Below are positions 1 through 35,650 of a stretch of DNA of 35,650 nucleotides, one piece after another. A model generated the notes under the pieces. It made no database searches and was not told the DNA's origin. It saw only the letters and a list, made by a program, of their open reading frames with translations. Made by a program: the position numbers and the translations under genes. Within the stretch, counting starts at the first letter, position 1. Each line of letters opens with the position of its first letter. The stretch is from positions 1 through 35,650 of the forward strand of contig JAABSA010000036.1 in the NCBI GenBank assembly GCA_011390635.1. Direction: 5' to 3'. This stretch comes from Desulfotignum sp. GTDB taxonomy: Bacteria; Desulfobacterota; Desulfobacteria; Desulfobacterales; Desulfobacteraceae.

Positions 1-160
1 TGCGGAAACCATGGAAAAATTATCCAGGGTAAGCATACAGGCAGGCCATGAGAACAAGGTTTCTGATGCTCCTGAAACCGCGGCCAGAAAAGACAATGAT
101 ACACCATATCCCACAGCAGGAATCAATGGGCAGACCACACAGTCCAAAAAAGCAGCATAA
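1..160 (+). CDS. C-terminal tail of an unidentified protein (partial)
   Basis: An open frame enters from the left edge (first full codon at base 2) and stops at TAA 158-160, giving 52 residues. It starts with a short heptad-like stretch (AETMEKLSRV) and continues as a hydrophilic tail rich in Ala, Lys, Asp and Thr. The beginning resembles the extreme C-terminus of methyl-accepting chemotaxis proteins, where a helix is followed by a disordered tail, but 52 residues without a diagnostic motif are too few to decide. It does not resemble the end of PstA, so the expected pst gene order is not supported here. The next gene on this strand starts 140 bases later. Confidence 0.4.
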   Translation, partial: AETMEKLSRVSIQAGHENKVSDAPETAARKDNDTPYPTAGINGQTTQSKKAA

Positions 161-167
161 AGCCATC

Positions 168-196
168 CTAACATTTTTTTAACACAATAGTAAAGA
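168..196 (+). promoter_or_regulatory. Pho-box-like direct repeat upstream of pstB
   Basis: CTAACAT (168-174) and TTAACAC (179-185) are two related heptamers exactly 11 bases apart with a TTTT spacer. A weaker third unit, GTAAAGA, follows at 190-196 on the same 11-base phase. PhoB sites are direct heptamer repeats (CTGTCAT type) with A/T-rich 4-base spacers and 11-base periodicity. The spacing matches well and the heptamer sequence only partly. Position 105-130 bases before pstB fits phosphate-starvation control. This is inferred from pattern and context. Confidence 0.45.
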
Positions 197-300
197 TTTG
201 CTAATACAGATACACTATATTATGAGATTGTGAAGGCCTTGGCACACCTGTGAGGCTGCCCGATAACCCTGAAATGTAATAAACCACAAAGAAGCCTTTA

Positions 301-1206
301 ATGAATACTGACAACACAACTGCTGCGGCAAAGACTGTCAATACGGCAGACCGGACCGGATTGGAAAACGAACCAAACAGAAAGCGCAGTCATCGTCTGG
401 TGGACAAGGAAAACCGCAGCACCGTGGGAGAAAAAAGTGTTGAAAATCCCAAGATGCGGTGTGAAGAGGTGAGCGTTTTCTATGACAACGGCGCCACCAA
501 GGCCATCAATGCCGTCTCCCTGGACATCGGTTCCAATGAGGTCATCGCCATGATTGGCCCATCAGGCTGCGGCAAATCCACTTTTATCCGATGTCTGAAC
601 CGCATGAATGACACCATTGATGGGTGTAAAGTGGAAGGCAGCATCTATCTGGAAGGCAAAAATATTTATGACAAAGATGTCGACGTGGTGCCCCTGAGAG
701 CCCGGGTGGGAATGGTGTTCCAGAAGCCCAATCCCTTTCCCAAATCCATTTTTGACAATGTGGCCTACGGCCCCCGGATTCATGGACTGGTCGCCAACCA
801 AAGCCAGACAGAGGAGCTGGTGGAAAAATCCCTGGTACGGGCAGGATTATGGAACGAGGTAAAGGACCGGCTGGACCAGCCCGGTACCGGCCTGTCCGGG
901 GGTCAGCAGCAGCGGCTGTGCATCGCCAGGACCATTGCCGTCAACCCCGAGGTGATTCTCATGGATGAGCCCTGCTCCGCACTGGACCCCATTGCCACTG
1001 CAATCATTGAAGACTTGATTGACGAGCTCCGGCAGGAATACTCCATTGCCATTGTCACCCACTCCATGCAGCAGGCTTCCCGGGTGTCCCAGCGCACCGC
1101 CTATTTCCATCTGGGAGATCTAATCGAAATCGGCCCCACGGAGCAGATTTTTCTCAATCCGCTGCACCAGTTGACCCAGGATTATATCACCGGCCGGTTC
1201 GGTTGA
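301..1206 (+). CDS. pstB: PstB, phosphate ABC transporter ATP-binding protein
   Basis: This is the cytoplasmic ATPase that powers high-affinity phosphate uptake with PstS, PstC and PstA. Walker [10 protein letters not shown] lies near residues 86-94, the signature LSGGQQQR near 198, Walker B VILMDEP near 218-224, and the switch histidine is in [19 protein letters not shown] is typical of PstB. From ATG 301 the protein has 301 residues, about 45-50 more than usual; the extra N-terminus is polar and low in complexity. An internal ATG at 454 would give a normal 250-residue PstB but has no well-placed ribosome site, so the start is open. No pstSCA or phoU flanks it here. Its last 20 bases overlap the convergent FAD dehydrogenase gene. 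Confidence 0.93.
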
Positions 1207-2791
1207 TTCCCAATGGTTTCCTGCTGATATTGCCGGGGGTCGATACGGGCAGGCATGCCGCAGCCCTGGCGGTGATCTGACCGTCCAGTGCGGAAGAGAT
1301 GATGCCGCCGCTGTACCCAGCCCCTTCTCCAGCCGGAAACAGGCCCTCGATATCCGGATGCATCCGGGTGACGGGATCCCTGGGTATTCTCACCGGCGAA
1401 CTGGTGCGGCTCTCCACAGCCAGCACCTGGGCCTGGTCTGTGACATATCCCCTCATCTTTTTTCCAAACGCGGTAAATCCCTGTTTCAGGGCCTGGGTGA
1501 TGCCCGGTCCCAGAACATCCCTGACCGGATAGCTGACCGCACCGGGGATATATGAGGTGGCCGGCAGGGTGGGCGAGACCCGGTCTGCCAGAAAATCGGT
1601 GAGCCGCTGGGCCGGGGCCGCCAGGGTGTTCCCGCCGGCGGCAAAGGCCTTTGCTTCGATCTCCTGCTGAAAGGCCAGTCCGGCAAAATGACGTCTGCGC
1701 TGATGGTGCTGCCACAGGGCCTCATCCACGGTGACCACCATACCGGCATTGGCACAGGAAAGGTTCCTTGCGGCATTGGACATGCCGTTGAGCACCAGCT
1801 CGCCCGGTGCAGTGGCAGCCGGTACCAGCATGCCCCCGGGGCACATGCAGAAGGAATACACTCCGGCCCCGCCGAACTGGCCGGACAGGGTGTAACTGGC
1901 GGCCGGCAGCAGCGGATCGCCGGCATGCCGGCCATACTGGATGGCATTGATCATGGTTTGGGGATGTTCCACCCGCACCCCCATGGCATAGGGTTTGGCT
2001 GTCAGACGGATTCCGAGGCCATCCAGGAGAAAATAGATATCCCGGGCCGAGTGGCCCGTGGCCAGGATAACGGCAGGGGCAGCAAATTCCCGGGTTCGGG
2101 TGGTGACTCCCCGGATCTGGTTACCGGTCAGAACCAGCCCGGTAACCCGGGTGTTAAAATGGATTTCGCCGCCGCACGACAAGATGGTCCGGCGGATAGC
2201 GGCGATGATTTTGGGCAGCCGGTTGGAACCGATATGGGGATGGGCGTCGATCAGGATGTCAGGAGTTGCACCGTGCTGCACCAGAAGAGAAAGAATGTCC
2301 CGGACATTGCCCCGTTTGGTGGCCCGGGTGTAAAGCTTTCCGTCACTGTAGGTACCTGCCCCGCCCTCGCCAAAACAGTAATTGGAATCCGGGTTGCAGA
2401 TGCCCTCCTGGTTGATGATTTTCAGATCATACCGCCGGGTGGTGACATCTTTGCCACGTTCCAGCACAATGGGACGGATATTGTGGCGGATCAGTTCCAG
2501 GGCGGCAAACAACCCGGCAGGGCCAGAGCCCACGATAACCGCGCTTTTTTTACCGGTCACCTGATTGAAAACGACCGGTGCAAACAGCCCGGGTGCAGAT
2601 TCACCGCAAAAAACCTCAGCCTGCAGCACAACAACCGGAGATTTTCCCCTGGCATCCAGAGACCGCCTTATAATCCGGATGCCGGTGATATCGCCAGGAT
2701 CACATTTCAAGGCCTGGGCGGCCGACCTGATCTGGGCATCCTCGTTTTGAGAAAGTGCCGGCTGCAGTCGGAGGGTGACGGGTTGCACCAC
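1187..2791 (-). CDS. FAD-dependent dehydrogenase, COG2509 type
   Basis: A 534-residue flavoprotein of the uncharacterised NAD(P)/FAD-dependent oxidoreductase group. A short N-terminal domain (1-75) precedes the dinucleotide fold [15 protein letters not shown] (about 84-99). A second FAD contact, [13 protein letters not shown], lies mid-protein. The C-terminal motif [14 protein letters not shown] followed by SSALDG is characteristic of this family. Its substrate is not known. The start is GTG at 2789-2791 (followed by another GTG), with AAAGGA about 8 bases upstream. It lies 20 bases after the radical SAM gene and is probably co-transcribed with it. The 3' end runs 20 bases into the convergent pstB. 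Confidence 0.88.
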
Positions 2792-2811
2792 AGGTGTTCC
2801 TTTATATATTG

Positions 2812-4431
2812 CTAAGCGGTTTCAGAATCTGATGAAAAAGGCAGCGGCAGGGCAACAGGGGACCATTGGCCCGACACATGGATCAGGCCGTGCTCAGGGG
2901 GAAGCTGCTCCACCAGGGGAGCTTCCCCCAGCCACTTGCGGTATTGCTGCCACCGGGAAACTTCCATCGCCCCCCTGGGTACCCGGAGTGATCCGTCAAA
3001 AGCCCGTTCCCTGAATACCAGGCGACTGGTTCTGACAGAGATCTGATTACTGTGAATCACCGTTGTGTTTCCATCACTGTGCAGGCCGTATTGACAGGTA
3101 TTTCTGGCAAAATGGGTATTGTCAAACAGAACAAAGGTGCTGGTGGTCAAGCCTTCAAGATCATTATAAACATCGTTCAAAAATGTAAGGGTCTGCTCCA
3201 GATCCGGGTCGGTTGAGGTGGGAAGCCCGAAAATCATCAGTCCCAGATTGGAGATATTGGCTGCCGCCGAGTCTCTTAGAACAGTTTTAATGTCACTGAT
3301 GCAGGTGCCTTTATTGACAAGATCCAGCAGGCGCTGGGAACCGGTTTCAATGCCCCAGCCGATCCAGCGGCATCCGGCGGCGGACCACAGAGCCAGGCGG
3401 CCGGAGGTACAGTCCGCAGTGGGTTTGCCCAGGATATGAAAGGATATGGACAACCCTTTGGCCAGGATCTCTTCACAGATGGCATCCATATCACGTGGCA
3501 GAATATATTCATCTGCCGCATAAAAATGGCGGACCCCCATATTTTTGCAGTATTCGGCCAGTTCGGATACAAATACCTCCGCAGATTTTCTGCGGTACCC
3601 CCCAAATGAAAAGTTGTGGGAACAGAACCGGCATTTTCGCCAGGCACATCCCCGGGAAAACAACACTGGCAGCACCGGCACCGGATTGAAATACGCCTCC
3701 AGAGGCAGCCTTGAAAAATCAGGAGCCGGCAGATCTTTCAGGGAAATCGTCCGGGATCTGGGGTTGGTTCTGATCGTATCCCCCTGCCTGAAAACCAGTC
3801 CCGCAATATCCGGCCATGCCACACCGGCACACAACGCGGCAGCAGCATCTTCTCCTTCGCCGCAGACCACGGCATCGATTTCAGGCACTGCTGTCAATAA
3901 ATCATGCACCTGCAGGGCCGACATCATGGCCCCGCCCAGCACCACCCGGCATCTGCTGCCGGGTTTCCCGGTCAAGGCCTGCCTCACGGTACGGGCCAGG
4001 GCTGCAGCAAACGGCATCTGCTCCGGGAAAAGCACGGAAATCCCGACCAATTCGGGATCAAACGCAAGGACCTGCCCTGTCTGGCTGCCAAGCACCGATA
4101 AAAAGGCCAGGTCTGCCTCCCCTGTGGCAAGAAAGGTTTCAGCCTGACGGCAGAGCGCAGCCATTTCTTTTCTGAGACGGTCCCACACGGTTTTGAAAAA
4201 AAGTGTCTGGCCTGGATCCAGGAAGCCGCCACTTTTCCCCCGGACAAAATCCATCAGATCCTGTCCCCGCGGCTCGACACCCGCGATCCTGATCCAGGTG
4301 GCAATATTCAGATCTAAAAGCCGGACCGAAGTGCCGGGCACCGATGATTCAATAAAAGGTGCCAGGGAAGCGATACCAAGAGGCACATAAGTGGCGCTGG
4401 CCCTGGGAGGGAACACAAGAACCACTCGCAT
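2812..4431 (-). CDS. B12-binding domain radical SAM protein
   Basis: Residues from about 2 onward (RVVLVFPPRASATYVPLGI) form a Rossmann-type cobalamin-binding domain with VLGGAMMSAL and VCGEGE. A radical SAM barrel follows. Its cysteines are C262, C267 and C270 (CAWRKCRFC), a C-x4-C-x2-C spacing instead of C-x3-C-x2-C; this variant is seen in some B12-radical SAM groups. WIGWGIETGSQRLLD is the usual SAM-contact strand. The reaction cannot be named: methyl transfer or RiPP/lipid modification are options. I prefer ATG 4431 because AGGAG sits 9 bases upstream and the domain begins there; an in-frame ATG at 4500 would add 23 residues. It is the first gene of a unit with the FAD dehydrogenase. Confidence 0.85.
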   Translation of the reverse strand: MRVVLVFPPRASATYVPLGIASLAPFIESSVPGTSVRLLDLNIATWIRIAGVEPRGQDLMDFVRGKSGGFLDPGQTLFFKTVWDRLRKEMAALCRQAETFLATGEADLAFLSVLGSQTGQVLAFDPELVGISVLFPEQMPFAAALARTVRQALTGKPGSRCRVVLGGAMMSALQVHDLLTAVPEIDAVVCGEGEDAAAALCAGVAWPDIAGLVFRQGDTIRTNPRSRTISLKDLPAPDFSRLPLEAYFNPVPVLPVLFSRGCAWRKCRFCSHNFSFGGYRRKSAEVFVSELAEYCKNMGVRHFYAADEYILPRDMDAICEEILAKGLSISFHILGKPTADCTSGRLALWSAAGCRWIGWGIETGSQRLLDLVNKGTCISDIKTVLRDSAAANISNLGLMIFGLPTSTDPDLEQTLTFLNDVYNDLEGLTTSTFVLFDNTHFARNTCQYGLHSDGNTTVIHSNQISVRTSRLVFRERAFDGSLRVPRGAMEVSRWQQYRKWLGEAPLVEQLPPEHGLIHVSGQWSPVALPLPFSSDSETA

Positions 4432-4596
4432 CCGGCTGATCTCCTGTTTCAGTTGTGTATTTTTGTAAATTCTCGGAAAAAGAATGAGATCTTTTAGCAT
4501 CTTTTTCCAGATATTTCAAGCATCAAATCATCTCCTGGCCGGCAGATTTATAAGGTAATCCCGGCAACTGATAATGAAAAGATGAGAACAAAGATC

Positions 4597-4624
4597 TTGA
4601 CAAACCAGTTGATAATGATATTTC
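4597..4624 (+). promoter_or_regulatory. Possible promoter for the hybrid kinase
   Basis: A perfect TTGACA (4597-4602) is followed after 16 bases by TATTTC (4619-4624), a poor -10. It lies about 100 bases before the kinase start in the gap between divergent genes. No other good candidate was seen. Confidence 0.3.
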
Positions 4625-4723
4625 TGACTGAAGAAGAAAAAGGCTGCTCTGGTTCCACCTGGAACAGCGATGCTGGCTGCTTGCAGGATTTAGGCTGCAA
4701 AATGATCATACCAAGGATGATGC

Positions 4724-7285
4724 ATGGCTGAAAAGCCCACCTACGAAGCATTGATGGTCCGGTGCAAGGCATTGGAAAACCAGACCGGCCAACTCGAGCG
4801 CATGAAAGAGAAGCTGCAGCAGAAACTGCGTGAAATGTCTGTGCTTAAAACCCTTGGGGATCAGATCAGCAGAAACGTTTCTTTTAACAAAGTCGCCCAA
4901 TCTGCGGTTGAAAGCCTCTTTGATATCATGACCGCAGACCTGGTGCTCCTTTTTTCCAGAAAAGAGGAGCACCTTATCCTGGTTGCCCAGAAATATACAG
5001 ACCAGCAGTTCCGGCACCAGGTCAAAGGCCCCCACAAAGTGGGGCATTGCCTTTGCGGCCTGGCAGTGAAAACCAGACAGGCCATTTATGTCACAGATAT
5101 TCATACGGACATCAGGTGCACCTGGGAAGAATGTAAAAAAGCCGGCCTGACATCCTTTGCCGCCATACCTCTGCGCACTGAAGATACCATTGTCGGTGTG
5201 CTGGGCATTGCATCGGCTGACATGTATGACTTTAGCAAACATGCTGCACTCCTGGAAACAGCGGCCAATCAGATTGCCGCAGGACTTCAAAACGCTTTGT
5301 ATTACAGGCTGATTCACGGACAGACAGAAACAATAGCCCGGGAGATGCACGAAAAAAAACTTGTCGAGCAGGTATTGGCAACCTCGGTTAATTTTACCGA
5401 AGCCGTGCTTGACAGCATTCCTGATGTCATCGGAATCCAGGATCTAAATCACCGGATAATACGCTACAATGCGGCCGGGTACCGTTTTCTGGGGCGTACA
5501 CCGGAAAACACCGTTGGCCAGAAATGTTATGAACTGATCGGTCGATCATCCCCCTGCCGTGTTTGTGCCACCACACAAGTGTATAAAACAAAGAAAGCCG
5601 AACGGGTTGAAAAATATGTGGATGAGATGGACAAATGGATTGATGTCAGGGCGTATCCAGTTTTTGATGATAACGGGGAAATCCTTCAAATCATCGAACA
5701 TATCCGGGATATCAGCAGGGAAAAGAAAACTGAGATCCGATTGCATGAATCCCATGAACGGCTGATCGCCATTTTAAACAGTATTGATGCTTCCATCTAT
5801 GTGGCAGACATGAATACCCATGAAATTATTTTCATGAACCAGCACATGATACAAGATTTTGGCCGGGACTGTACCGGTGAAATCTGCTGGGAGGCGTTCA
5901 GGAAACAATCAGATCCCTGTCCCCATTGCACCAATGATCAATTGCTTGATGAAAAGGGAAATCCCACCGGGGTTTGCGCCTGGGAGGGCCGAAATCCCAT
6001 CACTGAAAAATTTTACGTCAACCATGACCGGGCCATCAAATGGACTGACGGCCGGTTTGTAAAGCTGCAGGTAGCCTTTGACATAACAGATCACAAAAAT
6101 ATGGAGGAACAACTCCGTCAGGCCCAGAAGATGGAAGCGATAGGGACCCTTGCCGGGGGCGTTGCCCATGATTTCAACAATATGTTGAGTATTATTGGCG
6201 GTCGTGCGGAACTTGCACTGAAAAAGGCCGGCCCGGACTCTCCCGTGCATAATGATGTGACGCAGATTCTCCATGCGGCGAACCGGTCTGCTGATATCAC
6301 CCGGCAACTGCTTGCCTTTGCCAGAAAACAGACCATATCGCCGAAAGTGATCGATCTGAATGATAGCGTTGGGACAATGCTCAAAATGCTGGGCCGGCTC
6401 ATTGGTGAAGAAATCGACCTGCTCTGGAAACCGGCAGGGGACCTGTGGTCTGTAAAAATTGATCCATCCCAGATCGATCAGATTCTGGCCAACCTGTGTA
6501 TCAATGCCAGAGATGCCATTAGCGGTGTGGGCAAGATCACCATTGAAACAGGCATGGTCTTTTTTGATCAGCCCTATTGTGACATCCATGTTGGATTCAC
6601 CCCGGGTGAATTTGTCCTGCTGGCCGTCAGCGACAATGGCACCGGCATGACCCAAGACACCCTGAAAAATGTGTTCGAGCCATTTTTTACCACCAAAAAA
6701 AGAGGTCGGGGAACCGGACTCGGGCTTGCCACCGTGTACGGCATTGTCAAGCAGAACAACGGTTTTATCAATGTTTACAGCGAACCAGGCCAGGGAACCA
6801 TTTTCAAAATTTATCTGCCCCGCCATGCCGCTATGCCCCGCAAGATGCCGGAGCGGAGTATTTCCCCCATGCCCGCAGGCAGGGGAGAGACCATCCTGAT
6901 TGTGGAAGATGAACCCAATATCCTGGAAATGCTTGAAACCATCCTGCAAACCCTGGACTACAAGACGCTGTCAGCAGCCACGCCCGGACAGGCCATTCAC
7001 ATTGCCCGGACACATCAAGGCAGCATCCATCTTCTTCTGACAGATGTGGTCATGCCTCAAATGAACGGCAGGGATCTGGCAAAAACACTTTCAGAAACCT
7101 TTTTTGATCTGAAAATTCTTTTTATGTCCGGGTATTCAGCCAATGTCATTGCCCACCAGGGAGTGCTTGACCAGGGGGTGCATTTCATTCAGAAACCTTT
7201 TCCCATGGAAGTGCTCGCCGAAAAGATACGGGAGGTGCTGGATGACAAAACGATTCCCGGATGTCAAAATTCATCTTTTAAATAA
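4724..7285 (+). CDS. Hybrid sensor histidine kinase (GAF-PAS-PAS-HisKA-HATPase-REC)
   Basis: An 853-residue soluble kinase with no membrane segment. A coiled coil (about 5-45) leads to a GAF domain (about 45-195) and two PAS domains (about 225-340 and 350-455). HisKA follows with phospho-acceptor H482 in GGVAHDFNNML. The HATPase domain has NARDAI, DNGTGM and GRGTGLGLATVYGIV. The C-terminal receiver has VEDE, phospho-acceptor D774 in LTDVVMP, and the conserved QKPF lysine. Each PAS carries a Cys pair (SPCRVC and DPCPHC), which may bind metal or respond to redox. AAGGA is placed correctly before ATG 4724. No DNA-binding partner is adjacent; the gene 55 bases downstream encodes a membrane protein. 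The signal is unknown. Confidence 0.93.
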   Translation: MAEKPTYEALMVRCKALENQTGQLERMKEKLQQKLREMSVLKTLGDQISRNVSFNKVAQSAVESLFDIMTADLVLLFSRKEEHLILVAQKYTDQQFRHQVKGPHKVGHCLCGLAVKTRQAIYVTDIHTDIRCTWEECKKAGLTSFAAIPLRTEDTIVGVLGIASADMYDFSKHAALLETAANQIAAGLQNALYYRLIHGQTETIAREMHEKKLVEQVLATSVNFTEAVLDSIPDVIGIQDLNHRIIRYNAAGYRFLGRTPENTVGQKCYELIGRSSPCRVCATTQVYKTKKAERVEKYVDEMDKWIDVRAYPVFDDNGEILQIIEHIRDISREKKTEIRLHESHERLIAILNSIDASIYVADMNTHEIIFMNQHMIQDFGRDCTGEICWEAFRKQSDPCPHCTNDQLLDEKGNPTGVCAWEGRNPITEKFYVNHDRAIKWTDGRFVKLQVAFDITDHKNMEEQLRQAQKMEAIGTLAGGVAHDFNNMLSIIGGRAELALKKAGPDSPVHNDVTQILHAANRSADITRQLLAFARKQTISPKVIDLNDSVGTMLKMLGRLIGEEIDLLWKPAGDLWSVKIDPSQIDQILANLCINARDAISGVGKITIETGMVFFDQPYCDIHVGFTPGEFVLLAVSDNGTGMTQDTLKNVFEPFFTTKKRGRGTGLGLATVYGIVKQNNGFINVYSEPGQGTIFKIYLPRHAAMPRKMPERSISPMPAGRGETILIVEDEPNILEMLETILQTLDYKTLSAATPGQAIHIARTHQGSIHLLLTDVVMPQMNGRDLAKTLSETFFDLKILFMSGYSANVIAHQGVLDQGVHFIQKPFPMEVLAEKIREVLDDKTIPGCQNSSFK

Positions 7286-7340
7286 TCAAAAAATATGGGA
7301 AAATAATCCAATAACTGTATGAAACAAGGATGATTTTCCC

Positions 7341-8111
7341 ATGAGTGAGCATAACCTACGGAAACTGGTTGAGAAACGGATTCCCGGTTTGTTTTATATT
7401 ATATTCATCTTTGCAATGGTTGAATTCGGCATTCTGATGGTCTGTGTGGTATCTGCGGCAAATCAGACCCTAGTGAAAGTGTATGACCCCAAAAAAACCA
7501 TTGTATATCAAGATATGTACAATGCCGAAGCACTGGCTGAATTCAAACGGGTATACGGGATACAAAACTTCAAAGACGAGGGCTTTACCATCTCCCGGGT
7601 CCTGGTTGAAAAAAAATTTCCCACAAGAACATGGATCGCGTTATCCATATGCATCCCCATGATGCTTATATTGTTTGTCGTCTTTGTGGTCAGGGTCTAT
7701 GAGGATTTGTTTCACCTGAAAAAAAAACCGCCCGAACACGGCGCCAAAGACAGCATGGAGTTTACTTTTGAAGAAACAAAATTTGAAAAAGTCTTTTCAA
7801 CCCTGGGACGGCTCAATATTTACGCTTTGGGCGCCTTCATCATTGTTGCGGCCTTTCTTTTCTGGATGGTTCCGGACCTGCTGGTATATATCGGGAAAAT
7901 CAGCTATCAGACCATTTCACAGCTCAAATGGGTCCTGCTGGCCCTGGTGCTTCTTGGCGGATTTTATTTGATCATCAAGGCATTTTTATCATACAAGACA
8001 AAGATAAAAATCATCCAGCAGCAATCTGAAATCCAGAAAAACCGGGACCGCCTGGCCATAGAAGCCCGAAACGGCATAAAGCTTTTGGGAAACCGGCCGA
8101 ACGAACAATAA
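7341..8111 (+). CDS. Uncharacterised four-helix membrane protein
   Basis: I do not recognise the family. The 256 residues contain four likely membrane helices, near 17-40, 95-120, 157-182 and 194-216. A domain of about 55 residues lies between helices 1 and 2, starting NQTLVKVYDPKKTIVYQ, and is probably outside the cytoplasm. A charged loop connects helices 2 and 3. The C-terminus is a Lys/Gln/Arg-rich, likely coiled-coil tail (KIIQQQSEIQKNRDR). AAGGA lies about 10 bases before ATG 7341. It follows the hybrid kinase by 55 bases on the same strand and may be co-transcribed. The kinase has no membrane anchor, so a link between them is possible but is only inference. Confidence 0.7.
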   Translation: MSEHNLRKLVEKRIPGLFYIIFIFAMVEFGILMVCVVSAANQTLVKVYDPKKTIVYQDMYNAEALAEFKRVYGIQNFKDEGFTISRVLVEKKFPTRTWIALSICIPMMLILFVVFVVRVYEDLFHLKKKPPEHGAKDSMEFTFEETKFEKVFSTLGRLNIYALGAFIIVAAFLFWMVPDLLVYIGKISYQTISQLKWVLLALVLLGGFYLIIKAFLSYKTKIKIIQQQSEIQKNRDRLAIEARNGIKLLGNRPNEQ

Positions 8112-8224
8112 GACTACCCATGTCCTGCATAACGTGTTCAATCTTCACTGTTTTTATGGAGAATCAGCAAAAAGGGGCTATTGATATCTTTACAGAACCA
8201 AATAGTACAGCCAAATTAGGTCAT

Positions 8225-8273
8225 AATCAGGTGAAAAAACCAATAATATTATAAGGATCTTTTTCACCTGATT
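8225..8273. terminator. 14-bp perfect inverted repeat at the 3' end of the selenoprotein gene
   Basis: AATCAGGTGAAAAA (8225-8238) and its exact complement (8260-8273) flank a 21-base A/T-rich loop. The right arm overlaps the TAA stop (8272-8274) of the minus-strand rhodanese gene, and the repeat lies 113 bases after the plus-strand membrane-protein gene. The position suits a shared transcription end. However, the U-run lies inside the stem rather than after it, so it is not a textbook Rho-independent terminator. A regulatory palindrome is the alternative. Confidence 0.45.
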
Positions 8274-8589
8274 AAAGCATATTGAAACCGGCTTCCTTCC
8301 AGCCGGCAATACCCTTATCCAGCACCTGAATTTGTGTGTAGCCGTCTGCCATGTATTGTGCGGCAAGCCTTGCCGCAGAGCTGTCGCCTGGTCACCCTCA
8401 GTAAAATATGATACGGGTATCTGTTGCCAGGTCCGGTTTGAGTTTGAGAAACTCGCTCATGGGGATCGCCCCTTCAAGGTGGGCCGTATCCCTGAATTTG
8501 TCATCATCATAAATGCACACCAGCAGGGCCATTCCTTCTTCCACTGCACACTTGGCATCTGAAGCTGAAATTTTGTTCAATTGGTTCAT
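8272..8589 (-). CDS. Rhodanese-like selenoprotein with two in-frame UGA codons (predicted)
   Basis: From ATG 8589, behind a perfect AAGGAGGT site, the frame reads 63 residues ending RIIFY and meets TGA at 8398-8400. The frame then reads Gly, a second TGA (8392-8394), PGDSSAARLAAQY and, later, KGIAGWKEAGFNML before TAA at 8272-8274. The part after the UGAs is exactly the second half of a rhodanese domain, including the closing G-x-x-x-W-x-x-A-G motif. Related rhodaneses carry Y-C-x-C-P here; this protein would have Y-U-G-U-P, with the first U at the persulfide-forming cysteine position. A SECIS-like hairpin follows at 8359-8377. The full length is 105 residues. A nonsense-damaged gene is the alternative, but two UGAs at exactly the two cysteine positions argue against decay. 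No Sec machinery lies in the window. Confidence 0.85.
8359..8377 (-). promoter_or_regulatory. Bacterial SECIS-like hairpin
   Basis: Read on the minus strand, the 19 bases form a perfect inverted repeat. Seven base pairs (TGCGGCA with TGCCGCA) close a five-base loop AGGCT, with G-G in the loop as in known bacterial SECIS elements that bind SelB. The loop begins 27 bases after the first UGA and 21 after the second; bacterial SECIS loops usually lie about 16-37 bases after the UGA. The stem is coding (SAARLAAQ). Confidence 0.7.
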
Positions 8590-8669
8590 AAAAACCTCCT
8601 TACCACGCCGTAGATATAAGGTATATCAAAATCATTCGACTGCCGGCGGCGGCTTCCTGCAGCCCGTAT

Positions 8670-8711
8670 ATTTTAATTAATTAAGATAAAATAAGTCAAA
8701 ACTTATTTTAT
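8670..8711 (-). promoter_or_regulatory. Promoter and palindrome upstream of the selenoprotein gene
   Basis: On the minus strand, TTGACT (8699-8694) and TAAAAT (8675-8670) are separated by 18 bases, each matching the sigma-70 consensus at 5 of 6. A start of transcription near 8662 would leave a leader of about 70 bases. A 10-bp inverted repeat, ATAAAATAAG-6-CTTATTTTAT (8686-8711), covers the -35 element and could be an operator; no regulator for it is identified. Confidence 0.5.
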
Positions 8712-8996
8712 TCAAGTATAGAAAAACCTGGTGATTATCTGCTGATTCTGCTCCAGTGCGCAATATTTTATACCGGTATCCCTTCAAATACTATCAGAAT
8801 AAGGGAGGTTGCACGGAGATTGAAATATGCCTGCAGAAGAGATAAAAAATTTGATTGTACGCTATTGCCTTGACCAATCTGGCATGATAAAGTTTAAGCG
8901 TTTTTTCATAAAGCACCCCCCTTATCATAAGTGAGATGCATAATTTATGAGATGCATTTGTTTTGTGTCTATTGTTATGGTCTGGCTTCTGTTCTT
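8712..8996. other. Intergenic stretch without recognisable gene
   Basis: Together with the leader at 8590-8711 this makes about 400 bases without an intact gene. Both strands have short open frames but none shows a domain, a good ribosome site or coding-like composition. By position, right after the broken vapC start, it may contain decayed toxin sequence, yet no VapC motif beyond the first ten residues could be found in any frame. Confidence 0.4.
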
Positions 8997-9122
8997 TCAG
9001 CCGGCGGCTGTGCTGTTCAGCCCCAGGATTACAATCATTACTGAATTTTCGGAAGAAAAAACATTCCAGCAAATGGTGATAGACGAGATCAACGCTACCG
9101 ATGAATCGATCAATACCTTCAT
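8997..9122 (-). pseudogene. vapC toxin remnant
   Basis: ATG 9122 overlaps the vapB stop in an ATGA arrangement, the usual vapBC coupling. The first residues, MKVLIDSSVAL, match the PIN-domain start of VapC, including the first catalytic aspartate (D6). After that the frame loses all resemblance and stops after 41 residues at TGA 8997-8999, whereas VapC toxins have about 130 residues and need three or four acidic residues spread over the whole chain. A deletion or replacement just after the start is likely. The product cannot be an active RNase. Confidence 0.65.
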
Positions 9123-9313
9123 TTTCGATCTCTCAAGACACTCAGATCAATATCTACATCCACCTTGCCCTTGTATTGTTTCAATGCGGCAATTTTTGAT
9201 CTCCTCACAAGTTCCTCCAGGGCCACGGTAATGACTTTCGTTTTTGTCCTGATATTTGTGACCTGCATCGCTTCGTTCAACAAGTCTTCAGGTAAATCCA
9301 GCGTGGTTCTCAT
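9119..9313 (-). CDS. vapB: VapB-family antitoxin
   Basis: A 64-residue protein with the ribbon-helix-helix start MRTTLDLPEDLLNEAM and the helix KTKVITVALEELVRR, as in VapB antitoxins of the MRTTxxLDxxLxxEA type. The C-terminal part (AALKQYKGKVDVDIDLSVL) would be the toxin-binding arm. I chose ATG 9313 because AGGA lies 8 bases upstream and the family motif begins there; the open frame extends 12 codons further without support. The cognate vapC, joined by an ATGA overlap, survives only as its first residues, so this is an antitoxin without a working partner in place. It may still repress its promoter or counter a related toxin elsewhere. Confidence 0.8.
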   Translation of the reverse strand: MRTTLDLPEDLLNEAMQVTNIRTKTKVITVALEELVRRSKIAALKQYKGKVDVDIDLSVLRDRK

Positions 9314-9334
9314 CCGACACTTCCTGATGCATAA

Positions 9335-9363
9335 AAAATAATGAAACATGCATGAAAAATCAA
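9335..9363 (-). promoter_or_regulatory. Candidate vapB promoter
   Basis: On the minus strand, TTGATT (9363-9358) and TATTTT (9340-9335) are separated by 17 bases, 4 of 6 matches each. The spacer includes the palindrome CATGCATG. Its position 22 bases before the vapB start, with a short leader, fits an autoregulated antitoxin. Confidence 0.35.
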
Positions 9364-9456
9364 ATGGAACAGCAGATTCGAATCTGGGTGTTTTTCAGGT
9401 TGACATTCCGCGCGTCAGTGCCGTTTGCCTCCTTTGATGTCCTGGTTTCGGTCCGT

Positions 9457-10293
9457 TTACTGATCCACTCCTACACGGGCGCCGATGCCAGAGTCATACA
9501 GATTCATGGATTCGGTCCGGGTCCGCCGGGCCGTCCCCCGGACAAACCCGATATACCGCCCCCGGTCCAGATCCAGTGCCTGGGCATCGGACGGGAAAAT
9601 GCTTTTGCCGGCCATCTCCAGGGCGGTTTCAAAGTCCCGCCAGTGCCGCCAGCCATCGGGCAGGATCTCCATTCTGACATCGGTGACACTGCTGTCTTCG
9701 GCCCACAGTTCCTGCCACCAGTCAGCGGTTTTGAAGCTGCGGCACCCATCCTCCCAGAACACCTTGCCGTTGGCCTGGGGCCGGGCCAGATGATCGGGTA
9801 TGACATCCCCCATCTCCTGCATCAGTGCCGGCATCACCACACCCAGCACCCCGCCGGGCGCAAGAAACCGGCTCAGGTATCCCAGGTACAGCACATCCGT
9901 GCCAAAATACTGGTACGCATCGATGGACACCACAGCATCGAAAAACCCTGCCGGAAAGGGCAGTGCATGGGCCTCCGACCGCAGCGGGAACACCTTGCCG
10001 GCCACCCCGGCCCGGACTACCCGCTGCCAGTTGTGATCCGGGGTGATCCACAGGTCTGTGGCCCACACCTGGACGTCAAACTCCTTTGCCAGAAAAATAC
10101 TGGTCATGGCCCGGCCGCACCCCAGGTCCAGAACCCGCATGCCCGGTTCCAGGGGCAGGGCCTCACACAGCCATTCCGCCAGCCATACCGCGTTGGGTCC
10201 CATCTGGTTGTCCAGCATCCAGTCCGTGTCATACCTGCAGGACCGGGAGAACTCTTTTTTGATCAGCAGCTGATCCCTGTCTTTTTGATCCAT
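9457..10293 (-). CDS. Class I SAM-dependent methyltransferase
   Basis: A 278-residue protein with the S-adenosylmethionine motif I RVLDLGCGRAMTSIFLAKEF (about 53-72), motif II ATDLW, a post-motif segment LPFPAGFFDAVVSIDAYQYF and motif III FLAPGGVLGVVMP. The order and spacing are those of the Methyltransf_11/25 fold; the C-terminal third probably gives substrate specificity. Substrate and product cannot be told; small molecules are more likely than DNA since no N/DPPY-type motif is present. ATG 10293 starts three bases after the stop of the VapB-like gene, so the two are almost certainly translated from one message. Confidence 0.85.
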   Translation of the reverse strand: MDQKDRDQLLIKKEFSRSCRYDTDWMLDNQMGPNAVWLAEWLCEALPLEPGMRVLDLGCGRAMTSIFLAKEFDVQVWATDLWITPDHNWQRVVRAGVAGKVFPLRSEAHALPFPAGFFDAVVSIDAYQYFGTDVLYLGYLSRFLAPGGVLGVVMPALMQEMGDVIPDHLARPQANGKVFWEDGCRSFKTADWWQELWAEDSSVTDVRMEILPDGWRHWRDFETALEMAGKSIFPSDAQALDLDRGRYIGFVRGTARRTRTESMNLYDSGIGARVGVDQ

Positions 10294-10296
10294 TGT

Positions 10297-10452
10297 TCAT
10301 CGAATCCTTATTTCGTCTGTGTCACTCAGTCTTTCATGCCTGAGCAATTCCGGCAATGCATGATCGATCAGGGCTTTTTGAGTGGTAATGCCGGTAGCTT
10401 TCATACAGTCGTCGATCAATTTTTCGTCCAGTATGACATTGGTGCGCTTCAT
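10297..10452 (-). CDS. VapB-type antitoxin-like small protein (51 residues)
   Basis: A short gene with a very good ribosome site (AAGGAGG, then ATG 10452). The sequence starts MKRTNVILDEKLIDDCMKAT and continues GITTQKALIDHALPELLR, the N-terminal DNA-binding and dimer part of VapB antitoxins of the MKRTNxxLDExL type. The usual toxin-binding tail is short or altered (HERLSDTDEIRIR). No VapC follows; a SAM methyltransferase begins three bases after the stop. It may be an orphan repressor derived from an antitoxin, with the upstream palindrome as its operator. Confidence 0.7.
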   Translation of the reverse strand: MKRTNVILDEKLIDDCMKATGITTQKALIDHALPELLRHERLSDTDEIRIR

Positions 10453-10479
10453 CACAGCTTCCTCCTTGAACATATTTTA

Positions 10480-10512
10480 TACACATTGTATCATGATTTA
10501 TGTGTATGGCAA
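10480..10512 (-). promoter_or_regulatory. Promoter with 7-bp palindromic operator for the antitoxin-methyltransferase pair
   Basis: On the minus strand, TTGCCA (10512-10507) and TACAAT (10490-10485) have 16-base spacing, 5 of 6 matches each. A perfect inverted repeat, TACACAT-13-ATGTGTA (10480-10506), covers the spacer and the -10 element, as expected for an operator of a ribbon-helix-helix autorepressor. Confidence 0.55.
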
Positions 10513-10581
10513 GACGAAGATAGCCTGGTATCATAAACCGGATTGATTCAACATTTCCGAATTCTGCATGACGGGCAATAC

Positions 10582-10610
10582 TTGCCAAACTACCGGCAAC
10601 CCGGTAAGAT
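10582..10610 (+). promoter_or_regulatory. Candidate sixA promoter
   Basis: TTGCCA (10582-10587) and TAAGAT (10605-10610) are separated by 17 bases, 5 of 6 and 4 of 6 matches. Transcription from about 10617 would leave a leader of about 30 bases before sixA. Confidence 0.45.
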
Positions 10611-10646
10611 CGATAGTGAAACAAAAATTGAAAAAAGGAGGATCTC

Positions 10647-11102
10647 ATGGCGGTGTATCTGGTGCAGCATGGAAAAAGTCTGCCAAAGGAAAAGGATCCG
10701 GCCAAGGGATTGTCTGACACCGGCCGGCAGGAAACATTGAAAATTGCCGATGTGGCAAAGATGTACCAGGTGCCGGTATCGAGGATCGGGCACAGCGGCA
10801 AGGCCCGGGCCGAACAGACGGCCCAGATCTTCAGGGAGGTGTTGAAAAAGGATGCCCCCCTGGAGAAACTGGACGGTATCGGTCCGATCGACGATGTCAC
10901 GGACCTGGGGAACCGGATCGATCCGGAATCCAGCATGATGATCGTGGGGCATCTGCCGTATATGGAGCGTCTGGTGTCGTTTCTGACGGCCGGGAACCCG
11001 GACCTGCACGTCATCCGGTTCCAGAATTCCGGCATTGTGTGCCTGGACCGGGATGAGAACGGCTGGTACATCAAGTGGACCCTGAATCCGCACATCGGAT
11101 GA
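10647..11102 (+). CDS. sixA: SixA-type phosphohistidine phosphatase
   Basis: A 151-residue histidine-phosphatase-fold protein of usual SixA length. The nucleophile motif is VYLVQHGKS with H8; the arginine of the classical RHG is Gln here, as in some other SixA-like sequences. HSGKARAEQTAQIF supplies the second phosphate-binding arginine, and MIVGHLPYMERLV carries the second catalytic histidine. The C-terminus GWYIKWTLNP is typical. SixA removes phosphate from histidines of phosphorelay or PTS proteins, so a target among the many kinases is possible but unproven. AGGAGG lies 5 bases upstream of ATG 10647. The gene stands alone, divergent from the VapB-like/methyltransferase pair. Confidence 0.88.
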   Translation: MAVYLVQHGKSLPKEKDPAKGLSDTGRQETLKIADVAKMYQVPVSRIGHSGKARAEQTAQIFREVLKKDAPLEKLDGIGPIDDVTDLGNRIDPESSMMIVGHLPYMERLVSFLTAGNPDLHVIRFQNSGIVCLDRDENGWYIKWTLNPHIG

Positions 11103-11303
11103 CCTGGCAAAGAGGTCACATGGACCCTGGAAAAAGAGTTCTGGACCATCCGGTCCGACACCCTGACGGTTCATAAACTCAAAGCGGTCAAGCAGGGCCT
11201 GGAAACGGTCGAGGTGAACGGGGCCATGAAAGAGGTTGTCAGAATCAAGGTAACGCAAGACACGGCTTCTTGTCCCGACGATATAATCCATATTATCCGT
11301 TAA
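11103..11303 (+). pseudogene. Coding-like fragment following sixA in the same frame
   Basis: Directly after the sixA TGA the same frame stays open for 66 codons to TAA 11301-11303. The conceptual product (for example VTWTLEKEFWTIRSDTLTVH, then VNGAMKEVVRIKV) looks like the C-terminal end of a real protein, but I do not recognise the family. It has no start codon with a ribosome site and only one internal ATG. The likeliest reading is the 3' remnant of a deleted gene. Readthrough of the sixA stop is less likely because sixA already has full length. Confidence 0.35.
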
Positions 11304-11339
11304 TAAAATCCAGATTGCCCGTTGATATTTTCCGGATTG
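11293..11339 (+). repeat. Imperfect tandem repeat, period 22 bases
   Basis: Two 25-base copies, starting TTATCCGTTAAT (11293) and TTGCCCGTTGAT (11315) and both ending in TCC-A/G-GATTG, match at 18 of 25 positions and overlap by three bases. The repeat directly precedes the DUF4143-type gene stub and may be its former control region. Confidence 0.4.
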
Positions 11340-11358
11340 CCAGATAAGGTATGGCATC

Positions 11359-11460
11359 ATGAATGATACCGCGTACCGATATCCAAGACAGGCGGAAGCC
11401 CGCGTCGTCGAAAGTATGTCAGATACGCCGGTGGTGCTGGTTGCCGGTCCGCACTCAGGA
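11359..11460 (+). pseudogene. 5' stub of a DUF4143/AAA_14-type ATPase gene
   Basis: ATG 11359 begins a frame whose first ~30 residues, including RYPRQAEARVVESM and TPVVLVAGP, match the N-terminus of AAA_14/DUF4143 ATPases just before their P-loop, which normally reads GPRQxGKTT. Here it reads GPHSGF and the similarity ends. The rest of the frame is only the antisense of the convergent histidine kinase gene (stop at 11455). The stub therefore ends within about ten bases of that gene's 3' end, marking a deletion or insertion junction. AAGGT lies upstream of the ATG, so the start may still be translated, but no ATPase can result. Confidence 0.55.
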
Positions 11461-12996
11461 TTTCACCGGCAGAAGCACTTCAAAGGCGGTGCCCCGGGGT
11501 TTGATGTCCATCACCTCCACCCGGCCCTGGTGGGCCGTGGCAATCTGTTTGACATTGGCCAGGCCCAGGCCGGTGCCGACGGTTTTGGTGGTGAAGAAGG
11601 GTTCGAAGATATAGGGCAGGGCTTCTCCGGAAATGCCTTTGCCGTCGTCCTGGACCCGGAGGACGGCAAACGGGCCGGTGTCCAGGTGCCGGGTCGTGGT
11701 GGTGATGACGATGGTGCCGCTGTCTCCTGCTGAATCCAGGGCATTGAGCAGCAGGTTGATCACCAGCTGTTCCAGCTTGGACCGGTCCGCCATGAGGTGC
11801 GGCAGGGTGACGTCTGTATGGAGGGTGCAGCAGGTGCTCTGCTGGGTGAGCTTGACCTCCAGCAGTTCGGTGCACCGGCGGATCACCTGGTTGAGATCGG
11901 TTTCGGTCAGGTCCAGGGCCATGGGCTTGGCAAAATCCAGCAGCTGCTGCAGGATGGTTTCCAGGCGCTGGATCTCCCGCTCGGATATGGCCAGGCGCCG
12001 CTTGTCATTCCCGGTGAACGCCCGGTTCTTGCCCAGGATCTGCAGGTTCATCTTTACCGATGACAAAGGGTTACGGATTTCGTGGGACAAAGATGCGGTC
12101 AAATGGCCGATATAGGCCATGCGCTCCATTTTCCGGCTTTTTTTCTCCATCTCCACCCGGCGGGTGATGTCTCTGACAATGCACAGATGGTGGGCCCGGC
12201 CCTTGAACCAGGAGGGCCTGAAATTGATTTCCGTGGGCAGGCAGGTACCGTTACGGGTCCTGCGCAGATATTCAAACGCTTCGGCTTCTATGGGATCCCC
12301 GCCGCTGTCAGCGGCCTGGCCGGTGATGATCTGTTTGACCCGGTCCCGGTTTTCCGCTGCCACAAAGGTAAGAAACGACTGCTGCAATGCCTGGTCCGGG
12401 GTGATGCCGTGGAGTTTGCAAAAGGCCGGGTTCACATACTCGATTCTTTCTTTGCTCAGCACCAGGTACCCGTCCTGGATCTCCTCCACCAGGCGCCGGT
12501 ACTGCTGCTCCGATTCTTTGAGTTCCGCGGTCCGGGCCGCCACATCCTTTTCCAGGCGCCGGGCGTAATCCTTGAGATAGGTCTCGTGCATTTTCTGAAA
12601 ATGGCTGGAAAACCGGTGGATGGTGTAGGCCAGACCCTGGTTGACCGCCTCGATGTTTTGGCACAGCAGCAATCCCGGGGATTCCGCCACCAGGATGGGG
12701 ATCAGGATTTCTCTGAACAACTCAAACGCCTTTTGCACGTCTGCCAGAGGGAACCCAGCCTCCAAACGGATCCGGGTGATTTCGCTGATAAAATGATTGA
12801 TCCGGGTGTAGTCGTTATCCGCCAGAACCCGGCAGAAGGCATCGCAGGCATCGGATGTGGTCTGGACCAGTTCCTGTCTGGGCCGGGCTGCATACCGGGT
12901 GGAAACCCTTGCATGGAGACGGTCCTGCCATTCCTCCAGGATCATTTTCCGGTGCCGGTCCAGAAAAGTATCCCAGGAAAAGGCCGGGCCGGTCAT
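11455..12996 (-). CDS. PAS-domain sensor histidine kinase with RsbRD-like N-terminus
   Basis: A soluble kinase of 513 residues from ATG 12996; an in-frame GTG at 13023 would add nine. The N-terminal helical part (FLDRHRKMILEEWQDRL to about 165) resembles the RsbRD N-terminal sensor domain. A coiled coil leads to a PAS domain (about 175-300). HisKA follows with the phospho-acceptor histidine in SLSHEIRNPLSSVK (residue 305 from this start), then HATPase with NLLLNALDSA, DDGKGI and GTGLGLANVKQI. There is no receiver or DNA-binding domain. It is the last gene of the transporter/ligase unit; the NtrC-type regulator upstream of that unit is the natural candidate partner (inference from context). 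Confidence 0.9.
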   Translation of the reverse strand: MTGPAFSWDTFLDRHRKMILEEWQDRLHARVSTRYAARPRQELVQTTSDACDAFCRVLADNDYTRINHFISEITRIRLEAGFPLADVQKAFELFREILIPILVAESPGLLLCQNIEAVNQGLAYTIHRFSSHFQKMHETYLKDYARRLEKDVAARTAELKESEQQYRRLVEEIQDGYLVLSKERIEYVNPAFCKLHGITPDQALQQSFLTFVAAENRDRVKQIITGQAADSGGDPIEAEAFEYLRRTRNGTCLPTEINFRPSWFKGRAHHLCIVRDITRRVEMEKKSRKMERMAYIGHLTASLSHEIRNPLSSVKMNLQILGKNRAFTGNDKRRLAISEREIQRLETILQQLLDFAKPMALDLTETDLNQVIRRCTELLEVKLTQQSTCCTLHTDVTLPHLMADRSKLEQLVINLLLNALDSAGDSGTIVITTTTRHLDTGPFAVLRVQDDGKGISGEALPYIFEPFFTTKTVGTGLGLANVKQIATAHQGRVEVMDIKPRGTAFEVLLPVKS

Positions 12997-13032
12997 GGCA
13001 CCCTGCCGGGCTTCAGGCAGCACACCATGACA

Positions 13033-14691
13033 TCATGCCTGTTTTTTTTCCGTGATCTTGCGCACCTCACTGTCTCTGACCTCCCGGCGGAGCAGCTTGC
13101 CCACCTTTGATTTGGGCAGCATGTCCCGAAACTCCACGTATCCCGGCACCTTGTAGGAAGCCAGCCGGTCGGCACACCATTTGATCAGCTCCACTCCGCC
13201 AACACCCCGGGCATCTTCCTTGAGCACCACAATGGCCTTGATGCGCTCCCCTGTTTTTTCATCCGGCACCCCGATGACACAGGCATTGATCACCGTGGGA
13301 TGGTCCTGGAGAACCGCCTCGATTTCCGATGCCGACACCCGGTAGCCCTTGTGCTTGATGATGTCTGCCGACCGTTCCATGTAGACCAGTTCTCCGTCCG
13401 GCCGGCAGGACACATAATCCCCCATGCGGCAGTACACCTTGTCATTGACCTTGATATAGGTTTTTCGGGTTTCATCGGGCTTACCGTAATATTCTTTCAT
13501 GGCATAGGGCGAAGACACAAAGAGTTCACCGCTTTCTCCGTCTTCCACACATTCCAGGGTCACCGGGTCCACCACCATGCACTCACGGCTCTGCAATGGA
13601 TACCCGATGGAACCGGAAGAAGGTTCGGTTCCGATTCTGCTGTAGGTCACATGGCCCACTTCCGTGGATCCGTACACCTGGTAAATGGGCAGACCATAGG
13701 CCTCCTTGAACCGGTTCATCACCTTGCCGGGCAGCACATCCCCTCCGCAGAAGCAGTATTTCAGCGATGACAGGTCATATTGGTCCAGCCGGTCATTTTC
13801 CAGGATCATCCGATACAACGCCGGGACCCCCAAAAACCAACGGGGTCTGTACCGGTGAATGGATTCCAGGATGGCATCCACCTGGGGCTGGGGCATGAGC
13901 ACCACCATATTGCCCTTGTTCAGGCCGATGGCCATGAAAAACCCCAGGGCCATGATATGGAACAGCGGGTTGATGGCAATATACACATCTTCCCCTTCTT
14001 TTAAATGGTCTCCTGCCACATCAAAGGTCACATCATTGATATAGGAGGTGGCCCCGATATGGTTGCCCGGCACCCCCTTGGGAAATCCTGTGGTGCCGCC
14101 GGTATAAAGGATATAGGACAGATCCTCTCTGGGATCGAGCATTGGCTTGTCTGCTATGGGGGATGCCTTGGTCAGAGAAGTGAAAGGCAGAATCCTGTGA
14201 TCATAGGAGACTTTGCCTGAAGGCACCTTGTCCAGGATGACCCCCATGGCCCGCTTCCACACCGGCAAAAGATCTGTGAGGTTGGTGACGATGGCTCTTT
14301 TCAGATCGGTTGCGGCAAAGGTTTCCTGGACATACCCGAAATTGGTGTCCATGCAGATGATGGTCCGGGCGCCGGAATCCTTGATCATATAGGCAATTTC
14401 ATGGGAGGTGTAGATGGGCGACACAGGCACCATGACCGCCCCGGCCTTCTGGATGCCCAGAAAAGCGACAATCCACTGGATGCAGTTGGGGATGTACAGC
14501 AGCACTTTTTCTCCCCTGGTAATTCCCTGTTCCACAAGCCCGCCGGCAAACCGCTCGCTCAAGTCATACAGCCGATGGTAGGAAAACCGCTCGCCCAGGT
14601 ATACCACGGCTGTTTTTTCCGGGTAGGTCCGTGCCATGAGATCAAATCGTGAATAGGACAGTTCTTTTTCAAGGGGTATTGCATCGACCAT
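13033..14691 (-). CDS. AMP-forming acyl-CoA ligase
   Basis: A 552-residue adenylate-forming enzyme that activates a carboxylic acid with ATP and CoA. Motifs in order: P-loop YILYTGGTTGFPKG, adenine-binding YQVYGSTEVG, the aspartate of the hinge region in RMGDYVSCRPDGELVYMER, IIKHKGYRVSASEIE, and the C-terminal catalytic lysine in KSKVGKLLRREV. The closest general match is the medium/long-chain fatty acid CoA ligase group; aromatic acids cannot be excluded. ATG 14691 is preferred: AAGGAG lies 8 bases upstream, and the longer frame to 14865 would only read across the end of livF in another frame. It follows livF by 13 bases, which links activation to uptake. Confidence 0.92.
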   Translation of the reverse strand: MVDAIPLEKELSYSRFDLMARTYPEKTAVVYLGERFSYHRLYDLSERFAGGLVEQGITRGEKVLLYIPNCIQWIVAFLGIQKAGAVMVPVSPIYTSHEIAYMIKDSGARTIICMDTNFGYVQETFAATDLKRAIVTNLTDLLPVWKRAMGVILDKVPSGKVSYDHRILPFTSLTKASPIADKPMLDPREDLSYILYTGGTTGFPKGVPGNHIGATSYINDVTFDVAGDHLKEGEDVYIAINPLFHIMALGFFMAIGLNKGNMVVLMPQPQVDAILESIHRYRPRWFLGVPALYRMILENDRLDQYDLSSLKYCFCGGDVLPGKVMNRFKEAYGLPIYQVYGSTEVGHVTYSRIGTEPSSGSIGYPLQSRECMVVDPVTLECVEDGESGELFVSSPYAMKEYYGKPDETRKTYIKVNDKVYCRMGDYVSCRPDGELVYMERSADIIKHKGYRVSASEIEAVLQDHPTVINACVIGVPDEKTGERIKAIVVLKEDARGVGGVELIKWCADRLASYKVPGYVEFRDMLPKSKVGKLLRREVRDSEVRKITEKKQA

Positions 14692-14704
14692 GGGTGGGCT
14701 CCTT

Positions 14705-15454
14705 TTATGACATGCCGAAATAGGCGGATTTAACGTCCGGATTGTCCATGAGTTCCTCTCGGGTGCCTTCCATGACCGCTGCCCCGTTTTCCAGGATATA
14801 GGCATAATCCACAATGGGAAACACCGGCCTGGCATATTGCTCGGATACGATGATGGAAATATCACTTTGTTCCTGGATCTTTTTCACGGCCCGGATCAGG
14901 GTGGCCTGCATCAGCGGACTGAGGCCCATCAGGGGCTCATCCAGGAGCAGGATTTTGGGCTGGGCCATCAGGGCCCGGCCGATGGCCACCATCTGCTGCT
15001 CTCCCCCGCTTAAAAATCCAGCCAGACGTTTTGTCATTTTCTGCAATGCAGGGAACAATGTCATGACATAGTCCAGGCTTTCCCGGGCCTGGGCTTTGGT
15101 GGCCAGATACCCGCCGATGCGCAGGTTTTCCATGACCGAGCTTTCCTTGAACAGCCGCCTGCGCTCAGGACACAATACAATGCCGGCCCGGGCCCGGTCG
15201 CTGGGCTTCATGTCCATGATATCTTTGCCCTGGAAGGTGAGTTGTCCGGTGAGGGTGATCCGTTCGCCACCGGCCATTTTTTCTTTTTTGCGAATGTCCA
15301 GCATGATGCCGGAAAGTGAATACATCAACGTGGATTTACCCGCGGAATTGGCTCCGAAAACCCCCACTATCTGGTTGTCCCGGCAGGAAATGCTGATGTT
15401 GTTCAAAGCCAGCATATTTTCGTAAAACACCATCAGGTCCGTGGCTTCAAGCAT
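14705..15454 (-). CDS. livF: LivF-type ABC transporter ATP-binding protein
   Basis: A 249-residue ATPase, one of the two nucleotide-binding subunits of a branched-chain amino acid-type (HAAT) importer. Walker A is GANSAGKST (about 34-42), the signature is FLSGGEQQMVAIGRAL, Walker B LLLDEPLMGL, and a late SEQYARP motif replaces the usual switch region VEQN. The start ATG 15454 lies inside the end of livG (8-base overlap) with GAGG upstream, so translation is coupled. ILENGAAVMEGTREELMDNP is the typical LivF C-terminus. Confidence 0.93.
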   Translation of the reverse strand: MLEATDLMVFYENMLALNNISISCRDNQIVGVFGANSAGKSTLMYSLSGIMLDIRKKEKMAGGERITLTGQLTFQGKDIMDMKPSDRARAGIVLCPERRRLFKESSVMENLRIGGYLATKAQARESLDYVMTLFPALQKMTKRLAGFLSGGEQQMVAIGRALMAQPKILLLDEPLMGLSPLMQATLIRAVKKIQEQSDISIIVSEQYARPVFPIVDYAYILENGAAVMEGTREELMDNPDVKSAYFGMS

Positions 15455-16244
15455 AGGTCATGACCTCCTCGATTTTTTCAGATCCGAAATAGGCTTCCTT
15501 GACCTGTTCATTTGCCATGACCTCATCCGGGGTCCCTTCCACCAGTTTTTCCCCGAAATTGAGCACCATGACCCGGTTGGCCACCTGAAACAATTCCCGC
15601 AGCCGGTGTTCAATCATGACAATGGTGATCCCGTCATCCTGGATCCGCTCTATCAACGGCACCATGGAAGCGATTTCGCTCATGGAGAGTCCTGAAAAAA
15701 TCTCATCACAGATGATGACTTCCGGCTGAAGCGCAAGGCACCGGGCAAGTTCCAGGCGTTTCAGATAACCTGTGGGCAGCGTGGAAGTGGTTTTAAAGGG
15801 GATATAGGAATCTCTTTCAAACCCGATTTCCTCCAAAATATCAATGGCAATGGTCTTGCGGTCACCCAGGCGGCCGCCGCCGCGCCATCCCCCAGTGCGT
15901 TTGGCCCGTGGGGAAAACAGCGGGATCACCAGGTTTTTATAGGCCGGCAGGCTGTAATAGGGCCGCATGATCTGAAATGTTCTGGTCACCCCCATATCCG
16001 CAATTTTATGGGGTTTCTTACCAGTGATGTTTTTTCCCTTAAAATAAATCCGACCGGATGTCAGGGAGATAAACCCGGTAATGGAATTGACAATGGTGGT
16101 TTTACCCGATCCGTTGGGACCGATGATACCCAGAACATCGCCTTGAAATACATCCAGGTTCACCTCCCGTAATGCGGTGACACCGCCAAAGACTTTGGAA
16201 ACATTTTCCATGCGTAAAATGGGCTGGTCCTGATTCGTATTCAT
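15447..16244 (-). CDS. livG: LivG-type ABC transporter ATP-binding protein
   Basis: The second ATPase of the importer, 265 residues from ATG 16244. Walker A GPNGSGKTT is followed by TRTFQIMRPY, the LivG-specific Q-loop region. The signature region is TLPTGYLKRLELARCLA, where the expected L-S-G-G/Y is read as LPTGYLKR, and the Walker B is VIICDEIFSGLS. MIEHRLREL holds the switch histidine. The signature and Walker B (E-I-F instead of E-P-x) are somewhat unusual, but the catalytic D-E is kept. ATG 16244 overlaps the livM stop as ATGA and has AAAGGT upstream; a GTG at 16256 is the alternative. Confidence 0.92.
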   Translation of the reverse strand: MNTNQDQPILRMENVSKVFGGVTALREVNLDVFQGDVLGIIGPNGSGKTTIVNSITGFISLTSGRIYFKGKNITGKKPHKIADMGVTRTFQIMRPYYSLPAYKNLVIPLFSPRAKRTGGWRGGGRLGDRKTIAIDILEEIGFERDSYIPFKTTSTLPTGYLKRLELARCLALQPEVIICDEIFSGLSMSEIASMVPLIERIQDDGITIVMIEHRLRELFQVANRVMVLNFGEKLVEGTPDEVMANEQVKEAYFGSEKIEEVMTYA

Positions 16245-17254
16245 ATCTGGGTCCACCTTTCAATCTGTTCATATTTTCTTTTTGCAAATGCCATGATGCC
16301 GTCACTTCGGAACAGGATGAACGCCACCAGGATGGTGGCGTAAAATACAATGCGCAGGGTGCCGAAATCCCGCAGCAGTTCAGACACCGGTACCAGGATG
16401 AGACACCCGATCACCGGCCCCACCAGGGTACCGGCCCCGCCGATGACGGTTGCGGCTATTGGCAGGATGGAAAAATCCAGGGCAAACTGGGAGATACCCG
16501 ACCACATGTAGATATGGGTCAGACAGGCTCCGGCCAGGCATCCCATGGCCGAGGCAATAAATACGGCCATGGCTTTGTAATAGGTGATATTGATGCCTGA
16601 TGCCCGCACGGCCTGGTCATTGTCCATGACAGCCGTGAAGATCAGTCCCATGTCCGTGGTCACCAGCCGCCGGAGCCCGAAGACAAAAACCAGCAGGATG
16701 CCCACCACAAAATACTGCTCCACAAAAGCAGAAGGAAAACTGTCTATTCCCAGGATGCCGTCGGTGCCGCCGAATATGTCAAAGGCCTCAATGATCCGTG
16801 CCATGAACAAGGGATACATCAATGTGACAATGGCAAAATACACCCCGCGCAAAGGCAGGCAGGGCAACAGCAAAAGGGTGCAGAAAGCCCCGCCTGCAAT
16901 GGCGGCCAAAGGAATGGTCAGCACCGGGGGCATACCGAAATACGCATTGAAAATGCCGGCAATATATCCCCCGGTGCCGATGAAAAACGCCCCGCCCAGG
17001 CAGACCAGTCCCACGTAATGGGCCAGAAAATCAAAACTGATGGCCACAATGGCGTAAATGCAGACAATGGAGATGACCCGCTGCCAGTACATGCCGGGCA
17101 TGAGAAAGGGCAGACACAACAGGCCTGCTATTAACATAAACCGGGGCAGGATCAGGTAGGCCATTTCCCGCCATGACATCAACGCATACAGGCCTTCGGA
17201 GCGCACCTTTATTCCGCGGTCAATCCGTTCTTTTCTTCTCGTTTGTGAACTCAT
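16241..17254 (-). CDS. livM: LivM-type ABC transporter permease
   Basis: A 337-residue inner-membrane permease with about nine or ten hydrophobic helices, starting around MAYLILPRFMLIAGLLCLPF. Typical BPD_transp_2 features are the glycine-rich helix GLVCLGGAFFIGTGGYIAG, the cytoplasmic coupling segment AVMDNDQAVRASGINITYYK that contacts the ATPase, and GGAGTLVGPVIGC. It forms the translocation pore with LivH. Its start overlaps the livH stop by four bases (ATGA), and its stop overlaps the livG start. Confidence 0.93.
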   Translation of the reverse strand: MSSQTRRKERIDRGIKVRSEGLYALMSWREMAYLILPRFMLIAGLLCLPFLMPGMYWQRVISIVCIYAIVAISFDFLAHYVGLVCLGGAFFIGTGGYIAGIFNAYFGMPPVLTIPLAAIAGGAFCTLLLLPCLPLRGVYFAIVTLMYPLFMARIIEAFDIFGGTDGILGIDSFPSAFVEQYFVVGILLVFVFGLRRLVTTDMGLIFTAVMDNDQAVRASGINITYYKAMAVFIASAMGCLAGACLTHIYMWSGISQFALDFSILPIAATVIGGAGTLVGPVIGCLILVPVSELLRDFGTLRIVFYATILVAFILFRSDGIMAFAKRKYEQIERWTQI

Positions 17255-18117
17255 ACCCTATCTTCCAGTTCTTTTTGCTGGCCGAACAGGCCCGATGGTT
17301 TCAGGATCAGGGTCAGGATAATGGCAAGAAGGGCCACCACCATCTGAAAATGCGACCCGATGAAGACAACTGTCAGGATCTGGGCAAACCCGATGATGAA
17401 GGCGGCAAAAAAAGCCCCTATCCAGGATCCCAGCCCCCCCACAATGCAGACGGCAATGGACATGATCAGCACATGATATCCGGATTCCACCACAATGTTG
17501 CCCAGCGGCAGGATCATGGTGGCTGCCACACCTGCCAGGACCGCGCCGAACCCCATGGCCAGCATGGCCATGAAATCCGAATCAATGCCCAGCATCAGGG
17601 CGGCCCGTTCATCCTGGGCCATGCCCTGGAGTGCCAGCCCCAGTCTGGTGTAATGGGTAAACAGCCACAGCCCGCCCACCAGCAGAATGCCCACGATCAC
17701 CATGATGATCCGGTGATAATCCACAGGCACCCCGCCAATGAACACCATGCCTTCCATGAACACGGGAAGGGTATAGGTCATCCCCCGAAAACCGCCGTAC
17801 CGAAGACCTTCCAGGATGGCCAGACCGATGGCATAGGAACTGATGATCTCAGAAATATTCATCCCCCGGACCCGGATCAAAATAAACCGGTACATGAGGA
17901 TGCCCAGGATACCGTTGACCGCAAGGGAGAGAAAAATAGCCACCACATAGGGCAGCCCCAATTTCTGGAGTATGGTCCAGGTGACAAATCCGCAGATGAT
18001 ATACAGGGCACCATGGGCGAAATTGGGCACCCGGCTGATGCCGTAGACCATGGCAAAGCCTAGTCCCATGAGGGCCAGGGACACGGAGTTGATGGTTCCG
18101 TAAACAAGAATTTCCAT
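17251..18117 (-). CDS. livH: LivH-type ABC transporter permease
   Basis: A 288-residue permease with about eight hydrophobic helices. The N-terminus (TINSVSLALMGLGFAMVYG) and the following VPNFAHGALYIICGF are characteristic of LivH. The ATPase-contact segment is TRLGLALQGMAQDERAALML, followed by GIDSDFMAMLAMGFGAVLAG. With LivM it makes the membrane channel. It lies 43 bases after the binding-protein gene and overlaps livM by four bases. Confidence 0.93.
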   Translation of the reverse strand: MEILVYGTINSVSLALMGLGFAMVYGISRVPNFAHGALYIICGFVTWTILQKLGLPYVVAIFLSLAVNGILGILMYRFILIRVRGMNISEIISSYAIGLAILEGLRYGGFRGMTYTLPVFMEGMVFIGGVPVDYHRIIMVIVGILLVGGLWLFTHYTRLGLALQGMAQDERAALMLGIDSDFMAMLAMGFGAVLAGVAATMILPLGNIVVESGYHVLIMSIAVCIVGGLGSWIGAFFAAFIIGFAQILTVVFIGSHFQMVVALLAIILTLILKPSGLFGQQKELEDRV

Positions 18118-18160
18118 AAGATAAAGATCCCGAATTCAAAAGTGAAAACAAATAAAGCGG

Positions 18161-19432
18161 CTATTTTTCCATCCAGGGCGGCAGCAGGATTTCGCCCATG
18201 GCAATGCTTTTGGGATACACCACCACCCGCTTGCCGTCCTGCCACTGGAGAATGGAGCCCACAGCCCCTTCTTTGGGATCTGTTGACGGGATCACCTGGT
18301 GGGTTTTGGGATCAAACCTGAGCCTGCCGTATACCCCCACCATATCGATCTGTTCCAGGGCGGTCACTACCTTGTCTGAATCGATGGTGCCGGCCCGTTC
18401 AATGGCATCCTTGAGGGCATACACCGCCATATAGGAAGAGGAAGATCCTAACCCTTCGGGTTCCACCCCCCATTTTTCGGTATAGGCATCATAAAATTTC
18501 ATGGTCCAGGGAGTGGCTTCTGACGGAGCGTTACCGGCATTTACCACGTTGCACAATGTATATTCGCCCTTGCCTTCGGTGGCATCCCAGAATCCGGGCT
18601 GTTCTGCGGCCGCCAGGGTAGAGCCGAAGGGCAGGGCCGGGATTTTCAGATCATACCACTGCTTAAGCAGGATGGCGCTTTCCGGCATATCCATCCAGAT
18701 ATTGATGATTTCAGATCCCGTGGATTTTACTTTCAGCAATGCCATGGAAAAATCGGTGGCACCGGTGGGGAAAATTTCCGTGCCCGTGACTTCAAATCCT
18801 TTGGAAGCGGCCACTTTTCCCATAACCTCTGCCGCTCCCCTGGCATGGGACACGTCCTGGGCCATGATGAACACCTTGGTCAGGCCGTATTTTTCCTTGA
18901 GATCTGCGAAATTGGCAATGATTTCACCAATGAGATTCACCGCCTCCCCATGAATCCGGAAAGCGTATTTGAATTTGTCGTAATTGGCTTCCACAGTCTG
19001 ATGGTATTTGGGGGTGAGGACCCCGGAGGTGACAATGGAGACCTTTTTGTGCTTGGACAGAAGGGACAGAGCAGCCAGGGCCGCTTCGGACCGGTTGGGA
19101 CCACCCACGATGAAATCCGCTTTTTTGTTGAGAATCAGCCGTTCCACGGCCATGAGGGCCTCGCTCACCGGCACACCGGGTTCCAGATCCCGGGTGTCGA
19201 TCACTTCCACGGCAAAGGGGCGTTTTTCACTTCCCACTGCTACACCCCCTTTGGCATTGATTTCATCCACTGCCAGCCGGATACCCCGTTCCGCATCCCA
19301 GCCGTACAGGTAGGCAGTGGACAACGGAGCTCCCAGGATAATGGGTTTGGCAGCAATAGCATTACCGGACCACAAAAACATCCCCACTGTTACGAGAAGG
19401 GCAAACCAGACACCTAAGCTGTTACGTTTCAT
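18161..19432 (-). CDS. LivK-type periplasmic substrate-binding protein
   Basis: A 423-residue periplasmic-binding protein with a Sec signal peptide (KRNSLGVWFALLVTVGMFLW, cleavage probably near NAIAA-KP). The mature part starts IILGAPLSTAYLYGWDAERG, the usual first strand of the Peripla_BP_6 (Leu/Ile/Val-binding) fold; FIVGGPNRSEAALAAL and GSSSSYMAVYALKDAIERAG are further family segments. The ligand cannot be read from sequence, but the acyl-CoA ligase in the same unit points to an organic acid rather than an amino acid. AAGGAG lies before ATG 19432. It is the first gene of the seven-gene unit, consistent with the need for excess binding protein. Confidence 0.92.
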   Translation of the reverse strand: MKRNSLGVWFALLVTVGMFLWSGNAIAAKPIILGAPLSTAYLYGWDAERGIRLAVDEINAKGGVAVGSEKRPFAVEVIDTRDLEPGVPVSEALMAVERLILNKKADFIVGGPNRSEAALAALSLLSKHKKVSIVTSGVLTPKYHQTVEANYDKFKYAFRIHGEAVNLIGEIIANFADLKEKYGLTKVFIMAQDVSHARGAAEVMGKVAASKGFEVTGTEIFPTGATDFSMALLKVKSTGSEIINIWMDMPESAILLKQWYDLKIPALPFGSTLAAAEQPGFWDATEGKGEYTLCNVVNAGNAPSEATPWTMKFYDAYTEKWGVEPEGLGSSSSYMAVYALKDAIERAGTIDSDKVVTALEQIDMVGVYGRLRFDPKTHQVIPSTDPKEGAVGSILQWQDGKRVVVYPKSIAMGEILLPPWMEK

Positions 19433-19722
19433 ACCTTTTTCTCCTTATGCTTAAAACAGTATCATGATTGATACGTTTTTTCTGGCCCCTATTTTCCATG
19501 CACAATGGGGGAAGATCAGCAGGAAGCAACGTTCCAATTGTAATCAATCGTCGCATGCAATGGCAAAATGTGTTGTGCAATATGTTTTTACTTTAGCAAA
19601 TAATATGCCGCAATTGGTTGAAGAAATCAAATAAAATAAATTTCCTTCATACACAAGGAGCCCGGCCATTTTCTGTTGCACAATCAGGTGAGATATCTTT
19701 GTCTGCCGGCAGGTCTTGATAG
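19433..19722. other. Leader and control region of the transporter unit
   Basis: This gap between the transporter unit and the regulator holds no gene. It contains the promoter candidate at 19537-19566 and the terminator at 19723-19756. A small palindrome, GTATCA-TGAT-TGATAC (19459-19474), lies in the leader about 30 bases before the ATG and could be a protein-binding site. I looked for a sigma-54 site (GG-N10-GC with TTGC) on the minus strand and found none with correct spacing. Confidence 0.4.
19537..19566 (-). promoter_or_regulatory. Candidate promoter of the transporter unit
   Basis: On the minus strand, TTGCCA (19566-19561) and TACAAT (19542-19537) are separated by 18 bases, 5 of 6 matches each. 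Transcription from about 19530 would leave a leader near 98 bases. Confidence 0.4.
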
Positions 19723-19756
19723 AAAAAAAATTTCCATGTGCATGGCAATTTTTTTT
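19723..19756. terminator. Bidirectional Rho-independent terminator
   Basis: Eight A's (19723-19730), then a stem with CCATG (19734-19738) and CATGG (19741-19745), ending in eight T's (19749-19756). With one T/C mismatch the symmetry extends over 34 bases. It lies 10 bases after the stop of the NtrC-type regulator (minus strand) and provides a U-tract in both directions. It separates the regulator transcript from the transporter unit. Confidence 0.8.
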
Positions 19757-19766
19757 GCATGCAGCC

Positions 19767-21116
19767 TCAATTGGGGTGGAGATTGTATTTTTTAATTTTG
19801 CTGCGCAGTGTGGGCAGGGTGATCTGCAAAAGCCTTGCGGCCCGGGATTTATTCCAGTCAAGCTGGGAAAGGGTTCTGGCAATATGTTTTTTTTCCACAT
19901 GGGCAAGAGAGAATGATTCCAGGCCCGCAACCGGTTCTGACCGGTGCTGGTTCAAAATTCTGTCAATATCGTCCTTGAGCAGCACATTGCCCCGACACCC
20001 CACCAGTGCCTGCACAATGGTATTTTCCAGCTCCCTGACATTGCCTTTCCAGCGGTGTCTGCGAAGCCGTTCCATGACCCCGTCCTGGATTTTGATCACG
20101 GTGGTGCCCAGTTCCCGGTTGATTTTGTTTAAAAAATGTTCCACCAGGAAAGGCATATCAGACAGCCGTTCTTCCAGGGACGGCAAAAAGATGGTAAACA
20201 CCTTGAGACGATAATACAGATCCTGCTTGAACAGCCCCTTGTCCACCAGTTTTGACAGATCCTGGTTGCAGGCGGCCACGATGCGGCAATTGGATTTCAG
20301 AAGATGGGTGCCTCCCACCCTTGTATATTCTTTCCGCTGGAGAAATCCCAGCAGTTTCCCCTGTATTTTCAAAGGAAGCTGGGAAATTTCATCCAGAAAA
20401 AGAATGCCGTTGCCGGCCAGTTCAATTTTTCCTTTGGTGGTATGGTCTGCGCCGGTGAACGATCCTTTTTCATGGCCGAACAGTTCGCTTTCAATGATGG
20501 TATCCACCACGGCCGAGCAGTCAAATACGATGAACGGTTCCTCCTTGCCGGCACAGTTCATGTGGATCGCCCGGGCAGTGAGTTCTTTGCCTGTGCCGGT
20601 ATCGCCCTGGAGCAGCACATTCACCTGCCGGGTGCACACCAGGCCCATCATTTTAAAGACATGCCGCATTTTTTCACTTCTGCCGATAATCGCCAGGGGA
20701 TTGGCTGCATCTGTAAACGTCTGTAACGACGGAGTTTTTTCGTCAATTTCAATAATGCGGGCAGCCCTGTCCACTGCCTGTTCCACCTGGTCGATATCCA
20801 ATGGTTTGTGGATATAGTCAAATGCGCCGGTTTTCATGGCCACAATGGTGGTTTCCATGTCCTGGAAAGCGGTGATCATGATAATCTTGGCAGGCATATC
20901 CTGTTGCACCATGGATTTGAGGATATCCAGACCATTTGTGTCCGGCAGCCGAATATCAAGGATCACCACCCGGGGACGCTCTTTTTCAAACAGGGATATT
21001 CCCTTTGTTCCGGTGTCAGCGGTAAATACCGTCATTCCTTTTTCTTCAAAAAACATGCGCAGGGTCTCAAGAATGGATGATTCGTCATCTATTACCAGAA
21101 TTTTTGTCACAGGCAT
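19767..21116 (-). CDS. NtrC-family sigma-54-dependent response regulator
   Basis: A 449-residue regulator from ATG 21116; a GTG at 21137 would add seven residues, and neither start has a convincing ribosome site. The receiver domain has IDDESS, phospho-acceptor D54 (VVILDIRLPD) and the lysine in IHKPLD. The AAA+ domain has Walker A GDTGTGKE, the sigma-54 loop GSFTGA (GAFTGA with Ala to Ser), Walker B GILFLDE, and VNVLLQ and GNVRELENT segments. A Fis-type helix-turn-helix, NKSRAARLLQITLPTLRSKI, ends the protein. It should activate a sigma-54 promoter after phosphorylation. The kinase closing the neighbouring transporter unit is a plausible partner. A terminator follows the gene. Confidence 0.92.
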   Translation of the reverse strand: MPVTKILVIDDESSILETLRMFFEEKGMTVFTADTGTKGISLFEKERPRVVILDIRLPDTNGLDILKSMVQQDMPAKIIMITAFQDMETTIVAMKTGAFDYIHKPLDIDQVEQAVDRAARIIEIDEKTPSLQTFTDAANPLAIIGRSEKMRHVFKMMGLVCTRQVNVLLQGDTGTGKELTARAIHMNCAGKEEPFIVFDCSAVVDTIIESELFGHEKGSFTGADHTTKGKIELAGNGILFLDEISQLPLKIQGKLLGFLQRKEYTRVGGTHLLKSNCRIVAACNQDLSKLVDKGLFKQDLYYRLKVFTIFLPSLEERLSDMPFLVEHFLNKINRELGTTVIKIQDGVMERLRRHRWKGNVRELENTIVQALVGCRGNVLLKDDIDRILNQHRSEPVAGLESFSLAHVEKKHIARTLSQLDWNKSRAARLLQITLPTLRSKIKKYNLHPN

Positions 21117-21309
21117 CCCCACATATATGATTAACACGGATAATGTTGCATGTCGTATGCAATTTACAGCTGGAAGTCAAGCGGACTGTAAATAAGGATA
21201 CCTGAAACTTGTAATTGGGAAAATGCTAACTGGTATGTTATAATAAGACCATAGTGAGGGTGCTATAATTTGGACAATCTATATGGAATAATGGATAACT
21301 GACCTGAAA

Positions 21310-24300
21310 ATGAAAAAAAAGATACTCATCGGTGCTGCTGCCGTCCTGGGCTTTTTTGCTCTGCTGCTGCTTGGGCTGTATGGATACAGCCGCACAGATC
21401 ATGCAAAAAATCTCCTGGAAAAAAAAATCAATGCCGCCATTCCCGGCACACTTACCGCCCAGAGCATAGATATACTGACCCCCGGTGCATTTGTCCGGTT
21501 GAAGGACGTGCAGCTTGAGGATCTTAACAACAATACCTGCCTGGCATTTGACAGCCTTGTGCTTGATATCAGATTCAGTGCTTTGTTTCAAAAAATGCTG
21601 GAAATTCGCAATTTTCATATTGACCGGCCCAGGGTGCATATGGTTGCAGATGATGCCGGCCGTATCAATATTCTGGATGCCCTTGGCATTCCGGATGATA
21701 CAGCAGCAGAAACAAAGACCGATGACGACAGACCCGGACCCGGCATTCCCTTTAATATAAAGATCACAAAGGCACAGATTACAGACGGTTCACTGACATT
21801 TACAGATCCTGACAATACCATTTCGATAGAATCCATAAATGTTGCGGTTTCTGATGCTGACCTTGCCCGGCAGTCTGCAAACCTGTCCGCCCGAATCAGT
21901 GGTGTGGACATATCGGCTGCCGGAAAAGCAATTGATATCAGAACCCTTGCCCTTTCCGGAACCATCCAGGAAAAAAATGAGGCCGACTTCACCATTGACC
22001 TGGATTCGGATCTGATTGTCCTCAAGGCCACAGGATCGGTGGATGAACTTTTTCAGGCCCCGAAAATGCTTTTTGAACTTGAGGCAGAAACCCACCTGGC
22101 AGCAGTTTCACAGTTTTCACCGGATATTTCAGATCTTGGCGGCACAGTGGATGTAACCATAAAAGGTCAGGGACTTGTCAACAACCCCTTGGTTCAGATC
22201 CGAATCACGGGGCAGGACCTCAGGATGGATCAAGCCATACAAAACAGTGACCTGTCATTGTCAGCCGAACTTGACAACCAGGTTTTTTCCATTGAAAAGG
22301 GGCAGGTGAATCTGCTGGGAATGCGCATTGATCTGACAGGATCAACAGACCTGAAATCGCTTTTCCCAGAAGGGTTTTTACACTCTGCCCGGGATCCCGA
22401 CACCCTGACCTATGAAGTAACCTTCAACCAGCAGGGCGGAGATTTTACAAATCTACACCCATGGATACCTGGATTTTCAGGACAGTTTTCCTCCGGCGGC
22501 AGGGTTGCAGGCAGGGGGATCACCCTGGATTCTCTTTCTACCGATTATGCTGTGGATGCTTCTTTTACACATATCAAACAGAACCAGAGTGACATAGATG
22601 CCGTGGATATTGATACCCATGTTTCGGGAAATATACACAACAGCACCTGGTTCATAGAAACATTCACCGCTGACACAAAAACCTTATCAGCAAAGGTTTC
22701 CGGTCAATACAAGATCAAAGAAAACACCCTGGATGCTGATCTTGAAATCCTTTCAGAAGAACTGCATGCAGTTACCCGGTCATTTGGCATTTCTCCGGTC
22801 AAAGGCAGTGTGACGGTTTTGGTCCATGCAGCAGGGCCGGTGGCCGGTCCTGAGATCACAGCAACACTGACAGGCAAAAACCTTGAAGCCGAAGGGATCT
22901 TTCTGGATACGGTTGATTTTGAAGGCAGCATGACCCGCAGCGGACAAACCGAGATAACCCGACTGCTGGTGCAGGCCCCGGGAATGGATTTTACGGCTTC
23001 GGGTACAGCTGATATTTTTGATGACGGATTCATCCTGAAAAACAGGTTCAGCACATCCGTAAAAACCAGCGGGCGGATGCACCCAAAAAAATTTCTTGAC
23101 CGCGCAGATCTTGGCATTGATCTCGACTATCTGGACACAACAATCGAATTTGATCTGGATACGCGCCTGGACTATACCATGGGAAGCACGCTTGACACTG
23201 CCGGGATCCAGACCATGACCATTCCAGCACAAAAAATTGACGTCCGGATTGACCTGGACGAAAAAAACATATCGGTATCTCTTGAAAACATGGCCAGGAT
23301 ATTCGCTTCCCTGGATATGGCAAAAGGCAGTTACAAGGCTGATCTTGATTTCAGCCGCAGTGATTTCGGGCCGCTTTTGTCTGCAGCCGGCATCACCGGC
23401 ATTCATGGAAGTATTGACGGATACATCCGTACTGCAGGCAGCCTGCCGGCCGATCTGCCGCCATCAGCTGCAGATCAGCTGGATACATTACGCGGCAGCC
23501 TGACGGTTGATGCGGACGTGGGGGGCACGATTGACACTCCGGTTTTCAACGCTGTCATGGACCTGTCAGACCTGGCCTGGGATCTGCCGTCACCCAAAAT
23601 AGCGGTTTCAGACCTTACCGGCCGGATCACTGTTTCTCCTGACCATATCGGCATTACGGACCTCAAAACCCGGGTGAATGACGGCTATGTGTCTGTGAAC
23701 GGTGAGGCTGATTTTGACCGCAATACCCTGCAGAGCTGCCGGTTGGCATTGCAGGCGCAAAATCTGGATATTCCAGTGCCATCCGGATCAAAAAAAACAG
23801 AACAGGTGCGCATTTTCCATCTGGAATCAGATCTGGCCCTTTCACTGCAACCTCCGGGACTGGACCTGCAAAAAAATCCGGGCAGCCATGGCCTGTCCTT
23901 TCCGGTGGAACAGATGAGCGCACTGATTGATTTGGGAAAAACCCGGATTGAACTGCTTGCCGGCGACACCATAAACCTCAGATCCGGTCTGGATCTGAAA
24001 AATTCAGATTATGAACTGGATCTGTCCTTTGACAACACCCTGGTGGCACCATTTTTACTTGCAGCCGGTTTTACCGGGACCGCTGGAACCCTGACAGGAC
24101 ATGTGACATCCAGGGGTAATATTGGCGCCCTTGTCACCACAGATATCCGCGAAACAGCCAAACAGGCAGAAGGAATACTTTCCATTACCGCCGGCATACA
24201 AACGGACAGGAAAAAAAATCCGGATCAGATTGATATGGACCTGACTCTTTCGGGCAAAGGCATCACCCTGCCGGTTTCATCCACACCGGAAAACAGTGAA

Positions 24301-25917
24301 AACCTGTCGCTGGAAAACCTGGAATCTTCTCTTGATATACGTCTCCATTATGCAAAGGCATCCTCTGTTACCGCCGCTGATTCGTCCGGGGCACCGTCTG
24401 CAGAACCTGCCGGCACCATTCCGGTAAAAACCATCCAGGCTTTACTGGATCTGAACCAGTCCAATGATGCAGGACACAAAGGAGTGGATCTGTCTGTAAC
24501 ACTGGACCGTACAACCGATCTTGCAGCATCCTTTTTTCCGGACACATCTGTCTTTGATCTGGACCTGACATTCACCGACACACAGCTGGACCGGTTCCTT
24601 GAAACCGCAGGTATATACGGAATCACAGCCAGGGTCGACGGCCATGTGCTGACCCGGGGCCGGATGGATATGATCCTGCCCCCCCGGATCAGTGAGCAGT
24701 TGAAACCGGCAGCAGGCAGTCTCCGGCTGGATGCGGATATCGGCGGGACCTTTTCCCGACCGGAACTTGATACCAGAATTTTTCTGGCCGGGCTGCACTA
24801 TCCTGTTCCCGAGGTCAACCTTACGGTGTCAAACCTTAACGGATCGGTGCATCTGTCCAATGACCATGTTATTATTGAAAACCTGAAAGCTGATCTTGGC
24901 CAGGGAGGAATGGAAATATCCGGTGACCTGGCCCTGGAAAATTTTACTCCCGTATCCGGTCAGGCAAAAGTCATTGCCCGGAACATCGCCATTTCTCTGG
25001 AAGATACAGCAGAAATAGTATTCAACACAGATCTGACCTTTTCCGGAACCCGGGAAGAATCTGTGATTCTTGGTACGGTATTGTTGGTCAAAGGAGAATA
25101 TTACAAGGATTTTGCCTTTGGCCTGGCCGAGGCCCTGGAAAGCCGGAAAATGACCACAGCAGCGAAAGACACAACCACCGAATCCGGTATTCCCATAATT
25201 GAAAATACGATCCTTGATATTGATGTGGATTACAAAGACCCGTTTGTGCTGGACAATAACCTGGCCCTTATCATGGTGGAACCCGATATCAAAATCTCGG
25301 GAACGATTAAGCATCCGGTGGTTACCGGACGTGCCCGGATTGTGCAAGGTACTGTGGTCTATCAGAAAAGGGAGTTTGAGATTGAAACAGGGATCATCGA
25401 TTTTGTGGATCCATTCAAAATCGACCCGGAAATCACTTTACATGCAACTACCAGTATACGAAAATGGACGATCCATATGGATATCAGCGGAAAAACAGAC
25501 AACCTCAGATTCAGGCTCTATTCAAATCCGGCCGAAACCCACGAAGATATCCTGTCTTTGCTTGTGCTCGGCCAGACCACAAATGAACTGGGGCAAGGAG
25601 GCGGGTCTTATGCCGGTTTTTTCACAGACAAAGCATCTGAAATGTTCAGCCAGGGTGTGGAATCATCCACACCCCTGGACAGCTTCAAGCTCGGGTATGA
25701 CGATTCGGGCAAAGAGGGGTCCAACGTGAGTGTTACCATGGGCAAGCAATTGTCGGAACGGCTCAAAGTCATCTATTCCATGAGGACCAAAGAAGAGGAG
25801 ACGATCCATACCAATGCTGCGGAATACAAAATGCTGGAAAATGTCCTGCTCAGGGCGTTCAATGATTCAAAAGGTGATTTCGGCACGGAAGTAACCCTTA
25901 CACTGGAATTCAGGTGA
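21310..25917 (+). CDS. tamB: TamB-like translocation and assembly module protein
   Basis: A 1535-residue protein anchored by one N-terminal helix (KKKILIGAAAVLGFFALLLL) with the rest in the periplasm. The N-terminal part is AsmA-like (LTAQSIDILTPGAFVRLKDV). The middle consists of long beta-helical repeats. The C-terminal TamB/DUF490 domain (about 1240-1535) includes GTVLLVKGEYYKDFAF, GRARIVQGTVVYQKREFE and DPEITLHATTSIRKWTI. It is longer than E. coli TamB (1259). Proteins of this group form periplasm-spanning grooves that carry phospholipids or assist outer-membrane protein assembly. A module is repeated three times inside (starts near residues 675, 901 and 1082). The stop overlaps the region of the Omp85 start, so the two are coupled. 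Confidence 0.92.
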   Translation: MKKKILIGAAAVLGFFALLLLGLYGYSRTDHAKNLLEKKINAAIPGTLTAQSIDILTPGAFVRLKDVQLEDLNNNTCLAFDSLVLDIRFSALFQKMLEIRNFHIDRPRVHMVADDAGRINILDALGIPDDTAAETKTDDDRPGPGIPFNIKITKAQITDGSLTFTDPDNTISIESINVAVSDADLARQSANLSARISGVDISAAGKAIDIRTLALSGTIQEKNEADFTIDLDSDLIVLKATGSVDELFQAPKMLFELEAETHLAAVSQFSPDISDLGGTVDVTIKGQGLVNNPLVQIRITGQDLRMDQAIQNSDLSLSAELDNQVFSIEKGQVNLLGMRIDLTGSTDLKSLFPEGFLHSARDPDTLTYEVTFNQQGGDFTNLHPWIPGFSGQFSSGGRVAGRGITLDSLSTDYAVDASFTHIKQNQSDIDAVDIDTHVSGNIHNSTWFIETFTADTKTLSAKVSGQYKIKENTLDADLEILSEELHAVTRSFGISPVKGSVTVLVHAAGPVAGPEITATLTGKNLEAEGIFLDTVDFEGSMTRSGQTEITRLLVQAPGMDFTASGTADIFDDGFILKNRFSTSVKTSGRMHPKKFLDRADLGIDLDYLDTTIEFDLDTRLDYTMGSTLDTAGIQTMTIPAQKIDVRIDLDEKNISVSLENMARIFASLDMAKGSYKADLDFSRSDFGPLLSAAGITGIHGSIDGYIRTAGSLPADLPPSAADQLDTLRGSLTVDADVGGTIDTPVFNAVMDLSDLAWDLPSPKIAVSDLTGRITVSPDHIGITDLKTRVNDGYVSVNGEADFDRNTLQSCRLALQAQNLDIPVPSGSKKTEQVRIFHLESDLALSLQPPGLDLQKNPGSHGLSFPVEQMSALIDLGKTRIELLAGDTINLRSGLDLKNSDYELDLSFDNTLVAPFLLAAGFTGTAGTLTGHVTSRGNIGALVTTDIRETAKQAEGILSITAGIQTDRKKNPDQIDMDLTLSGKGITLPVSSTPENSENLSLENLESSLDIRLHYAKASSVTAADSSGAPSAEPAGTIPVKTIQALLDLNQSNDAGHKGVDLSVTLDRTTDLAASFFPDTSVFDLDLTFTDTQLDRFLETAGIYGITARVDGHVLTRGRMDMILPPRISEQLKPAAGSLRLDADIGGTFSRPELDTRIFLAGLHYPVPEVNLTVSNLNGSVHLSNDHVIIENLKADLGQGGMEISGDLALENFTPVSGQAKVIARNIAISLEDTAEIVFNTDLTFSGTREESVILGTVLLVKGEYYKDFAFGLAEALESRKMTTAAKDTTTESGIPIIENTILDIDVDYKDPFVLDNNLALIMVEPDIKISGTIKHPVVTGRARIVQGTVVYQKREFEIETGIIDFVDPFKIDPEITLHATTSIRKWTIHMDISGKTDNLRFRLYSNPAETHEDILSLLVLGQTTNELGQGGGSYAGFFTDKASEMFSQGVESSTPLDSFKLGYDDSGKEGSNVSVTMGKQLSERLKVIYSMRTKEEETIHTNAAEYKMLENVLLRAFNDSKGDFGTEVTLTLEFR

Positions 25918-25922
25918 CACCC

Positions 25923-28751
25923 ATGAAAACAGATCTGATGTCATACCAGGGATTTTCTCTGGTAATCAACCCGTCGATGGTTATGTTTTTTCTTCTTGTG
26001 ATCCTGTGGCCGACCGTGCCTGCCGCCCAGGCCCGGGCAGAAGACACAGCCCCGGTCATCAAAGAGGTGCGTGTTGACATTCTCGGTGGTTCAGAAACCA
26101 GACAGGCAGAACTGCACGCCATGGCGATGAAGATCGTCCGGTTTCAGCCGGGAGACCGGTTCACTGCCGGGGATCTGGATACCACGATTACCTTATTGAA
26201 GCAGACTGGTCAGTTCAGCAAAATTGATGTGCCCGACCAGGACCTGGATGCCCCGTCAATTCCCCTTGTTTTCCGGCTCACCCCGGTGATGCTGGTGCGT
26301 AAAATCACCGTGAACGGAGCTTTTCCGATTTTCAGCGATGCTGTCATCAAGGCTACTGATTACAGGGTCGGCAGTGCTTTTAATCCAGACTTTGTAGAAA
26401 AAAACGCCACAGCGGTCAAAACCCTGATGAAGGACAACGGATATGTGGATACCAATGTTGATATCGGGGCTGTATCTGATACGGGCCTTCACATGGACAT
26501 CGTGATCGATATTACAAAAAATGTTCCCCTCAGGATCACAGATATTGCATTTGTCGGCAACTCGGTGTTTTCAGACACCCGCCTTAAAATGCGCATGAAA
26601 TCTTATCAGCTTCCTTTGTTTTTCTGGAGTGACGGCAAAAGAGCCATACAAAAGGAGCTGGAAACAGATATTGACAACCTTGCGGCCTATTACCGTAAAA
26701 AAGGATTTGCCGAGGCTGCCATCACCCATGAGGTTCACACTGATATGGACCAGAAGACCAGCAGCGTAACCATCCACATAGAGGAAGGCCCCTTGTATAA
26801 GGTTTCTTTTTCCGGGAACAAAGAATTCATGGCCTATACGTTGAAAAAAGACATAACCATCTGGACAAAGGGAAACCGCAACGACTTCGGACTGAAGCGC
26901 AGCATCAAGAATATCGCAACCAGGTACCAGAAAGCAGGCTACAGGGACAGCGAAGTGTATTTTACATCCGACATCCGGATGAAAGACGGAAAACCGATCC
27001 GGGATATCCAGATACACATCGATGAAAACACCCGCTATATCGTCAGATCCGCTACCATCAAAGGAGCCGACTCCCGGAATACACAGGATCTCAAAGCCCT
27101 GCTCAATACCAAAGAAAAAGGATTTCTGTATGACGGGCCTTTTGCCCGGAACATGGTATCTGATGACACACAAATTCTGGAGAATTATTATGACAGCTTA
27201 GGGTTTGCACAAACACAGGTTGCAGCTGATATTTCATGGGAGGAGGCTGATGAAAAAAACATTCGATTTGGTGATGTAGCATTTGACGTGACGGAAGGGT
27301 ATCGCCGACATATTACCCGGGTCGTATTTCAGGGTGTGCCGGATATGTTTGATGAGGAGATCCGGCAGATGGTACAGACCCGAAAAGGTGCCCCCTACCT
27401 ACCATCACAGGTGACGGATGACCGCATGGCAATTGTCTCATTTTTTGCCGAAAAAGGATATATCTACGCAGATATCCAGACCCGCATTGAACCGGATGGA
27501 AAAGATTATCGTGTCGTCTTCCAGGTGGACCCCAAAACCCGGGCCTTCGTAGGGGGAGTATGGGTGTCCGGCAATTTTGATACCAAAGATTCCGTCATCC
27601 TGCGGCACAACACCCTTGAACAGGGTGAGCCGGTTTCTTTGAACAGTTTTATTTCGCTGCAAAAAGATATCAGAAATATCCAGTGTATTGAACGGGCGGA
27701 TTTTACAGCCGTTGGTATTCAGCAAAATCTCGACCAGGTTTTTTTCTTTGCCGATGTGGAAGAAAAAAAACCCTATTTTCTGGAAACAAGCATTGGATAT
27801 GACACAGCCAAAGATGCCTATCTTGCTGTTTCAGCAGGCAATAGAAATCTATGGGGGACAAACCGCAGGCTTTATCTGGATGCCCAGATTTCAGGCATCG
27901 GATATGAGGCCATTTTTGGAATCACGGATTTTGATTTTCTATCCCAACGGGTATATTCCGATTTTACTGTGTACGCTTCTGAAGAAGAGCTCAAAAATCA
28001 GAATTTCGGCACCCGTAAATATGGATCTTCTGTTTTGTTTGAAAAACAGTTGACCGAAAACCTGAAACTGGGTTCCAATTTCAATCTGGAATCCCGGGAG
28101 CAGTATGCAACCAAAACAACCGGCGATATCAATCCGGACGTGTACGAACCCAGAGGGATTATATCGGCCACTCCTTTTGTTACCTGGTCTTCGGTGAATT
28201 CCTATGCCAAACCCACCAGCGGATTTTCTGTTACCGCATCTGCAGGCTACAGCCGGGATATTCTCGAAGACCTGGACAATTTCATGAAATACGAGGTAAG
28301 GGCCAAATACTATACCCAGCCATTTTCCCGGCTGGTACTTGCATTCCAGGCCATGTACGGCACCATCCAGAATTTTTCAGATGATGTTGATCTGCCCGAT
28401 GACCAGTTGTTCTTTTTAGGCGGCATTTCAGATGTAAGGGGATTTGGAGAAAATGAACTGATGCAGGATGCCTTTGGTGATCCTGCCGGGGGCATGACCC
28501 AGATTGCCGGAACCATTGAAGCACGCATCGATATCGGCAAAAATCTTGAGTTGCCCATATTTCTGGATGCCGGTTCCCTGCGGGATACCACATCACCGGA
28601 AGGCAATGAAGATTTCAAATTCACCCTGGGATCAGGCCTTCGGTACATGACCCCTGTGGGTCCTGTAGGACTGCTGTACGGGTACCGGCTGAATCCTGAC
28701 ACCGGTGAAGATTCCGGAAAAATCCATTTTTCCATCGGTTATACTTTCTAA
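25923..28751 (+). CDS. Omp85-family outer-membrane protein with about seven POTRA-like repeats
   Basis: A 942-residue protein from ATG 25923 (AGGTG 6 bases upstream; a GTG at 25914 is also in frame). The signal sequence core is MVMFFLLVILWPTVPAAQA. About seven POTRA-like units follow, recognisable by strands such as ITDIAFVGNSVFSDTRLK, LYKVSFSGNKEFMAYTL, HITRVVFQGVPDMFDEEI and FVGGVWVSGNFDTKDSVI, and by their K-G-Y/F or N-G-Y/F turns. The 16-strand barrel (about 615-942) contains the lid-loop motif ISDVRGFGENEL and ends in Phe (FSIGYTF), a BAM signal. TamA has three POTRAs and BamA five, so the architecture is unusual. Pairing with tamB suggests a TamA role. Confidence 0.9.
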   Translation: MKTDLMSYQGFSLVINPSMVMFFLLVILWPTVPAAQARAEDTAPVIKEVRVDILGGSETRQAELHAMAMKIVRFQPGDRFTAGDLDTTITLLKQTGQFSKIDVPDQDLDAPSIPLVFRLTPVMLVRKITVNGAFPIFSDAVIKATDYRVGSAFNPDFVEKNATAVKTLMKDNGYVDTNVDIGAVSDTGLHMDIVIDITKNVPLRITDIAFVGNSVFSDTRLKMRMKSYQLPLFFWSDGKRAIQKELETDIDNLAAYYRKKGFAEAAITHEVHTDMDQKTSSVTIHIEEGPLYKVSFSGNKEFMAYTLKKDITIWTKGNRNDFGLKRSIKNIATRYQKAGYRDSEVYFTSDIRMKDGKPIRDIQIHIDENTRYIVRSATIKGADSRNTQDLKALLNTKEKGFLYDGPFARNMVSDDTQILENYYDSLGFAQTQVAADISWEEADEKNIRFGDVAFDVTEGYRRHITRVVFQGVPDMFDEEIRQMVQTRKGAPYLPSQVTDDRMAIVSFFAEKGYIYADIQTRIEPDGKDYRVVFQVDPKTRAFVGGVWVSGNFDTKDSVILRHNTLEQGEPVSLNSFISLQKDIRNIQCIERADFTAVGIQQNLDQVFFFADVEEKKPYFLETSIGYDTAKDAYLAVSAGNRNLWGTNRRLYLDAQISGIGYEAIFGITDFDFLSQRVYSDFTVYASEEELKNQNFGTRKYGSSVLFEKQLTENLKLGSNFNLESREQYATKTTGDINPDVYEPRGIISATPFVTWSSVNSYAKPTSGFSVTASAGYSRDILEDLDNFMKYEVRAKYYTQPFSRLVLAFQAMYGTIQNFSDDVDLPDDQLFFLGGISDVRGFGENELMQDAFGDPAGGMTQIAGTIEARIDIGKNLELPIFLDAGSLRDTTSPEGNEDFKFTLGSGLRYMTPVGPVGLLYGYRLNPDTGEDSGKIHFSIGYTF

Positions 28752-28945
28752 CGCGGGTAACCTGCAATCCAAGAGCCCCTTCTCATTTTCTTGTCTTTTT
28801 GACAGGAACGGTGGAGTAAGACACATAGAGACCCACCAAACAGCAGATTTGGTGACGTGTATCGTCCCGGCAGGATCGCTTTTGGTGCCCTGTTGACGAT
28901 CTCACATGGCCGGCCGCAAAAAAATCTTTACATAGTACATAATAT
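28752..28945. other. Intergenic region between the Omp85 gene and the oxidoreductase unit
   Basis: No gene is seen in these 194 bases. It has a 7-bp hairpin, CACCAAA-7-TTTGGTG (28834-28854), without a U-tract, which may help end the upstream transcript, and the promoter candidate described at 28927-28955. Confidence 0.3.
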
Positions 28946-28955
28946 GTGATATTTA
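28927..28955 (+). promoter_or_regulatory. Candidate promoter and palindrome for the oxidoreductase unit
   Basis: TTTACA (28927-28932, 5 of 6) and TATTTA (28950-28955, 3 of 6) have the ideal 17-base spacing. The spacer carries the 11-base palindrome ACATAATATGT, a possible site for the TetR-type regulator encoded in the same unit. Transcription would begin near 28962. Confidence 0.35.
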
Positions 28956-29425
28956 CCTGTCATAAAATTACCATAGACAAGGAGGCGGCCATCAATCCGT
29001 TTATCCATACCCATTTTGACAAATGCACCGGGTGCAGCATCTGTCAGCTGGCATGCAGCATGGATTTGACCGGGGGATACAATCCCCGGCGCTCCCGGCT
29101 GGATATCCGCCATAAAAACGAGCACCTTTTTCATATGCCCGTGGTGTGCAGCCAGTGTGAAAATGCCTATTGCATGCAGGTATGCCCGGTCAATGCCATT
29201 GCAAGGGATACACACGGCATTGTAAAGATTGATGCTGAAAAATGCATCGGGTGCGCCCTGTGTGTCCAATACTGCCCCGTGGACATGATACACCTGGACA
29301 TAGATACCCAAAAGGCGGTGAAATGTGAACTGTGCCGGGGCAATCCGGCCTGTGTTGCCGCCTGCCCCAACGGGGCGCTGGAATTTATTACAGGACCCGT
29401 CAAGGAGCCGATTACCCATGACTGA
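28946..29425 (+). CDS. Four-cluster ferredoxin subunit of the aldehyde oxidoreductase
   Basis: A small iron-sulfur protein with four CxxCxxCxxxC-type clusters: CTGCSICQLAC, CSQCENAYCMQVCP, CIGCALCVQYCP and CELCRGNPACVAACP. This is the HycB/AorA-like electron-transfer subunit that accepts electrons from the tungsten enzyme encoded next. The coordinates use GTG 28946 (159 residues), the only standard start before the first cluster, but it has no ribosome site. A strong AAGGAGG (28979-28985) instead sits five bases before an in-frame ATC at 28991, which would give 144 residues and a normal N-terminus for the family. The stop overlaps the next gene by eight bases. Confidence 0.85.
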   Translation: MIFTCHKITIDKEAAINPFIHTHFDKCTGCSICQLACSMDLTGGYNPRRSRLDIRHKNEHLFHMPVVCSQCENAYCMQVCPVNAIARDTHGIVKIDAEKCIGCALCVQYCPVDMIHLDIDTQKAVKCELCRGNPACVAACPNGALEFITGPVKEPITHD

Positions 29426-31247
29426 TGCGTATGCAAATAAATTTTTGACCATTGACCTGTCCAATGGCAGCGTCAGCATCCTGCCGGTATGTGATGAATT
29501 GAAAAACCGTTATATCGGCGGCAAAGGGTTTGGCGCAAAGCTGCTGACCGATGGAGTGCCATCGGGCACAGACCCGCTTGGTCCCCAAAACATGCTCCTG
29601 TTCATGACAGGACCTTTGACCGGTACATCAGCGCCTGCCATGCGGGGCTGCGTGGTAACCAAAAGCCCGCTCACCCATCTGTTTTTAGATTCCTATTTCG
29701 GGGGCAGCTTTGCTGCGGAAATCAAATATGCCGGATATGACGGCATTATCATCACCGGCCGGGCAGATAGACCGGTGTATGTCTGGATTGATGACGACCG
29801 GGTGGAAATCCGTGATGCATCCGATCTGTGGGGCGCCGATATCCTGGAAACCAATCTTCGCATCAAAGCGGAACTTGCGGATGACACCATTAAGATCGCC
29901 GATATCGGACCGGCCGGGGAAAACCTGGTGCCCTTTGCCCTCATCGGCTGTGAATTCAACCGACAGGCAGGCCGGGCAGGGGCAGGGGCGGTCATGGGAT
30001 CCAAAAACCTGAAAGCAGTAGCCGTACGGGGCACCCGGCTGGTGCGGGTGAATGACCCAAAAGGGTTTGCACGAGCCTGTGCCACAGCACTTTCCGAACT
30101 GTCCCAAAGCCCGGATATCAGGGCACTGGCCCTTGCAGGCACGGCTGCATCTGTTGAATTTGCCAGTGAAACCGGGCTGTTGCCCCACAAAAATTTTACG
30201 TACAGCACCTTTGACAAAGCGGCAAAACTCGGGGACAAAGGCCAGGCAAAACACCTGTGGCTGGGCACCAATGCCTGCATGGGATGCCCCATCGGGTGTG
30301 CCAAAATCGGGGCGGTTCGTACCGGGAAATACAAAGGCATGGTCACTGATATTGTGGAATATGAATCCGCAGCCCTCATGGGGTCCAACCTGGGGATATC
30401 CGATGTCCGGGCCGTGGCCCATCTGGTGAAGTTATGCGATCTGTTGGGACTGGATTCCATGTCCTGCGGCAGCCTCATCGGATTTGCCATGGAAGCCTGC
30501 CAAAAGGGATTGATCGCTTCTCCCCCCGGCATTGACCTGAACTTTGGCAATGTGGCGGCGGCACAACATCTGATCCAGGCCATTGCCTTTCGCAAAGATG
30601 GCCCGGGCGCACTTTTGGCCAAAGGGGTGCGGGCGGCTGCCGAAGAAATCGGCGGCAGTGCCCCTGACCTGGCCCTGCACACCAAAGGCCTGGAAACCCC
30701 TGCCTGGGGACCCAGGGGAGTGTCCGGCATGGGACTTGCCTATATGACGGGTGACAGAGGCGGCTGCCACCAGCGGGGATTCACCGTTCCCTATGAGCTG
30801 GCCGAGGAGTGGGAGGGCAAAAAAATCGATCCGTTATCTCCGCAAGGCAAGGCTGACATGGTGATTGCCCTGCAGAACTATTCCGCCGGCACCGATACCC
30901 TGGTGAAATGTGATTTCGGCACATTTGGCATCAAAGCCGATACCTATGCGGATCTTTTGGCCGCTGCCACGGGAAGACAAAAAAATGCCGATTGCTTCAG
31001 CCAAACCGGGGAACGTATCTGGAATCTCACCCGGCAGTTCAACCTGGCCCAGGGCATGGATCCCTGCTCCGACACCCTGCCCCGCCGGTTTGTGCAGGAA
31101 CCGCTCCCGGATGGTCCGGCAAAAGGACATAAAATTTCTGAAAGTGATATGGCGATTATGCGAAAGGCCTATTACACGGCCCGGGGCTGGGACAACATGG
31201 GAAAGCCCACCACAAAAACCCTGCGGCGCCTGGGAATCGAACCATGA
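29418..31247 (+). CDS. aor: Aldehyde:ferredoxin oxidoreductase (tungsten/molybdenum)
   Basis: A 609-residue enzyme of the AOR family, oxidising aldehydes to acids with a bis-molybdopterin tungsten or molybdenum centre. The N-terminal domain includes LSNGSVSILPV, YIGGKGFGAKLL and TGPLTGTSAPAM. The 4Fe-4S cluster ligands are C287, C290, C294 (CMGCPIGC) and C350 (SMSCGSLIG). The pterin-binding segment includes HTKGLETPAWGPRG. Substrate cannot be told; the family also contains BamB-like and glyceraldehyde enzymes. ATG 29418 (AAGGAG 10 bases upstream) overlaps the ferredoxin gene; a longer frame from 29325 is only its shadow. The end overlaps the TetR gene by four bases. Confidence 0.93.
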   Translation: MTDAYANKFLTIDLSNGSVSILPVCDELKNRYIGGKGFGAKLLTDGVPSGTDPLGPQNMLLFMTGPLTGTSAPAMRGCVVTKSPLTHLFLDSYFGGSFAAEIKYAGYDGIIITGRADRPVYVWIDDDRVEIRDASDLWGADILETNLRIKAELADDTIKIADIGPAGENLVPFALIGCEFNRQAGRAGAGAVMGSKNLKAVAVRGTRLVRVNDPKGFARACATALSELSQSPDIRALALAGTAASVEFASETGLLPHKNFTYSTFDKAAKLGDKGQAKHLWLGTNACMGCPIGCAKIGAVRTGKYKGMVTDIVEYESAALMGSNLGISDVRAVAHLVKLCDLLGLDSMSCGSLIGFAMEACQKGLIASPPGIDLNFGNVAAAQHLIQAIAFRKDGPGALLAKGVRAAAEEIGGSAPDLALHTKGLETPAWGPRGVSGMGLAYMTGDRGGCHQRGFTVPYELAEEWEGKKIDPLSPQGKADMVIALQNYSAGTDTLVKCDFGTFGIKADTYADLLAAATGRQKNADCFSQTGERIWNLTRQFNLAQGMDPCSDTLPRRFVQEPLPDGPAKGHKISESDMAIMRKAYYTARGWDNMGKPTTKTLRRLGIEP

Positions 31248-31849
31248 CGTTACCGGTCAATAAAAAAGAAGCCAAGCGCATCGAGACCCGCAAACGGATT
31301 CTGGAGGCAGCCACCCACCTGTTCGCCCGGCTGGGATACCACAAAACCACGATCCAGGATATCGCCTATCACATCGGTATGACCACGGGCGCAGTCTTTC
31401 ACCACTACAACTCCAAAAACGACATACTGGATGATGTGGTGACGGAACTGGACCACAGTTTTGAACAGTATACCCGGTTTTTGGACAACCCCCATGCCGA
31501 TTACAACACCATGATCCACGGGATAATGGATATCTTTATGGACCGGTTTTACAACCAGCCCGACACCATCATTGCCCTGGCATCCCTGGCAGCGGAATTC
31601 AGCGGGATCAGGGGGCCTGTGATCATCAAAGTCCAGGCAGCCTATGACCGGTTTGTGGATGCCTTTGAAGCGGCCCTGGACCGGATATGCGCAAAACCAA
31701 CCAACCGGGCCGCTGCCATCTGCTTCATCTCCGCTCTCCAGGGCCTGGCGCTCCAGGCCCTGGTCAGGGATGGGGAAATTGAAGTAGATGACCTGGTCCG
31801 AGGATTTCTCAGCCTGGTAATCCACAACCGGAACGAGCAGATTGATTAG
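31244..31849 (+). CDS. TetR-family transcriptional regulator
   Basis: A 201-residue repressor-type protein. The N-terminal helix-turn-helix spans RKRILEAATHLFARLGYHKT, TIQDIAYHIGMTTGAVFHHY and NSKNDIL (about 16-62). The C-terminal ligand-binding part is helical with little conservation. It begins inside the stop of the aor gene (ATGA), so it is made together with the enzymes it probably controls; an aldehyde, alcohol or acyl-CoA effector is a reasonable guess. The palindrome upstream of the ferredoxin gene is a candidate operator. Confidence 0.9.
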   Translation: MTLPVNKKEAKRIETRKRILEAATHLFARLGYHKTTIQDIAYHIGMTTGAVFHHYNSKNDILDDVVTELDHSFEQYTRFLDNPHADYNTMIHGIMDIFMDRFYNQPDTIIALASLAAEFSGIRGPVIIKVQAAYDRFVDAFEAALDRICAKPTNRAAAICFISALQGLALQALVRDGEIEVDDLVRGFLSLVIHNRNEQID

Positions 31850-31934
31850 AAAAAATTGCTGCCCAACTGAAGCAGACACGGAATGATACAAAACACACCA
31901 TTTGGAACAAAACAATAGAAAGGAACGTTACCCC

Positions 31935-33596
31935 ATGAAAACATCCTATGACTATATTATTATCGGCGGGGGATCTGCCGGATGTGTGCTGGCCAACCGG
32001 CTCAGCCAGGACCCGTCATGCAGTGTGCTGGTGCTGGAGGCAGGCCGGCCCGACTATATCTGGGATGTGTTCATCCACATGCCTGCCGGCCTGACCTTTC
32101 CTCTTGGCAACAAATTCTATGACTGGTGTTATGAAAGCGAACCCGAACCCTTCATGCTTCAGCGCAAAATCTTCCATGGCCGGGGCAAGGTGCTGGGGGG
32201 CTCATCCTCCATCAACGGCATGATCTATATCCGGGGCAATGCCATGGATTATGAAAAATGGGCCAAAAACCCGGGCATGGAACACTGGGATTACGCACAC
32301 AACCTGCCCTATTTCATCCGGGCGGAAAACCGGCTCAAAGGTCCGGACCAGTACCACGGCACCGACGGCCCGTTGATCCTGGAAATCGGACCGTGTAAAA
32401 ACCCATTGTTCCAGGCATTTCTGGAATCCGCAAAACAGGCCGGATATCCTCTGACCGATGATGTGAACGGGTATCAGCAGGAAGGGTTCGGGGCCTTTGA
32501 CAGAAACATCCACAGGGGACGGCGGCTGTCCGCGGCCCGGGCCTATCTGCATCCGGTGCTCAAACAGCGGTCCAATCTGGATCTGGTCTGCCGGGCCCTG
32601 ACCACAAAAATCATTTTCAACGGCAAAAAAGCCACGGGCGTGGAGTTTGTCAAAGGCAAAGGCAGCCGGACCAAAACGGTCCAGGCAGGGGAAGTCATCT
32701 GCTGCGGCGGGGCCATCAACTCCCCCCAGATCCTGCAGTTGTCCGGGGTGGGCAATGCAGATGACCTCAAAACCCTTGGCATCCCCGTGGTCCATGACCT
32801 GCCCGGGGTGGGAGAAAACATGCAGGACCACCTGGAGGTCTATGTCCAGTATGCCAGCAAAAAACCGGTGTCCATGAATCCGGCCCTGAAATGGTGGAAA
32901 AAACCGTTCATCGGATACAAATGGCTGTTTCACAGATCCGGTGCCGCGGCCACCAACCATTTTGAGGCGGGCGGATTCATCCGGAGCAACCAGGATGTGG
33001 ATTATCCCAATATCCAGTTTCATTTTCTGCCACTGGCCATCCGGTATGACGGCTCCCGGCCCAGCCAGGACCACGGGTACCAGGTTCATGTGGGCCCCAT
33101 GTACTCCAATGCCGTGGGATCCGTGAAAATCACCTCCACCGATCCCCGCAAGCACCCGGCCCTGCGGTTCAATTACCTGTCCACTGACCAGGACCGCAGA
33201 GAATGGGTGGAAGCGATCCGATGTGCCAGAAAAATCATGAACCAGCCGGCGTTCAAAGAATTCAATGCCGGCGAAACCTCTCCGGGCAACCATGTCCAGA
33301 CCGATGAGGATATCCTGGACTGGGTGGCAAAGGATGCGGAAACCGCCCTGCATCCCTCCTGCACCTGCAAAATGGGCATAGATGACATGGCTGTGGTGGA
33401 CCCCTCCTCCATGAAGGTCCACGGCGTGGAAAACCTGCGGGTGGTGGATGCATCGGTCATGCCGAGTGTCACCAACGGCAACATCTACGCCCCCACCATG
33501 ATGGTGGCGGAAAAGGCCTGCGACCTGATTTTGGGCAATACCATGGAGCCGCCGTCAACCGCCTCCTTCTACCGGCACCAAAAGAAAACTGCCTGA
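31935..33596 (+). CDS. GMC-family oxidoreductase (choline/alcohol dehydrogenase type)
   Basis: A 553-residue FAD enzyme of the glucose-methanol-choline family. The dinucleotide motif is [17 protein letters not shown] at the N-terminus. GMC signature 1 lies in [20 protein letters not shown] and signature 2 in [16 protein letters not shown]. The catalytic histidine is in [10 protein letters not shown] and the second His/Asn position in [13 protein letters not shown], here Asn. The family oxidises primary alcohols to aldehydes; the physiological acceptor in an anaerobe would not be oxygen. ATG 31935 (AAGGA upstream) is chosen over 31902, as the fold begins there. It lies 85 bases after the TetR gene. 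Confidence 0.92.
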
Positions 33597-33719
33597 AAAG
33601 GTGCAGGATTATTGGTTTGATTTTGGGGGACCGAGTGGATGCATCATTATTTTTGAACAGACATAGAAGGTACTATGGTGCGCAGGCGCGATGACTGGAA
33701 ATCCGGATAGTTATGAATG

Positions 33720-33887
33720 TTATTTTTCTTTTTGGGACCTGTTTTTATCTCTGCATACCCGGCACCGGTCATCCGAGCAGCATTCACAGGAAAAACAGTC
33801 TTTGCAGGGAAATTTTTTGGAGCAGTCAAGCCGCTTTTCAGGTACATATAATTTTCCCGGCATCCCGGATATGGAAACAAACGGCAT
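33720..33887 (-). CDS. Small cysteine-rich protein (55 residues)
   Basis: A short protein starting MPFVSISGMPGKLYVPE, followed by eight cysteines in 25 residues (CSKKFPCKDCFSCECC and then DDRCRVC) and a basic tail. The pattern suggests a small zinc- or iron-sulfur-binding protein. I recall similar short proteins in sulfate reducers but cannot name a function. GGGGGG about 6 bases upstream of ATG 33887 serves as ribosome site; the longer frame to 33956 is not needed. It stands between convergent and co-directional genes without a clear partner. Confidence 0.6.
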   Translation of the reverse strand: MPFVSISGMPGKLYVPEKRLDCSKKFPCKDCFSCECCSDDRCRVCRDKNRSQKEK

Positions 33888-33981
33888 GATACCCCCTTTC
33901 AACAGATGCGCTTTATAGAAACAAGATAAACAGGGAAAAGGGGATTTCAAGTTCATCTAAAAGCCTATAAAATAAGGATGA

Positions 33982-34434
33982 TCATCCCTGTTTGCCGGTC
34001 ATCTCCTGAATTGTCACCTTGATCACAGCGGTTTTTTCAATCATTTCAAGTGGATAGTCAAATGATCGATCCGAATAATGGGCCATGATGATATCCAGGC
34101 CGGTTTTCTTTTCTTCCAGGGTGGTGAGCAGATGAGCCGTGCCTGTTCCGATGACGCTTTTGAACGACAATCCCCAGTCGCAGGCATTGGCTGCTTTCTT
34201 TATTTTTATCAGTTCATCCACCTCAAAACACACCAGAGGATTGGCGCGGATCAGATCAATTTTCCGGCCCTGTTTTGCACTGTGAAAATACAGGGCCTGG
34301 TCCTGATACCCATAGTTCAGGGGAACGATATAGGGCACATTGTTGTCCACAAAACCCAGACGGCATATCTGTCCCTGTTTGAGTATCTGTTCAATATCTG
34401 CTGTCTTGGTGATCTGTTTTTCTTTGCGCCTCAT
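33982..34434 (-). CDS. Pyridoxamine 5'-phosphate oxidase-like flavoprotein (NimA-related)
   Basis: A 150-residue split-barrel flavin-binding protein. ADIEQILKQGQICRLGFVD and the following PYIVPLNYGYQDQALYFHSA form the typical first half of the NimA/HugZ-like fold, with KIDLIRANPLVCFEVDE next. In the C-terminal half, DWGLSFKSVIGTGTAHLL and EKTAVIKVTIQEMTGKQ are also typical. Such proteins bind FMN (or heme/F420 in relatives) and reduce nitro compounds or have unknown roles. ATG 34434 is chosen because AGGAG lies 10 bases upstream; the frame is open to 34500. Confidence 0.88.
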   Translation of the reverse strand: MRRKEKQITKTADIEQILKQGQICRLGFVDNNVPYIVPLNYGYQDQALYFHSAKQGRKIDLIRANPLVCFEVDELIKIKKAANACDWGLSFKSVIGTGTAHLLTTLEEKKTGLDIIMAHYSDRSFDYPLEMIEKTAVIKVTIQEMTGKQG

Positions 34435-34489
34435 GGGCAATGCTCCTTTTCCCGTCACAAGTTTTGTCCATGACATATCACACCTCGTC

Positions 34490-34518
34490 CCGGACCGCAT
34501 ATGAAAAAAACGGTCCGG
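34490..34518. terminator. Stem-loop directly after the FtsX-like permease gene
   Basis: CCGGACCG (34490-34497) and CGGTCCGG (34511-34518) form a perfect 8-bp stem with a 13-base loop that contains an A-run. It begins at the base following the permease stop (34519-34521). On the minus strand the U-run lies in the loop and not after the stem, so it is not a textbook terminator; a transcript end or processing site is likely from the position. Confidence 0.4.
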
Positions 34519-35650
34519 TCATGTTTTTTTCAGCAGCATCATGGGCCGGGTCTGTAAAATTTTTCCTGCGGCAGCCACTGCCGTTGCCATGCAGATCAGG
34601 GTGGTCAGCACCAGGATGCCCGTAAGATACAACAGGTCCAGCTGCCAGAGGCTGTCAAAAAAATACCAGGACACAGCCCGGGAAAACCCGATGCTCAGCA
34701 GCACGGCAACAAAGGCTGCGGCAAATCCCAGGCTGCCGAATTCCACCAAAGATATTTTTTTAATATCGCTGAATCCAGCCCCCAGCACCTTGAGCAAATT
34801 GGTCTGGACCGCCTGGCTCCGGGCCTGGTGCCGGGCAATGGAAAAAATGGAGACAAGGCCGGCTGCAATGGCCAGCCAGGCCATGAACCGCACAGACACC
34901 GACAGCCGGTCCGCAATAAAGGTCAACGTGGTGATCATCTGGGTGACATCGATGATGGAAATATTGGGAAAGTTTTCCACAATCTTTTTTTTCAGGGGCT
35001 GCCGCAGTTCCGGGGGCACCTGGGACACCGCTCCCAGCCAGGTTTTGGGGGCATCATCCAGCACCCCCTGCTGGAACAGCAAAAAGAAATTGGGCTGGAA
35101 ACTGTTCCACCGCACCTTGCGGATGTTTTTGATCCGGCCTTCCAGCACCATGCCCTGAATATCGAATCCCATCACATCATTGATGGCCAGATCATGGTCC
35201 CCTGCAAAGGACTGGGCCACGGAAATCTCAAAAGGTGTTCCAGATCCGAAATCCCAGGGAGTAACTGACAGAGGATCTCCCTGAACAATGGTTTCAGAGG
35301 GGTCCAGGTCTCTGCGGAAGGAAAAATTATGCTCCATGCGCCGGGGCCGTCCCTGCGCTTCCCGATTGTTTTCACGGGTGTGAAAGGGGGTGCCGTTAAC
35401 GGTGAGAATTCTGCCCCTGACCATGGGGGACAGATTTTCCAGGACCCCGGGCTGTGCTTCCATGAACGCTTCCAGGTCCCGGGTCTGGTTTTCCTGGATA
35501 TCCATAAGAAAAAAAACCGGTATTTTCAATCCTTCCGGCCGCTGGATCTCTGTCTGTAACCCCTTTTGCACCTGGGGGATCAGGCAGATCAAAAATACCC
35601 CCATGGCAATGGTGACAAAACAAGCCAGAGAGGACCAGATATTGCGGTGC
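34519..35650 (-). CDS. FtsX-like ABC transporter permease, C-terminal part
   Basis: The frame enters from the right edge without a start; about 377 residues are visible. It begins with a helix (NIWSSLACFVTIAMGVFLIC), then a large periplasmic MacB-like domain (LQTEIQRPEGLKIPVFFLMD onward, including LEAFMEAQPGVLENLSPMV). Three helices close the protein (RFMAWLAIAAGLVSIFSIA; AAFVAVLLSIGFSRAV; LTGILVLTTLICMATAVAAA), as in FtsX/YbbP-type permeases. YbbP-like permeases have two such halves, so this is probably the second half of an ~830-residue protein that works with a LolD/YbbA-type ATPase, expected beyond the window. The export substrate is unknown. Confidence 0.87.
   Translation of the reverse strand, partial: HRNIWSSLACFVTIAMGVFLICLIPQVQKGLQTEIQRPEGLKIPVFFLMDIQENQTRDLEAFMEAQPGVLENLSPMVRGRILTVNGTPFHTRENNREAQGRPRRMEHNFSFRRDLDPSETIVQGDPLSVTPWDFGSGTPFEISVAQSFAGDHDLAINDVMGFDIQGMVLEGRIKNIRKVRWNSFQPNFFLLFQQGVLDDAPKTWLGAVSQVPPELRQPLKKKIVENFPNISIIDVTQMITTLTFIADRLSVSVRFMAWLAIAAGLVSIFSIARHQARSQAVQTNLLKVLGAGFSDIKKISLVEFGSLGFAAAFVAVLLSIGFSRAVSWYFFDSLWQLDLLYLTGILVLTTLICMATAVAAAGKILQTRPMMLLKKT

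Follow-up and report, generated by a model that had tools for sequence, protein, structure and literature searches.

A predicted rhodanese-like selenoprotein with a Sec-Gly-Sec motif and one candidate SECIS element in Desulfotignum

Introduction

Several forms of rhodanese that contain selenocysteine (Sec, U) have been described, among them CxU proteins and TsoB (PMC13188914, PMC9312934; here and below, statements from cited papers refer to the excerpts used). The CxU form, modelled as NF041203 (rhodanese_LYCAU), is described as the "rhodanese-like form 3, CxU" selenoprotein and has one Sec listed (PMC13188914; PMC9312934). Two Sec in one active region are described for TsoB (NF045694), a rhodanese/DsbD fusion with a UxxxxU motif (PMC13188914), and Prx-like selenoproteins with UxxU are also known (PMC13188914; PMC9312934). 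A Sec rhodanese-like domain is mentioned for a marine deltaproteobacterium (PMC8318568). A 2026 review states coverage of 119 families, and the string UxU is absent from its main text (PMC13188914). Among the portions of openly licensed papers that made up the literature searched, no UxU rhodanese was found.

Here, we analyze a rhodanese-like gene of Desulfotignum sp. with two in-frame TGA codons, and we compare it with relatives that have one Sec or two.

The locus and its reading frame

The window (the whole 35,650-nt stretch of contig JAABSA010000036.1, assembly GCA_011390635.1) contains a minus-strand frame of 105 codons (8589–8275). Starting at ATG 8589, it comprises 63 codons, TGA, GGG, TGA, 39 codons, and then TAA, which places in-frame TGAs at codons 64 and 66 with one Gly codon between them (Table 1). 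With TGA translated as Sec, the product reads MNQLNKISASDAK...IIFYUGUPGDSSAARLAAQYMADGYTQIQVLDKGIAGWKEAGFNML. Its score against the Pfam Rhodanese model PF00581 (36 bits, cut-off 22.2) places it in the superfamily. The standard-code list of open reading frames for the window holds only a 63-residue stub (8398–8589).

The earlier note on this DNA had read from the letters an ATG with a Shine-Dalgarno sequence, two TGAs one Gly codon apart followed by TAA, a rhodanese domain, and a gene that standard callers would cut at 63 residues, and each of these is found. Its central claim, a Sec-Gly-Sec-Pro motif in a 105-residue rhodanese-like protein, is supported by homologues, downstream constraint, and the presence of selA, selB, and selD, as described below.

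TGA terminates 13 of the 22 long open reading frames taken as the main window genes and is thus an ordinary stop codon in the window. The probable terminator that begins at the stop codon would be common to the selenoprotein gene and the convergent gene at 7341–8111.

Table 1. Features of the predicted selenoprotein gene (positions in the window)
Feature	Position	Strand	Basis or remark
CDS, predicted 105-residue UxU rhodanese-like selenoprotein	8275..8589	-	TGAs conserved, pN<pS on both sides; stop TAA 8272-8274
Shine-Dalgarno AAGGAGG, 5 bases upstream of ATG	8595..8601	-	sequence
Cys25 codon, LLVC[IA]Y motif, third nearly invariant chalcogen site	8515..8517	-	at least 90% of 53 rows
First UGA, predicted Sec64	8398..8400	-	Cys 30, Sec 23 of 53 Sec-motif family loci (named genomes)
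Second UGA, predicted Sec66	8392..8394	-	Sec in 53/55 family loci (named genomes)
bSECIS hairpin (predicted) within the CDS	8359..8377	-	apical loop starts 21 nt past UGA2, 27 nt past UGA1
Perfect 15-bp inverted repeat from the stop codon; probable terminator	8224..8274	.	fold z -4.15

Conservation of the two TGA codons

We searched 291 genomes (the host and relatives) in six frames with the 105-residue read-through; match counts are among the matches listed. Strong matches with both TGAs were present in 22 genomes, the host included, and all of those listed belong to the host family (22 of its 86 genomes, 7 genera). Identity to the window protein ranges from 58 to 94% in the other 21, and in all 22 the TGAs lie six bases apart within Y-U-G-U. 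Because the same two codons recur in 22 genomes, the double TGA is beyond chance. One genome (G076) carries one two-TGA copy and one one-TGA copy.

Selection was quantified pairwise over 21 of the 22 UGU sequences, leaving out one that is truncated (L027). Median pN/pS was 0.198/0.693 before the TGAs and 0.210/0.594 after them, and on either side all 210 pairs had pN below pS; by this measure the sequence downstream of the TGAs is under purifying selection. Both conservation checks suggested in the earlier note thus came out in its favour, since constraint persists beyond the UGAs and homologues have Cys or Sec at both positions. Taken together, the frame at 8589–8275 almost certainly encodes a U-x-U selenoprotein.

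More distant two-TGA rhodanese matches (G218:C177:10009-10311, G086:C43:230563-230859, and G406:C3:186820-187134) are possibly further double-Sec rhodaneses.

A candidate SECIS element within the gene

The hairpin downstream of the UGAs has the loop AGGCU, and RNAfold adds one A-U closing pair to its stem. Folded alone (43 nt), the window hairpin reaches -14.3 kcal/mol (z -1.36; 18 of 200 shuffles fold equally well or better), and a 52-nt stretch that includes both UGAs has z -0.53. Evidence that the hairpin goes beyond chance comes from covariation across 54 rows (53 family loci from named genomes plus the window, with shuffles that ignore relatedness), the lone window hairpin being unexceptional.

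In the six-pair stem, 92.6% of cells are paired, against a shuffle mean of 75.5%, and 55 cells are changed on both sides, against 20.2; none of 500 shuffles reaches either value. Of five covariation measures, two did not rise above shuffles: the number of pairs showing any change on both sides and the number of pair types, whose observed values were reached by 495 and 497 of 500 shuffles. Shifting the partner by 1–3 columns lowers stem pairing to 24–60%. The best pair, 30-42, brings together the wobble positions of codons 72 and 76 (UA 22, GC 16, CG 14, unpaired 2), so that 52 of 54 rows pair, and 0 of 20,000 shuffles were as good. It is paired in 23 of 24 rows of the UxU set alone and in 39 of the 40 rows with Ala at both codons, which protein constraint cannot explain.

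A G occupies the first or second loop position in 54/54 rows, and GGUC is found in 38 of 54, the loop that E. coli fdhF, our control, likewise has. The quoted bacterial SECIS model has a 4–16 bp stem, a 3–9 nt loop with G in its first two positions, a distance of 16–37 nt from the UGA, and a minimum free energy of -7.5 kcal/mol or below (PMC13188914). The window gene lies inside every one of these limits for both UGAs. On these limits and the covariation, the hairpin is, as the earlier note had proposed from its loop and distance, a bacterial SECIS.

The position of the hairpin relative to the second codon is identical in CxU and UxU genes, and no second conserved hairpin was seen in foldings of the family rows; a single SECIS therefore most likely serves both UGAs.

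Selenium machinery and the search for selC

The earlier note had proposed looking for selA, selB, selC, and selD in the genome. The host assembly (4.09 Mb, 98 contigs, 96.4% complete) contains profile matches to selA (601 bits), selB (342 bits), and selD (370 bits), and selC was not found in this draft (G000). The host selD (G000:C26:12486-13409) has an in-frame TGA of its own, in VKGAGUAAK, and is itself a predicted selenoprotein. Among the matches listed, selA is present in 21 of the 22 UGU genomes (the remaining one is 78% complete) and in 275 of 291 genomes overall; as it is near universal in the order, its co-occurrence discriminates little.

In the host assembly, selC was sought by Rfam scan, by ARAGORN (13 host loci), and by an anticodon-arm pattern, and none was found. 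A 26-base selC pattern with 3 mismatches gave no match in any of five drafts (control G001 positive), and two selC-flank searches of the host, one with a positive control and one without, did not recover it either. A weak flank match on host contig C17 lies at the end of the tmRNA gene and was rejected.

Among the 12 UGU genomes examined, eight have selC over the Rfam cut-off (G001, G021, G028, G037, G042, G052, G058, and G060), including all seven with six contigs or fewer, and the same-genus genome G001 has both the UGU gene and selC. The four in which selC was not found (G000, G002, G006, and G007) are all draft assemblies. The four group together as a clade in the tree, which makes chance assembly gaps uncomfortable as the sole explanation. 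G001, being truncated, was not included in that tree; its protein is 90% identical to that of the window, compared with 82–96% for the clade.

In two same-genus genomes, the selC 3' end recurs ~5 and 13 kb away from the gene itself (G003:C161:1705-1759 and G011:C1:1910856-1910900), and these copies resemble attachment sites of elements that integrate at tRNA ends. Because such copies flank selC there, it is plausible, though unproven, that the selC stretch was lost in assembly or binning of the drafts. Two same-genus genomes (G008:C1 and G011:C1) have a second, divergent tRNA-Sec with a TCA anticodon according to ARAGORN, and no UGU gene was found in either.

Cys-x-Sec and Sec-x-Sec relatives

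A scan of named genomes, limited to the best 80 of 95 candidates, yielded 79 loci: 55 of the family of the window protein and 24 other rhodaneses (L128–L151). Within these limits, 53 of the 55 family loci have C-x-U or U-x-U (30 CxU, 23 UxU), that is, a second chalcogen (Cys or Sec) at position 64 and Sec at 66. The family set excludes L091 (YCGSG) and L106, which breaks off short of the motif, and L096 was omitted from protein alignment A4 only. In L091, from a Syntrophaceae MAG (match 8001-8291), the loop reads YCGSG in place of YCxU and appears to be of the usual Cys rhodanese type, with no Sec.

UxU occurs chiefly in Desulfobacteraceae and in MAGs near that family (L073–L086), with the isolate Desulfospira joergensenii DSM 10085 (L080) among the carriers. 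It is also found in MAGs whose names rest on binning, namely two named Nitrospiraceae (L123, on a contig titled as a chromosome, and L125), Candidatus Wallbacteria (L116), ADurb.Bin243 (L107), Methylomirabilota (L103), Phycisphaeraceae (L098), and Desulfonatronospira (L108, as UAU); L111 and L118 (UAU) have UxU as well. In a further search, over 395 genomes of the phylum, 47 gave matches with E values of at most 1e-12, and the loci read from this search added one USU (L164) and one UAU protein identical to that of L118 (L172). The two forms coexist in one MAG, OB14, as UGU (L085) and CAU (L101).

Most relatives outside the group of the window gene are Cys-x-Sec. Two related rhodaneses beyond the family carry YCTUP (L177) and YCDCP (L179), which suggests the order CxC, then CxU, then UxU. 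In a tree with both Sec columns masked, built without loci from the 395-genome search, the truncated L027, and duplicates, five changes are needed for the 33 UxU rows among 70, and two are forced by well supported branches. A single UxU origin was tested against this tree and is disfavoured by the five changes; the AU test leaves a single UxU clade possible (not rejected, p 0.08). With two of five changes forced and this p value, a repeated origin of UxU is only likely.

The middle residue was tallied over 87 sequences picked by the pattern [CU]xU, a tally in which other residues at the flanking positions cannot appear. Gly occupies it in 29 of 32 UxU sequences (UGU) and in 4 of 55 CxU sequences (CGU). 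The association amounts to only two independent pairs on well supported branches and five on all branches, and given so few pairs we draw no conclusion about a Gly between the Secs. We consider it evenly poised whether this rhodanese family repeatedly swapped its remaining active-site Cys for a second Sec, to give a Sec-Gly-Sec, Sec-Ala-Sec, or Sec-Ser-Sec diselenide centre with two Sec inserted through one SECIS.

Fold, active site, and proposed chemistry

With Cys substituted for Sec, AlphaFold (AF2) gave a rhodanese domain from a 53-row alignment (pLDDT 89.8). Its best solved match by Z score is the sulfurtransferase GlpE (1gmx; Z 15.3, rmsd 2.5, 102 aligned). In hhalign, with a manually entered GlpE sequence, Sec66 falls on GlpE Cys65, which we take to be the catalytic Cys of GlpE, and Sec64-Gly65 appears as an insertion. 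The distance between Sec66 and the Gly in the next G-Y is 17 residues, equal to the Cys spacing in GlpE and in the second domain of 6mxv. HMMER against 6mxv instead pairs the catalytic Cys with residue 64 and not with 66, and for this reason the placement of Sec66 at the site of the rhodanese catalytic Cys is likely, not certain. Cys25 sits where the D-I-R of GlpE has Asp (hhalign) and may be a third active-site partner. No signal peptide was evident by eye, and the protein is apparently stand-alone, single-domain, and cytosolic.

Strong sequence evidence points to a mechanism in which SelB with Sec-tRNA would decode both UGAs, 6 nt apart, through the single downstream SECIS, giving the active-site loop Tyr63-Sec64-Gly65-Sec66-Pro67. 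The first step would most likely be attack by Sec66 on an oxidised substrate or a sulfane sulfur, after which Sec64 would resolve the adduct through a Sec-Sec or Sec-S link and a cell thiol system would reset the Sec pair. Since Sec66 is kept family-wide and position 64 is Cys or Sec, we assign the nucleophile to 66 and the resolving partner to 64. We tentatively propose, at somewhat less than even confidence, that the protein works in this way as a redox or sulfane-sulfur-handling enzyme and not as a plain sulfurtransferase.

The fold match to GlpE and the alignment of Sec66 with its catalytic Cys would also fit a selenoprotein that is nevertheless a true sulfur- or selenium-transfer rhodanese, a persulfide or perselenide carrier in which residue 64 only modulates activity. 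Against this, the active-site loop of rhodaneses typically has the form CxxGx[RST], and the window protein lacks it. It also reaches just 30.2 bits against the GlpE model NF001195 (cut-off 102), and 53 of the 55 named-genome family loci retain a second chalcogen at 64. We regard such a carrier, whose transfer function the earlier note had proposed, as possible, though rather unlikely.

Gene neighbourhood

Open reading frames within 7 kb of the gene were clustered across the 53 family loci and the window, many of these loci being short. No widely recurring neighbour emerged that would point to a substrate: the largest cluster is represented in 9 of 54 loci, at varying distances from the gene, and its member in the window is an 853-residue sensor kinase. 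As many loci are short, missing neighbours are weak evidence. Five loci (L077, L078, L081, L084, and L085) have two downstream opposite-strand genes in common, which in L077, whose copies were scanned, encode a GAPDH-like protein and a PEP-utilising enzyme. These genes suggest no functional link.

Alternatively, the two Sec and Cys25 could serve in detoxification by binding metals or metalloids (Hg, As, or Cu), and some other prokaryotic selenoproteins with two Sec are listed as metal-binding (PMC13188914). The lack of any neighbour in more than 9 of the 54 loci speaks against this reading, weakly, as most neighbours are unannotated; we consider it improbable.

Discussion

We find it very probable that the gene encodes a UxU selenoprotein read through one SECIS, an explanation built on comparative sequence analysis. 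One objection concerns the first UGA. The loop sequence GGUCU of fdhF begins 18 nt after its UGA, compared with 21 nt from UGA2 and 27 nt from UGA1 in the window gene, and at this distance decoding of UGA1 may be weak. One could accordingly imagine that only UGA2 is read efficiently and that UGA1 is mainly a stop, so that mostly the 63-residue stub is made, as a selenium-dependent switch. The distance from UGA1 to the SECIS does exceed that of UGA2 by 6 nt and that of the fdhF UGA by 9 nt, and Cys-x-Sec relatives require UGA2 alone. Yet 27 nt is inside the 16–37 nt range of the bacterial model (PMC13188914), the protein is constrained before and after the UGAs, and no listed copy at least 58% identical has Cys at codon 64, although TGC and TGT are one base away. 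Such a switch is very improbable in our view.

Two in-frame stops in a draft assembly could in principle reflect a pseudogene, a sequencing error, or general reassignment of TGA, explanations excluded in practice because the identical two TGAs recur in 22 genomes and in the isolate D. joergensenii, pN is well below pS, relatives have Cys at codon 64, and TGA is an ordinary stop in the window.

If the gene is indeed a doubly decoded selenoprotein gene, two UGA decodings within six nucleotides off one hairpin would allow a direct test of SelB-SECIS-ribosome coupling, bearing on hairpin refolding, on the possible reuse of one SelB complex, and on the spacing that is tolerated. D. joergensenii DSM 10085, as a named isolate with a UxU gene, is a testable carrier, and the co-occurrence of CxU and UxU members in at least one MAG (OB14) offers a natural comparison of what the second selenium contributes. 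The UxU arrangement, with two selenium atoms predicted in one active site, appears to occur in several bacterial groups. Genes of the family are probably annotated as fragments or missed, as no NCBIfam model reaches its cut-off for the 12 members tested.

Among described systems, GlpE shares the fold and the site aligned with Sec66, and presumably has one catalytic Cys and no Sec. TsoB shares two Sec in one active region and differs in Sec spacing, and the window protein scores 13.1 bits against NF045694 (cut-off 805). The Prx-like UxxU proteins likewise place two Sec in one active region, at a different spacing.

Closer is NF041203, which has in common with the window protein a rhodanese fold, a Y-[C/U]-x-U loop, and a UGA-encoded Sec. 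The window protein has U-x-U instead of C-x-U and scores 42.8 bits against a cut-off of 115; all 12 family members tested fall under that cut-off (42.8–70.7 bits). The host has a second Sec rhodanese (G000:C12:3600-4600, minus strand) with LVLYCAUPSEYTSAG, a member of NF041203 at 160.1 bits that looks exported, with a signal peptide by eye. Judged by these scores, of the 12 members and of the host's own LYCAU protein, the UxU/CxU family is separate from NF041203 and yet a relative of a known selenoprotein.

The nearest relatives are the FYCxU proteins of Desulfobacterota, Nitrospirota, Acidobacteriota, Brocadia, and others, which have similar length, an LVC[AI]YDD-type motif, and the same SECIS position, and differ in having Cys, not Sec, at residue 64; they clearly belong to the same family, and FYCxU genes exist as separate copies in the host's own family (L047, L048, and L101). 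CxU rhodanese selenoproteins are thus already known, and the new feature here is the second Sec.
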